Positions 1 through 64,000 of a stretch of DNA of 64,000 nucleotides are shown here, one piece after another. Each line of letters starts with the position of its first letter. Position 1 is the stretch's first letter. The DNA comes from an uncultured Desulfobacterium sp. (GTDB taxonomy: Bacteria > Desulfobacterota > DSM-4660 > Desulfatiglandales > Desulfatiglandaceae), in contig LT984855.1 in assembly GCA_900258555.1 (NCBI GenBank), positions 431,821-495,820 on the forward strand, given 5' to 3'. Both the position numbers and the translations under genes were made by a program. Under the pieces are notes generated by a model that made no database searches, was not told where the DNA came from, and saw only the letters and a list, made by a program, of their open reading frames with translations.

Positions 1-506
1 GATACGGAGGAAGTGGATCCGATGTGTTTGGTTGCTATTCTTTGGCCAGGGAGGTTTTACGAAGGTACGGGATTCCGTTGCCTTATTACGATACCTCAGA
101 TTTTGAATCGGCGCATGATGAGATTATGCGCTTTCAGGAGGCGGTTTTTAAGTCAAGGGTATATCCGCACAGCCTCCAAGGGAAGCCGGAAATGCCAGCA
201 ATCAAAAAGAAAGACGGCAGTATAATGACCTGGAAAGATTTGGCCAGCGTGAAGGTTCTATTTCATGTTTATCAGAGCGATGATTGGCTTCAGATCGAAA
301 GGCCGGAAGAGGCGTGTTTAAGCATTTTTAACGCAAAAGTATTGCGGAGCAACATTCCGCATCTGTCTGTTTTTACCACAAATTGTGAATTTATTCATAG
401 TTGTCCACCTAAGGGGGTTCAAATGGATTTACTGCCCAGGAGTTCATGGCGAGAGCACTTGGTTAGTTTACACCGGTTTATCGGGAAAAGGCTCGACGAC
501 CAATGA
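1..506 (+). CDS. NlpC/P60-like (C40) phage-tail-type protein, 5' partial
   Basis: The reading frame is open from base 3 at the window edge, so the true start lies outside; a GTG at 24 is only an internal possibility. The fragment has the layout of phage tail-assembly NlpC/P60 proteins: an N-terminal Cys in 'GCYSLAREVLRRYGIPLP' (like the DCxGLxRxVY-GIxLP catalytic-Cys helix), and near the C-terminus 'HLSVFTTNCEFIHS' followed by a Trp-Arg segment, matching the 'HVGxxLxxxxFLHA...WRxxxxGFYR' part that supplies the His. These enzymes cleave gamma-D-Glu-diaminopimelate-type peptide bonds; tail versions help particles cross the wall. The gene overlaps the next one by ATGA, so they are co-translated. 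The family call is by motif only. Confidence 0.6.
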   Translation, partial: YGGSGSDVFGCYSLAREVLRRYGIPLPYYDTSDFESAHDEIMRFQEAVFKSRVYPHSLQGKPEMPAIKKKDGSIMTWKDLASVKVLFHVYQSDDWLQIERPEEACLSIFNAKVLRSNIPHLSVFTTNCEFIHSCPPKGVQMDLLPRSSWREHLVSLHRFIGKRLDDQ

Positions 507-985
507 CCGTGATTATCGGAAAAAATGTTATGACCCCTGAAAATGTCCATATCGAGCCGTTTGTTGTAATCGAGGCTGATGTTCACCTGGGTGAAAACTG
601 TGTTATCGGATCCTTTTCTAAAATCAGCCAGGGGTGTGTCCTGGGCAGCAATGTGGTTTTAAAACCCGGTTGTATCTTGGCATGTGGGACAATCGTCGAA
701 GACAATGTGTTTTTAGGGCCGGGATGCACCATTCTTCGTGATCAGGAAACAGGTGTTTGTGGTGTCGAGGTCGCAGAGGGCGCGTTCCTTGGAGCCAATA
801 CCGTTGTCATGCCAGGGTGTCGGGTCGGTAGGGGTGTAACCATCGGAGCCTGCTCCCTGGTCACGAGATCAATCCCGGATGATAGTGGCATTTGGGCAGG
901 GTCGCCTGCTCGGCCATTAAAAAAGTCTAAAAACAATCTCCTTCGAGAATTGGCAAGAACGCGGAAACAGTTAACTTTGAACTGA
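503..985 (+). CDS. Hexapeptide-repeat (left-handed beta-helix) acyltransferase
   Basis: This 160-aa protein has many hexapeptide-type repeats, for example 'VIEADVHLGENCVIG', 'VVLKPGCILACG' and 'VAEGAFLGANTVVMPG', ending in 'GSPARPLKK', the usual close of LbetaH acetyl/acyltransferases (WbbJ/MaeA-type). Such enzymes transfer acetyl or other acyl groups from CoA to sugars or amino sugars. The gene starts inside the stop of the preceding C40-like gene (ATGA overlap), so the two are translationally coupled. A hexapeptide acyltransferase beside a tail-like hydrolase could be a cargo gene, or the pair could belong to a surface-polysaccharide locus. The acceptor cannot be read from the sequence. Confidence 0.8.
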   Translation: MTVIIGKNVMTPENVHIEPFVVIEADVHLGENCVIGSFSKISQGCVLGSNVVLKPGCILACGTIVEDNVFLGPGCTILRDQETGVCGVEVAEGAFLGANTVVMPGCRVGRGVTIGACSLVTRSIPDDSGIWAGSPARPLKKSKNNLLRELARTRKQLTLN

Positions 986-1029
986 ACAGTAAGACTTTAC
1001 GAACAAATTCTTAATAAGGAGATAGAGCT

Positions 1030-1587
1030 ATGTTGCAGAATTACACGAAAACAGAAAGTGGTTATACCGGTTGGGATTCAGACGGGAATTACATAACCAA
1101 GGTGGGCACTAGGAGAACGACCTTTGCACCTGGAGAGGCTGGTTATCGGGCACAAAGTCAGGCAGTCAAAGCCAGGCATGGGGGCACTTCATTCAATGAC
1201 CTTGAGTCCCAGTTGGCGGATTTGAGGGCCAAGGCAGAGGATACGGACGCAAGGCTTCACAAGAAGGCGAACGGCCAGCCACGGGCCAGCCAGGTCGCAG
1301 GCGGGTCTGATCTCGAGTATCAGACATCCCTTAAGGCGAAACAGCAGTATCAACAATCGAGAGAGGTCGAGGAAAACGAACGAGTTTCGGATTTTGCCTT
1401 TCTAGCCAATGGTGGAAAGGTTTCTGATCTTATGGCCAGCAAAGGCACATACGCCGAGCTTCACATTCTGAACAAAACCGGAGAGGCGCAACGATTAAGG
1501 AAACTGGCCAAACAAGAGGCACTAAGTCCTGAAGATGAGGCGTGGATTCAATCAATGTTTGCCCTTGCGGGTCAAAGGGAGGGGTAA
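1030..1587 (+). CDS. Uncharacterised protein, possibly mobile-element encoded
   Basis: The protein is 185 aa and hydrophilic, with no signal peptide or membrane segment. Its start is supported by an 'AAGGAGA' Shine-Dalgarno sequence about 7 bases upstream of the ATG. The middle (about residues 55-115) is rich in Lys, Gln, Glu and Ala and probably helical. I recognise no family. It ends 1 base before the next gene and lies on the same strand as the C40-like and acyltransferase genes, so it probably belongs to the same element. Confidence 0.6.
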   Translation: MLQNYTKTESGYTGWDSDGNYITKVGTRRTTFAPGEAGYRAQSQAVKARHGGTSFNDLESQLADLRAKAEDTDARLHKKANGQPRASQVAGGSDLEYQTSLKAKQQYQQSREVEENERVSDFAFLANGGKVSDLMASKGTYAELHILNKTGEAQRLRKLAKQEALSPEDEAWIQSMFALAGQREG

Positions 1588-1588
1588 C

Positions 1589-2407
1589 ATGAGGACACTA
1601 GATGCAATAACGCAAGAAATTTCAGAATTGACCGAGAAGATATCGGTCCTGCAGAGCGACGTAAAGGGCAAGACCGAGGATCTTGAACATACAAAAAAAG
1701 TCAATGCCAGGTTATTGGCGGAGAATATTGGAAAGCAAAAAAAGCCTGCATCTGTGGGGACTCAGAAATCGAGGCTGATCGAGTTATCTATGGATATTGA
1801 CCAGGCAAATGCGGCCCTTGAGATCTTGCAGGGACAACTTGAAGATCTAAGGTCAGAGCAACAACTTGTGACCTTGTGGGGTGAGCATGTCCCTGCTTAC
1901 GAGAGGACACAGGCGGCTTATTTTGCAAAGCTCGAAGGGATCACCGCGAAGTTCATGGAGCTGTCGAAGGTCGGCAGTGAGTTGCAGGCACAACTCGAGG
2001 AGTTCTTAAATATCCCAAATATCAACCAACCATTATCGGCCTTAAGTGTCTTGAGCAATACGATCCGTGACGGCGAGAAAATCGAAAAAGACCTGGGGTT
2101 CCCGATATTCAAGGAAATCGAGCGATACAGGGTTTTAAACGACTTTTTACCTTTCCAGGGCACCGTCAAGACTCTACTGAAGGCCGTGGATAGGTTCACG
2201 GACAGGCTGTTCCAGGCGGAGTACACTGTATGCCCGACACTAACAAAATGGCTGTCAGGACCGGCACAAGGAGCATCATCTGGTCGAAAGAAAGCTGGGA
2301 CAACCAACGTTTTTGAAATGGGACGTAAAGCCCAAACTCATTCTGAGCATACAATGACGGTTCAACGCAAGTTTGATCATCAAGGCAGAAAGGTAAAACC
2401 GGTTTAA
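1589..2407 (+). CDS. Uncharacterised coiled-coil protein
   Basis: The frame is open from 1535, but the ATG at 1589 is the likely start: it follows 'GGGAGGGG' and begins one base after the stop of the previous gene, giving 272 aa. Residues about 1-50 and 65-105 show heptad-like Leu/Ile spacing with Glu, Lys and Gln, so two coiled coils are likely. The last 50 residues are basic and low in hydrophobics. There is no signal peptide and I recognise no enzyme motif. Phage structural or accessory proteins often look like this, but that is an inference from context. Confidence 0.6.
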   Translation: MRTLDAITQEISELTEKISVLQSDVKGKTEDLEHTKKVNARLLAENIGKQKKPASVGTQKSRLIELSMDIDQANAALEILQGQLEDLRSEQQLVTLWGEHVPAYERTQAAYFAKLEGITAKFMELSKVGSELQAQLEEFLNIPNINQPLSALSVLSNTIRDGEKIEKDLGFPIFKEIERYRVLNDFLPFQGTVKTLLKAVDRFTDRLFQAEYTVCPTLTKWLSGPAQGASSGRKKAGTTNVFEMGRKAQTHSEHTMTVQRKFDHQGRKVKPV

Positions 2408-2511
2408 CTGAGGCCCCCATGCGGGCAGGCGCTTTGCCTCCTGGGGGATCTCCGTCGCCCTCACACATTGCGGGGATCCCCCTTACTCTTTATCGAAAAC
2501 AACTGTGAGCT

Positions 2512-2775
2512 ATGATGAAATATCCTTCACCGATTGATTACGAGAAAATTTTAAACGGACCTGGACGAATCCGTTGTCAGCATTTGAGGGGAAATATCAG
2601 CAGTGGTGAATGTGCCCGAAGAAAAAATATTGCTGAGGAAGAGGCAAATAACCCCCGTCTTTTTTGGTATCGCCACACAATTGTTAAACCGTCAACCTTA
2701 CCAGCGGGGTGTATGTTTTGTCTTAAATGCCCACAAAGCAAAAATCATGAAAAGTCAGGAAAACCGGATAGTTAA
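2512..2775 (+). CDS. Small Cys-containing uncharacterised protein
   Basis: An 87-aa open frame begins with tandem ATGs at 2512 and 2515 behind a weak ribosome-binding site. Cysteines occur as 'RIRCQHL', 'GECARR' and 'CMFCLKCPQSK'; the last has CxxCxxC spacing and could bind zinc. There is no recognisable family. It follows the coiled-coil gene by about 100 bases and is the last plausible gene before the tRNA pair. Coding status is moderate: length and Cys pattern favour a gene, the poor Shine-Dalgarno sequence does not. Confidence 0.4.
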   Translation: MMKYPSPIDYEKILNGPGRIRCQHLRGNISSGECARRKNIAEEEANNPRLFWYRHTIVKPSTLPAGCMFCLKCPQSKNHEKSGKPDS

Positions 2776-3121
2776 AAAAGTAGGCAGGGCGGTTCAAGTA
2801 CTGAATTCCGGTACTTAAAAAATGAGTCCACACAGGAACAACAGATTAAAAGAAATGATGCATGAAGGGCAGCAGGTTCAAGCCCGGGCGGCATAGACCC
2901 GGACCCCCTGCCCCTACAATCTTCAACCGCCTACGGGCGGTTTTTTGTGCCCTTACCTTCCTAACCCCCAATATCCGGGCAAGAACCCGGGCCATACCGC
3001 CTAGAACTCACGGAACCGGAATAGAGAAACTGCAAAGCTCAATCGAAACTTTTTGTGGAACTGGAAACTTATTATTTGCCCCAATTTGTTGGGTATAGCG
3101 TTGGGTGCAATTACCTTTAAA
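2776..3121. other. Gene-poor junction between probable mobile element and tRNA genes
   Basis: No convincing gene is seen here; an open frame at 2862-3098 has no ribosome-binding site or family resemblance. The stretch holds one intrinsic terminator (2925-2947), GC-rich runs around 2880-2910 and otherwise unstructured DNA. It separates the phage-like genes from the tRNA-Asp 3' end, a common place for an integration boundary, but no attachment-site repeat can be shown from this window alone. Confidence 0.4.
2925..2947 (+). terminator. Rho-independent terminator
   Basis: A perfect 7-bp stem (AACCGCC/GGCGGTT) with a TACG tetraloop runs directly into TTTTTT. It would end transcription coming from the plus-strand genes at 1-2.8 kb. 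Confidence 0.8.
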
Positions 3122-3156
3122 CAAAAAAAGGACTCAGAATTTCTTCTAAGTCCTTG
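3122..3156 (-). terminator. Terminator of the tRNA-Val/tRNA-Asp transcript
   Basis: Read on the minus strand, AAGGACTTAG and CTGAGTCCTT pair around an AAGAAATT loop and are followed by a run of seven Ts. It lies just downstream of tRNA-Asp. Confidence 0.85.
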
Positions 3157-3163
3157 ATTTTAC

Positions 3164-3241
3164 TGGCGGGGACGACGAGGCTCGAACTCGCGACCTCCGG
3201 CGTGACAGGCCGGCGTTCTAACCAAACTGAACTACGCCCCC
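3164..3241 (-). tRNA. tRNA-Asp (anticodon GTC)
   Basis: The minus strand folds into a complete cloverleaf: acceptor GGGGGCG/CGTCCCC (one G-U pair), D-stem GTTC/GAAC, anticodon stem CCGGC/GCCGG with loop CTGTCAC (anticodon GTC), T-stem GCGAG/CTCGT with TTCGAGC loop, discriminator G and an encoded CCA. It is 78 nt and closely resembles other bacterial tRNA-Asp. It is the second gene of a two-tRNA transcript, one base after tRNA-Val. Confidence 0.97.
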
Positions 3242-3242
3242 A

Positions 3243-3318
3243 TGGTAGGCGGAACAGGGCTTGAACCTGTGACCCCCGGCTTGTAAGGCCGGTGCTCTCC
3301 CAACTGAGCTACCCGCCC
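3243..3318 (-). tRNA. tRNA-Val (anticodon TAC)
   Basis: A complete cloverleaf on the minus strand: acceptor GGGCGGG/TCCGCCT with G-U closing pairs, D-stem GCTC/GAGC, anticodon stem CCGGC/GCCGG with loop CTTACAA (anticodon TAC, reading GUN Val codons), T-stem ACAGG/CCTGT, discriminator A and encoded CCA. It is 76 nt and the first gene of the pair. Confidence 0.97.
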
Positions 3319-3333
3319 GAAGGAAGATAGGCA

Positions 3334-3362
3334 TAGGTAGCAACTTTATCTACATCTGTCAA
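3334..3362 (-). promoter_or_regulatory. Sigma-70 promoter of the tRNA-Val/Asp unit
   Basis: On the minus strand a perfect TTGACA (-35) is followed after 17 bases by TACCTA (-10), about 16 bases upstream of the tRNA-Val 5' end. The -10 box is imperfect, but position and spacing fit. Confidence 0.65.
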
Positions 3363-3416
3363 GACTATTTGCAACAAACAACCGATCAATTTAAGAGGCT
3401 ATTTTAAGCAGTCTTC

Positions 3417-5873
3417 TCAGTGAGCGGTTACTGCCGACGCAGGGGCTTCCTGGCTCTGCATCAATTCCTTAATGGAAAATGTCTGGCATTCTCCTTCCGG
3501 CGCAAACAGCTCTTCTCCTTTCTCAAGGACAAGGGCGTTCTTCAGCACCTCATCCATATTTTCTACCAGAACAAGCTCAACCTTTTTTAGAATTTTCTTT
3601 GGTATCTCATCAATATCTTTCTTGTTTTGCATGGGGATGAGAACCTTTGAAATCATCCCCCGGTGTGCTGCAAGGATCTTCTCTTTTAGCCCTCCTATCG
3701 GTAGTACGCTGCCGCGAAGGGTTATCTCCCCTGTCATGGCGATATCGCGATTAACCGGCTTTCTCAGCAAGGCCGAGATTATTGTCGTGGCGATGGTGAT
3801 GCCAGCAGACGGCCCATCCTTTGGGATAGCACCTTCAGGCACATGTACGTGGATATCAACCTTCTCATAGAAATTATCAGGGAGCCTCAACTGCCTCGCC
3901 CGGGACCTGACGTAGCTGATGGCGGCCTTTGCTGACTCCTGCATAACCTCTCCCAATTTCCCTGTAAGAGAAAGATTTCCCTTACCAGGCATGATTGTCG
4001 TCTCTGTCTGGAGGAGTTCCCCGCCAAATTCAGTCCAGGCAAGACCTGTCGCCACACCAATCAGATCTTTTTCTTCTGCCCTTCCATAGCGGTATTTAGG
4101 GACACCTAAATACTTGTTAACCGACTGGGCCGATACCGCAATCTTTGAATTTTCACCACACCTGACCACTTCTCTGGCAACCTTTCGGCATATTGAGGAG
4201 ATTTCGCGTTCAAGGTTCCTTACGCCTGCCTCCCTGGTATAATTTCTTATTATGGTCAGGATGGCCGTATCGGAAAAAGAGATATTTTCCAATTTAAGAC
4301 CGTTCTCACCAACCTGCTTTTTCACGAGGAACTGTTTTGCAATATTTAATTTTTCCAGCTCAGTATAGCCTGGAAGCCTGATGATCTCCATCCTGTCCTG
4401 GAGAGGCAGAGGGATGCTGTGGAGATTGTTGGCAGTGGTGATAAAGAACACCTCGGAAAGATCATAATCCAGATCCAGGTAATGATCGTTAAACGCACAA
4501 TTCTGTTCCGGATCCAGGACCTCGAGCAGGGCGGCGGACGGATCTCCCCTGAAATCTGTGCTCATTTTATCAACTTCATCAAGACAAAAAACAGGGTTAG
4601 TGGATTTGGCCTTCTTAAGATATTGTATAACCTTTCCGGGAAGCGCCCCTATGTATGTCCTTCTGTGACCCCTGATTTCCGCCTCGTCCCTCACGCCTCC
4701 AAGAGACAGACGAATGAAATTGCGTCCCGTGGCCCTGGCCACAGACCTTGCCAAAGAGGTTTTCCCCACACCAGGGGGTCCGACAAGACAAAGGATGGGG
4801 CCCTTTATCTTCTTCGTAAGGCTCTGAACGGCAAGGTATTCAAGTATCCGCTCTTTTGGTTTATCAAGACCATAATGATCTTCATTAAGGATGTCTTCAG
4901 CCTCTTTGATATCCAGCTTAACCCTTGTCTTGTCATGCCAGGGCAGAGAGATGATCCAGTCAATATAGTTCCGCACCACGGTCGCCTCAGCAGACATGGG
5001 GGACATCATCTTGAGTTTCTTAAACTCCTGCTTCACCCGAACATGGGCCTCCTTGGAGAGCTTCTTCTGTTTGATCTTTTTCTCTAACTCATCAAGCTCC
5101 GCCTTGTGGCTGTCCTGGGTCCCCATCTCCTTATGAATCGCCCGCATCTGCTCATTGAGATAGTAATCCTTCTGGGTCTTTTCCATCTGCTTTTTGACCC
5201 TTTTTCTAAGGCGTTGCTCAAGCTTGAGGATGTCTATCTCACCAACCAGTTTTGAGTATATGCCCTCAAGCCGCTGATTGAGGTCTTCAAGCTCGAGGAT
5301 CTTCTGCTTTTCCGGTCCCTTCATGGTCAGATACCCTGCAACAGTATCGGCCAGTCGAACCGGATCCTCGATTGAGGTGACAGCAGACACTATTTCCTGG
5401 CCGATCTTCTCGTTGAGTTTGGCATATTCTTCAAAGCTGACACTGATGCTCCGCATAATCGCAACGGTCTCGATATTGGCATCATAGTTGCTTTTGAGCT
5501 TTTTAACCTCGACCATGAAAAAATCTTGTTTGTCTACAAAATTTTCTATCTTTCCCCTTTCCTTTCCCTCAATAAGGGCCTTTACAGTCCCGTCCGGGAG
5601 CTTGAGTAATTGAAGTACCATGCCCAGGGTACCAACAAGATAGATATCCATAGGAGATGGATCATCCACCTTGGCATCCTTTTGGGCCGCAAGGAATATC
5701 TCCTTCTGGTGCGACATGGCATACTCAAGAGCCTTAATGGACTTATCTCTTCCAACGAAAAGGGGTACCACCATGTTTGGAAAGACTACCACGTCCCTCA
5801 ACGGGAGAAGAGGGTAGTAATATCTTTCTTCGTCATTTAAATTATGCGGATCTTTTTTCAAGGAATTAAACAT
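3417..5873 (-). CDS. lon: ATP-dependent protease Lon
   Basis: The 818-aa product is the normal size for LonA. It has the N-terminal substrate domain ('[20 protein letters not shown]' at about residues 20-40), a long coiled-coil linker (about 215-330), the AAA+ Walker A 'GPPGVGKTS' near residue 365, and the C-terminal protease domain with the catalytic Ser in 'PKDGPSAG' (about 690) and Lys in 'GGLKEK' (about 730), the Ser-Lys dyad of family S16. It is a cytosolic homo-hexamer that degrades misfolded and regulatory proteins. It starts 5 bases after the clpX stop, last in tig-clpP-clpX-lon, so quality-control proteases are probably expressed together. No HrcA or CtsR operator was found. Confidence 0.98.
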
Positions 5874-5878
5874 ATTTT

Positions 5879-7129
5879 TTATCCGTATTCGACCTGATTT
5901 TCGTAAGTCAACAGCGGTGATTCATTTTTCAGGATAACATCCTCTCCAATTATGCACTCGCGGATTCCGGAAGAAGATGGGATATCATACATGATATCCA
6001 GCATGACGGACTCCAGAATGGCCCTTAACCCCCTTGCCCCGGATTTACGCTGTATGGCATTTTTGGCTATAGCCAGCAAGGCCTCATCTGTGAACTTGAG
6101 TTGGACGTCTTCCAGTTCAAAGAGCTTTTTGTACTGCTTTATCAGTGCGTTTTTGGGCTCTTTGAGTATCCTGACCAGCGCATCAAGGCTCAATTCATCA
6201 AGGGTCGCCAGTATGGGAATCCTGCCGATAAATTCAGGTATCATACCAAACTTGATAAGGTCTTCCGGCTGAACAAGGGACATGACCTCATTGACGTCAA
6301 TATTATCCTTTCCCTTGATATCCGCCTCAAAACCCAGTGTCTTGCCGCCGATCCGGTTTCTGATTATCTTATCAAGACCGTTGAATGTGCCGCCGCAGAT
6401 GAAAAGGATATTGTGGGTGTTGACCTTTACAAAATCCTGCTGAGGGTGTTTCCTTCCGCCCTTCGGCGGGACATTTGCCATGGTACCTTCTATGATCTTT
6501 AAGAGGGCCTGCTGCACCCCCTCTCCTGAGACGTCGCGTGTGATGGAGGGGCTGTCGGTCTTACGGGCGATCTTATCAATTTCATCAATATAAACAATAC
6601 CTTTACACGCAGACTCCACATCATAATCCGCCATCTGGACCAGATTTAATATGATATTTTCCACGTCTTCACCGACATAACCCGCCTCTGTCAGTGTGGT
6701 GGCGTCGGCAATCGTAAACGGGACCTTCAGTATCCTGGCCAGGGTCTGGGCAAGCAATGTCTTTCCTGAACCGGTAGGACCGACCAGGAGGATGTTGCTC
6801 TTTTCGATCTCAACACCTTCCATGTCTACCTTGGTGCTGATCCGCTTGTAGTGGTTGTGGACCGCCACCGACAGGATCTTCTTTGCCATATCCTGTTCAA
6901 CTACATACTGGTCCAGCAGAGCCTTCATTTCAGCCGGCTTGGGCAGGCCGTCGGTCTTATCTTGCGCCTTTTCACGACTGTATTCTTCATCTATTATCTC
7001 ATTACATAGTTGGATACATTCGTCGCATATATAGACTGACGGGCCTGCAATGAGCTTCTTAACCTCTTCCTGACTCTTTCCGCAAAAAGAGCAGAGCAGA
7101 TCATCACCGCGGTCATTATTTTTTGACAT
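5879..7129 (-). CDS. clpX: ClpX, ATPase subunit of the Clp protease
   Basis: The 416-aa product begins with the ClpX-specific C4 zinc-binding domain (Cys13, Cys16, Cys35, Cys38), followed by the AAA+ module with Walker A '[11 protein letters not shown]', Walker B '[11 protein letters not shown]', and the ClpP-docking IGF-type loop region. It unfolds substrates and feeds them to ClpP. It lies 13 bases after clpP and 5 bases before lon, in the classic order. Length and motifs are complete. Confidence 0.98.
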
Positions 7130-7142
7130 GGCAATTACCTTC

Positions 7143-7751
7143 CTAATCTTTTTTGGTTATCTGGTCCTGCATCTCTCTTGTCGTGATAATTCTATCAACT
7201 ATCCCGTACTGTTTTGATTCCTCGGCGGTCATAAAGTAGTCCCGCTCTGTATCGAGGGCTATCTTCTCCAGGGGCTGACCTGTATGCTCGGCAAGGATCT
7301 TGTTCAGCGTTTCGCGAACCTTTAATATCTCCTTTGCCTGTATATCAATGTCGGTTGCCTGCCCCTGAACACCGCCAAGAGGCTGATGTATCATTACCCT
7401 TGAATGGGGCAATGCATAGCGTTTGCCCTTTGTCCCGGCAGCCAGGAGGACTGCCGCCATGCTGGTGTTTTGTCCCATGCAGATTGTTATGATATTTGGT
7501 TTAATATATTGCATGGTATCATAGATGGCCAGGCCGGCAGTTACTGCACCCCCTGGTGAATTTATATAGAGGTTTATGTCTTTATCAGGGTCTTCTGATT
7601 CCAAAAACAGCATCTGTGCGATGACTATATTGGCTACTGCGTCATCAATGGCATCCCCCAGGAAAATAATCCGATCTTTGAGGAGCCTGGAATAGATGTC
7701 ATAGGCCCGTTCACCCCGGCTCGACTGCTCAACAACGATTGGTATAAGCAT
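7143..7751 (-). CDS. clpP: ATP-dependent Clp protease proteolytic subunit
   Basis: The frame is open from 7796, but family alignment (proteins begin '[21 protein letters not shown]') points to the ATG at 7751, giving 202 aa; a GGAGG lies about 15 bases upstream. The triad is visible: Ser97 in '[13 protein letters not shown]', His122 in 'VMIHQP' and an Asp near residue 171 in the 'LDTERDYFM' segment. It forms the tetradecameric serine-peptidase chamber used with ClpX. It follows tig by 19 bases. Confidence 0.96.
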
Positions 7752-7770
7752 AATGTAAATCCCTATCCTC

Positions 7771-9084
7771 CTACGCGTTAGCTGCCAGCATATCACTTTC
7801 TACTGATTGAATCCTAGCATTCTGCACCAGGTAATTCAATGTTTTTTCCTCTGCCAGTTTATACCTGAGAGACTCCATAAGGTTCTTTGCCTCATAGTAC
7901 TGGCGGATCACCGCAGGCGTCTGTCCCATACCTGCCGCAAGCTCTTTAAACTTGTTTTCCATGTCCTCGTCGTTTACTGTAATTTTATCCTGTTGGGCGA
8001 TTTCTTCAATGACAAGCATTTCTTTTACGCGTCGTTCCGTTACCGGTCTCATATCGGCCCTGAGTTTTTCCTCTGAAATTCCAACTTTTTCAAGGCTTGA
8101 TCCGCTCCAGGCGAGATTCTGCTTATAGGTTTCGATGGCATAATCAAGCTCACTTTCGACCAGGACTTGGGGAATCTCGAAATCCACACCCTTGGCGATT
8201 TTGGCAATAAGTCTGCCTCTCATCTGTTCTTCGACCCTTTTTTCTTCCTGTTTTGCAAGAGACTCTTTGATATTGGCCTTCAGCTCCTCCATTGTATTGA
8301 AGCCTGCGCCAAGATTCTTTGCAAATTCATCATTAAGTTCAGGCAGCACCATCTGCTTGATATCAATCACTTTTACCTTAAAAAGTATGGACTTTCCCGC
8401 CAGTTTTGAATGATAATAATTACCTTCGAAATCAACCTTTATACCCGCCTCATCCTGTTTTTTGAGGCCAACAAGGCCCTCCTCAAATTTGGGATGAAAA
8501 TTGTTGCTCCCGACCTTCAGGAGAAAATTTGACGCTTTGACATCGTCCAATGGCGTTTCACCTTCAAAAGACACATAATCCAGAACAACATGGTCGTCAT
8601 TTTTTACGGGCCTATCCTCCTCAACAGACTGGAGTTTTCCATTGGACTGTCTGATCTGCTCAACCCTTGAAGAAACGGCTTCGTCGGTGATCTCATAAAG
8701 CTCTTTTTCAACCTCAACACCAAGATAGTCCTTGACCTCAAATTTCGGACGGATCTCCATAATAACGGAATATGTGAAGGGTTGGCCTTGTTTGACAATC
8801 TCCTTTTCAATGAGCGGAGTGCCCAGGGGTGTAACATTTACATCAGAAACAGCCTGAGGAAAAGAATCACCTATAAGGTTTTTTGTGACATCGTCTGCTA
8901 TGTCATCCCCGAATCGCTGTTCGAGTATCTTTCTGGGGACCTTCCCCGGCCTGAATCCAGGCACCCTCGCCCTTTTTCCCAGTTCCCTGTATGCCTCATT
9001 AATTTTTTGATCAACATTGCCGGATTCAATCTCCACTGTCATTTTCTTTTTAATTGAACTGATGTCTTCAAAAGTGGTCTTCAT
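7771..9084 (-). CDS. tig: Trigger factor (ribosome-associated chaperone, PPIase)
   Basis: The 437-aa product has the ribosome-binding N-terminal domain with the signature '[17 protein letters not shown]' (about residues 43-60), a central FKBP-type prolyl isomerase domain (about 150-245) and the helical C-terminal chaperone domain. It binds nascent chains at the exit tunnel. An 'AGAGGAAAAAC' ribosome-binding site precedes the ATG. It is the first gene of tig-clpP-clpX-lon; a possible promoter lies in the 230-base upstream gap, with a TTGATA box near 9185 but no clear -10. Confidence 0.97.
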
Positions 9085-9315
9085 GTTTTTCCTCTCTAAA
9101 TCTCAGCCAAAATTAACTTCCTGCACAGAATTTAGCCATACACCTGGAACGTAGGGATACTCGCACCGCCTTATCAAGGATAATAACCCGTTCGGTAAAT
9201 TCAAGCCAAAGAAAATAAACCTTGGGATTTTTGTAGATTCAATGGCGGATACACCTACCAGGTGTTTGGATTCAAATATCAATCTTAACTATTAAAGTCA
9301 ATGGCGCTAACGTTA

Positions 9316-10344
9316 TCAGAGGTCACTAACCGCCTCTTCCAATTCCTTGACTGAGATCTTTCTTATGACTGCCTTACCAATGCCCTCAAGCAAAACAAAA
9401 TCAATGTCGTCTCCAACCCTCTTCTTGTCTTTTTTAATAGCATCAACCATCATATCTTTATCTGCTCTTAATGTAGTAGGGAGGTCCAATTTAACGAGCA
9501 ATTCCTTAATTCTTTCAAAATCGGAGGGTAATAACAGGGTTTTTGTAACGGAAAGTTGTGAAGCAACAACCATGCCAACGCTAATTGCTTCCCCATGAAG
9601 AAATGCATCTGTCGTCTTCTCGATTGCATGGCCGAATGTATGCCCGAAATTGAGTTTTTTCCGTTCGCCCTTTTCCCGCTCATCCATGTTCACTACGCCT
9701 GATTTTATTACAACCGAATCATAAACCAGTTTACCTATTGCTTCCTCATCCAGATCTAGCGCCCTCTCAAAATTTCTCTCAAGATAGTCACACATTGAGG
9801 CATCCCCGATAAAGGCATGCTTCGCTATCTCTGCCAGACCGCAAAGAACCTCCCTCTTTGGCAGGGTTTTTAACAGGTCCATGTCGCAAATTACGAATTC
9901 CGGTTGATTAAATGTCCCGATCATGTTTTTGTATCCGTGAAAATTGACGCCGTTTTTCCCGCCAACGCTGGCGTCAACCTGTGCCAAGAGAGTGGAAGAA
10001 ACAAATCCGAATCTTAACCCCCTCATATAGGTTGAAGCGACAAACCCAGCGATGTCACATACGATGCCGCCCCCTATGCCGACGATAAATGTTGAGCGAT
10101 CAGCCTCATGGTCCACAAGCTGGTCATAGATATATCGGACCGTATCCAGATTTTTTATCTTTTCACCAGTAGAAATTTTAATGAGATCGCAGTTGGGAAA
10201 TTTATCCCCATAGAGTCCCTCCACCGTTGTGTCAGTAATCACAACAGGCCTTTGGACCGGCAAGTAAGATCCAAGACGTTCAAGCTTCTCACCGACCAGA
10301 ATTCTGGAATCGCCGTTTACCCCTTTAATATCAAGAGTTCTCAT
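9316..10344 (-). CDS. aroB: 3-dehydroquinate synthase
   Basis: The frame is open from 10380, but the ATG at 10344 has GGGAGC at good spacing and begins the conserved fold, giving 342 aa. Motifs include the NAD-binding 'GIGGGIVCDIAGF', 'STLLAQVDASVGGKNGVN', and the metal-binding 'GLAEIAKHA' and 'NFGHTFGHAIE'. It converts DAHP to 3-dehydroquinate in the shikimate pathway using NAD and a divalent metal. It is divergent from the HMGL-type aldolase gene. Related cyclases (2-deoxy-scyllo-inosose or valiolone synthases) share the fold, so substrate is inferred from overall likeness. Confidence 0.9.
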   Translation of the reverse strand: MRTLDIKGVNGDSRILVGEKLERLGSYLPVQRPVVITDTTVEGLYGDKFPNCDLIKISTGEKIKNLDTVRYIYDQLVDHEADRSTFIVGIGGGIVCDIAGFVASTYMRGLRFGFVSSTLLAQVDASVGGKNGVNFHGYKNMIGTFNQPEFVICDMDLLKTLPKREVLCGLAEIAKHAFIGDASMCDYLERNFERALDLDEEAIGKLVYDSVVIKSGVVNMDEREKGERKKLNFGHTFGHAIEKTTDAFLHGEAISVGMVVASQLSVTKTLLLPSDFERIKELLVKLDLPTTLRADKDMMVDAIKKDKKRVGDDIDFVLLEGIGKAVIRKISVKELEEAVSDL

Positions 10345-10496
10345 ACAATAGCTCCCATAAAAAGCACCCTTTTGTGTCAAAGCTTTTTATTGAATTACAG
10401 CGGAAATTGGTTTATAAGTAAAAGCTTTTTAAAAAGCAACTCTTTTAATAGGGCAAATATTATTATCAAAACAGTTACATAGGAAAAGGTGACAGC

Positions 10497-11447
10497 ATGT
10501 ACAGACCCCAGATAAAGGTCACAGATTGCTCAATACGTGACGGCGGACTAATGAACAAGCACATGTTCAGTTATGAATTTGTAAGAAAGGTTTATGAGGC
10601 CCTTTCCAAGGCCGGTGTTGACTACATCGAACTGGGATACAAAAATTCAAAGGAGATGTTTTCCACCGAAGAATACGGGCCCTGGAAATTCTGCGATGAT
10701 GATGATATCTCAAGGGTTATTGACGGGATAGAATCAAAATCAAAGATTGCGGTAATGGCTGATGTGGGTCGAGTTAATATGACAGACATAAGACTTGCCT
10801 CGGAGAGTCCGGTTCATATGATCCGAACCGCCGTCTATGTCAAGGAAATAGACAAGGCTATAAATATGGCCAATGAATTTCACGACAAGGGATATGAAAC
10901 AACAATCAACGTCATGGCCATTTCCAGAGATCAGGGGCCTGAACTTGACGAAGCGCTTGATCAGATGGAAAAGGAGTGCAACTGCGATGCCATATATGTT
11001 GTTGACAGTTTCGGGGCGCTTTACCAGGAAAACATTCAGCACCTAATGAAAAGGTTTAAAAACTACATAAAAACAAAAGACTTAGGTTTTCACGGCCACA
11101 ACAATCAGCAGCTTGCATTCAGCAACACCATCGAGGCCATAATACAAAATGCTAACCGTCTGGATGGGACTGTCTTCGGCATTGGCAGGGCTGCGGGCAA
11201 CTGTCACTTGGAACTGCTCCTGGGTTTTCTGAAAAACCCCAAATATAATATCTTGCCTGTGCTGGATCTGATTGCCGAAGAATTTATCCCATTGAGGGAA
11301 ACCTTGGAGTGGGGATATACAATTCCCTATGCGATTACCGGTATGAAAAATGAGCATCCCAGATCTGCAATGGCGCTCAGGGCGAGTGAAAACAAGGATA
11401 ACTACTCTGAATTCTATGAAAACCTGCTAAGCTCCAAGATGGATTAA
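10497..11447 (+). CDS. HMGL-type aldolase (4-hydroxy-2-oxovalerate aldolase-like)
   Basis: This 316-aa TIM-barrel protein opens with 'KVTDCSIRDGG', the metal/active-site motif of the HMG-CoA lyase/DRE-TIM superfamily, and carries the second metal motif 'GFHGHNNQQ' near residue 200. It most resembles single-domain aldolase catalytic domains related to MhpE, which cleave or condense 2-oxo acids. The ribosome-binding site is 'AGGAAAAGG'. The KDPG aldolase gene follows 8 bases later, so the pair may handle related 2-oxo acid chemistry. The substrate is unknown; members of this subgroup also occur in polysaccharide loci. Confidence 0.75.
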   Translation: MYRPQIKVTDCSIRDGGLMNKHMFSYEFVRKVYEALSKAGVDYIELGYKNSKEMFSTEEYGPWKFCDDDDISRVIDGIESKSKIAVMADVGRVNMTDIRLASESPVHMIRTAVYVKEIDKAINMANEFHDKGYETTINVMAISRDQGPELDEALDQMEKECNCDAIYVVDSFGALYQENIQHLMKRFKNYIKTKDLGFHGHNNQQLAFSNTIEAIIQNANRLDGTVFGIGRAAGNCHLELLLGFLKNPKYNILPVLDLIAEEFIPLRETLEWGYTIPYAITGMKNEHPRSAMALRASENKDNYSEFYENLLSSKMD

Positions 11448-11455
11448 GGTATTTA

Positions 11456-12079
11456 ATGGACATCAGCAAATTCAAGAGTCTTCCCTTGCTGGGCATATTG
11501 CGAGGGATAAAAGAGGATTCAATCGAACCCCTTATTGAGACTGTAGTAGCCTCTGGACTCAAGACAATCGAGATAACCATGAACACTAAAGGCGCTCATG
11601 ACCTTATCAGGCGAACAGTCAAGGCGGCCGATGATCGGCTGGTTGTTGGTGCAGGCACAGTTTTGACAATGGAAGACCTTCAGTCAGCCCTTGATGCGGG
11701 AGCGACATTCATCGTCCTGCCGGTGCTGGTAGCTGATGTCGTCAGATATTGCGCGAAAAACAGTATCCCGGTCTTTCCAGGTGCTTTTACTCCGCAGGAA
11801 GTTTACAACGCCTGGCTGGCAGGGGCAACTATGGTCAAGGTATTTCCTGCCGGGTTACTTGGCCCGAAATACTTTGCAGAACTAAAGGGACCGTTTAATG
11901 ACATTGAACTGCTTGCATGCGGCGGCGTCAATGTAGACACAATAGGGATGTTTTTCTCTTCCGGCGCATCCGCCGCGGCATTTGGAGCCGGGACCTTTAA
12001 AAAGGCCTGGCTGGAGCAACGCGACTTTTCCAGCATCAGAAGGTCAATCGAGGACCTTATAGAAAAAATTCCTATCTAA
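11456..12079 (+). CDS. eda: 2-keto-3-deoxy-6-phosphogluconate / 4-hydroxy-2-oxoglutarate aldolase
   Basis: The 207-aa length is typical of class I KDPG/KHG aldolases. Visible motifs are 'LLGILRGI' (N-terminal Arg), 'TIEITMNT' (catalytic Glu), 'VVGAGTVLT', 'FPGAFTPQEV' and 'MVKVFPAG', whose Lys (about residue 127) forms the Schiff base. It cleaves KDPG to pyruvate and glyceraldehyde-3-phosphate, or the related 4-hydroxy-2-oxoglutarate. No Entner-Doudoroff dehydratase (edd) is present in the window, so the 2-oxoglutarate-type or another role alongside the upstream HMGL aldolase is possible. Confidence 0.85.
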   Translation: MDISKFKSLPLLGILRGIKEDSIEPLIETVVASGLKTIEITMNTKGAHDLIRRTVKAADDRLVVGAGTVLTMEDLQSALDAGATFIVLPVLVADVVRYCAKNSIPVFPGAFTPQEVYNAWLAGATMVKVFPAGLLGPKYFAELKGPFNDIELLACGGVNVDTIGMFFSSGASAAAFGAGTFKKAWLEQRDFSSIRRSIEDLIEKIPI

Positions 12080-12134
12080 AAAGGCACATTTTTTGCTATG
12101 TTATAGATAACACCCGGGACTTCAAGGAAATAGC

Positions 12135-13892
12135 ATGAAAAAACCAGTCCTCGTCGGCAAAACAACATGGCATAGCCTGATCAGCAACGTCAGACAATTC
12201 ATATCGGCAGATAAGGTAGGCACAAAAGCCAAGTGGCTTTTTTTACTTCTCATATTCTTTCTATTCGGCATCAACGGTCTAAATGTGTTGAATAGCTATG
12301 TCGGCAGGGATTTCATGACGGCTATCGAGGACCGAAACAGGGCCGAATTTATTCGTATGGCGCTATTCTATATAGGTGTGTTTGCCGCCTCCACCATTGT
12401 TGCAGTTTCCTACCACTATGCAGAAGAACGTTTAGGTCTTCTTTGGAGAAGGTGGGCGACAAAACAGGCCTTGATCAGTTATGCTGACAACAGGGTCTAC
12501 CACCGTCTTAAATTAAGCGGTGAAATCGGAAACCCGGATCAGCGCATCGCTGATGACATTCGAACATTCAGCGTCACAACCCTTTCGTTCATATTAATGG
12601 TATTAAACGGCAGTTTTACTGTGATCGCCTTTTCCGGGGTATTGTGGTCCATCAGCCCGATGTTGTTTGTTGTCTCAGTGCTCTATGCCTCGGCAGGGAC
12701 CTTCCTGACATTCATTCTTGGCCGTCCACTGGCCAGACTAAACTTCGATCAGTTGGACAAGGAGGCAAATTTCCGCGGGTCACTTATATACCTTAGGGGA
12801 AATGCCGAGTCAGTGGCAATTTCTCGCCGTGAAGGACACCTTATACAACTGGCCCTGAAAAACCTTGATGATCTTGCCAGGAATTTTCGCTCCATCATTG
12901 CAATAAACAGGAATGTAAATTTCTTTATAACCGGCTATAATTGGATGATACAGATCATCCCTGCCTTGATTATCGCCCCGCTCTTCATTAACGGAACGGT
13001 CAAATTCGGGGTGATTACCCAGTCGGCAATAGCTTTTACACAATTGCTGGGAGCCTTTTCGCTCATCGTTACCCAGTTTCAATCCATATCCTCTTACACT
13101 GCTGTACTTGCAAGACTCTCTTCTCTAATAGAAGCGGCTGAAAGGGAAAAAGCGACATTATTATCTGAAACCACTTATTCAGTAGAAGAAGGACGGGTGG
13201 CATACCAAGACTTGACCGTTTATTCAGCCCACAGCGGAAGGCTGCTAATAAAAAGGCTTTCAGTCTCTATTGACCACGGGACACGCGTCCTTGTCCGAGG
13301 CAGCGACGAATCGGCCAGGGCTGCCCTTCTTCACTCAACTATCGGTCTTTGGCATGTTCATGAAGGACACATCGTCCGCCCCTCGCTGGATCAGATTATG
13401 GTCATTACTGAATTGCCCTATTTACCTCCGGGGACGCTTCGTGAGTTGCTCCTCGGTCCCTGGCCCGAGCAGGGGGCAATAGATCGTATGGAAAGCATAC
13501 GGGTCTCTGAGGACCGTATAATAGATATTTTAAGCAAATTAAAAATAGAATGGCTCGTGGCGCGCTTTGGGGGCTTGGATAACCGCCAGCACTGGGAAAA
13601 CTGCCTTCCACTCGAGGATCAGCAATTCCTTGTGCTGGCCCGCGTCTTACTGGTTGGTCCGCGCTTTGCGTTTCTTGAAAAGCCGGGCACCACCCTCGAT
13701 CCCGAACAGCTTGACTGGATTTTAGAGATGCTTACGAAGCGATCCATAACTTACGTAACCTTTGAAGACCAAGAGGGAAAAGTTAACCCTAACCGCTACG
13801 ATATGCTACTGGAGTTACAGGACGCAGGGGCCTGGAGTTATAAACCCATCAAGGATGCCAAAATCATTAACTTTAACTCTGCGGCAGCCTGA
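12135..13892 (+). CDS. SbmA/BacA/ABCD-like ABC transporter with degenerate ATPase domain
   Basis: The 585-aa protein has an N-terminal membrane domain of the ABC_membrane_2 (YddA/SbmA/BacA) type with about six hydrophobic helices (from 'WLFLLLIFFLFGING' to about residue 330), then a C-terminal nucleotide-binding domain (about 365-560). That domain lacks key residues: Walker A reads 'RGSDESARAALL' instead of GxxGxGKST, the signature helix reads 'LPLEDQQFLVLAR' instead of LSGGEQQR, and Walker B reads 'FAFLEKPGTTLD' with Lys in place of the catalytic Glu. It should bind or hydrolyse ATP poorly, if at all. The family moves peptides, vitamins or acyl-CoA; cargo is unknown. Confidence 0.8.
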   Translation: MKKPVLVGKTTWHSLISNVRQFISADKVGTKAKWLFLLLIFFLFGINGLNVLNSYVGRDFMTAIEDRNRAEFIRMALFYIGVFAASTIVAVSYHYAEERLGLLWRRWATKQALISYADNRVYHRLKLSGEIGNPDQRIADDIRTFSVTTLSFILMVLNGSFTVIAFSGVLWSISPMLFVVSVLYASAGTFLTFILGRPLARLNFDQLDKEANFRGSLIYLRGNAESVAISRREGHLIQLALKNLDDLARNFRSIIAINRNVNFFITGYNWMIQIIPALIIAPLFINGTVKFGVITQSAIAFTQLLGAFSLIVTQFQSISSYTAVLARLSSLIEAAEREKATLLSETTYSVEEGRVAYQDLTVYSAHSGRLLIKRLSVSIDHGTRVLVRGSDESARAALLHSTIGLWHVHEGHIVRPSLDQIMVITELPYLPPGTLRELLLGPWPEQGAIDRMESIRVSEDRIIDILSKLKIEWLVARFGGLDNRQHWENCLPLEDQQFLVLARVLLVGPRFAFLEKPGTTLDPEQLDWILEMLTKRSITYVTFEDQEGKVNPNRYDMLLELQDAGAWSYKPIKDAKIINFNSAAA

Positions 13893-14021
13893 CCTCATTT
13901 TTGCAACTTATAGAACTTACAACATCTTGGCCCTGACCATCAAAGGCGGCACAGGATGATCCAATACGCAGGAGATTACCCCTTACTGAGACCTTTCTGA
14001 AACGAACAAAGAGGAAAGATC

Positions 14022-14387
14022 TCACTGCTCGGCCAGCTTGGATCCCTGATCTGGGACATTAGGGCTACTTAAGTCTTCAATAGTATAATTGAAGTCAGAA
14101 GTCCCACTGGAATCAGCCTGATCAGCAATGCCATCAGCCCTCGGATTAGCAACTTGTACCGGATTTTTGCCTGACCAAAACTCAATGGAGTTAAATAAGA
14201 CGCCGTCTCCAATCATCGCGCAAGGATACACCGGTAGAATAATGCAACCAACAAATACCGCTTCATCCAGCCATTTGTTTGCCTGTCCCCTGGTGAAATT
14301 GTGGACATTTTTTGTAAGTCTGAAAGAGCCTGTGCACCCAGCCAAAAACAGGCATACAATTATCAGACAAGTAATAAATCTCTGCAT
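14022..14387 (-). CDS. Lipoprotein, DUF3332-like
   Basis: The 121-aa product begins with a type II signal peptide (basic start, hydrophobic core, lipobox 'LAGC' with Cys18). The body includes 'TKNVHNFTRGQANKWLDE' and 'FNSIEFWSGKNPV', which resemble DUF3332 lipoproteins, where 'FNSIEFWTGKNP' is typical. The hydrophobic middle (about residues 46-66) may be a membrane-associated hairpin. The C-terminal 40 residues are acidic and low-complexity. It lies 29 bases after the exported PCMT gene on the same strand. Function is unknown. Confidence 0.7.
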   Translation of the reverse strand: MQRFITCLIIVCLFLAGCTGSFRLTKNVHNFTRGQANKWLDEAVFVGCIILPVYPCAMIGDGVLFNSIEFWSGKNPVQVANPRADGIADQADSSGTSDFNYTIEDLSSPNVPDQGSKLAEQ

Positions 14388-14416
14388 CTTTAGTCCTCCT
14401 TTTTTAAAATTTAAAC

Positions 14417-15124
14417 TTACTCTTTGACCATAGGGACGAAGCGGACATCCATCACATCCCTTCTCTGAACAGTATCGTCTGTCTTTGTCACCTTAACCAG
14501 TTGCTGAACCCCGTCTCGCCTCCCCACAGGGAGGATCATATGGCCCCCGTCTTTGAGCTGAGAGACCAACGCCTGCGGGATGTCCTCTGCCGCGCAGGTG
14601 ACTACAATGGCATCAAAGGGAGCCATATCAGGCCAACCCTTGTGTCCATCACCAATCATTACATGGACATTCTTATAGCCAAGCTCTTTGAGCAACTTTT
14701 CTGCCCGTCTTCCAAGCGCCTCGACGATCTCGATCGTATAGACCTCGTTAGCCAAGCCGGCCAGGATTGCTGCCTGATAGCCTGAACCGGTACCGATCTC
14801 AAGCACCCTGTCCTCACCGGAAAGCTCTAAGGCCTCGGTCATAAACGCCACTATATAGGGTTGGGAGATAGTCTGTCCCTCTCCAATAGATACGGGGTAA
14901 TCCCCATAGGCTGCAGATCTGTAGGCCTGAGGCACAAAAAGGTGCCTGGGCACGGTTTCCATCGCCTTTATCACCCTGGGGTCTTTTATACCCCTTGAAA
15001 TGATCTGCTCCTTGACCATGCGCGCCCTGACGCGGTTAAAGTCTTGGGCCTCACTTGCAGAACCGGCAGACAGGCACAGGAGCGCCACAGCAAACAAGGT
15101 CATATTAAAACATTTTTGGTACAT
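14417..15124 (-). CDS. pcm: Protein-L-isoaspartate O-methyltransferase with signal peptide
   Basis: The 235-aa product carries the PCMT fold with SAM motif 'VLEIGTGSGYQAAILA', the upstream 'GEGQTISQPYIVAFM' and the domain start 'RARMVKEQIISRGI'. It methylates L-isoaspartyl residues so that damaged proteins can be repaired. Unlike the cytosolic enzyme, it begins with a hydrophobic stretch ('MTLFAVALLCLSAGSASEA') that looks like a cleavable Sec signal, predicting periplasmic location. How SAM would be supplied there is unclear; the leader may instead be an anchor. It lies 20 bases after ruvB on the same strand. Confidence 0.88.
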   Translation of the reverse strand: MYQKCFNMTLFAVALLCLSAGSASEAQDFNRVRARMVKEQIISRGIKDPRVIKAMETVPRHLFVPQAYRSAAYGDYPVSIGEGQTISQPYIVAFMTEALELSGEDRVLEIGTGSGYQAAILAGLANEVYTIEIVEALGRRAEKLLKELGYKNVHVMIGDGHKGWPDMAPFDAIVVTCAAEDIPQALVSQLKDGGHMILPVGRRDGVQQLVKVTKTDDTVQRRDVMDVRFVPMVKE

Positions 15125-15144
15125 TACCTATCACTTATGGTAAG

Positions 15145-16176
15145 TTAAAACAATCTCTTCTGCACCGGCGCCCATTCTGTCCGAAACTCAATACCCAGAT
15201 GATTGTAAGCAATCCGGGTCGCAACCCTCCCCTGTGGAGTCCTTTTGATGTATCCTTGCTGAATGAGAAAAGGTTCATATACATCTTCTATTGTATCTTT
15301 CTCTTCACTTACTGCAGCGGAAAGGCTTGCAAGACCGATAGGCCCCCCATCGAATTTCTTTATGATGGTACTCAGTATGTGACGGTCCATCTTGTCGAGG
15401 CCCTTTTCATCCACCTCCAGCATATGAAGTGCATGGTCGGCTACCTCCCTGGATATGATGCCGTCCGCTTTTACCTCGGCAAAGTCCCTGACCCTTCTTA
15501 AGAGCCTGTTCGCAACCCTGGGAGTCCCCCTTGAACGCTTGGCTATCTCAAGGGCGCCTTCTTCCTTAATCGGGATATCCAGGATCCTGGCAGACCTCTC
15601 CACAATCTTTTTCAGGTCTTCGGGTTCGTAGAACTCAAGTCTGAGCACAACCCCGAAGCGATCCCTTAGAGGAGGGGTTAAAAGACCTGCCCTGGTGGTT
15701 GCGCCGGTAAGTGTAAAGGGCGGAAGAGGTATCTTCATGGTCCTGGCGGAAGGGCCCTGACCAATAATGATATCCAGCTCAAAATCTTCCATAGCCGGGT
15801 AGAGGATCTCCTCAACCACATGATTCAGACGGTGGATTTCATCAATGAAAAGAACGTCTCTGGGCTCAAGGCTGGTCAGTATCGCGGCCAGGTCTCCGGC
15901 CTTTTCTATTACAGGACCCGATGTGCTTCTGATGTTTACGCCCAGTTCATTGGCTATGATGTGAGCAAGCGACGTCTTTCCAAGTCCCGGACTCCCGTGA
16001 AAAAGCACATGATCCAGCGCCTCGGACCTGGCCTTGGCCGCCGCTATAAAGACCGCAAGATTCTTTTTCATCTCCTCCTGCCCCACATATTCATCAAGGC
16101 TGCTGGGTCGAAGGGATATCTCTGCCCGAACCTCGTCATCCTGAAGTTCAGGATTTATGACTCTGTCATCAACCAT
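15145..16176 (-). CDS. ruvB: Holliday junction branch-migration helicase RuvB
   Basis: The 343-aa length is normal. It has the family start '[19 protein letters not shown]', Walker A 'GSPGLGKTS', Walker B '[12 protein letters not shown]', sensor '[19 protein letters not shown]' and the C-terminal winged helix. It forms the hexameric motor loaded by RuvA on Holliday junctions. It follows ruvA by about 70 bases that include an AT-rich dispersed repeat copy. ruvC and yebC precede it, the common yebC-ruvCAB arrangement. Confidence 0.98.
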
Positions 16177-16185
16177 ACAATTTAA

Positions 16186-16222
16186 TTTTGGATTTTGAAT
16201 TCTTAATTTTTAATTTGTTGAG
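16186..16222. repeat. AT-rich dispersed intergenic repeat (copy in ruvA-ruvB gap)
   Basis: A stretch built from AATTTT / TTGAATT / TTTTTAATTTG units. Similar stretches occur at about 24046-24080, 35108-35206 and 63779-63816. All lie between genes. Confidence 0.4.
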
Positions 16223-16245
16223 GATCTAAAGCAGTTAAGTCTCTT

Positions 16246-16854
16246 TTAAGACAATATCCTCAAAGACTCCCTGATTAATGCCTCCAGAGTGGTTTCCTTG
16301 ACAGCTGAGGCCGCCTTTTCAAGTGCAGGTTTGGCGGTCTTTACAGTATACCCCAGATTGACCAGGGCTGACAGGGCATCATCGAAAAGGCGTTTTTCTT
16401 TTACCCCCGCAACATGAATGGCAGGGACATCCTTTTTCCCATAGACCTTCACGGCCCGCTCTTTAAGTTCAAGCACAATGCGCTCAGAGGTCTTTTTACC
16501 CAAACCTGGAATGGCTTGAAGGCGAACGCTGTCGCCCCTGGCTATAGCATCAAGCAGGTCCTGTGGGCCCATGCCTGAAAGTATATTATTCGCAAGCCTT
16601 GGACCGATACCTGAGACGGAGATTAACATCAGGAAGATGTCTTTTTCAAGTATTGTATGAAATCCGAAAAGGCTCAGGGCGTCTTCCCGGACATGGGTGT
16701 ATATATGGAGACTTGCCTCCACGGTCTCTTCAGGAAGCTTATAGAATGTGGAAAGGGGCACAAAGACCTCATAGCCTACACCGGCGATATCAATGATCAC
16801 TGATTCTGTCGTCTTCTTAAGCAATACCCCGTGTAAGTGCGCAATCATTTGCAA
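16246..16854 (-). CDS. ruvA: Holliday junction DNA-binding subunit RuvA
   Basis: The 202-aa product has the OB-fold N-terminus ('[27 protein letters not shown]' region), helix-hairpin-helix motifs 'VSGIGPRLANNIL' and 'IPGLGKKTSERIVLELK', and a C-terminal domain that binds RuvB. The frame opens at ATG 16854; a second in-frame ATG at 16848 ('MIAHL') matches the usual family start. The gene overlaps ruvC by 10 bases, so they are co-translated. Confidence 0.97.
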   Translation of the reverse strand: MQMIAHLHGVLLKKTTESVIIDIAGVGYEVFVPLSTFYKLPEETVEASLHIYTHVREDALSLFGFHTILEKDIFLMLISVSGIGPRLANNILSGMGPQDLLDAIARGDSVRLQAIPGLGKKTSERIVLELKERAVKVYGKKDVPAIHVAGVKEKRLFDDALSALVNLGYTVKTAKPALEKAASAVKETTLEALIRESLRILS

Positions 16855-17381
16855 AGCTTCTTATAGTGACTGAATTTATTGCTGCATCGGGATATTTCGG
16901 CTGGCGGGGAATATCTTGTCCAGTTCAGATGACAAATAGCGACAGCCAGGGCGTCGGATGTATCCAGATTGAGGTTTTGCTTGAGTCTCAGTATGACATT
17001 GACCATGGAACGGACCTGCTCTTTGCCCGCCCTTCCATAGCCGACAATGGATTTTTTGACCTCAAGGGGCGTATATTCAAAGATCTTAAGACCACGCTCC
17101 GCTGCTGCAATCAGGACCGCTGCCCTGGCATGCCCGAGTTTTAAGGAACTCTGGACATTTTTGGCGTAGAATATATCTTCAATGGCCATCTCATGGGGCC
17201 CATATTCATCCATGATTTTCTTCATGGACTTAAATATGTTATACACCCTGTCATAGAAAGGGATGCGTTCGGATGAACGGATATAGCCCGAGCCTATGTA
17301 GGAGACATATTGATTCTTCTTCTCAATAACCCCATACCCTGTCACCCTTGAGCCGGGATCAACCCCGAGCACCAACATCAC
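16845..17381 (-). CDS. ruvC: Holliday junction resolvase RuvC
   Basis: The 178-aa product opens with '[16 protein letters not shown]' (first catalytic Asp), then shows '[22 protein letters not shown]' (Glu and substrate-binding segment) and '[12 protein letters not shown]' (C-terminal catalytic Asps), the RNase H-like active site. It cuts Holliday junctions symmetrically. It overlaps yebC upstream by ATGA and ruvA downstream by 10 bases. Confidence 0.97.
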
Positions 17382-18124
17382 CCAAGGGCCTCCATTACCT
17401 CGTCGGAGATGTCAAAGTTTGAATAGACATTGCTGACATCATCCAGATCCTCAAGGCCCTGCATCAGATTTATTACCTGCTGAGCCTTCTTGCCCTCCAA
17501 CTCTACGGTATTATTCGGAATCATTGTAACCTGCGCCATGGTATAAGGAATGCCTGCATTATCAACTGCCTTTTTTACCGCCTCAAATTCGGGAACACCG
17601 GAAATGACATTGAATTCTTCTCCCTCTTCCTTCACATCCTCTGCGCCCGCCTCAAGGGCCAGATCCAGCAGCTTCTCTTCATCCACCTTTTCCTTTTCAA
17701 TGATAATCAGGCCCCTTTTTGCAAATAAATAGGCCACACAGCCGGGTGCGCCAAGGCTCCCGCCATGACGTTCAAAGAGGTGCTTTACATCAGATACCGT
17801 TCTGTTCTTGTTATCAGTCAGGCAATCAACAAGGACGGCAACACCGCCAGGTCCATATCCCTCATAGGTAATCTCCTCATATGAAGCGCCCTCCAGCTCA
17901 CCTGTGCCCTTTTTTATTGCCCTTTCGATGTTATCCTTGGGCATGTTTTCCGATTTGGCAAGCAGGATGGCCGCCCTCAGGCGAGGGTTGCCTCCGGGGT
18001 CACCACCTCCGGTACGAGCGGCAACGGTTATTTCCCTGATGATCTTTGTGAAGACCTTGCCGCGCTTTGCATCTGCCGCACCCTTCTTGTGTTTTATAGA
18101 ACTCCATTTATTATGACCTGACAT
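17378..18124 (-). CDS. yebC: YebC/PmpR-family protein
   Basis: The 248-aa product begins '[15 protein letters not shown]', the hallmark of the YebC/TACO1 family, and has the conserved '[14 protein letters not shown]', '[12 protein letters not shown]' and '[19 protein letters not shown]'. Members act as transcriptional regulators (PmpR) or as translation factors that relieve ribosome stalling at proline stretches. It is the first gene of the yebC-ruvC-ruvA-ruvB unit, with a GGAGGG ribosome-binding site. Confidence 0.96.
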
Positions 18125-18165
18125 GTTTCCCTCCTGACAACAGATATTTTTTGATATCCAATTCC

Positions 18166-18771
18166 CTAAACACCGGCTTGACGATCAACAAAACCCAACC
18201 CTATAAGGTAGACCTCCCTGCTATGCTTGCGCGTCGCCTGTGACCTGAAAAGTCGAACCGCCTCAAAGTTGGCTGCCACCTCAGCCTTAAATGATCTGAG
18301 GTCCTCTCCTTCAAAGACCTTACACAAAAAATTGCCCTTGACCCGTAGCATGGCACCGGCAATTTGCAAAGCGCGCCTTACCAAATCCATTGACCGGCTG
18401 ACATCTGTCAACTTTACACCAGTTGTCTGCGGGGCAAGATCACTTATGACCACGTCCATTTGCCCGACTTCCCCTGCCAGTGCCGCCATGTCCAGGGAAA
18501 ATACATCGGCCTGAACAAACCTGAAATTGGGGGAAGCGAGCTTAGTCGGGCTTGACAGGTCAACTCCAATCACCTTTCCCTGTAATCCGACCTTTTTTAT
18601 CCCATATTGAGACCAGGAACCGGGATAGCAGCCAAGATCGAGAAGACGGTCTCCCTTGTGGATCAAATTGAATTTTTTATCTATCTCCTCAAGCTTATAA
18701 ACCGACCTGGCCAGCCATTTTTCATCCCTGGCCCGGCGGGTGTAATGATCATCCCACCTGTTCGCTTTCAT
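18166..18771 (-). CDS. rlmE: 23S rRNA (uridine-2'-O-)-methyltransferase RlmE/FtsJ
   Basis: The 201-aa product matches RlmE in length and motifs: '[13 protein letters not shown]' (catalytic Lys), SAM motif '[14 protein letters not shown]', 'GVDLSS' and '[14 protein letters not shown]' (catalytic Asp), and the late Lys/Glu pair of the K-D-K-E tetrad. It 2'-O-methylates U2552 in the 23S A-loop. It lies about 40 bases before yebC on the same strand and is divergent from the MoxR gene. Confidence 0.95.
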
Positions 18772-18894
18772 TTTTTAACTTCTAGCATACATTATATCTG
18801 CTTTGCAAAAAAAATGTATTATAATATAAAGGTCATGCAACGGTAAAGGCTCAGAAAATCAAATGCGTACTCTGCCTCGGAGGGCTAATATCAT

Positions 18895-19770
18895 ATGGAA
18901 AAGGTGGTTATTGATGGTGTGGAACTGCATCTGACTCAACCTGATGAGGTTCCATTGTCTTGGGTCGGCCAGGAAGAACTGGTTACGCAGGTCCTGGCCG
19001 CATGGTTTGTAATAGGCAATGAGGATATCCCCTTAAGCCCAAGGCTGGTGGGGAAACCAGGGGTCGGGAAAACCACCCTGGCATACCATGCCGGCAGGCG
19101 AATCAACAGGCCGGTGTATCTTTTTCAGGCTACAATGGATACCAGGCCTGAAGACCTTATTGTCACGCCCGTAATCTCAGATGCAGGAAAGATCAGGTAC
19201 ATGGCAAGCCCGGTAGTATCCGCCATGATTAAGGGCGGAGTGGCTGTTATTGATGAAGGGAACCGCATGAGTGAAAAGAGCTGGGCCTCTCTTGCCCCGC
19301 TCCTGGACAGCAGAAGATATGTTGAATCAATTGTAGCAGGCATTAAGATCAAGGCTCATCCTGATTTCAGATTCTGCACCACCATGAATGATGATGCCAG
19401 CACGTTTGAGCTTCCCGAGTATATACATTCAAGGCTTCAACCCCAGATCCATATCGACTTTCCTGAAAAAGATGAGGAGCTCCTGATTCTAAAAAACAAT
19501 CTCCCGTTCGCTGATGATGAGGTGCTGGAATATGTGGTTAATTTTCTCCAGACCGCCCATCAGGCGGACGAGCGGTACTCTGTCAGGGACGGGATAAACA
19601 TAGCACGATATGCACTCAAAAGACTTACAAATGTAAATCCTGCATCTGGTCGTCATATAGTAAAGGAGCAAATAAAAGGGCATCTGAAAGAATCGGCTGC
19701 AATGATACTGGATGTAACGGCCTCAAGGTTTTTCAGCGATATGGTAGATGATGACGGACACAATAAATAG
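18895..19770 (+). CDS. MoxR-type AAA+ ATPase
   Basis: The 291-aa protein has Walker A 'GKPGVGKTTLA' (about residues 51-61), Walker B 'GGVAVIDEGNRM' (about 113-124), sensor 1 'FRFCTTMNDD' and an Arg-finger region 'HSRLQPQIHIDFP'. This resembles MoxR/CbbQ-like AAA+ chaperones that remodel or activate partner proteins, often with VWA-domain partners. The start follows 'CGGAGGG'. It overlaps the 610-aa gene downstream by 23 bases, which implies coupled synthesis and a shared job. No VWA gene is adjacent. Confidence 0.85.
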   Translation: MEKVVIDGVELHLTQPDEVPLSWVGQEELVTQVLAAWFVIGNEDIPLSPRLVGKPGVGKTTLAYHAGRRINRPVYLFQATMDTRPEDLIVTPVISDAGKIRYMASPVVSAMIKGGVAVIDEGNRMSEKSWASLAPLLDSRRYVESIVAGIKIKAHPDFRFCTTMNDDASTFELPEYIHSRLQPQIHIDFPEKDEELLILKNNLPFADDEVLEYVVNFLQTAHQADERYSVRDGINIARYALKRLTNVNPASGRHIVKEQIKGHLKESAAMILDVTASRFFSDMVDDDGHNK

Positions 19771-21580
19771 ACTCGAATGGCGCAATGTAAGGTTTGTCCC
19801 GATATTACACAACAGGATGGAATTTGCCCTTGAGGTCAGAAGGCAGTTTGAGGAATTCAGACCTGATATAGTTGCTGCAGAATACCCTGGGACGCTGGAA
19901 GATAAGATCCTGCAAGGGATCAAGAGGCTTCCTCTGCTCTCAGTGGTCTATTACAGGGAAGATGATGGGGCATTCACATATCTTTTATTGGAGCCCACAG
20001 ATGGACAGGTTGAGGCGGTAAGGCTGGCCCTGTCAAACAATATCCCCGTAAAATTTATTGATCGGGATATAGAGTCATACCCTTTTGATCGTTCTCCAAT
20101 GCCTGATCCTTATTCCATTGCCCGGATCGGTCATTTTGCCTATTGCCGGACATACATTAACATATGCACAGATAATCACCTCACACATGAAGATATGCTC
20201 AGAGAAAAAACCATGGCATATCATTTACAACGTCTTTGCAAGGACAATGAGAGAGTCATGTTCGTTGGGGGCCTGACACATATCCCAGGGCTTTTCAAGT
20301 TGCTCGACAAACCCCAGGCCCAGGTTGTGGGCCGGATAAGAAGGGAGGGCGTGGGGCTTGCCCATTTGCACAGGGACTCCAGCCAGGAGATAATGACTGA
20401 AATTCCCTATCTTGCAGCGGAATATGACGGGGCAAGGAACTCCGATAATTATGATGACCTGGACAGGATCAAGATCATAGTTAAAATGATAAACGCTGCG
20501 ATGATAGGCCACAGGAAAAACAATAAAGAAGAGTTGTCGCATAATCAGATCAGGACCTTGAACAGATTTGCCAGGAACTACGCGTTTCTCACCGGCAACC
20601 TTGTCCCCAATTTCTATCAGTTGATCGTCGCTGCAAGGGGGGCGGCAGATGACAATTTTGCTTATGAGCTCTGGGAGGCTGGAAGCACATACCCATGGCA
20701 GACAGAAGATCCGGCCTTGCCGGTGTTAAGATTAAGAGGGGAAGACCTTTTCCTTGATCAGAAAAGAATCAGATTCCACAGGAGACTAAAGACGATGAGA
20801 AGGCGCCTTTTGCCTGTGCCTGTAAGGAGCAGGGAAAAAGAACGTTACCCCGGCCAGTGGCGTGAAGGATTCAAGGGATATTCCATTTGCTCTTATCCGC
20901 CTGAGGATGTTGTAATCGAGGGATACGGGGAGCACCTGAAAAAGAGGGCACTTGAAATAAAGTCCGAACAAAACTTCCGGGTTGTCCCCTTTACCAGTTC
21001 CATCCAGGATGGGTTGGACATAAGGGAGACCATCAGGGACCTGGTGAAAAAAAAGATTTATGTCAGGGAGGAGCGACCTCTAAGGGGAAAGGTGGGTTCT
21101 GTTGTAGTGATTTTTGCCCCTGACCTCCCGGATAAAGACGGGAAGGAGGAATTTCCCTGGTGTGTTACATGGCTGGGCGAGCATTCGCAGGAATCGGACA
21201 TGTCGTTTTACAGCACCCCTGCGGGTGAGTTGATGGACGGACCGGGGATATCAAGGTGCCAATACGGCGGATTTATGCTGACCTACCCCCCGCTCAGGGT
21301 CTATGACATATGGAAAGACACCTTCTTCAATCTTGCCAGAAATAAGCCTGAAAGACTTCTTATGGCCGCTATTGATTATTCGTTAGAAAAACATGTGGTC
21401 TACGTGGCGGCCACCCCACCTTCAGGCTGGTGCAAAAGCCTGGCCGCAAGGCTGGGGAAGACAATAATATATCTTCCAATAGGGATATTCTCCCCTGTCA
21501 CCCTTAAAAAAATAAGACAGTTTCACGTCCTGGATGGTCACGCCGTGAGGAACTGGGCGCCTTCGTATATCAGGCAATGA
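19748..21580 (+). CDS. Uncharacterised 610-aa MoxR-linked protein with TraB/EreA-like N-terminus
   Basis: It starts inside the MoxR gene. The first 50 residues ('FVPILHNRMEFALEVRRQF', then 'EFRPDIVAAEYPG') follow the beta-alpha-beta pattern of the TraB/ChaN/EreA-like fold, where an early His and a later 'D-VxxE' segment are conserved; DUF5682 proteins coupled to MoxR ATPases have a similar opening. Residues about 145-190 contain 'REKTMAYHLQRL' followed by 'VMFVGGLTHIPG', also seen in that fold. The C-terminal half (about 350-610) matches nothing I know. There is no signal peptide or membrane helix. A MoxR-dependent hydrolase or conflict-type protein is a guess. Confidence 0.6.
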   Translation: MMTDTINRLEWRNVRFVPILHNRMEFALEVRRQFEEFRPDIVAAEYPGTLEDKILQGIKRLPLLSVVYYREDDGAFTYLLLEPTDGQVEAVRLALSNNIPVKFIDRDIESYPFDRSPMPDPYSIARIGHFAYCRTYINICTDNHLTHEDMLREKTMAYHLQRLCKDNERVMFVGGLTHIPGLFKLLDKPQAQVVGRIRREGVGLAHLHRDSSQEIMTEIPYLAAEYDGARNSDNYDDLDRIKIIVKMINAAMIGHRKNNKEELSHNQIRTLNRFARNYAFLTGNLVPNFYQLIVAARGAADDNFAYELWEAGSTYPWQTEDPALPVLRLRGEDLFLDQKRIRFHRRLKTMRRRLLPVPVRSREKERYPGQWREGFKGYSICSYPPEDVVIEGYGEHLKKRALEIKSEQNFRVVPFTSSIQDGLDIRETIRDLVKKKIYVREERPLRGKVGSVVVIFAPDLPDKDGKEEFPWCVTWLGEHSQESDMSFYSTPAGELMDGPGISRCQYGGFMLTYPPLRVYDIWKDTFFNLARNKPERLLMAAIDYSLEKHVVYVAATPPSGWCKSLAARLGKTIIYLPIGIFSPVTLKKIRQFHVLDGHAVRNWAPSYIRQ

Positions 21581-21613
21581 CAACTCACAATCCGTAACCA
21601 GCAAACCGCCAAA

Positions 21614-24001
21614 CTAATTTATGCAGACCCTTCTGACCTCATCAAGGTCGGTCAGTCCATTAAAGACCTTGATGATACCATCCTGTTTGAGTGTGGTCAT
21701 ACCGTCTTCTATGGCCTGTCTGAAGAGATTTTCCGTATTATCCGCCTTTTTGATCATCCTCTTTACCTGTGCTGTACCTTCCATTAATTCGTGTATACCG
21801 AGTCTTCCTTTATATCCGACGTTTGCACAGGCATCGCAGCCTTTTTTACGGTACAATTTAAGCTCAGGAGAGTAAGTGATACCGGTCTTATCAAAATAGT
21901 CTTTGCCATAGTGTGTGACGATATCCTGGAATTCATCCTCTGTCGGATGGTACTCAACCTTGCATTTTGGGCACAGACTCCTGACCAGTCTCTGTGCCAT
22001 AACACCCAGAAAGGCATCGGAGAAGTTTAAGGCATTCAAACCCATATCCAGTAATCTTGTCACGGTCTCCGGCGCGCTGTTGGTATGGAGGGTGGAAAAG
22101 ACCAAGTGACCGGTAAGGGAAGCCTCTATACCAATGGAGGCGGTTTCTTCATCGCGCATTTCACCGATCATGATTACATCTGGATCAGCCCTCAGAAAGG
22201 CGCGCATGACCCTTGCAAAATCTAGCCCTATCTGGGGCTTTACTTCTATCTGTCTTAAGCCAAGCTGTGAGATTTCAATAGGGTCTTCTGCTGTCCAGAT
22301 CTTTCTTTCAGGTGTGTTTATGTAGCCGAGGGCTGCGTGGAGTGATGTGGTCTTGCCAGACCCGGTAGGCCCCACCACAAGCACAAGGCCGTAAGGTTTG
22401 GCTATAATCTCTTTCATTATCCGAAGATTGCGCTCAATTAAACCCATCTCATCCAGCTTCATTGCCCCTGACTTGGCGAGGATCCTCATTACAGCATCTT
22501 CATACCCCCCTGGTGAGGGAAGAGTTGCAAGTCGTAATTCAAAAGGAGGTATTCCTTTGCGCTTGAATTTTATCTTTCCATCCTGCGGAAGCCGCCTTTC
22601 AGCTATATCAAGACCTGCCATGATCTTGATCCTGGAAAGTACAGCCCTCGCCATTGAATTCGGCACAGTCATATATTCCTGGCAGAGACCGTCAATACGA
22701 AATCTTATATTCAAATTTTTTGTCACAGGAGAAGGTTCAATATGGATATCCGAGGCATTTTTGCGGTAAGCGGCCACAATAATGTGGTCAACAAATTTTA
22801 CCACCTTGCCCGAGGCCTCATCGTAAGAGCCTGTATCTTCTTCTCTCTCCATCTCTTCTTCAAATGAGATGTCAGGTATCAACTCATTTACATCCCCGCC
22901 GGAAGACGTCACCATATCTTCATAGCTTTCATCCTTATTCCTGAAGAACCGTTTGATAAAGGCCTCGATATCCTCCTTTATTCCAACAGAAAACAAAAGT
23001 TTCTTGGTCTTCAGCAAGGACTTTATATTGTCTGTCTTACCGAGGTTCCTGGGGTCGTCAACGAGGACAAATATCCCCTCCTGATCCCACGACAAAGGCA
23101 CCCAGAGTTCGTGCAAAAGGAATGACTCTTTCAGATTGCCGATAAGTTCGATCGGGGTCGGAATTTCTTCTGTATAGCCCTTAAAGGGACATCCATAAAA
23201 AAGGGACAGAGATTTTCCCATTTCCTCCTTTTTTACGTTGAAATGTTCTATCAGAATAAACTCTACGCTCTTCTTAACCTTCTTCGACATCTCCAGGGCC
23301 TTTTTCAGTTGGTCAGTGTCCATCATTTCCTGATTTAGGAGATAGTCATATTTTGACCCTGTTGAGAGACTTGACATTAGGAAGTTGATCTTATCCTTGA
23401 CTTCCTCATTCATTGGATCAAGTTCTTTGGCGGATTGATATAGTTTAAGCGCTTCTTCATTATGCCCCACCTTTTCCAATTCAGAGCCTGCAAGCAATCT
23501 AGCTTCCGCCTTTTCCTTATCGCCCAATTCCTTTTGATCAATAATCCTGCCAACCTCCTCCATAACCCCTTGTAAGGTGTGGGTCTGAATCAGACATTGT
23601 ACTAAATCCGGTACGATTTCAGGCACAGGATAATCTAGACCAAGCAGTTTTTCATATTCAGAGGCGGCTTCACTAAAAAGGCCTAGCTCCTTAAAAGCAA
23701 AGGCGCTATCAAGAACCGCCGTAACATCTTCATCAATCGCCAAGGTCTCCTTAATATAGGAAAGGTCTTCAGAGGATAGCTGCTTGGATCTCTCAGTCTC
23801 TATGTGGACATACTTTTTCTCTAATTCCTCCAGTCTGGATTTGATCTCGCCCTGTTTATCAGACTCGATATCTGGTGCCGACGAAAGGATCTGTTCATAA
23901 ATAGCAATCGCCTCGCCAATCAACCCCATGGAATGATAAACATCGGCTTCCTTTATCTTTGCATCAATATCAATCATCGGATTTTCCATACCTTGTGTCA
24001 T
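21614..24001 (-). CDS. PilB/GspE-family secretion ATPase with N-terminal TPR domain
   Basis: The 795-aa protein has three parts: tetratricopeptide-like helices (about residues 10-230), a GspE-II/MshE-N-like domain (about 240-345), and a full type II/IV secretion ATPase (about 400-795) with Walker A '[14 protein letters not shown]' (about 547), Asp box 'IWTAEDPIEI', Walker B 'DVIMIGEMRDEETA', a His box and a CxxC...CxxC zinc site ('CPKCK', 'CDACANVGYKGR'). Such ATPases power pilus extension or type II secretion. TPR fusion is unusual. It lies alone, in the same strand and region as MglA/roadblock genes, which often control pilus polarity. Confidence 0.88.
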   Translation of the reverse strand: MTQGMENPMIDIDAKIKEADVYHSMGLIGEAIAIYEQILSSAPDIESDKQGEIKSRLEELEKKYVHIETERSKQLSSEDLSYIKETLAIDEDVTAVLDSAFAFKELGLFSEAASEYEKLLGLDYPVPEIVPDLVQCLIQTHTLQGVMEEVGRIIDQKELGDKEKAEARLLAGSELEKVGHNEEALKLYQSAKELDPMNEEVKDKINFLMSSLSTGSKYDYLLNQEMMDTDQLKKALEMSKKVKKSVEFILIEHFNVKKEEMGKSLSLFYGCPFKGYTEEIPTPIELIGNLKESFLLHELWVPLSWDQEGIFVLVDDPRNLGKTDNIKSLLKTKKLLFSVGIKEDIEAFIKRFFRNKDESYEDMVTSSGGDVNELIPDISFEEEMEREEDTGSYDEASGKVVKFVDHIIVAAYRKNASDIHIEPSPVTKNLNIRFRIDGLCQEYMTVPNSMARAVLSRIKIMAGLDIAERRLPQDGKIKFKRKGIPPFELRLATLPSPGGYEDAVMRILAKSGAMKLDEMGLIERNLRIMKEIIAKPYGLVLVVGPTGSGKTTSLHAALGYINTPERKIWTAEDPIEISQLGLRQIEVKPQIGLDFARVMRAFLRADPDVIMIGEMRDEETASIGIEASLTGHLVFSTLHTNSAPETVTRLLDMGLNALNFSDAFLGVMAQRLVRSLCPKCKVEYHPTEDEFQDIVTHYGKDYFDKTGITYSPELKLYRKKGCDACANVGYKGRLGIHELMEGTAQVKRMIKKADNTENLFRQAIEDGMTTLKQDGIIKVFNGLTDLDEVRRVCIN

Positions 24002-24045
24002 TTCAGCATCCCTGAAGCGTACGAACGAAAAGGCCGTTCCATCGC

Positions 24046-24080
24046 AATTTTGAATTTTTATTCGTGAATTTTTAACATAA
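24046..24080. repeat. AT-rich dispersed intergenic repeat copy
   Basis: Contains 'CAATTTTGAATTTTTATTC' and 'GTGAATTTTTAAC', the same AATTTTGAATTTTTAA-type units as the copies at 16186, 35108 and 63779. Confidence 0.4.
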
Positions 24081-24318
24081 AAAAGACAGGATGAGTTATA
24101 TCCTATTCTTAGAGTCTAAAAGATCTAAAGCAGCTTTTATGCCAAAATCGTGCCAATAATTTTTTTCCGTAATATCAGCGTGTTATGGTTTGATGCGGCA
24201 ATTAAGACAAAAAATCAAGAGGAAACAAGTGGTTAGGAAAATTTTTGCGTCAAAGTTTTGACCCACAAAATAGCGTTTTAGATTATAAATAAACGCAGTT
24301 ATTTTTTTGGTTGAAACA

Positions 24319-24342
24319 GAAAAGGCGCGAATGCGCCTTTTC
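24319..24342 (-). terminator. Rho-independent terminator downstream of the HAMP-protein gene
   Basis: A perfect inverted repeat AGAAAAGGCGC/GCGCCTTTTCT around a 2-4-base loop. On the minus strand it ends in TTTTCTGTTT. It would close the roadblock-MglA-HAMP transcript. Confidence 0.8.
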
Positions 24343-24366
24343 TATAAGTCTATAAGCTGAAGGGAT

Positions 24367-25437
24367 TTATCCTATTTTATCCTTTATGTGTCTTACGGCC
24401 TCGGCCAATGCGCCAATCTCGCCTTCTTCCTTGAGATCAATAACGACATCCATTCTGCCCTCGGCCAATTGTTCAATTACACTGGTCAAGGACTTAATCT
24501 TTACCGCTGTATTTCTCCCTCTGATGTATGCAATAAGGCCTATCAAAACAATCAGACAACCGGATAGTCCAAAGACGGTTGTTCTTGCCCCATCAATTGT
24601 CATTCCCATATATGTTTGTAAAACCTGATTGATTAGGGAGGGTATAGCGGTCATTTGGTTCACATAGATATAATTAAAACATGCAATTATAACAAGTGGT
24701 ACCAGCACCATTAATCCCATTGTGCCTGCCAGTCCAAGGCCTTTACTCCCTGCTTTTTTTACGGCTGGAATATGAACACTGATCTTTTTTTCCTTTTCCT
24801 TTGCTTCAACTACCGCCTCTTCGGGCTCCACTTTGCCCTCCGGCTTTTCTTCTGCCATTTCTTCTATAGTCTTTTCTGGCACTTCCGCAGCAGGGACTTC
24901 TTTGGGCGCCTTAACTCCTCCTCCTTTTTCTGCAGCAGACCTTTTGGCTGCAAGTCGTTCCTTCAACCCTTTGAACTTGTCCATCTCCACTAATAGGACC
25001 TTCTTCCTCTCTGCTTCAGTAATCCCATGGGTAACAATAATCTTCTCCAGGCCGGCATAGGCCGAATTAAGTAACTTGACAACATCCGGATCTGCATTGG
25101 CCTTTTTGGCTTTTATGTATTTTCCAACAGTCGCCAGGAGTTGAAGAAACATTTGCACAATCTTGTCATTCTGGTAAGGCTCTTTTAAGTTGTCCACCTG
25201 GTCCAAAAACCGGTTCATGGTTTCATCGCTGATCTCCCATTCGATAGAAAGGACCGCGGACTTTAATCCCTTAATTGGTGTATCTTCTACATCCTTGATG
25301 TCTTCTTCAAATGCCGGCGCATCTTCAAGTGTAGAGGTGTCTTCCTCGAATTCAGGGGAATCTTCGCCTTCACCAAAAAGATCATCCAGACGCTTCTCAA
25401 CCTCGTCTACGATATTAGGATCAGTCTTATTAGCCAA
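24367..25437 (-). CDS. Membrane protein with C-terminal HAMP-like domain
   Basis: The 356-aa protein has an acidic N-terminus, a helical region about residues 55-165, an Ala/Glu/Lys-rich linker (about 165-225), two membrane helices ('GTMGLMVLVPLVIIACFNYI' and 'VFGLSGCLIVLIGLIAYI'), then a HAMP-like domain ('VKIKSLTSVIEQLAEGRMDV' onward) that ends the protein. There is no kinase, chemoreceptor or cyclase domain after the HAMP, so any signal must pass to another protein. It lies 9 bases after the MglA-like GTPase gene, which makes that GTPase a candidate partner. The large N-terminal part is probably cytoplasmic, with both termini inside. Confidence 0.7.
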   Translation of the reverse strand: MANKTDPNIVDEVEKRLDDLFGEGEDSPEFEEDTSTLEDAPAFEEDIKDVEDTPIKGLKSAVLSIEWEISDETMNRFLDQVDNLKEPYQNDKIVQMFLQLLATVGKYIKAKKANADPDVVKLLNSAYAGLEKIIVTHGITEAERKKVLLVEMDKFKGLKERLAAKRSAAEKGGGVKAPKEVPAAEVPEKTIEEMAEEKPEGKVEPEEAVVEAKEKEKKISVHIPAVKKAGSKGLGLAGTMGLMVLVPLVIIACFNYIYVNQMTAIPSLINQVLQTYMGMTIDGARTTVFGLSGCLIVLIGLIAYIRGRNTAVKIKSLTSVIEQLAEGRMDVVIDLKEEGEIGALAEAVRHIKDKIG

Positions 25438-25446
25438 TGGTAACTC

Positions 25447-26052
25447 CTATTTTAGTTCTTTTTCCAAGGAAGCAATAGTCATTGCAGTTATCTTTTTAAA
25501 GGTGGGAATCACGCCGTTTCCAACCAGGGCGCTTGCCTCAAAGAAAGGCACCTTTAGTTCGCTGTTAAGATCTTGTTCCATTGTTTCAATAGGCAAGATA
25601 GGAATGCCCTGCTCTGCCAGATCTCTCTTGTTATATTGCAAAACAAGAGGAACCTGAAATATGTCTTTGTTGTAAGTAGCTAGATTTTCTTTAAGATTTT
25701 CCAAAGAAAGGATCGCCTTCTCTCTACGCACTACTGCAGAATCACCAACAAAAACCACTCCATCAACACCCCTTAATACCAGTTTCCGGGTCGCATTATA
25801 TTTTACCTGTCCTGGGACAGTGTACAACTGTATTTTAATATCGTAGCCCTTTATTTTTCCCATCTCAAATGGGAAAAAGTCAAAGAACAGCGTACGGTCC
25901 CCATGGGTCTTGATTGCAACCATTTCCGTCTTTATACGGCGGCTCAGTTTTTGATAAATATATTCAAGATTTGTTGTTTTCCCCCCTCTGCCGGGACCAT
26001 AGTAGACGATCTTTACTTGAACTTCTTTTTTTTTCAGATTTATAAAAGCCAA
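25447..26052 (-). CDS. MglA-like small GTPase
   Basis: The frame is open from 26100, but a TTG at 26052 preceded by GAGG 9 bases upstream gives 'MAFINLKKKEVQVKIVYYG', which aligns with the MglA family start; that yields 201 aa. Motifs: P-loop 'GPGRGGKTTNL', switch region 'LFFDFFPF', 'YTVPGQ' in place of the usual DxxGQ, and 'QYNKRDL' (NKxD). MglA GTPases set cell polarity and motility with roadblock-type MglB. The roadblock gene lies 86 bases upstream and the HAMP protein gene 9 bases downstream, so they probably act together. Confidence 0.88.
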   Translation of the reverse strand: MAFINLKKKEVQVKIVYYGPGRGGKTTNLEYIYQKLSRRIKTEMVAIKTHGDRTLFFDFFPFEMGKIKGYDIKIQLYTVPGQVKYNATRKLVLRGVDGVVFVGDSAVVRREKAILSLENLKENLATYNKDIFQVPLVLQYNKRDLAEQGIPILPIETMEQDLNSELKVPFFEASALVGNGVIPTFKKITAMTIASLEKELK

Positions 26053-26138
26053 AAGGTGGTACCTCACAAAGAATATGTTAAACGGTGGTGGATGGTACAA
26101 AATGGGAGGTTACAAAAAAGGCATTATTTAACCCTACG

Positions 26139-26531
26139 TCAGGACTTAAGAATTTCTGTAATTTTGCCGATAGCCTTTGCAATCTTTAACCTCAAAAGAC
26201 CCAAAGAAACCTCATTGTCAAAGATGCAGACAAGCAGGAATTCGTCCAACACTTTGCTAAAGTGGATATTTTCTCTTTCACCTTTATTAAAAAGCACTGA
26301 GAAATCTTCTTCGCCGATCATCTTTGCAAGGGCATTTACCGCCCCGAAATTGGCCGCTGAAAGCGCCGCCAATGCTGGAATATCATGTTTAGTATTTTCC
26401 GCTTCGTATTCGGCAATAATATTTCCTGCCATATCTATAAAGAGAACACAATGAATCCCTACCTGTGGGAGCTGATCCTTCAGGATATTTTCAATTCCAT
26501 CAAGATGGTTTTGTTGGAGTGTATATGACAA
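26139..26531 (-). CDS. Roadblock/LC7-domain protein (MglB-like)
   Basis: The 130-aa product has the roadblock/LC7 pattern: an N-terminal helix ('LDGIENILKDQLP'), a strand pair 'GIHCVLFIDMAGNIIAEYE', an Ala-rich central helix ('IPALAALSAANFGAVNALAKMI'), then strands through 'FLLVCIFDNEVSLGLLRLKI' and a final helix. Such dimers act as GTPase-activating or scaffold partners of MglA-type GTPases. The MglA-like gene follows on the same strand. Confidence 0.85.
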   Translation of the reverse strand: MSYTLQQNHLDGIENILKDQLPQVGIHCVLFIDMAGNIIAEYEAENTKHDIPALAALSAANFGAVNALAKMIGEEDFSVLFNKGERENIHFSKVLDEFLLVCIFDNEVSLGLLRLKIAKAIGKITEILKS

Positions 26532-26863
26532 TTAAAAACCCCTTGTTTATGAATTTAGATTAAATCCATCCCCATTGAACTTTTTACTTTACATATTATT
26601 GGGCAAAAGAAGCGGCTACTTTAATTTTTGAAAAAATGGTTCACAATGTCTATACTTAGAATTCACTTTACGGTCAAGCAAGAAAGGATTAAAAGTATGG
26701 ATTAAAAATCAAAAATATTGATTTTGCCATATTGACTATGCCATAAGATTCTTATAATCATTTGATTATCCGATAAAATAGGAATTTTCATTTCTATAGT
26801 CAAACCCAAATACCACATTTTTTGAGGTCGAGCTTTTTTCTAGATCCACCCCTGAGGAAATAA
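26532..26863. other. Divergent regulatory region (roadblock gene / pseudo-receiver gene)
   Basis: No gene is seen. This AT-rich 330-base gap must contain promoters for both flanking genes. On the plus strand 'TTGACT' near 26732 and 'TATAAT' near 26753 are separated by only 15 bases, shorter than usual. A partial inverted repeat (GCCATA...) surrounds this point. Confidence 0.35.
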
Positions 26864-28321
26864 ATGGCAAAGAAGGTCCTAGTGATTGATCATGATAGGG
26901 AGATGCTGCTAACCCTTATAAGGGATCTCGAAAAATACAGCCGAACATTTTCTACTTTAAGCGCGGAAGATGGTCCTGCCGCCCTGGAGATTCTTAAGAG
27001 GCAACCTGTCTCCCTCATTGTTGTTGCACTCAATCTACCCAATAAAGGTGAGCGTGGACTGCTTGATCGTCTATCCGAAGGCTATCCTGACATTCCGGCA
27101 ATCATTATTGCAGGTCAAGGCCAAATCACTGCTGAGTCATTTGCCTCAGAAAAAGCTATTGCAGGGTACCTGGAAAGGCCGTTTATTGTCGAAGACCTGG
27201 CGAAAAAAATTACTGCCATCCTTAAAAGGGAGGCAGAAGGAGGCGTCCTGCACAATATTGCCCCAGGCACATTCTTGCAGTTAATGGAGATGGAGTCGAA
27301 AACGTGTACAATTAGATTGACTGACGAAAAATCAGGCGGCCAGGGTGTACTTTTCTTTCGCGACGGAGAGGTCTTAGATGCCAGGATCGAAGATAAACGC
27401 GGCAGAGATGCAGCCTATGTAATGCTGGCCTGGGACGAGGCGACCCTTGCAATTCAAGAACTTTGCCCTGTGGATGAAAACAAGGTACAGGCGGATCTAC
27501 AGGCCTTGCTCTTAGAAGCCATGAGGCTGAAAGATGAAAAAGAGGTTGCGGCCAAGGAGAAAATGACACAGGATGAAATTGATGAATATATTATATCCGT
27601 AAACCAGGTAGAAGTAGTATCTGAGCCCAAGAATGGAGAAGCGGGAACCAAACTGGAGGAGGGCCAATCAGAACAAGAAGAGCATGTGCCTCAGCCTGTT
27701 TCTAAAGAGAAAAGACCGGACCACCCTACCCAGTTTGTTCATAAGGATAAGGACAAACAGACCACGGCACAAGCGCCGGCACCTCCAATAGAACAAGCAA
27801 GCATATCTTATGGAAAAAGAGACAACATCGTCGACTCCATTTCAAATCTTAGAGAGGCACTTCTTGAGTCAACCACTTTTACCTATTTATTCAGATTATT
27901 AGTATTTGCTTCAATCTTAGGTCTGATTACTTTTGTTTTTCTTTATTCCACCATGGAAAGCAATCAAGACATCCTTGACCAGATCAATCACGCAAAATCA
28001 TTGATCAAGTCCAGGCAAGATGCCCTGACACAATTGGACAGTGAAATTGAGCTGCTATATAGGCAAAAAGATGAATATTTCAGTAATCGTGAATCCCAAC
28101 TCAAAAGCATAGAGCTGGAGCTGAAGATATCGGAGCTTGAAGACAGGCAGGATAAAATAGTAACGGAAATACAAATACAGCAAAAGACAATTAATGAAGC
28201 CGAGGCCAGACTTGAATCTCAAAAGGATAAAGGCCTCTTCAACAGACTTATCGAACAGGCAAAGAAATTTTTCCCAAAAAAGGGCTCCCCCTCTGCACAC
28301 ATTAATTTATCTTTGTGCTGA
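26864..28321 (+). CDS. Pseudo-receiver / DUF4388 (PATAN) membrane protein
   Basis: The 485-aa protein starts with a response-regulator receiver fold (about residues 1-125) followed by a DUF4388/PATAN-like domain ('FLQLMEMESKTCTIRLTD' to about 225), an acidic linker, one membrane helix (about 339-362) and a C-terminal coiled coil (about 365-455). The receiver has lost its phospho-acceptor: position 55 is Ala ('SLIVVALNLPN') and the late Lys is Arg ('YLERPF'), so it is probably a protein-protein module. PATAN domains occur in polarity and gliding regulators, which fits the nearby MglA/roadblock/TPR-GspE genes. An 'GAGGAAATAA' ribosome-binding site precedes the ATG. Confidence 0.75.
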   Translation: MAKKVLVIDHDREMLLTLIRDLEKYSRTFSTLSAEDGPAALEILKRQPVSLIVVALNLPNKGERGLLDRLSEGYPDIPAIIIAGQGQITAESFASEKAIAGYLERPFIVEDLAKKITAILKREAEGGVLHNIAPGTFLQLMEMESKTCTIRLTDEKSGGQGVLFFRDGEVLDARIEDKRGRDAAYVMLAWDEATLAIQELCPVDENKVQADLQALLLEAMRLKDEKEVAAKEKMTQDEIDEYIISVNQVEVVSEPKNGEAGTKLEEGQSEQEEHVPQPVSKEKRPDHPTQFVHKDKDKQTTAQAPAPPIEQASISYGKRDNIVDSISNLREALLESTTFTYLFRLLVFASILGLITFVFLYSTMESNQDILDQINHAKSLIKSRQDALTQLDSEIELLYRQKDEYFSNRESQLKSIELELKISELEDRQDKIVTEIQIQQKTINEAEARLESQKDKGLFNRLIEQAKKFFPKKGSPSAHINLSLC

Positions 28322-28731
28322 TCTCTTTCACAACTTTAATAATTTCCTCCTCGTCAAGAGTCAGGATCCTTCTATCCTTCATCAGCACCTTTCCATTTAC
28401 AATAACATCTCTTACGTCCGAGCCTTCGGCAGGGATCATTTTACATCACCTTGGCAAGCTTTGCAGCAGAATCCATCTCGCAGAAAAGATCCAGATTATT
28501 GTTGGATGCGCATTCATCTGTACCCTTAGGATAACACATCTACTCCTTTTTGAGTATTTCGCTAATCCTTCCATTACGTATCAGCACCTTGGCGTCAGAG
28601 ATCGGCGACTCATCCTCCTTCATGGTTACAATAATTCCGCCTTCTATTATTAAATCAGGGGCGGGCCTCTCTGAAAAGGGGCGCTTATCGTTTCTTGGAT
28701 AATACATTCGGTCAGGTATGCTTTTAATCAT
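28302..28731 (-). pseudogene. Decayed amidohydrolase (MtaD/SAH deaminase type)
   Basis: Three pieces of one protein lie in order on the minus strand. The N-terminal piece (from ATG 28731) includes 'PDLIIEGGIIVTMKEDE' and ends at TAG 28540. A middle piece directly after it reads 'GTDECASNNNLDLFCEMDSA' and stops at TAA about 28440. The C-terminal piece reads 'GSDVRDVIVNGKVLMKDRRI' then 'LTLDEEEII' to TAA 28302. These match the start, the GTDGxxSNNxLDMF segment and the end of 5-methylthioadenosine/S-adenosylhomocysteine deaminases (about 430 aa). More than half, including the metal-binding HxH segment, is missing. The remnant overlaps the end of the convergent pseudo-receiver gene by 20 bases. 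Confidence 0.85.
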
Positions 28732-28813
28732 GAGATTGGAATCCCCCGAATTTCCTTGACACAGTCAAGTACTATAAGTGAAATTATGCCTCACATTTTT
28801 TAAGGAGAAAAAT

Positions 28814-30169
28814 ATGGCCGTTATTGTCCCTTTCAGGGGAATGACATATAACTTTCATTCATTACACGATATGCCATTGCTTGTTACTCCTCCCTATGAT
28901 GTCATCTCGGAAAGGGAACAGGAGGAATTTTACAGAGCCCATCCCCATAATATCATACGTCTCATCCTTGGAAAAAGAAAGATCGGCGATACTGATTGGG
29001 ACAATAGGTACACCCGCGCTGCGGATACATTCAAGAGATGGGAATCTGAAGGTATCCTAGTCCGTTCCCAAGAGCCCTGCATATATCTTACCTCGCACAC
29101 CTATGATCCGGGTGAAGGGAAACCCCTGCGGACAAGATGGGGCATAATTGTCCTTGTGCGTATTGAGGACGAGGGTTCAGGAGTGATTCTCCCCCACGAA
29201 CAGACCTTTTCAGCCCACAAGGATGATAGGTTAAGACTGATCAGCGCATGCAATGCCCAGTTTAGTCAAATTTTCGGTCTTTATGAAGATCCTTCTGACA
29301 CCATTGTAGGAGAATGCAAAAAGGAGGCAGACTCACAGGCCAAGGTAAGTTTTGACTTCAAGGATGGCACAAGGCACCAAATGTGGATCTTAGATAGCCA
29401 TTCTCTGTTCAAAAAGGTGGCTCAGGTGATGGCGGACAAGCCCATTTTCATTGCAGATGGTCACCATCGCTATGAGACATCACGCAATTTCAGAGATATC
29501 ATGAGAAAGAGGCATGGCCGAAGGCATGTAAACAGGTCATATGAATATGTGATGATGTACCTGTCAAACATGGATAACGAAGGTCTGACGATACTCCCTT
29601 CACACCGGCTGATAAAAAACGCACCTGTTTTTGATCTCAAATCATTTCTTGATATTTTGAAAAGATGGTTCAATTTAACTGAAGTGCCTTTTAAAGGACT
29701 TTCCATCTCAGAAGAATGTCTTAACCTCAAAAAAAGAATGGAAGAAGGGGGAAACGGCGGAACTGACATTGCCTTTTTTGCAAAAGAGGCTGGTCAGTTT
29801 TACATCCTCTCACTCAAGGCCGGGGCAAGGGATGAAATGGGTGCAGACCTCCATCCCGCTTTAAAAAAATTGGATGTACTGGTACTTTCCATACTTGTAT
29901 TTGAGATGGCATTAGGTTTTGATAAGGGACAGATGGATAACAGTGATATATTCCATTATAACAGTAACATGGAAGAGACTGTTTCAGCAGTTATTTCCGG
30001 CAACTACCGGATGGCGTTCCTGCTTAATCCCACTAGGATTGAACATGTCAAAGAAATAGCACAAAATTCCCTGGTCATGCCTCGGAAATCCACCTTCTTT
30101 TACCCAAAGGTATTGACAGGCCTGGTTTTAAATAAAATTGACCCCAATGAAACAGTCAACTTCTTCTGA
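28814..30169 (+). CDS. DUF1015 family protein
   Basis: The frame is open from 28778, but ATG 28814 follows 'AAGGAG' at good spacing and begins 'AVIVPFRGMTYN', as in other DUF1015 proteins; this gives 451 aa. Conserved family segments include 'LVTPPYDVIS', 'NIIRLILGK' and 'ADGHHRYETSRNF'. DUF1015 proteins are widespread and have been linked by context to serine or phosphoserine metabolism, but no activity is visible here. The next gene starts inside its 3' end, so the two are co-translated. Confidence 0.88.
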   Translation: MAVIVPFRGMTYNFHSLHDMPLLVTPPYDVISEREQEEFYRAHPHNIIRLILGKRKIGDTDWDNRYTRAADTFKRWESEGILVRSQEPCIYLTSHTYDPGEGKPLRTRWGIIVLVRIEDEGSGVILPHEQTFSAHKDDRLRLISACNAQFSQIFGLYEDPSDTIVGECKKEADSQAKVSFDFKDGTRHQMWILDSHSLFKKVAQVMADKPIFIADGHHRYETSRNFRDIMRKRHGRRHVNRSYEYVMMYLSNMDNEGLTILPSHRLIKNAPVFDLKSFLDILKRWFNLTEVPFKGLSISEECLNLKKRMEEGGNGGTDIAFFAKEAGQFYILSLKAGARDEMGADLHPALKKLDVLVLSILVFEMALGFDKGQMDNSDIFHYNSNMEETVSAVISGNYRMAFLLNPTRIEHVKEIAQNSLVMPRKSTFFYPKVLTGLVLNKIDPNETVNFF

Positions 30170-30881
30170 AATCCAACTGCTCCCGGATGAAGAACTTAAT
30201 CTGTTTTTGGACGGCAGGCTAAGACTTATTCAATCAAAAGAAGGTTACAGATTTTCTGTTGACGCAGTCTTCCTTTCCGAATTTGTTACAATAAGGCCGG
30301 ATGACGTGGTTATTGATTTTGGCGTAGGCTGTGGTGTCATACCACTGATACTTAGTCTCACAAGACCTGTCAGGTATGCGCTTGGGATTGAGATCCAGGA
30401 AGACCTCGCCAATCAGGCGGCAAGAAATGTAGCACTAAATGGACTAGAAGGAAAAATCTACATAATCCAAGGGGACATAAAACACCCGCCATTTGAAGGT
30501 AAGATTGCTAATGTAGTCGTTTGCAACCCCCCATACCGCAAGGTGAAAAGCGGCAGATTAAATCCTGATATGCGAAGGGCGATCGCCAGGCACGAACTCA
30601 CAATATCTATTGATGACATATTGCGAACAGCGGGGGCTGTTTTGAGGAAAAAAGGAAGGCTTGCCATAATATATCCCGCGGAGCGCCTCGCGGACATCCT
30701 GGCACGGATGAGACCGCATAATCTTGAGCCCAAGAGGCTGCAACTCAATTACCCTAACTTGAACTCCGGGGCAAAGCTGGCGCTAATTGAGGCCTGTCTG
30801 GCCGGGAAACCAGGGCTTAAGATATTGCCTCCGCTGATCGGGCAAGGGAAATTTTCCTTAATCACCGGTGGCCGACCTTAA
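30147..30881 (+). CDS. tRNA1(Val) A37 N6-methyltransferase-like (TrmN6/YfiC family)
   Basis: From ATG 30147 the protein is 244 aa (a TTG at 30138 is possible). It has the SAM-binding 'VIDFGVGCGVIPLIL' and the catalytic 'VVCNPPYRK' (NPPY) of N6-adenine methyltransferases, and the family opening 'DGRLRLIQSKEGYRFSVDAVFL'. E. coli TrmN6 methylates A37 of tRNA1-Val. The start overlaps the DUF1015 gene by 23 bases; the end overlaps the convergent DciA-like gene by 20 bases. Confidence 0.85.
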   Translation: MKQSTSSEIQLLPDEELNLFLDGRLRLIQSKEGYRFSVDAVFLSEFVTIRPDDVVIDFGVGCGVIPLILSLTRPVRYALGIEIQEDLANQAARNVALNGLEGKIYIIQGDIKHPPFEGKIANVVVCNPPYRKVKSGRLNPDMRRAIARHELTISIDDILRTAGAVLRKKGRLAIIYPAERLADILARMRPHNLEPKRLQLNYPNLNSGAKLALIEACLAGKPGLKILPPLIGQGKFSLITGGRP

Positions 30882-31161
30882 ATTCGATCTTGTCAACAGC
30901 ATTTCTGCCCAATTCTTCATTGAGCTTATTCCTTATTTGTTCCTCCATATACTGCAATTCCTGAAACCAGATAGGACCTGAGACCATTACCCTGAGCTGC
31001 CCACCTTTAATACTTACCGGTGTGGCATTACTCGATATCACTGGACCAACTACCCCATCCCAGACCTTCCATATGCGTGCGTCTTCGAGATTGAAGGGCA
31101 AAGCGCCGTTTGTGAACAATCCGGATATGACATCCTTTAGTGATGCAAATGGATCTCCCAT
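30862..31161 (-). CDS. DUF721/DciA-like protein
   Basis: The 99-aa protein fits the DUF721 core: 'IWKVWDGVVGPVISSNATPV', 'GGQLRVMVSGPIWFQELQYM' and a C-terminal 'VDKIEFKVG'. In many bacteria the DUF721 protein DciA loads the replicative helicase DnaB in place of DnaC. Here the domain stands alone without extra N- or C-terminal parts. It is monocistronic, convergent with the tRNA methyltransferase and divergent from hflK. The helicase role is inferred from the family. Confidence 0.8.
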   Translation of the reverse strand: MGDPFASLKDVISGLFTNGALPFNLEDARIWKVWDGVVGPVISSNATPVSIKGGQLRVMVSGPIWFQELQYMEEQIRNKLNEELGRNAVDKIEFKVGHR

Positions 31162-31340
31162 GTGATCAACTTAGTTTTTTTGAATTTTCAAGTCAACTAC
31201 CATCACAAAGATTAGATGTTTTGAGGTCTGAGGTTTCAAAGGTAAAGGGATCAACTGAATAGCGATTATTACTTGACGACATGGAATTTTGTCTGTATTG
31301 TAACACTTTAAACTCATTAAGAAATAAGGAGCGAAGACTC

Positions 31341-32399
31341 ATGGCCTGGGATTGGGACAAACTTCAGCAACAGCACAAGGCATCCAGACCAGGGGGAGGC
31401 AGTCACAGTCAGCCCCCGGGGTTGGATGATATTATTGAAAAAATTCGGGGTACAAAAGCAAAAATCCCAGGCAGCGCCGCACTGATTGTCATAGCCTTCA
31501 TTATCTTTGTCCTTTTATATACCTGTTTTTATACGATCGCCCCCAATGAAGTAGGCGTGGTGCAGCGGTTTGGGGCATTTGTCAGAATCGAGTCGCCCGG
31601 CCTGAACTTCAAGCTTCCAAACGGCATAGAAAAGGTCACAAAGGTCAAAGTTGATTTCACCTATAAGGAGGAATTCGGCCTGCGGACAATCGAACCGGAT
31701 ATACGGTCGCGTTATTCATCCGATTCATCAAATCTTAATGAGTCCCTCATGCTGACAGGAGATCTCAATGTGGCCTTGGTTCCATGGGTTGTCCAGTTCA
31801 GGATCAATGACCCTTACAAGTTTCTCTTTAAGGTGCGAAACGTACAAACCACTCTCAGGGACCTCTCCGAAGCGGCGATGCGCCTTGTGGTCGGAGACAG
31901 GAGTATTAACGAGGTTATCAGTAACAGAAAGGATATAGAAACAGAGTCAAAGGAACTCTTACAAAATGAGCTTGATTTTGCAGAGACAGGCATCAGGGTG
32001 GTAAACATTCAATTGAAGACCACAAACGTGCCGGAACCTGTCCAACCGTCTTTTAACGAGGTCAACCAGTCGGTTCAGGAAAAGGAGAGGATGATCTACC
32101 AGGCCAGAGAGGCCTACAATAAGGAAATTCCTGCGGCAATCGGAAATGCGGAAAAAACCATTAAAGCAGCGGAGGGCTATGCCCTTGACCGCGTCAACCG
32201 CGCAAAGGGAGATGCATTGAGATTCTCCCAACAATATGAGGAATACTCAAAGGCCCAGGATGTCACCCGTAAAAGGATGTATCTCGAATCTATCCAGGAA
32301 ATCCTGCCCAAATTTGGAACCAAGTATATTGTGGATGCCGATCAGAAGAACCTCCTGCCCTTTCTTAACATGGGCGAGGCCAAAGGAGAAAAAAAATGA
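31341..32399 (+). CDS. hflK: HflK, SPFH-domain protease regulator
   Basis: The ATG at 31341 follows 'AAGGAGCG' and gives 352 aa starting 'MAWDWDKLQQQ', a usual HflK start (an open frame extends upstream to 31281). It has a Gly/Pro-rich cytoplasmic N-terminus, one membrane helix ('AALIVIAFIIFVLLYTCFY') and the SPFH/band-7 domain ('VGVVQRFGAFV' onward) facing the periplasm. With HflC it forms a cage around the FtsH protease. It overlaps hflC by ATGA. Confidence 0.95.
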   Translation: MAWDWDKLQQQHKASRPGGGSHSQPPGLDDIIEKIRGTKAKIPGSAALIVIAFIIFVLLYTCFYTIAPNEVGVVQRFGAFVRIESPGLNFKLPNGIEKVTKVKVDFTYKEEFGLRTIEPDIRSRYSSDSSNLNESLMLTGDLNVALVPWVVQFRINDPYKFLFKVRNVQTTLRDLSEAAMRLVVGDRSINEVISNRKDIETESKELLQNELDFAETGIRVVNIQLKTTNVPEPVQPSFNEVNQSVQEKERMIYQAREAYNKEIPAAIGNAEKTIKAAEGYALDRVNRAKGDALRFSQQYEEYSKAQDVTRKRMYLESIQEILPKFGTKYIVDADQKNLLPFLNMGEAKGEKK

Positions 32400-33328
32400 A
32401 ATTAAAGGTACTGATCATTGTCCTGGCTGTCATTTTGTTTGTGCTTTTTCAAAGTGTCTATATTGTGGATGAGACGCAGCAGGTGGTCCTGACCCAGTTC
32501 GGAAAGGTCATAGGCGAAGCAAAGACAAAGCCCGGCATCTACTTCAAGATACCGGTTATCCAGAAGCCTAATTATTTTGCAAAAAACCTGCTTGAATGGG
32601 ACGGCGACCCTGGTGAGATTCCCACACAGGACAAGACTTATATATGGGTAGATGCCTTTGCGAGATGGAAGATCGTTGACCCCCTGAGATTTTTTAAGAC
32701 TGTATATAACGAAACCGGCGCGCAAAGCAGATTAGACGACATCCTGGATTCGGAAATCAGAAATAAGATTACGTCTTACCCTCTGATTGAAACCGTAAGG
32801 AAGAGCAATCGTCCTTTGGACTTCGGTATTGAAAAAAAGACAGAAGACGCATCGAGGGTGCTTGACATCATAAACACAGGAAGGAATAAAATCGTCCAGG
32901 GGATCATCGAGCAGGCTAGACCAAAGCTCGCTGATCTTGGCATTGAACTGGTTGACCTCAAGATAAAGAGATTAAATTATACTGAACAGGTGCAAAACTC
33001 CGTTTTCTCAAGGATGATAGCCGAAAGAAAACAGATCGCTGAGAAATTCCGCTCCGAGGGTCAGGGGGAGGCCCGCAAGATTGAGGGTGATCAGGAAAGA
33101 GAGTTAAAGAGGATCACATCCGAGGCATACAAAACCGCTCAGGAGATAATGGGCAAGGCAGATGCAGAGGCGACCAAAATCTATGCAGAGGCCTACACCA
33201 AGGACCCGGACTTTTATTCATTCATAAAATCCCTGGATGTTTACAAAACATCAATGGACAAGGAAAGTACAGTGGTGTTATCCACTGATTCGGAATTTTT
33301 GAAGTATTTAAAGGGGGCGGAGAGATAA
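32396..33328 (+). CDS. hflC: HflC, SPFH-domain protease regulator
   Basis: The 310-aa product has an N-terminal membrane anchor ('VLIIVLAVILFVLFQSVYIV'), the band-7 start 'ETQQVVLTQFGKVIG' and a long C-terminal helix with 'AERKQIAEKFRSEGQGEARK', typical of HflC. It pairs with HflK to regulate FtsH. It starts within the hflK stop (ATGA) and converges on recJ 12 bases later. Confidence 0.96.
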   Translation: MKLKVLIIVLAVILFVLFQSVYIVDETQQVVLTQFGKVIGEAKTKPGIYFKIPVIQKPNYFAKNLLEWDGDPGEIPTQDKTYIWVDAFARWKIVDPLRFFKTVYNETGAQSRLDDILDSEIRNKITSYPLIETVRKSNRPLDFGIEKKTEDASRVLDIINTGRNKIVQGIIEQARPKLADLGIELVDLKIKRLNYTEQVQNSVFSRMIAERKQIAEKFRSEGQGEARKIEGDQERELKRITSEAYKTAQEIMGKADAEATKIYAEAYTKDPDFYSFIKSLDVYKTSMDKESTVVLSTDSEFLKYLKGAER

Positions 33329-33340
33329 CATCTTTATATT

Positions 33341-35062
33341 CTACAATGCAGGCCTGAGATCTACAATCTTGAGCTGAATCCCCTCAAGACCCTGCCAGCG
33401 GCTTACCTCTGGAGTAAAAACCACATCAACTGCCTTGCCATTCAACGGGTGTTTTTCACCGAACCCAAAGCCAATGGCATCAAAAGGGCGTTCCTCATTT
33501 CCCTGTCTGACCCGCAGTTTGAGATGACGTTCACCAACCACTCTTGAATCCAAGACTTGTAATCTCCTGGCCAAAAAACATGGCTCAGGATTCGCCTCGC
33601 CAAAAGGTGCCAACGATCTTATCTGCCTGATCATATCAAAGGTTACATCACAAAGGCCGACTTCACAGTCTATATCAACTGCAGGGGTAAGGTCAGCATC
33701 GGTCAGTTTCTCATGTGCCAGTGACTCCAGCCCTTCTTCCAGTATTCCTAAATTTTCCTTCTTTAAGGTAAAGCCTGCTGCATGGGAATGACCCCCAAAC
33801 TTCTCAAAGAGATGACGAAACTCGCTCAATGCCTGAAACATGTTGAAACCGTCAATGCTCCTGCCCGATCCCACGGCGAACCCGTTTTGGATGTTAAACA
33901 CCAGGGATGGACGATAATATTTGTCCACCAATTTGGATGCGACAATACCCAGCACACCCTTATGCCATGCATATCCTCCAAAGAATATGATCCTGCGGGA
34001 CCCAATGCCGCCGCCATCTGAAATCAAATATAGTATTTGATCGAAGATATCCCGTTCAAGGCCCTGGCGCTGGCTGTTTGCCGCATTAATCTTAAAGGCA
34101 AGATCCTTTGCCACAACCGGATCATCTGTAGTCAATATCTCCATCCCCATCAAAGCATCGCCTATTCTTCCGGGCGCATTCAACCTGGGGCCGATTCTGA
34201 AAGCAAGGTCTTCCGCAGTAATCTTTGCATCATGAACATCGGCCACATCCTTCATGGCCCTTAACCCCAACCACCGTGTTGATTCCATTACCTCCATTCC
34301 GGCGGCCACAAGCATCCTGTTTTGTCCAAGTAAGCGAACCCTGTCTGCAACTGTGCCTAGGGCGACAAGATCAAGATACTGCTTTAAATCCGGCTCAGGC
34401 CTGTTCTTGAACCATCCCCTGTCGCGCAGGCCTGCCCTTATTGCAACGGCCAGGAAAAAGGCCACACCAACTCCCGCCAGTTCCTTGAAGCCAAAACGGC
34501 AACCGGGTTGATTTGGATTTATTACAGGACAACAAGGCATAAAATCCTGAGGCACCTGGTGATGGTCGCTTATGACAATCTCTAGCCCCAGCCTTTGGGC
34601 AAGTTCTATCTCCTTTCTGTTCGAAGCGCCGCAATCAACAGTTATGATCAGGCCGCCACCCGCCTTTGCGATTTTTTGTACCGCCTCAATGTTTAATCCG
34701 TATCCCTCTCCCAGCCTATTTGGGATGTAAAATGCTGCGTGAATGCCAATAGCTGAAAAAAAATTATAGAGGAGTGCTGTAGCGGTTAAGCCATCAGCAT
34801 CATAATCCCCAAATACCGTGATCTTCTCCCCGCGCTCGATCGCTCTGATGATAAGGATCATGGCATCGGCCATGTCTTTGAGCCCCATTGGATCAATCAT
34901 ATCAGCAAGACGAGGTTTGATAAATTTTGTAGCCGTATGTTTGTCGGCTATGCCCCTGTTGATCAGCAGTTGTGCAATAAGGGGAGAAAGGCCGGTTTCA
35001 CCGGCAAGCCTTGTGGTGAGATTAGAGGGAGGCCTTATTTTCCAAAGCTTGTTAGAAGTCAC
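33341..35062 (-). CDS. recJ: Single-stranded-DNA-specific exonuclease RecJ
   Basis: The 573-aa length is normal. The DHH phosphoesterase motifs are visible: 'FGDYDADGLTATALLY' (about residues 76-92), 'IITVDCGAS' and 'VISDHHQVP' (DHH), followed by the DHHA1 motif 'FGGHSHAAGFTL' and a C-terminal OB domain. It degrades single-stranded DNA 5' to 3' in recombination and mismatch repair. It is encoded downstream of kdsB on the same strand, separated by an AT-rich repeat. Confidence 0.96.
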   Translation of the reverse strand: MTSNKLWKIRPPSNLTTRLAGETGLSPLIAQLLINRGIADKHTATKFIKPRLADMIDPMGLKDMADAMILIIRAIERGEKITVFGDYDADGLTATALLYNFFSAIGIHAAFYIPNRLGEGYGLNIEAVQKIAKAGGGLIITVDCGASNRKEIELAQRLGLEIVISDHHQVPQDFMPCCPVINPNQPGCRFGFKELAGVGVAFFLAVAIRAGLRDRGWFKNRPEPDLKQYLDLVALGTVADRVRLLGQNRMLVAAGMEVMESTRWLGLRAMKDVADVHDAKITAEDLAFRIGPRLNAPGRIGDALMGMEILTTDDPVVAKDLAFKINAANSQRQGLERDIFDQILYLISDGGGIGSRRIIFFGGYAWHKGVLGIVASKLVDKYYRPSLVFNIQNGFAVGSGRSIDGFNMFQALSEFRHLFEKFGGHSHAAGFTLKKENLGILEEGLESLAHEKLTDADLTPAVDIDCEVGLCDVTFDMIRQIRSLAPFGEANPEPCFLARRLQVLDSRVVGERHLKLRVRQGNEERPFDAIGFGFGEKHPLNGKAVDVVFTPEVSRWQGLEGIQLKIVDLRPAL

Positions 35063-35107
35063 TATTTTTCTTTCACAATAGAAAATTCCGCAACAGTTGT
35101 AATAACT

Positions 35108-35206
35108 TGTTAATTTTAAATGTTGAATTTTGAATTACGATCGTACTATTCCTTTCATTTACAACTAAAAATTAACAATTCAAAATCGGACTTTAAATTC
35201 AACCCT
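35108..35206. repeat. AT-rich dispersed repeat, inverted pair
   Basis: The left arm contains 'TTAATTTTAAATGTTGAATT' and the right arm carries matching units in the opposite sense ('AACAATTCAAAATC', 'TTTAAATTCAACCC'). The left arm shares 'ATTTTAAATGTTGAATTTT' with the copy at 63779. It fills most of the kdsB-recJ gap. Confidence 0.5.
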
Positions 35207-35241
35207 GGGATTGACCAACATTTGACGGGTTAAAATTGGAT

Positions 35242-35988
35242 CTAAAGCCCGGATTGCATGCTGATTATAGCTTCCACCTTCATTACATCCTCAGGCACAT
35301 CAACCTCAACAGAATCAGATGACGTCTCTACTACCCTTATCTTAAATCCGTTCTCAACCGCCCGCAATTGTTCCAGCTTCTCAGCAGCCTCAAGCAATCC
35401 TTCAGGCAAATTGGTATACTTAATTAGAAAATTCAACCTAAACCCATAAAAACCAAGGTGCTTATAATGATCAACAGTTGTATCATTATCACGGAGGTAA
35501 GGTATAGGATACCTGGAAAAATAAATGGCGAATCCCTTGCTGTCGGTCACCACCTTGACATGGTTGGGGTTGTTGATATCACTCTTATCAGATATTCTAC
35601 ATCTCAGGGTTGTCATAACGATGTCATTTTCATTTTCAAACGGCCTGACCAGTTGGGAAACCACATCAGGGTCAAAAATAGGTTGATCACCCTGTATATT
35701 TATTATTATGTCATTGTGATCAAGGCCTAAAGCGGAAGCGGCCTTGGCGATGCGATCGGTGCCTGAACGCAGGGCACTGTCGGTGATAATCACATTTCCC
35801 CCGAATGCTTTTACACAGGCCGATATCCTTTCATCATCAGTCGCCACAAAGATATCTGACAACTGCGCGCATAATGAGGCACGCTCATACACACGCTGTA
35901 TCATAGGTTTTCCGGCAATCAACACCAAGGGCTTTCCGGGGAAACGACTGGACTGATATCTTGCGGGAATAAAGGCGTATTTCTTCAA
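35242..35988 (-). CDS. kdsB: 3-deoxy-manno-octulosonate cytidylyltransferase
   Basis: The 248-aa protein has the CMP-Kdo synthetase start 'FIPARYQSSRFPGKPL', 'IATDD', 'SGTDRIAKA', 'IINIQGDQP' (metal/nucleotide site) and 'HLGFYGFR'. It activates Kdo with CTP for lipopolysaccharide inner-core synthesis, so the organism has a Gram-negative outer membrane with Kdo. It lies between queD and recJ on the minus strand. Confidence 0.97.
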   Translation of the reverse strand: MKKYAFIPARYQSSRFPGKPLVLIAGKPMIQRVYERASLCAQLSDIFVATDDERISACVKAFGGNVIITDSALRSGTDRIAKAASALGLDHNDIIINIQGDQPIFDPDVVSQLVRPFENENDIVMTTLRCRISDKSDINNPNHVKVVTDSKGFAIYFSRYPIPYLRDNDTTVDHYKHLGFYGFRLNFLIKYTNLPEGLLEAAEKLEQLRAVENGFKIRVVETSSDSVEVDVPEDVMKVEAIISMQSGL

Positions 35989-36023
35989 AATGGCCTCAGA
36001 AAGTTCAAGGGCTCTGCCGGTTG

Positions 36024-36395
36024 TCAGGGCTCAGAATAACAGGCACAGGCTGTCTCAGATTCCCAAACCCTAACCCGGCTCACCTTTATATTCGATGTGT
36101 TCAACTGACCGGAAAGGGATCTGAACAAATGACAGGCGATATTTTCAGAGGAAGGGTTCAGAATCGAAAATGGTTCCAGCTCGTTTAAAAACTTGTGGTC
36201 CAGGCTGTCAAGAAGCTTTTCGGTATGTGCCTTGATAATCTTAAAATCAATTAAAAGCCCGTTTTCTTCGAGTTTGTTTCCTGAAACATACACCTCCACC
36301 TTCCAATTATGTCCGTGCAGGTTTTCGCATCCGCCCTCAAAGCCCCTCAACTGATGCGCTGCTGCAAAATGTGAAATGATCTCTAGTTCATACAT
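36024..36395 (-). CDS. queD: 6-carboxy-5,6,7,8-tetrahydropterin synthase
   Basis: The 123-aa length is typical of QueD. It shows the zinc-binding His in 'SHFAAAHQL', the catalytic Cys and two more zinc ligands in 'GGCENLHGHNWKVEV', the 'LLIDFKIIKAHTEKLLDSLDH' segment and the substrate-binding Glu in 'VRVWESETACA'. It makes 6-carboxytetrahydropterin from dihydroneopterin triphosphate in queuosine/7-deazaguanine synthesis. It starts 3 bases after the zinc-ribbon gene stop. Confidence 0.95.
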   Translation of the reverse strand: MYELEIISHFAAAHQLRGFEGGCENLHGHNWKVEVYVSGNKLEENGLLIDFKIIKAHTEKLLDSLDHKFLNELEPFSILNPSSENIACHLFRSLSGQLNTSNIKVSRVRVWESETACACYSEP

Positions 36396-36398
36396 AAA

Positions 36399-36641
36399 TC
36401 AGTCTTCCTTTACCTGCCTGCCGCACTCAGTGCATCGTCCGTTCTCAATTATTCCAGTGCAGGCTCCATCAGGGCATAAGACACGGTTTTCAAAATCAAA
36501 GTCGTCATCATCAGGTTCTGTGGATAGGTCTGCTATTGATGCCCCACATTCCATACAGTACTTTGCGCCCTGAGGAATAGTCTCCCCACACTTATGACAG
36601 GTGCTCTCATGTATCTCTTTATCACAAAACGGGCACTTCAT
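36399..36641 (-). CDS. Small double zinc-ribbon protein
   Basis: The 80-aa protein has Cys-pair knuckles 'MKCPFCDKEIHESTCHKCGE', 'YCMECGAS', then an acidic spacer and 'RVLCPDGACTGIIENGRCTE' with a final 'CTECGR'. It probably binds two or more zinc ions. The family resembles generic zinc-ribbon proteins with no assigned role. It sits directly upstream of queD, whose product is also zinc-dependent, but a functional link is not shown. Confidence 0.75.
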   Translation of the reverse strand: MKCPFCDKEIHESTCHKCGETIPQGAKYCMECGASIADLSTEPDDDDFDFENRVLCPDGACTGIIENGRCTECGRQVKED

Positions 36642-36693
36642 CCCTTTTTACTCCTCAACTAATAAAATATAGGCCGCATTAACTTACCATTAC

Positions 36694-36858
36694 TTAACTC
36701 TTCTTAGCCGTAATTGTCTGAAAGGAACTAATCTGCTGTTTGACATTTTTGCTCTTGCACTTTGGGCATCTGAAATTTTTCTTTTCGTACTCGGCCAAAG
36801 TCAAAAGAAGGGTGTAGGAATTCCCGCACTTGTCACATTTGAATTCATATGTAGGCAT
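36694..36858 (-). CDS. FmdB-type zinc-ribbon protein (54 aa)
   Basis: A short complete frame reads 'MPTYEFKCDKCGNSYTLLLT' at its start, then 'FRCPKCKSKNV' and a basic end. The 'PTYEF-C--CG' start and the second CPKC knuckle are diagnostic of the FmdB/CxxC_CxxC regulatory-protein family. The ribosome-binding site 'AGGAGGAG' is strong. It lies upstream of the double zinc-ribbon gene on the same strand. Its function is unknown; the name comes from formamidase-operon regulators. Confidence 0.85.
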   Translation of the reverse strand: MPTYEFKCDKCGNSYTLLLTLAEYEKKNFRCPKCKSKNVKQQISSFQTITAKKS

Positions 36859-37009
36859 AACAAGGCTCCTCCTGATTAGGTTTTATCTTGAGAGTATTAT
36901 ATAATATTTAGATAAAGCGTTTTCTGAATGCTGTCAATGCCCTTCATGGTTCTTTTGGGGTCTCTGCCAATCAAAATAACCGGATCTAATCCTTTTATGG
37001 TATCCAGAT

Positions 37010-37357
37010 CTACACCTTTTTTGCCTGTTCAATCAACTCAACAAGTGAGGTCAACTTTGGCATTGGAGGCCTGTTAAAGGTCTTGTCCCATTCCTCAGAG
37101 CTGAGCTCCTCCTTCAGAAAATCCGCCACCTGAAAGTGGGTATACCAGCAATCAAGCACCTTAAAACACGGAAGCCCTCTGTTTTCAAACCTGCAGTAGG
37201 AAAACTCTATTTGATGACCAAGTCTAGGGCAGCGGATATTGTATCCCTCCGCTGGGGGTGATTTTTTCAATTCCATAATAGTGTTCGGGACATGGTTAGG
37301 GGTCGGGATTTCCTTGTCGCCGAGGAGATCCGTTAAAATAAGCGGGGCTTGCGACAA
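37010..37357 (-). CDS. Uncharacterised Cys-containing protein
   Basis: The open frame gives up to 115 aa from a TTG at 37357; an ATG at 37276 would give 88 aa. Neither has a clear ribosome-binding site. The core 'IRCPRLGHQIEFSYCRFENR' followed by 'LPCFKVLDCW' has four Cys and one His and looks like a small metal-binding or disulfide unit, and the end 'KLTSLVELIEQAKK' is helical. The gene follows trpB2 by 38 bases on the same strand. I believe similar short proteins occur in other Desulfobacterota, but no function is known to me. Confidence 0.6.
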   Translation of the reverse strand: MSQAPLILTDLLGDKEIPTPNHVPNTIMELKKSPPAEGYNIRCPRLGHQIEFSYCRFENRGLPCFKVLDCWYTHFQVADFLKEELSSEEWDKTFNRPPMPKLTSLVELIEQAKKV

Positions 37358-37395
37358 ACACGCAGCAAAGGTCTTTGCGCAAACCCTTATTTTTG

Positions 37396-38772
37396 TTACA
37401 CCCTGTATTGTCTGGGTTTTGGAAGAGGTTCTATATCCTTCAAGGCCCTCTTGATCTCCTCTTCGGCAAGCTCATGATCTGCCAGTCTTCCTGACAGATA
37501 TGATTCATAGGCCGCCATGTCAACCAACCCATGGCCGCTCCAGTTAAAAAGTATTACCTTTTGTTTTCCTTCCTCTTTTGCCTTTATGGCCTCCCGGATG
37601 ACAGCCGCTATGGCATGATCGGTCTCAGGCGCACTTATAAAACCCTCTGTCCTTGCAAAGGTGATGCCGGCCTGGAAGGTTTCAAGCTGCGGGATGGCAA
37701 TAGGCCTGACCAGGTTGCTCATCACAAGCTGGCTGACTATGGGTGCCATGCCGTGGTATCTTAACCCGCCTGCGTGGATGGATTCCGGTACAAAATTGCG
37801 GCCAAGGGTGTGCATTGGTAAAAGAGGCGTCATCTGCACAGTATCGCCAAAATCGTAGGCAAAAGGCCCCCTGGTTAAGGTCGGGCATGATGTCGGCTCA
37901 ACTGCTATTATATCAATATCCTTTCCATTGATCTTGTCCCGGACAAAGGGTAAACAGTGGCCTGCAAAATTGCTTCCGCCGCCAGCACAGCCGATTATCA
38001 CATCCGGATAATCGCCCGCGATTGCCATCTGTTTCTGACATTCCAAGCCATTTACGGTCTGATGGAGCATTACATGATTGAGGACGCTACCGAGGGAATA
38101 TTTGCTTCCTTCGTGAGTGACAGCATCTTCAATAGCCTCGCTTATGGCGATGCCCAGGCTGCCTGGGGAATTGGGGCTCTGTTCCAAAATAGTGCGGCCG
38201 GCCTTGGTTTCACTGCTGGGACTTGCAACACAATTGCCCCCCCATGTCTCCATCATTATCCGGCGATAAGGCTTTTGTTCATAGCTGACCTTTACCATAT
38301 ACACCTTACATTCAATCCCAAAAAGGGAGCAGCAGAAGGAGAGCGCGCTACCCCATTGACCTGCACCTGTCTCAGTACAAATGCGTTTGGTCCCGGATAT
38401 TTTGTTATAATAGGCCTGGGCCATTGCAGTGTTGGGTTTATGGCTTCCTGCAGGGCTCACACCTTCATTTTTGTAATAGATCCTGGCAGGGGTACCAAGA
38501 TATTTTTCGAGGTTATAAGCCCTGTATAATGGTGTTGGCCGCCAGATTAAATACTTTTCAAGGATCTCTTCAGGGATATCGATGAACCTTTCCTGGCTCA
38601 CCTCCTGTTCAATCAACGGCATGGGGAATATGGGTGTCAGGTCATCCGGACCAACCGGCTGACCTGTCCCTGGATGAAGCGGCGGCTCCAGAGGGTCTGG
38701 GAGGTCCGGCTGGATATTGTACCATTGACGCGGCAACTCTGATTCAGAAAGCACAATTTTTTTGTTTTGCAT
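37396..38772 (-). CDS. Tryptophan synthase beta-like enzyme, TrpB2 type
   Basis: The 458-aa length and the N-terminal extension ('[20 protein letters not shown]') mark the TrpB2 subgroup rather than canonical TrpB (about 400 aa). The PLP Schiff-base Lys is in '[14 protein letters not shown]', and the phosphate-binding loop is '[13 protein letters not shown]'. It condenses indole (or a phosphoserine/serine-derived acrylate) to tryptophan. No trpA or other trp gene is nearby, so it may act as a stand-alone indole-salvage enzyme. Confidence 0.9.
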
Positions 38773-38962
38773 AACGCCTCCATTCTTGTATCAGTTGGCT
38801 GAAATGAAAGTGTTCCCGGATTAAGTTCTTACCTCACCAAAGAGGGGCCTTGAGATTAGTATTTTTATGACTCCAAGTCAACTACCATCGGTTGAATATG
38901 ATGGCTTAAGGAGATAAAAATTCAGGGCGGTTCACGTGGGCAAAAAAAGGCAATAAAAAAAA

Positions 38963-39002
38963 TAGCCACCGCCCTACGATATCATAATATAGAACAGTGG
39001 CT
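38963..39002 (-). terminator. Probable terminator of the HesB-like selenoprotein gene
   Basis: On the minus strand AGCCAC and GTGGCT enclose a 28-base loop and are followed by ATTTTTTTTATT. It lies about 50 bases after the stop of the HesB-like gene. The remaining bases up to trpB2 (38773-38962) show no other feature. Confidence 0.55.
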
Positions 39003-39054
39003 TCTAAACCAGGCTTCTGTATTTTTAAAAATTCTATGCTGTGTCAAGCTGTTT

Positions 39055-39372
39055 TTAACAACTGCACGAGCTCCCGCATGATGTTGCGGGTTTTGGCATA
39101 TTGGAAGAAATACTGAACCCTGCCCCTAGGACGGATTCAATATAATCCACCTTTATTGGTTTTATCCTCTCATAAAAATCCTTTTCCACCACAAATTTAA
39201 GGCCTCTGTCCTCAAATATTTCATCACCATCTCTCGACTCATCCAGAGCCAGACCAAGGGATGGACCCGATCACCCACCCTGAGACAGCATCACCCTTAT
39301 AGGGGGAAAAATATCCCTGTCTTTTAAAAAATCTTTAATCATATCACTTGCTTTTTCAGTAACTTCAAACAT
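39055..39372 (-). CDS. HesB/IscA-like selenoprotein (Sec34)
   Basis: The minus strand from ATG 39372 (with 'TTAGGAGGCG' upstream) reads through an in-frame TGA at 39273-39271 to TAA, giving 105 aa. The TGA lies in 'VMLSQGG-U-SGPSLGLALDE', exactly where IscA/HesB proteins have the first conserved Cys (GGCSG). The C-terminus 'PATSCGSSCSC' is Cys-rich. HesB-like selenoproteins are known in deltaproteobacteria. After the UGA, CATCC (39263-39259) can pair with GGATG (39244-39240) around a loop containing GGTCT, a candidate SECIS. A-type proteins carry or transfer Fe-S clusters; a role here is inferred. A stop at codon 34 would leave no useful protein. Confidence 0.88.
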
Positions 39373-39613
39373 ATTCGCCTCCTAACGGAATCAGTTTCGA
39401 ACTTGAAACAATATATCCACAAATAGGGATTTGTCAAATGAGGTTCTTCATAAGCTTTGGCCCGAGCCAAAGGGGAACCATCCTCAGCAACTATTTCTGC
39501 TGAAACGCCTATTTTTTTATTAAATTTCTATCCCGTACAAAATGAGTTTTACGATCTGACATCGTTGGTGACCGTCGACAATAAAGGCATACACTTTTCT
39601 AGTTTCCATTCCT

Positions 39614-41854
39614 CTAAGGCGTTGCGGCATCAAGGGGTGTTGCCCCTACACCCTGTGGGGTCTCAGAATCCTTTCGTTTCCTTGACGATCTTGGCCGTTC
39701 AACCTTTTCCTGAGTCTTAGGTCTATCCACGCCTGTCTCTATGGATCTGGTATTTCTTGAGCCCCCTGTTGATTTCTCATAAGTCCTTGACTTTGTACTG
39801 CCTTCCAGGTTTGTCCTCTCAGATTCATTGGCCCGTTGCTTGACTGTGGTCTTTTCGTGGCCTCTGCTATAACTGCCTGTATCTGAGTTAATTTCGGACG
39901 ACTGAGTATCTTTCACATCATCATATTCTCTCCTGCCCGACCTCTTACTTGATTTTTCTGTCCTGTTGGATATCTTTTGGCCATCTAATGTCTGTTCAAC
40001 TGGGCTGGTATTTTGAGGGCCTTCCATCTCCTTGCCTTTAGACCCTGAACCCTGCATCTCTCTTTTGGATCGTTTGGATCTCCAGGTCCTTTCCTTCTTA
40101 TCTTCCTGGGGCGCAGTTACAGCAGGACCTTGTGTAGTCTGCTCCGGTGAAACTGTTTTATTCAAAGGCTCTTCTTGCGGCTTAATGGTCCTGGTTTTCT
40201 TCAGTCTTTTCTCACTCGGTTCAGCTGCCTGGTATTCATCTGCTGACTGGCCTTCAGGGCCTGTTTCATTTATTACTTCATGAGATTGTTCAGACTTTAT
40301 TGACCCCTTTTTTCCTTTGGCTGATTGAGGAAACTGGGTTGATTCGCCCCCTTTGGGTTCAGAGTCCATGTCGAGCGTTTGGGTTGACCCTTTTTCCATT
40401 GTTTTTTTGGCCTCTTCTGATCTTGTCTTGGAGCCCTTGACCTTTTGCCACTTCCTTTCAACAGGTGTGCCTTCAACAGTCTTGACCTTCATCACCTTTG
40501 GCGCAGAATCAGGCCTTAATACCGAGGCATCTCGCGCTCTTGTAAGGTGACGTTTTTCCTTTAATTCATTTACATTAACATTCTGGATACTGGCAGGAGG
40601 ACGTCTCTTGTGATGACCCTCCTTAACAATGGGAAAATTGGCATCTTTTTTCGGCCTGATATTAGGGCCCCCGATTGAGATCTTTTCCTTCAAAAATGGA
40701 TTGTCCTTGCCATGTTTGTATCTGTGTCTTCCGTGGACAAAGTCGTCATTATCAACCATTGTCACTGCATTGCGGACATGGACATTATGGTATGAGATAT
40801 TGTTTACATTTATATGGGTGACATTGACCTTGGTTATGTTCACGCTGTGATGACCGTAATGACCGCGGCCATAGTATACGTCTCTCGGGCCGAGGGGTAT
40901 CCAGGCTACATATGTCGGGGTATGAATCCAGCCGACAAATCCCGGCCCCCAAATTACAGATCCCCTTACCGGCGGCACCCAGCACCAGCCTATGGTCCTT
41001 CTAAAGGCCCACCTGCCATAATGGTATGGGGCCCAGCCCCAGGGTTCATGTGATATCCACACATAGTCGCCGTGAATCCACATCCACCGGCCAAGCCTGT
41101 ATGGCGCCCATCCGGCCGAGACAACCACTGTGGGGGTCCATACATATCCATATTCACTGTCATTCACCCATCTCCCATTTTCTTCAAAGTCATCTGAATA
41201 CGGATACAGGTCCTCAGGCAGATATCTGGGAGGTGACCTCCATCCGGCACTCCTCCTGTCCCTTTCCCTGTTCCAGTCTTCCCAATCATCAGGCTCGCCC
41301 AAGGAGGATGTCTCGGCATAATTGTCACTGTCCAGGATTAATGCATAGCCACGTTCAATGGTTGTCTTGCCGTCATCACTTTCAACGTCTACTGAACCCT
41401 TTAAAACAGAAATCTTATTTGGGCCATCCTTGGAAACATCTACCAAAAAGATTGAACGCTCATAGGCGCGCACTGAGGCAAGCGGAGTATCCATCTGGAG
41501 AATGGTTCCCTTCTGTCCTTTGAGGTTCACATAGGCGCGTCCTTCATTCAGAAAAGTCTGGATAGAATCGTCTTCAACTGTGAGCACCTCAAGGGCCGAT
41601 TCTTCATTAAGCCTTACACACGTCCTGTCTCTAAGCTGAAGTTCAGTCCTCGCCTCTTCCGGGACCCATATACGGTCGCCTTCCTGCAATGGCATGTTGA
41701 TTGAGGCAGGCACCCAGTCCCCAGTGTCTTCAGTATTTACCTGGACATCACCTTCAATGAGGCTAATGCGCAAGTCCCCAAGATCAGCAGGGTGTGACAT
41801 GCCAGGAAAAACGAATAGAATGGTTAACACTGGGAAATACTTTAAAATTTTCAT
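39614..41854 (-). CDS. Exported FecR-domain protein with Trp/Tyr-rich (DUF6600-like) region and charged tail
   Basis: The frame is open from 41956, but Met at 41854 starts a good signal peptide ('MKILKYFPVLTILFVFPGMS'), giving 746 aa. Residues about 25-150 resemble a FecR domain ('ISLIEGDVQV', 'EGDRIWVPEEARTELQLRD', 'VRAYERSIFLVDV'). Residues about 205-330 are Trp/Tyr/Pro-rich ('GWAPYRLGRWMWI', 'EPWGWAPYHYGRWAF', 'VIWGPGFVGW'), the DUF6600 pattern. The last 400 residues are charged, Ser/Thr/Glu/Lys-rich and probably disordered. It is likely periplasmic or envelope-bound. No sigma factor or TonB receptor is nearby, so iron signalling is not supported. Confidence 0.75.
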   Translation of the reverse strand: MKILKYFPVLTILFVFPGMSHPADLGDLRISLIEGDVQVNTEDTGDWVPASINMPLQEGDRIWVPEEARTELQLRDRTCVRLNEESALEVLTVEDDSIQTFLNEGRAYVNLKGQKGTILQMDTPLASVRAYERSIFLVDVSKDGPNKISVLKGSVDVESDDGKTTIERGYALILDSDNYAETSSLGEPDDWEDWNRERDRRSAGWRSPPRYLPEDLYPYSDDFEENGRWVNDSEYGYVWTPTVVVSAGWAPYRLGRWMWIHGDYVWISHEPWGWAPYHYGRWAFRRTIGWCWVPPVRGSVIWGPGFVGWIHTPTYVAWIPLGPRDVYYGRGHYGHHSVNITKVNVTHINVNNISYHNVHVRNAVTMVDNDDFVHGRHRYKHGKDNPFLKEKISIGGPNIRPKKDANFPIVKEGHHKRRPPASIQNVNVNELKEKRHLTRARDASVLRPDSAPKVMKVKTVEGTPVERKWQKVKGSKTRSEEAKKTMEKGSTQTLDMDSEPKGGESTQFPQSAKGKKGSIKSEQSHEVINETGPEGQSADEYQAAEPSEKRLKKTRTIKPQEEPLNKTVSPEQTTQGPAVTAPQEDKKERTWRSKRSKREMQGSGSKGKEMEGPQNTSPVEQTLDGQKISNRTEKSSKRSGRREYDDVKDTQSSEINSDTGSYSRGHEKTTVKQRANESERTNLEGSTKSRTYEKSTGGSRNTRSIETGVDRPKTQEKVERPRSSRKRKDSETPQGVGATPLDAATP

Positions 41855-42105
41855 AAGTAAACCAACCTTTTTTATTTTATGTTTTACAAGTAATTTTCTA
41901 ATTCTTTGTTGGATAAGTGATTTTAAATATATTCTAAGAATAGTGTAACAGGCCAATAAGTCAAGAATACTCTTTCGGCTGTTAAATCTTATTTAATCGA
42001 TTTTTAATTGCTTTCGTCAGGATAATACTTTGAAGATTGTAATTTTTTTGATAAGCTGACAAAAAACCTTCGAATTCAAAAAAAAAGATAATGGAGGACC
42101 AATTC

Positions 42106-42990
42106 GTGAAAATCTGTGTTATTGCTTTTCTAGTGTGTTTGATTTCCTCTGATGTCTGCCTGTGTGAGGAAAATCATGACTCCATTGCAGGGGATAATAA
42201 CAGCGCGCAAGGCACCATCACGTTCTCAGATGGCAGCAAATATGTTGGTCAGCTTGAGGAAGGCGTGCCACAGGGAAATGGAAACGTCTTGTTTTCTGAC
42301 GGCGGCAAGTACTCAGGGGAATTTAAAAATAGTCAGTTATGCGGTCAGGGTAAAATGATCTTCCCTGATGGCGCAGAATATATTGGACAGTTCAAGGATG
42401 GCTATCTTGATGGGCAGGGAGCCATCACATTCCCGGACGGCGGGAGGTACGAAGGTGGGTTTGAGCGCGATAAATATCAGGGAAAAGGGCTCTGGTTTTC
42501 ACAATCCGGACTTAGCTATGAAGGCCAATTTAAGGGAGGCAAATTTGACGGGGAGGGCGTATTATCATTGCCGGACGGCAGCAGATATATCGGCCAGTTT
42601 AAGGAAGACAAGCCATACGGCAAGGGTTCATGGATATTGTACAAAGGCGATAATAACAATCTCAAGGCGAATGAATCAGCAGAGGAAGGGACGAACGTTA
42701 ATGCCAGCGCCGATTCCGCCTTTCCATTGCCAGAGACTAATTCCGGCCTGGCCTTTTGCGTTCAAGTGGCTGCCTTTCTTTCCAGTCAAAACGCCGAGAA
42801 TCTGGCAGCCTTGTTGAGAGAAAAGGGGTATGAAGCTCAAATGGTTTCCCTTCCGGATAACACCAATAGGGACTGGTTTACAGTGCGGATAGGAAAATAC
42901 TCCGCACTTAAAGAGGCGCAGGAGATGGCTACAGCTTTTAGTGAAAAAGAGAAGATGATCTCTACGGTTCGTCCGGTTGATTCACTCTGA
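42106..42990 (+). CDS. Exported MORN-repeat protein with C-terminal SPOR domain
   Basis: An ATG at 42091 exists, but its bases form the GGAGGA ribosome-binding site of the GTG at 42106, which begins a clear signal peptide ('MKICVIAFLVCLISSDVCLC'); that start gives 294 aa. Next come about six MORN repeats ('YVGQLEEGVPQGNGNVLFSD', 'YIGQFKDGYLDGQGAITFPD' and so on, about residues 35-180), a short linker, and a SPOR domain ('FCVQVAAFLSSQNAENLAAL' onward, about 222-290), which binds denuded septal peptidoglycan. The combination suggests a periplasmic or outer-membrane envelope protein at division sites. Its end overlaps the convergent E1-like gene by 29 bases. Confidence 0.85.
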   Translation: MKICVIAFLVCLISSDVCLCEENHDSIAGDNNSAQGTITFSDGSKYVGQLEEGVPQGNGNVLFSDGGKYSGEFKNSQLCGQGKMIFPDGAEYIGQFKDGYLDGQGAITFPDGGRYEGGFERDKYQGKGLWFSQSGLSYEGQFKGGKFDGEGVLSLPDGSRYIGQFKEDKPYGKGSWILYKGDNNNLKANESAEEGTNVNASADSAFPLPETNSGLAFCVQVAAFLSSQNAENLAALLREKGYEAQMVSLPDNTNRDWFTVRIGKYSALKEAQEMATAFSEKEKMISTVRPVDSL

Positions 42991-43648
42991 TCTCCACTTT
43001 ACTGAATGTAAAATTTGAAAGATCAATAATCAGCAATTTATTTAAGAGCTTAGGGTCGCCGAATATATTGTTCAACACCTCGGTTGCAGCAAGCGATGAA
43101 ACAGTAGAGGCACTGTTAGCACTTATAGGGATCGTCCTTTTGCTATCTTCATAATTGGCCAATATCTCCTTAAGACCCGCACTGTCCCCTTTAATCAGGG
43201 TGATCACCTGGCCAAAAAACTGTTCGACACCTGCATGTACGTAAAACATTCCTTCATTCAACTGAGTCCAAAGGCAGAACCGGCTCTCAAAATTATCTAG
43301 GCAATCAGCAACCCCGTTAATGTCCTCAGGCAGCGAAAAATCTTCTTCCATAATATCACCGGTAACGGGGACAACATCTGTATACTTGTGAATTGAAGAC
43401 AGCCAGTCTACTGCTACATCAAGTTTTTTCTTCCCAATATCATGCTGGGTGTAAAATAATTGTCTATTAAGATCAGTTTCGTCAACTTCACCCCTGTCAC
43501 ATAGATAAAGTCTGCCGACCCCGGATCTGACCAGGATTTCAGATAGAAGGCATCCAAGGCCACCCACCCCTGCAACAAAGATGGATGCATTGGTCAGCAA
43601 ACTCTGTCTTTCCTCGCCCCAGAAGGCTATTTGACGATCAAATATCAT
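42962..43648 (-). CDS. ThiF/MoeB/HesA-family E1-like adenylyltransferase
   Basis: The 228-aa protein has the Rossmann motif 'IFVAGVGGLGCLLSEILVRS', the Asp in 'LYLCDRGEVDETDLNRQLFY' and Arg/Lys residues used for ATP binding, as in ThiF/MoeB/TcdA proteins that adenylate a ubiquitin-like C-terminus or threonylcarbamoyl group. It lacks the CxxC pairs that bind zinc in MoeB, so it is closer to the short HesA/ThiF group. Its start overlaps the end of the dedA-type gene by 11 bases. No ThiS/MoaD-like partner gene is adjacent; the substrate is unknown. Confidence 0.8.
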   Translation of the reverse strand: MIFDRQIAFWGEERQSLLTNASIFVAGVGGLGCLLSEILVRSGVGRLYLCDRGEVDETDLNRQLFYTQHDIGKKKLDVAVDWLSSIHKYTDVVPVTGDIMEEDFSLPEDINGVADCLDNFESRFCLWTQLNEGMFYVHAGVEQFFGQVITLIKGDSAGLKEILANYEDSKRTIPISANSASTVSSLAATEVLNNIFGDPKLLNKLLIIDLSNFTFSKVEIRVNQPDEP

Positions 43649-44297
43649 TACACAGACTCAGCCGTCTTTTCTCCCTTATAAACTCGATAACCCCAGGCAA
43701 AATGGAAATAATAATAATGGCCATGATAACAAGGGAGAAGTTGCTCTTTACAACCGGTATATTTCCGAAAAAAAAGCCGCAACAAATGAATGCCAGCACC
43801 CAGCCTATGCCACCGATCACATTATATGTAATAAATTTTAAATAGGTCATACGGCCTATGCCGGCTACAAAAGGTGCGAACGTCCTGATGATCGGGACAA
43901 AGCGGGCAATAATAATGGTTTTTCCTCCGTATCTTTCATAGAACTGGTGAGTACGCTCCAGGTGCTGTTTATTGAAAAATCGTGATGTCTCCTGATGAAA
44001 GACCCTTGGGCCAATGATATTTCCAATCCAGTAATTCGCTGTATCCCCGGCAATTGCAGCAATGGAAAGCAGGATTATGCTGATGTTGACATCCAGTGAA
44101 CCAATGGCGGCAAATGTACCGATTGCAAAAAGGAGTGAATCACCTGGGAGAAAAGGCGTTATGACCAATCCTGTTTCACAGAAGATAATTATAAACAGAA
44201 TTACATAAGTCCACATCCCCATAGCTGCGATAAGCACATCAAGATACTTGTCAAGATGCAGTAGGATGTCAATGATAAGTTTCAGACTAATTTCCAT
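43638..44297 (-). CDS. DedA-family membrane protein
   Basis: The 219-aa protein has about five hydrophobic segments and the DedA/SNARE-associated motifs 'FCETGLVITPFLPGDSLLFA', 'GDTANYWIGNIIG' and the pair 'FYERYGGKTIIIARFVPIIR' then 'TFAPFVAGIGRM'. DedA proteins are thought to flip undecaprenyl phosphate or phospholipids across the inner membrane. The gene lies 21 bases after the giant ORF and overlaps the E1-like gene. Confidence 0.92.
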   Translation of the reverse strand: MEISLKLIIDILLHLDKYLDVLIAAMGMWTYVILFIIIFCETGLVITPFLPGDSLLFAIGTFAAIGSLDVNISIILLSIAAIAGDTANYWIGNIIGPRVFHQETSRFFNKQHLERTHQFYERYGGKTIIIARFVPIIRTFAPFVAGIGRMTYLKFITYNVIGGIGWVLAFICCGFFFGNIPVVKSNFSLVIMAIIIISILPGVIEFIREKRRLSLCNDI

Positions 44298-44318
44298 AGT
44301 ATCTCCAACACATATTCT

Positions 44319-47300
44319 TCATCCTATCCTTACCCCCGCATGATCGAATTTTCTTGCTACGATGTTTTCAAATTCCTTTCCAAAAAACCGCCGATTGTTT
44401 TGCAAATATGGCTTGATACTATCCCAGTAATCCAGCAATTCTCTTTTGTCATGGATCATCTCAAGTATACCGTCTATTTCGGAGAACTTCTCCCTCTTAA
44501 GGTGATCCTTCCTCAGTTCGTAAAGGTCATTCAGCCTATGCCTCTGATCATCGGAAAATCCGATTTCACTTGATCTTTCAAGCAAGTCATTTACCAGATT
44601 GTGCAGTTCCTTAAAATCAACAATGTAATTCATCTGATTCTTGGTCTGATTCAGGATCATGTCTGTTATTTCTGTTAATCGCTTTTGGTATGCTTGGTTC
44701 AACTGCTCTTCGTAATCATCAGTGTTGAAAGGGTGCTTTGTAATTGATCGGAGGCTGGAAAGATAATAACTTTTGAGCTGTTCCGGATCATTTGTAGCTG
44801 CCATTGAAGAGATCTTCTGCACCATGTTGACGCTGTCAACGAAATCTATGGAACAGACGTCCGGATATCCTTCCTTTCTCAGAATAACCCCTGATTTTGC
44901 GCTAAAAAAGCGACGCAGGTTCTTTTCATTTTGCAGGATCTCATCGGTGGAAAACTCATTAAGAAAGCTGTTAACCGCCTCGTACCTCTTTTCGATCTTT
45001 TCGCACAGATCCAAAAAATTAAGACACACCGGACGCTCAGATGATTCAAAGTCTTTGGTTCCCAAAAGACCTACCAGTAATAGCTTGATCTGGTTTTCAT
45101 AATTCAGATAACCGCTGACCTTTTCATATCCGAAGATACGGACCTCATCGCCTGCAAGTTTGGTAAATATAAAGTTCCGCGTTTTTTCTCTAAGATCCTG
45201 AAGCGTGTTAAGAATCCGGTATGCTTCGAATAGTTCTCTCTCAAAGGAGGCGAAACCAATGCTTGAGAGTCTTCGCTTCTGGTAAATATATTTTGTGGGG
45301 ACCTTTATTATAAAATTTACAATATCCCTATATTTAATTTGTCTGATCCCACGCAATCTAAATATGCGTTCCAGTGCGAAAACCGCCTTTCCAGCCGTAA
45401 TTAGATCAGCTTCCTCAGGTTCTCTCCAAGGCTTTGCCTCCAAATAAGTTGGAGGAGTAATATCTGCCGGAATGCCTTTGGACTGATAATATTCAAGGGC
45501 ATAATAAAGGCTTCCCCTAGGAAGAAAAATTCTGTTGAGCCTTTGCTCAAAGTCTGCTTCCCCTTTAATAATCTTGACGCATTGGGCTCTTGTCTTGAAC
45601 ATTTGTCCTGCAAGGTCTTCGAGAATCAGGTCGTCCCTGATAGCCGACAACATTACAAAGGAAAAGATAAAAAAGGCGTCAAACAGATCCTTGTCTTTGG
45701 GGCTTAAGACATCCTTAAGGGCATAAGGTGAAAATTCTCCCCTTAATATATGGTGCATCAGACCGTGGTGCCTTATAAGAAAAATCAGATAGGTCTTGCC
45801 CCTTTCATCAAGGTTGTAACGTTGGGCGATATCCTCCTTTTCTACAAAGACAGCGCTTGCCTGCGCCCATTCAGCAGGGCTGATATCATCTTTGTACTGT
45901 TCTCTCAAATCAGGCAGTCTCCCAAGGTCCTGGAAGATTAATGCCCTTGTAACCGCGTCAAAGAGAGGACGATTTCGTAATAGTCCATGGGCGATATTTT
46001 CGAGCTCTTTTAACTGTGCGTCACTTACCCCAACAGTGCCCGTAGCCAATGGTCCGAATTCCCTCTGGGCCAGTTTGTGTAGGAAATGTATGTCCTGAAA
46101 AAGCTCTTTGTCATTGGTAATAAGGGACTGGAGTTTTCTTGTTGCGGAAATGATATAATGTGAGCTAGGGGCAGTCATGTAAAGTTGTAATGGCATCTGT
46201 CGGCTATTTAGGGACATGAATTCGGGCAGGATAAAGGCTAAGACAGTAGGTGTATATCTGAAAAGCAGATCAAGGTTTGTGTATATATCGGCGGGCCTGA
46301 AAAACACTACCAGAAAATTTGACCGCAGTTGCTCCCGAAGATCTTTGGTATCCTGAAACCAACGCTTCTGTGTGGATGGCAGCTTGAGTGCATCTCTTGA
46401 TTCTTCAAGGAATATGATATGGCTTTGATAAAAGATTTCGAGGTCGGCAAAGAGCGCCTCCATACTTTTTAGATCTGTAGTTGAAATTTTTGAGATAGAT
46501 AGTCCTTCAATTTTTTCAATAAAGGATTTCAAATTCTCTATAGCCTTTTCCACATCAATATAGGCAATTTCCAGGGCATTGGTTGCAGCGTTCCGCTTTA
46601 TCATAAATCCGGTGCCCAGTATGAACGATGACCCGTGCCTGTAAAGTTGCTCGCTGAATTGCCTTAAGACATCCACCCTGAAATAACGGATGGTTATACT
46701 CCTTGTGTCTTCTTCTATTTTCCTTACCCTTTCCTTGATATCCTCAGGCCGTACATCGGCAAGGAGTGGGTTGAAGTTGATGATCTCACCGCGTGACAGG
46801 TTCGCCGTTATGGACAGGAGCATAAAAACCAGTCGGCTGTCCATCCTTTCAAACAGGTTTCCCGTCCCATGAAATTCTTTATCGAGAATCTTTCGGTAAA
46901 AGGCGGGCAGTTCCAGCGGGTCTGAACTGACGTAGCCTTCTTCAAAGTCATCTATAGCCTCAACCAGTCTGATGACGTTTTCTATTCTTTCGACCCTCCT
47001 GTCATCGTAATCGGCAAGGGTTTCTTTTTCCATCCTTCCCTTTTGCCCTAATTCCAGCCAGTTGTTGGTGAATTCATAGTAATTCATCATTTTGAGGATC
47101 TTTCTGACTACCTTATTGTGTATGCCTCCCTGCGAGATGATCTTTTCATCCAGCACCTCGTGCCACTCTAGTCCTTGATTGGTTACGACCCGTACTGCCG
47201 ACTCATAAAAATCAAAAAGCTCAATGAGTTGTTCACTTGTGAGTCCTGAGCCCATATCTGCCTCTGTTTCGGCCATGGTCATCAGCCGGCAGAAACGCAG

Positions 47301-49016
47301 AAAATTGATTGCCTGCTGGGTATCAAATGTTTGGGCCAGATCCAGAACAGGTTTAAAGGCCTTTTCGCTTGTTTTACCTGCTATGATCCTTCCAAAGGAT
47401 GTGTGACCATAGACAATATAGATGATTTCCTTCAGCTCATTATAATTAAACCCGAAAAAAGCCATTGCCTCCAGGTTTTCTAAGACCAATGTCTCCTCGC
47501 CCTCGGTTAAAACTGGATTGATATAGCCCATGGCCTTTTCAATGCGCCTGATTTTAGCGACTAATTTAAGAACATCATTAAGAGAGCTGAACCTCTGGTT
47601 CGGGTTTATAAGGGGTTGCCTCAGGCGATCTATAAAGATGGCGGGAAGCTCACTATAAGAGCCCTTTTTCAACCTTTCCAATACTCGCAGTGTCTTCAAA
47701 AGATAGGAAAATGAGTTTCTGTGCTCGGCCAACAATTCTTTAGGACAACCAAGGAGATGGGATCCCCCCGCATCACGCATCAGATCCGCCAACGTGATCT
47801 TGAGCGGCTTTTTTTGGCCAAGGTAGATCATCATATATTTTGGCGAATAATCTGTGGTGGAAAATCTCTTATCCCAATCATCGGTTACAGATAAGGGAAC
47901 CAGAGGTTTTAAAAAAACCTTGTCAAAATGGATGGCTAAGAGTTCGGACCATATCTTTTCCTGGTCGCCAAAAAAAATTGAATCAGATAAAGGAAAGTCA
48001 AGATAGGCCAAGGCGGCAATATCATCGAGTGAAATTTCCTTGATATTCTTTCCTTTTAAAAGGCTGCTGATCACCTCTTGTTCTACATAAAGGCCGCTTA
48101 GGTACTTCTCCAAATCGAAGATATTCACCTGGATGGGTTCGCCCTTCGGCCTGTATCTCTTTTTTGTCTTAAAGATGTGGGTAAAAAGCGCAAAGAGCTT
48201 TTCTTCCTCAATGCTCTTAAAAACCAGTTCCGTTATCCTATTGGTTTTTGGAGTATGGGCATTGGAAATAATAAAGATCTCTCCATTAGGTTTTAAGACA
48301 TTGTAGATCTTCCAGAGAAAATAGACAGCGAATTGTTCGACCTGCTTTTTTGTCGGCATCCGGCGGGTGAAAGGATTAAATTTATCCATCAGGATAATAT
48401 CATAAATGTCCTGTGTGAGGATCACCAGATCCAGTGTCTGGGTCATGTCCCTTAATTTTTCAATGGAGTCAATGACAACAAAGTTGTGCTCTTTAAAACG
48501 AAAGGAAAGCTGTCTTGATATCAGCTCGTCCATATGGGATACCAGGCCAATATCATGGTATTCTTTTAGATATTTCTTGCGATGAAAGCCGACCACTTTG
48601 GTTATTTCATCCACCTTGGATTTAATGTGGGTCAAGGTGTCTGAGGCCAGATGCACAGGGATCAGATAAAAGGGTTTTCCGAGACTTGTATATCTTATCA
48701 ACAGACCTATCCTGCCGTAGAGTTCATTCAGCGCCTTATAATTGTGACCGATATTTTCCGGTTCTTCGAAGGTGATGGACTGAAGCAGTTTTATGTCTTT
48801 GGGCTCAAGCCTGTCATAGGCCTCAAAAAGGCCGAAACCGTAAGCGTTGCCGCCGAACTTACTGGGAAGATGCGAGGGGTGCTTAAGGGCAGCAAAGGTT
48901 CCAAGCGGTATGTCAGCCTCATCAATGCCGAGTTTTACGAACTCTTCGGCCTTTATAAAACGGAATGAATCCCTCTGCCAAAAGGACTCTGGGGAGAAAA
49001 AAGTGGATAGGTCCAT
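44319..49016 (-). CDS. Giant 1565-aa uncharacterised protein with methyltransferase-like and degenerate GlnD-type HD regions
   Basis: A single uninterrupted frame encodes 1565 residues, with no signal peptide or confident membrane helix. Residues about 180-270 look like the late half of a Rossmann methyltransferase ('LDLVILTQDIYDIILMDKF' and 'VLKPNGEIFIISNA') but no GxGxG SAM loop is visible. Residues about 1020-1110 resemble the HD domain of GlnD uridylyltransferases ('ALIFQDLGRLPDLREQY', later 'LIFLIRHHGLMHHIL'); the metal-binding HD pair is QD. The rest is mostly helical. The 3' end is 21 bases from dedA. I cannot assign a function. Confidence 0.7.
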   Translation of the reverse strand: MDLSTFFSPESFWQRDSFRFIKAEEFVKLGIDEADIPLGTFAALKHPSHLPSKFGGNAYGFGLFEAYDRLEPKDIKLLQSITFEEPENIGHNYKALNELYGRIGLLIRYTSLGKPFYLIPVHLASDTLTHIKSKVDEITKVVGFHRKKYLKEYHDIGLVSHMDELISRQLSFRFKEHNFVVIDSIEKLRDMTQTLDLVILTQDIYDIILMDKFNPFTRRMPTKKQVEQFAVYFLWKIYNVLKPNGEIFIISNAHTPKTNRITELVFKSIEEEKLFALFTHIFKTKKRYRPKGEPIQVNIFDLEKYLSGLYVEQEVISSLLKGKNIKEISLDDIAALAYLDFPLSDSIFFGDQEKIWSELLAIHFDKVFLKPLVPLSVTDDWDKRFSTTDYSPKYMMIYLGQKKPLKITLADLMRDAGGSHLLGCPKELLAEHRNSFSYLLKTLRVLERLKKGSYSELPAIFIDRLRQPLINPNQRFSSLNDVLKLVAKIRRIEKAMGYINPVLTEGEETLVLENLEAMAFFGFNYNELKEIIYIVYGHTSFGRIIAGKTSEKAFKPVLDLAQTFDTQQAINFLRFCRLMTMAETEADMGSGLTSEQLIELFDFYESAVRVVTNQGLEWHEVLDEKIISQGGIHNKVVRKILKMMNYYEFTNNWLELGQKGRMEKETLADYDDRRVERIENVIRLVEAIDDFEEGYVSSDPLELPAFYRKILDKEFHGTGNLFERMDSRLVFMLLSITANLSRGEIINFNPLLADVRPEDIKERVRKIEEDTRSITIRYFRVDVLRQFSEQLYRHGSSFILGTGFMIKRNAATNALEIAYIDVEKAIENLKSFIEKIEGLSISKISTTDLKSMEALFADLEIFYQSHIIFLEESRDALKLPSTQKRWFQDTKDLREQLRSNFLVVFFRPADIYTNLDLLFRYTPTVLAFILPEFMSLNSRQMPLQLYMTAPSSHYIISATRKLQSLITNDKELFQDIHFLHKLAQREFGPLATGTVGVSDAQLKELENIAHGLLRNRPLFDAVTRALIFQDLGRLPDLREQYKDDISPAEWAQASAVFVEKEDIAQRYNLDERGKTYLIFLIRHHGLMHHILRGEFSPYALKDVLSPKDKDLFDAFFIFSFVMLSAIRDDLILEDLAGQMFKTRAQCVKIIKGEADFEQRLNRIFLPRGSLYYALEYYQSKGIPADITPPTYLEAKPWREPEEADLITAGKAVFALERIFRLRGIRQIKYRDIVNFIIKVPTKYIYQKRRLSSIGFASFERELFEAYRILNTLQDLREKTRNFIFTKLAGDEVRIFGYEKVSGYLNYENQIKLLLVGLLGTKDFESSERPVCLNFLDLCEKIEKRYEAVNSFLNEFSTDEILQNEKNLRRFFSAKSGVILRKEGYPDVCSIDFVDSVNMVQKISSMAATNDPEQLKSYYLSSLRSITKHPFNTDDYEEQLNQAYQKRLTEITDMILNQTKNQMNYIVDFKELHNLVNDLLERSSEIGFSDDQRHRLNDLYELRKDHLKREKFSEIDGILEMIHDKRELLDYWDSIKPYLQNNRRFFGKEFENIVARKFDHAGVRIG

Positions 49017-49608
49017 AATATAATATTAAACCTGAGCCCTAAATCTGAGCAATCTAGTTTTTGAAAAAACATGTAACCAGAATTCGAAAACTAATAGTTT
49101 CTTGTCTGTTCTCAGGCGCCATGCGCCTGTTTAGTCACCATGAATCTAGTTTATGGGTTCAATTTCTGTCAAGGAGTATGTAAGAAGAGATTTCAGGCAA
49201 GCGAAAAATGATTGCATATTATTTTAAGGTTTTGTTCTTATAAATTTTGAAATTATACTCTGTATATATTTTTTATACGGTTATTAATGCCCTGCTAGAA
49301 CTCACGTCAAGAAATCACATGACGCCCTCATATATTTTCTATTTTGCTTTTTGTTCTATTTAAAATCAATTAGTTAGAAACAGATCATCTCTGCTTTGCC
49401 CAAAACGGCCTTTTCATCGCAAACGAACCAACTGATCTTAGCCACGTATATTTATTTTATACACTTTTCTTAACCTCCAAAAGATATATTGGATAAAAAA
49501 CTATTAATTTCAATACAATAAATATTTTTTTAAGCCTGGCACATGGTTTGCATCATAATAAAATGAACCCATCTTTATCATCTAAGACCTTTCAAACGGA
49601 GAAGATTT
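49017..49608. other. Long AT-rich intergenic region upstream of the double-receiver gene
   Basis: No gene is seen. It contains a perfect 7-bp hairpin CAGGCGC-CAT-GCGCCTG at 49113-49129 with only a short T tract, several AT-rich blocks, and the sigma-54 promoter at 49537-49552. The 400 bases between hairpin and promoter are a plausible place for activator sites, but none was recognised. Confidence 0.5.
49537..49552 (+). promoter_or_regulatory. Sigma-54 (RpoN) -24/-12 promoter
   Basis: TGGCACATGGTTTGCA matches TGGCAC-N5-TTGCA, with GG and GC exactly 10 bases apart. It lies 57 bases before the ATG of the double-receiver gene, leaving room for a leader of about 45 bases with a ribosome-binding site. 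Confidence 0.85.
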
Positions 49609-50844
49609 ATGAAAGCAGCATATAAGATTCTTGTTGTAGATGATGAAATCGGCATTTGCCGAAATGTGGAAAAGATTCTTTCCAAAAATAATTATCAAGT
49701 GACGCATGCACAAAGCGCCAAAGTGGCATTGGAAAAAATGGCTAAGGAGTCTTATTCCCTTCTTATTTCTGATATTATTATGCCTGAGGTGGATGGCATT
49801 GAGTTACTGAAACGTACTAAGGAGCAATGGCCTTCCACCAAGGTGGTAATGATGACCGCTTATGCCTCCACAGACACAGCAATGAAGGCGATCAGGCTGG
49901 GTGCAGAAGATTATGTTCCAAAACCATTTACGCCTGACGGACTGCGCGATAAGGTTGAAAAGGTCCTATCTCCCAAGACCATTCTATTTCCCATGAAGAG
50001 AGAAAGAACAGATCTCCTTGACGGCAAGGTGGATATAGACCTCCCCTTTGACAGGAAAGAACTACTGAAATACGTGGGCAAGGAATACCTCAAGACGCTG
50101 GGCCCATCAGATATGCCCAGCATCGGTAGGACCCTCCCCAAGAAGAAGGAAATCTATTGCCCATTCGGACAGAGGATTTGTGATGTCTTTGCAAAACTCG
50201 GCCATACATGCAAGGCGGGGACTGAAAAGGAGGAATGCCCTCAAAAAAAGGCCATGGAAAGAAAAGCCCAGAGGGATTATGCAGGCTTTGATTCCACAAA
50301 ACTGATCGGGATTGACATGCCTTTCAATTATGCAGAGGTAATTTCAGTTGCTGGCCCTGAATTTGTGAAAAACCTTAACAGAGACGGCTTCTCATTTATA
50401 CCCTATCATGAACTCAAGAAAAATGTTGCTCAGATGATGGCGAACAATAGGGGCGAATTACTCACCACACCGGAGTTCAGCAGGCACATACTCGTGATCG
50501 ATGACGAAGTGGCAGTCAATAATAATATCCGCAAGATCCTCTCCAAGAAAGGCTATCATGTTGATCAGGCGATCACAAAGGCTGAGGCCATTAGAAAGAT
50601 TGACGAGAGTTCTTACAAACTTATCCTTCTTGACCTTCGTATCCCAGGAGTAAGAGATCTTGAACTTCTTAAAATTATTCGAGATAAAAGGCCTGAGACA
50701 AAAGTTATTATCGTCACGGGCTATGCAAATATCGAAACCGCGGTTGAGACCGCTAAGCTTGGCGCCATTGATTTTCTGTCAAAACCATTTACACCAAGAG
50801 ATATTCGTATGGCTGCGGAAAACGCCTTAAAAATGGCGGCCTAA
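49609..50844 (+). CDS. Double-receiver response regulator with Cys-rich central domain
   Basis: The 411-aa protein has two full receiver domains: REC1 (about residues 5-125; acidic pair DD11-12, phospho-Asp55, Lys in 'YVPKPF') and REC2 (about 290-410; Asp in 'LILLDLRIPG', Lys in 'FLSKPF'). There is no DNA-binding or enzymatic output domain. The middle (about 140-285) has a Cys cluster 'YCPFGQRICDVFAKLGHTCK' with 'EECPQKK' and two similar segments ('DRKELLKYVGKEYLKTL' and 'NYAEVISVAGPEFVKNL') that look like an internal repeat. The Cys set could bind a metal or sense redox state. It is sigma-54-driven and sits just upstream of the Hdr operon, so it may control that operon or its activity. Confidence 0.8.
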   Translation: MKAAYKILVVDDEIGICRNVEKILSKNNYQVTHAQSAKVALEKMAKESYSLLISDIIMPEVDGIELLKRTKEQWPSTKVVMMTAYASTDTAMKAIRLGAEDYVPKPFTPDGLRDKVEKVLSPKTILFPMKRERTDLLDGKVDIDLPFDRKELLKYVGKEYLKTLGPSDMPSIGRTLPKKKEIYCPFGQRICDVFAKLGHTCKAGTEKEECPQKKAMERKAQRDYAGFDSTKLIGIDMPFNYAEVISVAGPEFVKNLNRDGFSFIPYHELKKNVAQMMANNRGELLTTPEFSRHILVIDDEVAVNNNIRKILSKKGYHVDQAITKAEAIRKIDESSYKLILLDLRIPGVRDLELLKIIRDKRPETKVIIVTGYANIETAVETAKLGAIDFLSKPFTPRDIRMAAENALKMAA

Positions 50845-50859
50845 CGGCACCTTCTCTCT

Positions 50860-50910
50860 CCCCCACCCGCTAAACGCATGGTTTAGGGGGTGGGTTTTCA
50901 TTTTCCTGTC
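50860..50910 (+). terminator. Rho-independent terminator between double-receiver gene and Hdr operon
   Basis: CCACCCGCTAAAC pairs with GTTTAGGGGGTGG around a short loop, followed by GTTTTCATTTTCC. It isolates the downstream operon, which has its own promoter. Confidence 0.75.
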
Positions 50911-50963
50911 ATCCTCATACATCCTAGCAAACCCGCAGAAATTCGGGGCCTCCAAAAACACTA

Positions 50964-50992
50964 TTGACACACCAAAGCTGTTTACCTATACT
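50964..50992 (+). promoter_or_regulatory. Sigma-70 promoter of the Hdr-Nuo-Flx operon
   Basis: A perfect TTGACA (50964-50969) is followed after exactly 17 bases by TATACT (50987-50992), one mismatch from consensus. The predicted start site is about 50999, 52 bases before the first ATG, which has an 'AGGAG' ribosome-binding site. No operator palindrome was recognised. Confidence 0.85.
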
Positions 50993-51050
50993 CGCGCATT
51001 TGAATCGAGTTAGGATTTTATTTCCTGACTACTAATTTAGGAGATTACCC

Positions 51051-51437
51051 ATGTCTGGTAAGATTAATGGTTCGGTCTTGGTGGTGGGTGGTGGCATAGC
51101 TGGCATGCAGTCTGCACTTGATTTGGCGAATTCCGGCTATTATGTCTACCTGCTTGAAGAGGGTCCTTCAATTGGTGGAGTGATGTCCCAACTGGACAAG
51201 ACCTTTCCCACCAACGATTGTGCAATGTGAATTATCTCTCCGAAACTGGTCGAGGTCGGCCGGCACTTAAACATTGAGATAATAACATATGCAGATCTGG
51301 AATCTGTCGAAGGGACAAAGGGAGATTTTAAGGTAAAAATCAAAAAACGCGCCCGCAGCATTAACATGGAACTCTGTACAGGTTGCGGGAGCTGCGTTGA
51401 GAACTGTCCTGTTAGAAATGAGGCTCAAATCTCATAA
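51051..51437 (+). CDS. Stand-alone HdrA N-terminal selenoprotein (Sec60), 128 aa
   Basis: ATG 51051 follows 'TTTAGGAGATTACCC'. The frame reads through TGA at 51228-51230 to TAA 51435. It encodes the first segment of HdrA: a Rossmann '[18 protein letters not shown]', then '[17 protein letters not shown]' where canonical HdrA has 'CALC', then one complete 4Fe-4S motif '[12 protein letters not shown]', and stops. The UGA is followed 15 bases later by a hairpin CTGGTC-GAGGTC-GGCCGG, plus an outer pairing ATTATCTC/GAGATAAT. This segment is just what the HdrA fusion two genes downstream lacks, so the two may form one HdrA in trans. It lies 12 bases before nuoE. A decayed fragment is unlikely given its signals. 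Confidence 0.85.
51231..51283 (+). promoter_or_regulatory. Bacterial SECIS element of the HdrA-N gene
   Basis: Directly after the UGA, ATTATCTC (51231-51238) pairs perfectly with GAGATAAT (51276-51283). Inside is a 6-bp apical stem CTGGTC/GGCCGG (51246-51251/51258-51263) with loop GAGGTC, close to the AGGUCU loop of E. coli fdhF. The loop starts 21 bases after the UGA, within the usual bacterial range. Confidence 0.75.
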
Positions 51438-51449
51438 CAAGAGATAGCA

Positions 51450-51932
51450 ATGAAAAATGATATTGAAATTGACTGGCAAAAAATAGATAATATAATTTCA
51501 AAATATAATGCTAATCATGAAGCGCTGCTGATGATAATGCATGATATAGGTGAGATTTACAATTATGTACCGCAACAGGTAATTCCCGTGCTGGTTGACA
51601 GATTGGGCGTAAAGGAGAGCCTGATTTACAGCGTTGCAACATTTTACAAAACTGTAAGTCTTACCCCCAGAGGGAAGTATATCATCAGCGTCTGCACGGG
51701 CACTGCTTGCCATGTCAGGGGTGCGGAAAAAATTATGGGCGCATTGGAGGAAAAGCTCAATATTATTGAAGGTCAGACTACGGAGGACAGGTTGTTCACG
51801 CTCGATTCCGTCCGCTGTATCGGCTGTTGCGCCGCGGGGCCTGTTGTTAATGTCAACAAGGAAACACATGGCGGTCTTGATCGTTCAAGCGTACTTGAAA
51901 TTATAAACGAGTATAAACACCGTGCTTCATAA
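51450..51932 (+). CDS. NuoE-like [2Fe-2S] subunit
   Basis: The 160-aa protein has the NuoE/24-kDa layout: helical N-terminus ('LLMIMHDIGEIYNYVPQQVI') and thioredoxin-like C-terminus with four cluster ligands in 'CTGTACHVRGAEKI' and 'VRCIGCCAAGPVV'. It passes electrons from the NuoF flavin. The gene is 12 bases after the HdrA-N gene and 32 before nuoF. In this setting it belongs to a soluble NADH module like those of HydABC hydrogenase or BamG, not to complex I, since no membrane Nuo genes are present. Confidence 0.92.
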   Translation: MKNDIEIDWQKIDNIISKYNANHEALLMIMHDIGEIYNYVPQQVIPVLVDRLGVKESLIYSVATFYKTVSLTPRGKYIISVCTGTACHVRGAEKIMGALEEKLNIIEGQTTEDRLFTLDSVRCIGCCAAGPVVNVNKETHGGLDRSSVLEIINEYKHRAS

Positions 51933-51964
51933 CGGCGTGGAGGATAGGAGATTTTACACGGAAA

Positions 51965-53818
51965 ATGTCCAGATTAGAAAACAGAGAGGCCCTCAAAAAA
52001 TTCAGAGAGGCGATTAAAGCCGGGCGTCAGCAGAGCAAGAAAAAATTGATTTCACTTTGCGCCGGCTCCGGATGCGGTGCCTATGGAACGGCAAAGGTGC
52101 ATCAGGCCCTGACCGCGGAGTTGTCTAGGCAGAACCTGCAGGATCAGGTTGAAATAAAACTTTCTTGTTGTCATGGCTTCTGTCAAAAGGGGCCTATCAT
52201 GGTTATTCATCCTGAACGGATATTTTATCCTCAGGTAAAAGAAGAGCATATTCCGGAAGTAGTAGAAAAAACCATTAAAAATGGTAAGCTTGCTGACTCC
52301 CTTATATTCAAGGATCCCACTACCAAAGAAAAGATAGTTCACGAACAGGATATACCATTTTACAAACTCCAGCAAAGGGTGATCTTCGGCAACAACAGTC
52401 TGATTGATCCTACAAACATGGAGGATTATCTGGCTGTCGGAGGTTATACCGCCATGGAAAAGGCCCTTTTTGACATGGGGTCGGAGCAGATCATTGATCA
52501 AATCAAGGCATCAGGCCTCCGCGGCCGTGGAGGCGGCGGATTCCCCACAGGAATCAAGTGGGAGACATGCCGCCGTCATGAGGGTAGAAGGTATGTCATT
52601 TGCAACGCAGACGAAGGGGACCCCGGCGCATACATGGATCGTATCCTTCTGGAAGGGAACCCCCATTGTGTTATTGAGGGGATGATAATAGGGGCCATAG
52701 CCATTCAGTCCCACGATGGCTATGTTTACGTGCGGCATGAGTATCCACTTGCAGTTACTAACCTTGAAATCGCATTAAAAAGCGCAAGGGAAAAGGGACT
52801 TCTGGGCAATAATATCCTTGGCTCAGGTTTTGATTTTGATATCCAGATCAGCCGCGGCGGCGGGGCATTTGTATGCGGTGAATCCACTGCACTGATGGCC
52901 TCCCTTGAGGGAAAACCGGGAAGACCGAGGGCAAAATATGTACACACCGTTGCTAAAGGATTCCGTGATGACCCCTCAAATCTCAACAACGTTGAGACAT
53001 GGGCCAATGTCCCTTTAGTTATCAATAAAGGCGCTGATTGGTATTCTCAAATAGGCACAAAGACAAGCAAAGGCACAAAGATATTTTCTCTTGTCGGAAA
53101 GGTTAATAACACCGGTTTGGTTGAAGTCCCCATGGGCACAAGCCTGCGTAAAATCATCTTTGATATCGGGGGCGGCATTCCCAAGAACAAAAAATTCAAG
53201 GCGGTCCAGACCGGAGGCCCTTCAGGGGGTTGTATCCCCGAACAGTTCCTAGATGTGGGTGTTGACTATGATGAACTGCTGAAACTGGGCTCGATCATGG
53301 GCTCCGGCGGCATGATCGTTATGGATCAGGATACCTGCATGGTGGATGTGGCCAGGTACTTTATAGAATTTTTGAAGGAAGAATCATGCGGGCAATGTAA
53401 TCCCTGCCGTGAAGGCATAAAACAGATGCTGGAAATCTTGACTGACATCTGTCAAGGCCACGGAAAGGAGGGGGATATTGAGTTGCTCGAGGAACTGGGC
53501 GGCATGATCCAGAAATTTGCCCTGTGTGGTCTCGGCACGTCTGCGCCAAACCCGGTTCTAACCACAATCCTGTATTTCCGTGAAGAATACGAGGCCCATA
53601 TCAGGGACAAAAAATGCCCGGCAGGGGTCTGTAAAAACCTTTTCCATTATGATATTGCCGAAGATCTGTGCACTGGTTGCGGGTTGTGCGCCAAGAAATG
53701 CCCCAAGAATGCCATTACCGGTGAAAAAAAGAAGCCCCACAAGTTAAACCAGGACGAATGTATAAAATGCGGAATCTGTTACGAGGGGTGTAAATTCGGG
53801 GCTATAGTGATAAAATAA
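51965..53818 (+). CDS. NuoF-like NADH:acceptor oxidoreductase subunit with extra ferredoxin domains
   Basis: The 617-aa protein is longer than complex I NuoF. It has an N-terminal thioredoxin-like [2Fe-2S] domain ('LCAGSGCGAYG' and 'SCCHGFC'), the FMN/NADH domain ('SGLRGRGGGGFPTGIKW', 'CNADEGDPGAYMDR'), an SLBB region, the N3-type 4Fe-4S motif 'CGQCNPCREG', and two C-terminal 4Fe-4S motifs ('CTGCGLCAKKCP', 'CIKCGICYEGC'). This is the domain order of HydB/HndC/BamH-type bifurcating NADH subunits. It would oxidise or reduce NAD(H) and exchange electrons with the HdrA subunits. Confidence 0.93.
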   Translation: MSRLENREALKKFREAIKAGRQQSKKKLISLCAGSGCGAYGTAKVHQALTAELSRQNLQDQVEIKLSCCHGFCQKGPIMVIHPERIFYPQVKEEHIPEVVEKTIKNGKLADSLIFKDPTTKEKIVHEQDIPFYKLQQRVIFGNNSLIDPTNMEDYLAVGGYTAMEKALFDMGSEQIIDQIKASGLRGRGGGGFPTGIKWETCRRHEGRRYVICNADEGDPGAYMDRILLEGNPHCVIEGMIIGAIAIQSHDGYVYVRHEYPLAVTNLEIALKSAREKGLLGNNILGSGFDFDIQISRGGGAFVCGESTALMASLEGKPGRPRAKYVHTVAKGFRDDPSNLNNVETWANVPLVINKGADWYSQIGTKTSKGTKIFSLVGKVNNTGLVEVPMGTSLRKIIFDIGGGIPKNKKFKAVQTGGPSGGCIPEQFLDVGVDYDELLKLGSIMGSGGMIVMDQDTCMVDVARYFIEFLKEESCGQCNPCREGIKQMLEILTDICQGHGKEGDIELLEELGGMIQKFALCGLGTSAPNPVLTTILYFREEYEAHIRDKKCPAGVCKNLFHYDIAEDLCTGCGLCAKKCPKNAITGEKKKPHKLNQDECIKCGICYEGCKFGAIVIK

Positions 53819-53925
53819 TCGTAACTGCTCAGGAGCCAGGAGTCAGAATTCAGAATGGGCACTACCCTCCTAAGTAGGAAAAATGAGCTATGTAATGATC
53901 TACAAGCTGATAAGGTTTACAATAA

Positions 53926-56900
53926 ATGGTTACTTTTAAACTTAATGGCGTAGAAGTTGAGGGGGAAGAAGGACAATATATCCTTCAGGTCGCCCAGAAA
54001 TATGGTGTTGAAATCCCGACCCTGTGCCATCACAAGGCCCTTGAGCCTGCCGGGATGTGCAGACTGTGTACTGTTGAAGTCTTTGATGGCCGCAGGACCC
54101 GCTTTGTCACTTCATGTAACTATCCTATATGGAAAGGTATGGAGGTATTTACGGACACAGAGGCGGTCCGCAGCGGGCGCATGCTTATATTAGAAATGCT
54201 TTTGGCAAGGTGCCCTGATGTAGCGATAATTAAAGACCTGGCAAAGGCCTATGGCATAGATGAGCCGCGTTTTAAAAAGGAAAATGATGATTGTATCCTC
54301 TGCGGCCTGTGTGTACGTATGTGCGAAAAAATGGGCAGAAGCGCCATCAGTCTGACCGGTCGCGGCGTTGACATGGTTGTGGACACCCCTTTTCATCTAC
54401 AGACCGATGTATGTATGGCATGCGGCGCATGCGCCTCTGTCTGTCCCACAGGGCACATAAAGCTTGAGGATATCACAGGCCGTAAAATCAAGCAGATTCC
54501 ATCTGAATATGATATGGGACTCAAAGGCAGAAAGCCCATTTATGTGCCTTATGCACAGGCCATCCCCAACACCCCGGTCATTGACAGGACCAAATGTGTG
54601 CACTTTAAGACCGGTGGGTGCAAGGTGTGCACAAATTTTTGCGGAGTAAACGCCATTGATCACTCCCAGAAAGATGAAGTGATCGAGTTGACAGTAGGCT
54701 CCATAATACTCGCCCCAGGTTTTAGGCCTTTTGATCCCACGGAATTCGCCAGCTATCACTACTCAAGCCACCCGAATGTGGTCACCTCGATGGAATTTGA
54801 AAGGATACTCTCCGCTTCCGGGCCCACTATGGGGCATTTAGTCAGGCCATCGGACAAGAAAGAGCCCAAAAAGATTGCATGGCTTCAGTGTGTAGGTTCA
54901 AGGGATCTGAATAAGTGCGATCACGGCTATTGTTCTTCGGTCTGCTGTATGTATGCGATAAAGGAGGCGGTGATCGCCAAAGAGCATGCAGACAAGAGCC
55001 TGGATTGTGCCATCTTCTACATGGACATCAGGACCCACGGCAAAGACTTTGAACGATACTATGACGATGCGCGGGGAAAGCACGGAGTCCGTTTTATAAA
55101 TACCCGTGTCCCGACCGTTGAGACGATCAAGGGCTCAGATGACATCTTGATAAGATACACCCTGCAAAACGGCCAGCCCAACGAAGAGACTTTTGATATG
55201 GTCGTCCTTTCAATCGGGCTTGAGACCTCGCCGAAGGTGGTGGAGATGGCGAGAAATATGGGCATTGAACTCACTGAAGGTCAGTTTGCAAATACATCGT
55301 CATTTCGTCCTGTTGCAACCGCGCAGGACGGCATTTATGTCTGCGGGGCCTTTGCAGGGCCAAAGGATATCCCCCAGTCAGTAATAGAGGCAAGTTCTGC
55401 TGCGGCAGAGGCCGGCGCACTTTTGACCAGCGCGAGAAATACCCTTACCAAGGAGAAGGATATCCCTGAGGAACGCAATATTATAGGTGAAAGGCCGCGC
55501 GTTGGCGTATTTGTCTGTCAGTGCGGCATCAATATCGGCGGCCTTGTAGATGTCCCATCAGTCAGGGATTACGCAGCAACCCTGCCCTATGTGGAATATG
55601 CCAGTGATAATCTCTACACATGTTCTCAGGACTCCCAGGAGAACATGGCAAAGATTATCAAAGAGAAAAACCTAAACAGGGTGGTAGTCGCAGCCTGCAC
55701 GCCAAAGACTCATGAGCCCCTGTTTCAGGAGACCCTTGTTGATGCGGGCCTGAATAAATATGTATTCGAGATGACCAACATCAGGAACCAGTGCTCCTGG
55801 GTCCATAAGGACAACCCTCCAATGGCCACTGCAAAGGCCAAGGACCTTGTCCGCATGGCAGTAGCAAAGGCCGCCCTGATGGAACCACTCAGAGAAAGCG
55901 AGCTGGAGGTGGATCAGAGGGCTCTTGTTGTGGGCGCTGGCATCTCGGGCCTGGTTGCAGCCAAGACACTTTCATCACAGGGCTACCATGTCTCTCTGGT
56001 CGAGCAGTCGGCCTCTCTGGGCGGAAATGCCCTCTCGCTTTATAAGACCTGGAAGGGCGAACATGTCCAAGGGCATCTGGCAGAACTGATAAACTCGGTG
56101 GAATCAGATGGCAACATTGACATATACAAAAACACAAGACTTGGCAACGTAGAAGGCTTTGTCGGAAACTTCAAGACGACCTTGATCGCTGATGGGGCGG
56201 ATAAGACAATCGAGCATGGGATCGCCGTTATTGCAACAGGAGGCAAAGAACACACTCCCGATGAGTATCTTTACGGAAAAGATCCGAGGGTTGTTACACA
56301 CTTGGAACTGGATAAGATGTTCCTTGCAGAAGACCAGAAACTCAAGGAGATAAAAAACGCGGTCTTTATCCAGTGCGTGGGCTCTAGGGAGCCTGAAAGG
56401 CCTTATTGTTCCAGGGTCTGTTGCACCCATTCCATTGAAAGCGCCATCCAGCTAAAAGAACTCAATCCGGATATCACTGTGTACATACTTTTCAGAGATA
56501 TCAGGAGCTATGGGGAACGTGAATACCTTTACAGGGAAGCCAGGGCCAAGGGTGTTATATTTATCCGCTATGAGCTGGATCAAAAGCCTGAGGTGACAGG
56601 AGGCAAAGACGGCCTTGAGATAAAGGTAATCAACCAGGTGATCGGCAGACCTGTAATCCTAAAGGCGGATCTCGTGGCCCTTGCCTCTGCCATAGTATCT
56701 CCAAGGGATGAGAAGTTGGCCCAGTTCTTCAAGATCCCGATGAATGAAGACGGCTTTTTCATTGAGGCCCATGCAAAACTGGGGCCCTCTGAATTTGCAA
56801 CAGACGGCGTATTTCTATGCGGCATGGCCCATTATCCCAAGCCCATTGATGAATCTGTTGCGCAGGCACAGGCAGCGGTTTCCAGGGCTGTTACACTGCT

Positions 56901-57159
56901 TGCCAGGCAGAAGGTCAAGGTAAGCGGGACAGTGGCCCAGGTAAATCCAGTGATGTGCAGCAGTTGCGGCGTCTGCGTTGATATATGCCCGTATTCCGCC
57001 CCATCGTTCATCAAGCAGGGGCCGTTTACAGGCAGGGCTGAGGTTAATCCTGTTTTGTGTAAAGGTTGCGGGCTGTGCGTGGCCTCATGCAGGTCGGGTG
57101 CATTAAATCTTAAGGGGTTTGGCACCGATCAGATTATGGCGATGATAAATGAAATTTAG
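53926..57159 (+). CDS. NuoG-like / HdrA fusion protein
   Basis: The 1077-aa protein starts with a NuoG/HydA-type ferredoxin module: [2Fe-2S] ligands 'LCHHKALEPAGMCRLC' plus a later Cys, no His-Cys cluster motif, then two 4Fe-4S motifs ('CILCGLCVRMC', 'CMACGACASVCP'). From about residue 200 it is HdrA-like: 'VGSIILAPGFRPFDP', '[11 protein letters not shown]', a flavin Rossmann 'VVGAGISGLVAAKTL' and two C-terminal ferredoxin motifs ('CSSCGVCVDICP', '[11 protein letters not shown]'). The HdrA N-terminal Rossmann and Cys/Sec segment is absent and replaced by the ferredoxin module. The stand-alone gene at 51051 encodes that segment. The C-terminal 700 residues are very similar to the next gene. 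Confidence 0.9.
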   Translation: MVTFKLNGVEVEGEEGQYILQVAQKYGVEIPTLCHHKALEPAGMCRLCTVEVFDGRRTRFVTSCNYPIWKGMEVFTDTEAVRSGRMLILEMLLARCPDVAIIKDLAKAYGIDEPRFKKENDDCILCGLCVRMCEKMGRSAISLTGRGVDMVVDTPFHLQTDVCMACGACASVCPTGHIKLEDITGRKIKQIPSEYDMGLKGRKPIYVPYAQAIPNTPVIDRTKCVHFKTGGCKVCTNFCGVNAIDHSQKDEVIELTVGSIILAPGFRPFDPTEFASYHYSSHPNVVTSMEFERILSASGPTMGHLVRPSDKKEPKKIAWLQCVGSRDLNKCDHGYCSSVCCMYAIKEAVIAKEHADKSLDCAIFYMDIRTHGKDFERYYDDARGKHGVRFINTRVPTVETIKGSDDILIRYTLQNGQPNEETFDMVVLSIGLETSPKVVEMARNMGIELTEGQFANTSSFRPVATAQDGIYVCGAFAGPKDIPQSVIEASSAAAEAGALLTSARNTLTKEKDIPEERNIIGERPRVGVFVCQCGINIGGLVDVPSVRDYAATLPYVEYASDNLYTCSQDSQENMAKIIKEKNLNRVVVAACTPKTHEPLFQETLVDAGLNKYVFEMTNIRNQCSWVHKDNPPMATAKAKDLVRMAVAKAALMEPLRESELEVDQRALVVGAGISGLVAAKTLSSQGYHVSLVEQSASLGGNALSLYKTWKGEHVQGHLAELINSVESDGNIDIYKNTRLGNVEGFVGNFKTTLIADGADKTIEHGIAVIATGGKEHTPDEYLYGKDPRVVTHLELDKMFLAEDQKLKEIKNAVFIQCVGSREPERPYCSRVCCTHSIESAIQLKELNPDITVYILFRDIRSYGEREYLYREARAKGVIFIRYELDQKPEVTGGKDGLEIKVINQVIGRPVILKADLVALASAIVSPRDEKLAQFFKIPMNEDGFFIEAHAKLGPSEFATDGVFLCGMAHYPKPIDESVAQAQAAVSRAVTLLARQKVKVSGTVAQVNPVMCSSCGVCVDICPYSAPSFIKQGPFTGRAEVNPVLCKGCGLCVASCRSGALNLKGFGTDQIMAMINEI

Positions 57160-57259
57160 TTGTTATCAAGACATAACATTTGTCTGAATAATATATTGTC
57201 TCCTTTAGGCTTCTAAGATGAAAATATTACTTGACAACAAAGGTCCTTTTTTCATATGT

Positions 57260-57287
57260 AGGCGCTTGCGCTTGTGTTTTTTTTCAC
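57260..57287 (+). terminator. Weak hairpin/T-tract between the two HdrA genes
   Basis: AGGCG-CTTG-CGCTT (5 bp, one G-U) is followed by GTGTTTTTTTT. It could attenuate read-through into the second hdrA. A TTGACA just upstream (57231) has no good -10, so a second promoter is not supported. Confidence 0.35.
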
Positions 57288-57339
57288 ATCTGTTTTAATT
57301 TTGAAACATCATGGATCATTGTTCATGAGGAGCCAATAA

Positions 57340-60300
57340 ATGACAGAAACATCCAAAAATGTCCGTGGTTCAGTAGTGGTCGTAGGCGGGGGAATTGCCG
57401 GTATGCAATCGTCCCTTGATCTGGCCGATGCGGGCTATTATGTATATTTGGTTGAAAAGTCACCCTCAATCGGTGGAGTAATGGCACAGTTGGACAAGAC
57501 ATTCCCCACCAATGACTGCGCAATGTGAATTATCTCTCCCAAGCTGGTCGAGGTCGGCCGGCATCTGAATATAGAGCTTCTTACCCTTGCGGAAGTCACA
57601 GCAATAAACGGTGAGGCAGGTAACTTCAGCGTGGAAGTGATGAAACACCCCCGCTTTATAGATATGTCAAAGTGTATTGCCTGCGGTACATGTGCCGAAA
57701 AGTGTCCCAAAAAGGTGGATGACCCATTTAACGAAAACATGGGCAAAAGAAAGGCCATTTATGTAGACTATGCCCAAGCGGTTCCCTTAAAATATTCGAT
57801 CAACAAGGACGAATGCCTGTATTTTAAAAAGGGCAAATGCAGGGCCTGCGAGAAGTTCTGCCCTACAGGTGCAATCAATTACGAAGACAAGGAAGAAAAA
57901 GTGGTGCTTCAGGCGGGAGCGGTAATCCTGTCCACAGGCTTTAAGACATTTAACCCCAGCACATTCCCCACTTATCAGTACGCATCTTTTGAGAATGTGG
58001 TCACCAGCCTGGAGTATGAACGAATATTAAGCGCCACTGGTCCATATCAGGGCCACCTGGTGCGTCCCTCAGATTACAAAGAGCCCCAGAAGATCGGGTG
58101 GCTTCAATGCGTGGGATCACGGGATATCAACCGTTGCGACCATCCTTACTGCTCCTCTGTCTGCTGCATGTACGCGGTAAAAGAGGCAATGATCTCCAAA
58201 GAGCATGCAGACTATGACCTGGACGCCGCGATATTTTTTATGGACATGCGTACCTACGGCAAGGACTTTGAAAAGTACTATGAACGCGCCAAGGAACATG
58301 GCATAAGATTTGTCCGCGCCAGACTCCACACCTTGGAGGAAGACCCTGAAACCAAGGACATTAAGGTCCGCTATGCAGATGAAAAGGGTGAAATCCAGGT
58401 AGAGACCTTTGACATGATGGTGCTTTCTGTCGGCATGGAGACACCGGCGGAATTGGTGGAGACGGCAAAAACCCTGGGTATAGGGCTAGATACGGATAAC
58501 TTCGCCGCAACCGGGGTATTCACCCCTGTTGAGACCTCCAGAAAGGGCATTTATGTGTGCGGCGCGTTTTCCGGGCCAAAGGATATCCCCCAGTCCGTTA
58601 CCGAGGCAAGCTCTGCCGCTGCAGGTGCGGGGCTGCTCCTGAGCAGTGCAAGAAACACCCTTACCAAGGAAAAGCATATCCCCGAGGAGCGAAACATTAT
58701 AGGTGAAAGGCCGCGAATCGGTATATTTATATGCCAGTGCGGCATCAATATCGGCGGCATTGTAAATGTCCCGTCCGTCCGAGATTATGCAGCAACTCTT
58801 CCCTATGTGGAATATGCAACCGACAGTCTCTACACCTGTTCCCAGGACTCTCAGGAGACAATGGCCAAGATCATCAATGAAAAAGGCCTAAACAGGGTGG
58901 TTGTTGCTGCCTGCACCCCCAAGACACATGAGCCGCTGTTTCAGGAGACATTGGTTGATGCTGGTCTCAATAAATATGTGTTTGAGATGACCAACATCAG
59001 GAACCAGTGTTCCTGGGTGCACAAGGACAGCCCCGAGATGGCGACGGCAAAGGCCAAGGATCTTGTCCGCATGGCTGCGGCCAAGGTCTCCCTGATGGAA
59101 CCGCTCAAGGAGACAGAGCTTGAGGTTGATCAGAGGGCGCTTGTTGTAGGCGGCGGCATAGCCGGCATGGTTGCGGCCAAGACCCTTTCCTCACAGGGCT
59201 ATCAGGTATATCTGGTCGAGCAGACGGGCTCTCTTGGAGGAAACGCCCTATTGCTTTCCAAGACCTGGAGGGGGGACGATGTTCAAAGTCGTCTTTCCGA
59301 ACTGATCAGTTCTGTAGAATCTGACAAAAATATCGAAATATACAAAGATACAAAGTTGACCAATGTAGAGGGCTTTGTAGGTAATTTCAAGACAACCTTG
59401 AATGACCAAAACGTCATTGAACACGGGATTGCGGTCATTGCAACAGGTGGTAAAGAATATATACCCAATGAATACCTCTACGGGAAAGATCCGAGGGTGG
59501 TCACCCATCTGGAATTGGACAAGATGTTTCTTGCCGGTGACCAGAGATTAAAAGATGTAAAAAATGCGGTGTTCATACAGTGTGTGGGCTCCAGGGTACC
59601 GGAAAGACCCTATTGTTCAAGGGTCTGCTGCACGCATTCGGTAAAGTCTGCGATAAATCTCAAGGAGAATAACCCCGATACCAACGTGTACGTCCTCTAC
59701 AGGGATATCCGCACCTACGGTCAAAGAGAGGAGCTTTACAAAGAGGCGAGAAACCGCGGCGTGATCTTCATCAGATACAGCCTTGAAGAAAGGCCCGTGG
59801 TAGAAAATATTAATGGCCGGATTTCTGTAAGGATAAAGGATCACATATTACAGCAGGGTATAGCTATTGACCCGGATCTGGTGGTATTGGCCTCCGGCAT
59901 TATCCCTCAGGACAACGAGGCCCTCGCGCAGATGTTCAAACTGTCTGTAAATGAAGATGGCTTTTTTATGGAGGCCCATGCAAAGCTTAGGCCCGTTGAC
60001 TTTGCGACAGAAGGGGTATTTCTTGCAGGCATGGCCCATTATCCTAAGCCTATAGAAGAGAGTATTGCTCAGGCGCAGGCAGCGGTGTCGAGGGCGGTGA
60101 CACTGCTTGCAAGAAAGAAGGTGATGGTAAGCGGCACTGTCGCCCAGGCAAACCCTGTGATGTGCAGCAGTTGCAGCGTATGTATTGATATATGCCCATA
60201 TTCTGCTCCTTCATTCATCAAACAGGGCCCGTTCACAGGAAAGGCGGAGATCAATCCGGCGCTTTGCAAGGGTTGTGGGCTATGTGTCGCCTCTTGCCGG

Positions 60301-60366
60301 TCCGGCGCATTGAATCTAAAGGGTTTTGGAACTGACCAGATTATGGCCATGATAAATGAGATATAA
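57340..60366 (+). CDS. hdrA: HdrA selenoprotein (Sec63), full length
   Basis: ATG 57340 follows 'ATGAGGAGCC'. The frame reads through TGA 57526-57528 to TAA, giving 1008 aa; ignoring the UGA would split it into a 62-aa fragment and a 911-aa ORF. Domains: N-terminal Rossmann '[11 protein letters not shown]', '[17 protein letters not shown]' (Sec for the HdrA cluster/active-site Cys), 4Fe-4S '[12 protein letters not shown]', 'CQCGINIGG', second flavin motif '[15 protein letters not shown]' and two C-terminal 4Fe-4S motifs ('[12 protein letters not shown]', '[11 protein letters not shown]'). HdrA carries the bifurcating FAD in heterodisulfide-reductase-type complexes. The gene lies 24 bases before mvhD. 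Confidence 0.95.
57544..57561 (+). promoter_or_regulatory. SECIS hairpin of hdrA
   Basis: CTGGTC-GAGGTC-GGCCGG, identical in sequence and in distance from the UGA (15 bases) to the one in the HdrA-N gene. The outer pairing is weaker (CTC/GAG), showing that the apical part is the conserved element. Confidence 0.7.
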
Positions 60367-60390
60367 CTGAGATATAATTGAGAGGATGTA

Positions 60391-60822
60391 ATGAGTGACT
60401 GGGAACCAAAAATAACCACTTTTTTGTGCCACTGGTGCAGTTATGGAGCTGCGGATCTGGCAGGGGTTAGCCGTTTACAATACCCGCATAATTTCAGGGT
60501 GATCAGGGTCCCTTGTTCAGGCCGTGTCAGTCCAAAATTTATCCTGGCGGCATTCAGGCATGGCGCCGACGGGGTATGGGTATCCGGGTGACACCCGGGC
60601 GACTGTCATTACCTGGAAGGTAATTACTACGCAAGAAGGAAGTTTGCCTTGTTAAAAGGGCTGCTGGAGCATATAGGCATTGAACCGGGCAGACTAAATT
60701 TTTCATGGATATCATCGGCTGAGGCGACCAAGTTTGTAGATGTTGCGCAGCAAGTGGCTGCAAGTGTAAAGGCGCTTGGCCCTGCAAGATATCTAATAAA
60801 GAAGAGAGCTGAGGTAGCATAA
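60391..60822 (+). CDS. MvhD/FlxD-like selenoprotein (Sec67)
   Basis: The frame reads through TGA 60589-60591 to TAA 60820, giving 143 aa. It has the MvhD opening '[14 protein letters not shown]', '[18 protein letters not shown]', and '[19 protein letters not shown]', where most MvhD/FlxD proteins have Cys (GCHPGDCHY); VhuD of methanogens has Sec here. MvhD binds a [2Fe-2S] cluster and hands electrons to HdrA. The UGA is followed by a perfect stem ATTACCT-GGA-AGGTAAT. The next gene starts in its stop codon (TAATG), so they are coupled. Confidence 0.95.
60608..60624 (+). promoter_or_regulatory. SECIS hairpin of the mvhD-like gene
   Basis: A perfect 7-bp stem ATTACCT/AGGTAAT with a GGA loop; the loop lies 23 bases after the UGA. 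Guanines in the apical loop and this distance fit SelB recognition. Confidence 0.75.
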
Positions 60823-61772
60823 TGATCGAATATACAGCGATCATCAGGGATACGGCGAAGAAGCTGTTGAAAGACGGAAAGGTTGATGTATTTATCGGCT
60901 ATAAAAAAGGGACCGTTCCGATGATGAACGAGCCTGTTGTCATATCTGATCCTGAGAAGGTGGACACCTTGCACTGGGACAGTCTGTGCGGACTGAACCT
61001 GTGTAACTATCTGACCAAGAGGAAAGACAAAATTGGTATCATAGCCAATGGGTGCAACTCCAGGAACATTGTGACACATATTTTAGAAAACCAGATTAGC
61101 CGTGAGCAGTTATACATCGTTGGAATCCCATGCACTGGTGTAATTGACCACAGGGCCGTGTTACGCGCTGTAGGGAATAAAGAGGTGCTGGATGTCCAGG
61201 AGCAAGGGGACAAGTTTACAGTAAGCGGAAACGGATTTAGCGAGACATTTGACAAGGCCAAATTTCTACGCACCAATTGTGCTGTCTGTACACACAGAAA
61301 CCCTGTGATATACGATGAAATGGTGGCAAGCCCGGTAAAGGAGCAGGAAGGGGTTGACCCATTTGAGGATGTAAAGAAGATCGAGGCGATGGACCCGGAG
61401 AAGAAATGGGGGTTCTTCACCAAGATGATCGAGAGGTGCCTCAGATGCTATGCGTGCAGGAATTCATGCCCGCTTTGTTATTGCCCCACCTGTTTTGTTG
61501 ATGAGTCCAAACCCCAGTGGGTGGGAAAGAGTATTGATCCGACCGACACAATGACCTTTCATATTATGAGGGCATACCATTGTGCTGGCCGTTGCACCGA
61601 CTGCGGCGCATGTGAACGAGTGTGCCCTGTCGGGATCCCGATGAGGCAGTTTACAAAGAAGCTCAACAAGGATGCACTTGAATATTTTTCCTGGGAGGCG
61701 GGGCTTAATCCGGATGCAAGACCTCCTTTAGATGTATACAAACCGGATGACTATAACGATTTTGTTAAGTAA
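60822..61772 (+). CDS. FlxC-like iron-sulfur subunit
   Basis: The 316-aa protein has an N-terminal part resembling the F420-hydrogenase/dehydrogenase beta-subunit family ('KDKIGIIANGCNSRNIVTHI', 'IVGIPCTGVIDH') with scattered Cys, then two cluster motifs: 'CLRCYACRNSCPLCYCPTC' and 'CTDCGACERVCPVGIP'. The content and neighbours match the iron-sulfur subunit that accompanies FlxB, FlxA and FlxD in Hdr-Flx loci. The exact letter is by position (after MvhD/FlxD, before the FlxB-like gene), so it is tentative. It overlaps mvhD by 1 base. Confidence 0.75.
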   Translation: MIEYTAIIRDTAKKLLKDGKVDVFIGYKKGTVPMMNEPVVISDPEKVDTLHWDSLCGLNLCNYLTKRKDKIGIIANGCNSRNIVTHILENQISREQLYIVGIPCTGVIDHRAVLRAVGNKEVLDVQEQGDKFTVSGNGFSETFDKAKFLRTNCAVCTHRNPVIYDEMVASPVKEQEGVDPFEDVKKIEAMDPEKKWGFFTKMIERCLRCYACRNSCPLCYCPTCFVDESKPQWVGKSIDPTDTMTFHIMRAYHCAGRCTDCGACERVCPVGIPMRQFTKKLNKDALEYFSWEAGLNPDARPPLDVYKPDDYNDFVK

Positions 61773-61872
61773 GAAGGCTGAAGGCTGGTTGTAGAAGGTC
61801 AACCCATTCAGCTTACAGCCAATGAGTAACAGCTAATCGAAAGGTTTTCTGTTTAATACAAGGTGCTTTTAC

Positions 61873-62910
61873 ATGACTAATAAGATATTCACCAAGGAAG
61901 AATGGACAAAGGCTCTTCAAGGCCTCAGTGACAGTTACAAGGTGTTTGTACCGGTAAAAGACGGGGACTTCCATACGTTCAAGCCTATGAATGCAACCAA
62001 GGCCCCTGATTTTGATTTTCAGAATACCAGGCTTTCTGCCAGGTCGCTGGTATATCCCCAAGCTGAAAGGATGTTTGAATATTCTTTGGATGAAAATGAC
62101 CCTGAGGCCAATATTATCAAAGAAACGCCCAAGGACTATTCCCCTCAAGCGATTGTGGGCATAAGACCATGTGACGCACATGGCTTTAAAATTGTTAAGC
62201 CCAATTTCGATAACAAGGAATACCGCGATCCATGGTGGATACAGCACTTTGAATCCACAGTGCTCGTTGGGCTTGGTTGCAATCAGCCGTGTTCCACGTG
62301 CTTTTGCGCCTCTGTGGGTGGAGGCCCGTTTAATAAGGATGTCTTAGATGTCCTGATTTACGACCTTGGCGCTAATTTTATGGTTAGCGGCCTGACAGAA
62401 AAGGGTGAGGCTTTCCTTAGCAAGGCACAAGGCGGCAAAGCCGCCGATGATGCGGCTGTTAAGCAGGCAGAGGCACTTGCAACCGAGGCAGCAAAGAAGG
62501 TTAAGGCCGATGTCCCCACAGACAAATTAAAAGATAAAGTGATTAATGATCTGTTTGCTGCGCCCTTCTGGCAGGATGTGGGGTTTGCATGCCTTAACTG
62601 CGGCACATGCACCTATCTTTGCCCCACCTGCTGGTGCTTTGATATACAGGATGAGGTGTTGGGAAAGCAGGGAGACCGCATCAGAAACTGGGATTCATGC
62701 ATGTTTCCGCTTTTTACCCTCCATGGCTCAGGGCACAACCCAAGGGATCAAAAATTTCAGCGTGTGCGTCAGCGCTTTATGCACAAGCTCAAATACTACG
62801 TTGATAAGTATCAGGGCGGCGTGCAGTGTTCAGGCTGCGGCCGTTGCGTAAGATATTGTCCTGTAAATATAGATATTCGGCAAGTGGCCGAGTTGATGAA
62901 TAATTATTAA
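61873..62910 (+). CDS. FlxB/AsrA/HydB-like iron-sulfur subunit
   Basis: The 345-aa protein has the family segment 'QAIVGIRPCDAHGFKI', 'GLGCNQPCSTCFCASVGGGP', a central Ala/Lys-rich helix, and two C-terminal motifs 'CLNCGTCTYLCPTCWCFD' and 'CSGCGRCVRYCPVNIDIRQ'. This matches the AsrA/hydrogenase-beta family (FlxB in Hdr-Flx), which carries 4Fe-4S clusters and connects the FlxA flavoprotein to the rest. It follows the FlxC-like gene by 100 bases and the FlxA-like gene starts 5 bases after its stop. Confidence 0.85.
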   Translation: MTNKIFTKEEWTKALQGLSDSYKVFVPVKDGDFHTFKPMNATKAPDFDFQNTRLSARSLVYPQAERMFEYSLDENDPEANIIKETPKDYSPQAIVGIRPCDAHGFKIVKPNFDNKEYRDPWWIQHFESTVLVGLGCNQPCSTCFCASVGGGPFNKDVLDVLIYDLGANFMVSGLTEKGEAFLSKAQGGKAADDAAVKQAEALATEAAKKVKADVPTDKLKDKVINDLFAAPFWQDVGFACLNCGTCTYLCPTCWCFDIQDEVLGKQGDRIRNWDSCMFPLFTLHGSGHNPRDQKFQRVRQRFMHKLKYYVDKYQGGVQCSGCGRCVRYCPVNIDIRQVAELMNNY

Positions 62911-62915
62911 GAAGA

Positions 62916-63773
62916 ATGCGGGGTGTTCCATTGCAAAATCCATATCTACCCTATCCGGTTCGTATAGATAAGATTACGACAGAGACTACAGACAAAAATC
63001 TGAAGACATTCAGGTTCGTGTTTCTTAATCCCGAGGATGAAAAAAAGTTTGCCTATACCCCGGGCCAGTTTGCCGAGCTGTCTGTTCCTGGCAAGGGCGA
63101 GATACCGATAGGCATTGCGTCTTCTCCCACTGAAAAGGGCTTTGTAGCCTTCACGGTAAACAAGGTCGGCCTTGTGACCAATTACATGCACAACATGAAA
63201 GAGGGAGAGATAATGGGTATCAGGGGGCCGCTGGGCAACTGGTATCCCTGGGAGGAGATGGAAGGTAAAAACATTGTGATCGTAGGCGGCGGTTTTGCAT
63301 TCACAACGCTAAGATCCAGCATTGTCTACATGATACAGCCAGAGAACAGAGCAAGGTTCAAGGATATCTCGGTTGTATATGGCGCAAGGAACCCGGGACT
63401 GTTGCTGTATAGAGACGAGCTAGCCGAATGGGAAAAAAGAGACGACATCAACATGCACATAACAGTGGACGGTACTGATGACCCTGACTGGAAGTACAAC
63501 GTAGGGTTTGTGCCTGCCATCACTGAAAAGAAGATCACGAGTGCCGATAATGCCATAGCCATTGTGTGCGGCCCTCCGATCATGATCAAATTCACCCAGC
63601 CGGTGCTTGAAAAGCTGGGCTTTCCGCCCGAGCGGATCATCCTCTCCCTTGAGATGAGGATGAAATGCGGCATCGGTATCTGCGGCAGGTGTAATATCGG
63701 AGATAAATATGTCTGCAAGGACGGGCCGGTATTTTCCCTCGCAAAGTTAAAACAGATGCCGGGAGAGTACTAA
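62916..63773 (+). CDS. FlxA/AsrB-like FAD/NAD(P)-binding subunit
   Basis: The 285-aa ferredoxin-reductase-like protein has the FAD part ('FAYTPGQFAEL', 'PIGIASSP', 'GIRGPLGNWYPW'), the NAD(P) part ('NIVIVGGGFAFTTLRSS', 'AIVCGPPIMIKF') and a C-terminal [2Fe-2S] site ('MKCGIGICGRCNIGDKYVC'), as in FlxA, AsrB and PyrK-type proteins. It gives the operon a second NAD(P)H site besides NuoF. The start may be ATG 62916 or TTG 62934. It is the last operon gene; a terminator follows at 63900. Confidence 0.9.
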   Translation: MRGVPLQNPYLPYPVRIDKITTETTDKNLKTFRFVFLNPEDEKKFAYTPGQFAELSVPGKGEIPIGIASSPTEKGFVAFTVNKVGLVTNYMHNMKEGEIMGIRGPLGNWYPWEEMEGKNIVIVGGGFAFTTLRSSIVYMIQPENRARFKDISVVYGARNPGLLLYRDELAEWEKRDDINMHITVDGTDDPDWKYNVGFVPAITEKKITSADNAIAIVCGPPIMIKFTQPVLEKLGFPPERIILSLEMRMKCGIGICGRCNIGDKYVCKDGPVFSLAKLKQMPGEY

Positions 63774-63778
63774 ACATA

Positions 63779-63816
63779 TCTAATTTTGAATTTTAAATGT
63801 TGAATTTTTAATTGAA
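63779..63816. repeat. AT-rich dispersed intergenic repeat copy
   Basis: 'TCTAATTTTGAATTTTAAAT' followed by 'GTTGAATTTTTAATTG', sharing 'ATTTTAAATGTTGAATTTT' with the copy at 35108. Confidence 0.5.
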
Positions 63817-63899
63817 GGTAGATGTGATTAGGTTTTTAGTGACAATCTAAAGAGGTCACGGCCTCATCAACCCGGCTTAAATGTAATACCTACAAACTG

Positions 63900-63941
63900 A
63901 AGCCAGCGCAAAAACAAAATCTTATTTTGCGCTGGCTTTTA
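63900..63941 (+). terminator. Strong bidirectional terminator at the end of the operon
   Basis: AAGCCAGCGCAAAA and TTTTGCGCTGGCTTTT form a 14-bp stem around a loop of about 11 bases, with T and A tracts at the two sides. Confidence 0.85.
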
Positions 63942-64000
63942 TGTTTTCTGGGACATGATCTCCAAGTTCATATTTCGCGCCTCAGCTTCCGAATCCTTTC
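63939..64000 (-). CDS. Possible C-terminal end of a convergent gene (partial)
   Basis: On the minus strand one frame is open from the window edge to TAA at 63941-63939 and would end '...NLEIMSQKT'. The stop lies inside the shared terminator, as expected for a convergent gene. Only about 20 codons are visible, so this is weak. Confidence 0.25.
   Translation of the reverse strand, partial: KDSEAEARNMNLEIMSQKT

Follow-up and report, generated by a model that had tools for sequence, protein, structure and literature searches.

The locus raises two questions: is the in-frame TGA of a small reading frame from an uncultured Desulfobacterium sp. read as selenocysteine (Sec), and if so, what does Sec contribute at the first ligand position of an A-type (IscA/HesB) protein? 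The frame lies at 39055-39372 on the minus strand of the window, the 64,000-nucleotide stretch of DNA analyzed here. With TGA translated as a residue it encodes 105 amino acids, MFEVTEKASDMIKDFLKDRDIFPPIRVMLSQGG-U-SGPSLGLALDESRDGDEIFEDRGLKFVVEKDFYERIKPIKVDYIESVLGAGFSISSNMPKPATSCGSSCSC, and the motif around its single in-frame TGA is SQGG-U-SGP. The first-pass annotation had described a 105-residue gene with a strong ribosome-binding site, UGA in place of the first ligand Cys of the A-type family, and a Cys-rich C-terminus. These descriptions hold: AGGAGG precedes the ATG by 5 nt, alignment to A-type proteins places the TGA at the Cys of their GGCSG motif, and the tail reads CGSSCSC. Its further statement that ORF calling misses the gene is correct for a plain table-11 ORF listing, although a curated NCBI model covers exactly such a protein. 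Judged by its sequence, the frame is a genuine selenoprotein gene (Table 1).

Table 1. Features of the selenoprotein locus, with window coordinates and the evidence for each.
Feature	Position	Strand	Evidence
HesB/IscA-like selenoprotein gene	39055..39372	minus	NF038090 (129.2 bits) and PF01521 (32.1 bits) matches, TGA read as residue
UGA, putative Sec34, aligned with first ligand Cys of IscA	39271..39273	minus	Homologue counts; alignment to IscA-type structures
Cys-rich C-terminal tail TSCGSSCSC and stop; candidate thiolate ligands C99, C103, C105	39055..39084	minus	Alignment, model
Predicted bSECIS hairpin, stem GGCUC/GAGUC (3′ arm also given as GAGCC), loop UGGAU	39236..39250	minus	Comparative
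Shine-Dalgarno AGGAGG	39378..39383	minus	Sequence; kept in sister gene (L003)
Sigma-70-type promoter TTGACA-16-TATATT	39410..39437	minus	11/12 match; both hexamers kept in sister, flanks diverged
Intrinsic terminator GCCACUG...CGGUGGC, then U8	38960..39003 (hairpin with U8 near 38960-39005)	minus	Fold −22.7 kcal/mol, z = −2.58; hairpin kept in sister

The curated model, NCBIfam NF038090 (IscA_HesB_Se), matches over its entire length (positions 1-101 of 101) and well above its cutoff of 85 bits, with the TGA (39273-39271) at the first A-type ligand position, where members carry Sec or Cys. The Pfam domain PF01521 (Fe-S_biosyn; cutoff 26.3 bits) likewise assigns the product to the A-type fold. 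The TIGR01911 model (HesB_rel_seleno) scores 43.0 bits, below its cutoff of 66.35, and we therefore filed the gene under the related NF038090; the IscA, SufA, and ErpA equivalog models score far below their cutoffs. Nothing of substance separates the gene from NF038090 members, with which it shares a GG[U/C]xGP motif and a Cys-rich tail, although these relatives often occur in a pgi-rdgB neighborhood and the window gene lies away from such a block. The "HesB-like" selenoproteins of TIGR01911 agree with it in Sec position, UxGP motif, and hosts that include Deltaproteobacteria, and differ in that the gene falls below the cutoff of their model. IscA, SufA, and ErpA share the PF01521 fold and the ligand position, whereas the window protein carries Sec for the first Cys and a C-x3-C-x-C tail in place of CGCG, and is encoded outside isc/suf operons.

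The family is known from earlier work, in Deltaproteobacteria since 2006. A 2006 survey listed 11 HesB-like selenoproteins, with hosts including Syntrophobacter, Syntrophus, Desulfovibrio, and Geobacter, and described a Cys form in Desulfitobacterium that derives from a Sec form and retains a remnant SECIS element (PMC1794560). A 2026 review lists HesB-like selenoproteins with the motif UxGP and cites TIGR01911 as the family model (PMC13188914). Mutagenesis combined with 75Se labelling reportedly identified another HesB-like selenoprotein, MMJJ_08070 of Methanococcus maripaludis (PMC11097638), which is archaeal and has a different SECIS system. In our own sample of the phylum, NF038090 matches 146 of 297 genomes (E up to 1e-15), and by hand count 120 of the 150 best-scoring matches listed have an in-frame TGA. 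Since the family is already catalogued (NF038090, "HesB-like", UxGP), the window gene is a fresh example of it and not a new find, and its identification is routine.

The evidence that UGA is decoded comes from comparison of homologues. We assembled 83 distinct sequences from genomes of the class, the phylum sample, and five public MAG loci. Codon 34 is TGA in 71 of these, TGT or TGC in 12, and Trp or any other codon in none. The first-pass annotation had proposed a search for such proteins in Desulfobacterota, and had named a Trp or other residue at this position, or the lack of a conserved downstream hairpin in relatives, as grounds for rejecting the assignment; the search returned 71 TGA homologues, and Sec and Cys are the only residues found. 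A sister gene (L003, from Desulfobacteraceae bacterium UBA5623) is 93% identical, and 16 of the 21 differences downstream of the TGA fall at third codon positions, a pattern indicating that purifying selection persists past the TGA.

Bacterial SECIS elements, as formulated in the bSECISearch rule, are stem-loops just downstream of the UGA whose small apical loop has G at position 1 or 2. Such a hairpin is present in the window gene, within the 39235-39273 minus-strand interval in which the first-pass annotation had expected it: the stem starts 21 nt after the TGA, and the 5-nt loop at +26 has G as its second position. All five pairs form in 68 of the 71 TGA genes, so the hairpin is indeed kept among relatives, and in none of the 12 Cys genes, including Cys genes that lie directly beside a Sec gene in the same genome. 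Three genes (L076, L112, and L114) carry a compensatory double change from C-G to U-A in the stem. When synonymous codons were shuffled within each gene, intact stems numbered 7.8 of 71 on average and 14 at most. The codons that form the hairpin hardly vary across the class-level set (GCT in 47/48, CTG in 48/48, GAT in 43/48, and GAG in 47/48). The element is evident by comparative test only, because single-sequence folding of the region gives no signal over shuffled sequence (z = +0.92); a search of the region against Rfam returned nothing meaningful, with one sub-threshold CsrB match.

The folding result is what might be expected if translation really ended at the TGA, or if the TGA were a sequencing error or the scar of a pseudogene, with the downstream family likeness a mere residue. 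The recurrence of TGA at this codon in 71 distinct genes, which come from independent assemblies, the selection beyond it, and a SECIS that accompanies TGA and is lost with Cys make this explanation extremely improbable. Reading of the UGA as Sec, with decoding by SelB at the SECIS, is thus well supported by the comparative data, and the identity of the gene as a HesB/IscA-like selenoprotein together with Sec decoding, taken alone, is nearly certain.

The genome encodes the complete bacterial machinery for Sec insertion, namely SelA (627 bits), SelB (382 bits), SelD (385 bits, with its own in-frame TGA), and a tRNA-Sec with anticodon UCA (72 bits). We also observed a second SelB (L017 1471-3555, minus strand; 303 bits) that shares about 30% identity with the main one and has a divergent tRNA-Sec(UCA) at its 5′ end (L009 1497-1588, minus strand); the two map to C1:1451900-1454000 of the genome. 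This SelB/tRNA-Sec pair is present in at least four relatives (L148, L150, L151, and L154) and probably in a further one (L149). As the second SelB comes with its own tRNA-Sec and the pair recurs in relatives, two parallel Sec decoding sets may coexist in the genome. Two tRNA-Sec genes in one bacterium have precedent (PMC5330540), and a limited literature search returned no paper describing a second SelB paired with its own tRNA-Sec in the present group. The main SelB is the likelier decoder of the hesB-Se UGA, because most relatives with the same SECIS show one tRNA-Sec only.

The gene appears to be transcribed on its own. The annotated promise of a separate terminator is borne out by a hairpin followed by U8 about 50 nt past the stop codon, the hairpin being kept in the sister gene. 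Comparison with the sister further indicates that the promoter hexamers, Shine-Dalgarno sequence, coding frame, and terminator are all retained while the DNA upstream of the promoter has diverged; the gene would therefore, by sequence, constitute a self-contained transcription unit. It is flanked by a FecR/DUF6600 gene and a TrpB-like gene, and the neighbors in the sister (locus L075) are different again. The FecR/DUF6600 protein encoded directly upstream (39614-41956, minus strand) has 780 residues and a long, low-complexity, charged C-terminal half. At the end of the window, Fe-S/FAD oxidoreductase genes at 61873-63773 have a near-duplicate (L073 16304-17991) beside the HdrA cluster on contig C1.

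About 40 related loci were compared; in 25 of them rdgB precedes the gene in the same orientation at a distance of 100-300 bp, often with pgi before it, and the block there runs pgi, rdgB, hesB, a convergent 144-residue gene, yggS, and a ttcA-like gene, the last named from its PP-loop motif alone. The convergent gene (L064 6912-7346, plus strand, and 18 other loci) is kept in 19 loci, has no Pfam or NCBIfam match, and encodes a protein with an apparent internal repeat containing CQxG motifs. We considered genome context as a clue to function and set it aside: the pgi-rdgB block seems to be neutral housekeeping, and the window copy and its sister lie outside it. That no isc or suf genes are nearby, as had been noted, was confirmed, the nearest NifU_N-type gene being just beyond the edge of the window at a distance of about 26 kb, and the only SufBD-core gene of the genome being on another contig.

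The role of Sec in an A-type protein, called unexplained in the first-pass annotation, is still so in the literature consulted on HesB-like selenoproteins. An AlphaFold2 model of the product (pLDDT 86, pTM 0.76) finds its best matches in IscA (1r94, E 3.9e-7), [2Fe-2S]-bound IscA (1x0g), and SufA (2d2a). Positions invariant in 38 aligned members include G32, G33, U/C34, D44, D50, C99, and C105. Of the C...CxC ligand set of A-type proteins, Sec34, C99, and C105 are retained, but the tail has CGSSCSC in place of the fixed CGC; the spacing of the middle Cys varies between members, and the model shows the tail as disordered, with pLDDT below 50.

We lean toward a dimeric carrier of Fe-S clusters with a selenolate in place of one of the thiolate ligands, a reading we hold to be reasonably probable with the inferred carrier role included. 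SelB, guided by the SECIS hairpin within the coding sequence, would insert Sec at the UGA, and the 105-residue product would adopt the A-type fold, its Sec corresponding to Cys35 of IscA and its flexible tail carrying three Cys. Like other A-type proteins it would dimerize, Sec34 together with C99, C105, and probably C103 would bind an Fe-S cluster at the interface, and the dimer would hand this cluster to client proteins. The selenolate, as a softer and more readily redox-cycled ligand, could tune cluster affinity and transfer in an Fe-S-rich anaerobe. We favor this reading because Sec stands exactly where A-type proteins have their first ligand and the tail keeps the remaining thiols, so that Sec34 and the invariant C99 and C105 appear to recreate the three-ligand pattern. 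The complement of the genome points the same way: apart from hesB-Se and an unlinked Cys paralogue (L002 1474-1803, minus strand; genome C1:1464616-1464900; motif GGCCGP), no A-type protein was found in it with a model that does match classic A-type carriers in control genomes, and neither of the two is in an isc/suf operon. Other observations count against a carrier. The fixed CGC/CGCG motif that serves as ligand in IscA, SufA, and ErpA is absent from the tail, whose spacing is variable; there is no isc/suf link, and the neighbors conserved in relatives (pgi, rdgB, yggS, and a ttcA-like gene) suggest no Fe-S client. A HesB-like disruption mutant of Methanococcus maripaludis is moreover viable and unimpaired in nitrogen fixation (PMC11097638).

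The same flexible, variably spaced, Cys-rich tail could instead supply a resolving thiol. The protein would then be a redox selenoprotein on an A-type scaffold, binding no cluster and reducing a disulfide, a peroxide, or another substrate through a selenenylsulfide between Sec34 and a tail Cys. Sec confers a clear rate advantage in redox catalysis, and we know of no advantage that it brings as an Fe-S ligand. The 2026 review regards most prokaryotic selenoproteins as redox proteins (PMC13188914), which, along with the possible resolving role of the tail, makes this the main rival. We nevertheless consider it unlikely: the motif is GGUxGP, with no UxxC or CxxU next to the Sec, and the three-position A-type ligand pattern is retained. 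Repeated exchange between Sec and Cys likewise shows that Cys can do the job, though redox families do the same.

Variable Cys-rich tails are also common among metal-trafficking proteins, and Sec and the tail Cys could serve to bind or deliver a soft metal or metalloid (Hg, As, Cu, or selenium itself). Metal-ligand roles have been proposed for Sec in the SaoB, SaoC, and UXX-star selenoproteins (PMC13188914). No metal-resistance genes were recognized adjoining the gene or among the conserved neighbors in relatives, and we regard this less likely role as decidedly improbable.

A variant of the carrier reading draws on gene pairs. In several families (L096, L097, L098, L105, L109, L110, and L112), Sec and Cys copies lie in tandem on the same strand, about 70-350 bp apart. 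At least three family groups (f17, f42, and f18) show the arrangement, and the Cys copies no longer have a SECIS hairpin. In the tree, Cys copies of f17 and f42 group beside their own Sec copies with moderate support, which suggests at least two independent origins of the tandem pairs. We count 6 to 8 Sec/Cys changes over the tree, an approximate figure given its few columns and many unresolved forks. The unlinked Cys paralogue of the Desulfobacterium genome is located about 11 kb from the second SelB, within a cluster of electron-transfer genes of HdrA-like and MvhD-like type. On the basis of the tandem pairs in several families and this paralogue, the Sec form could be one half of a Sec/Cys pair, forming a mixed dimer, as mitochondrial ISCA1 and ISCA2 do, in which a single selenolate would make the cluster asymmetric and direct its release; we rate this as improbable.

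If the favored carrier reading is true, holding a transferable Fe-S cluster through a selenolate would be chemically unusual, and the family is widespread. The gene offers a small, clean protein with natural Sec and Cys variants, in which one can ask what an A-type carrier gains from Sec. The tandem Sec/Cys pairs and the second SelB with its tRNA-Sec are of greater interest than the selenoprotein gene itself.
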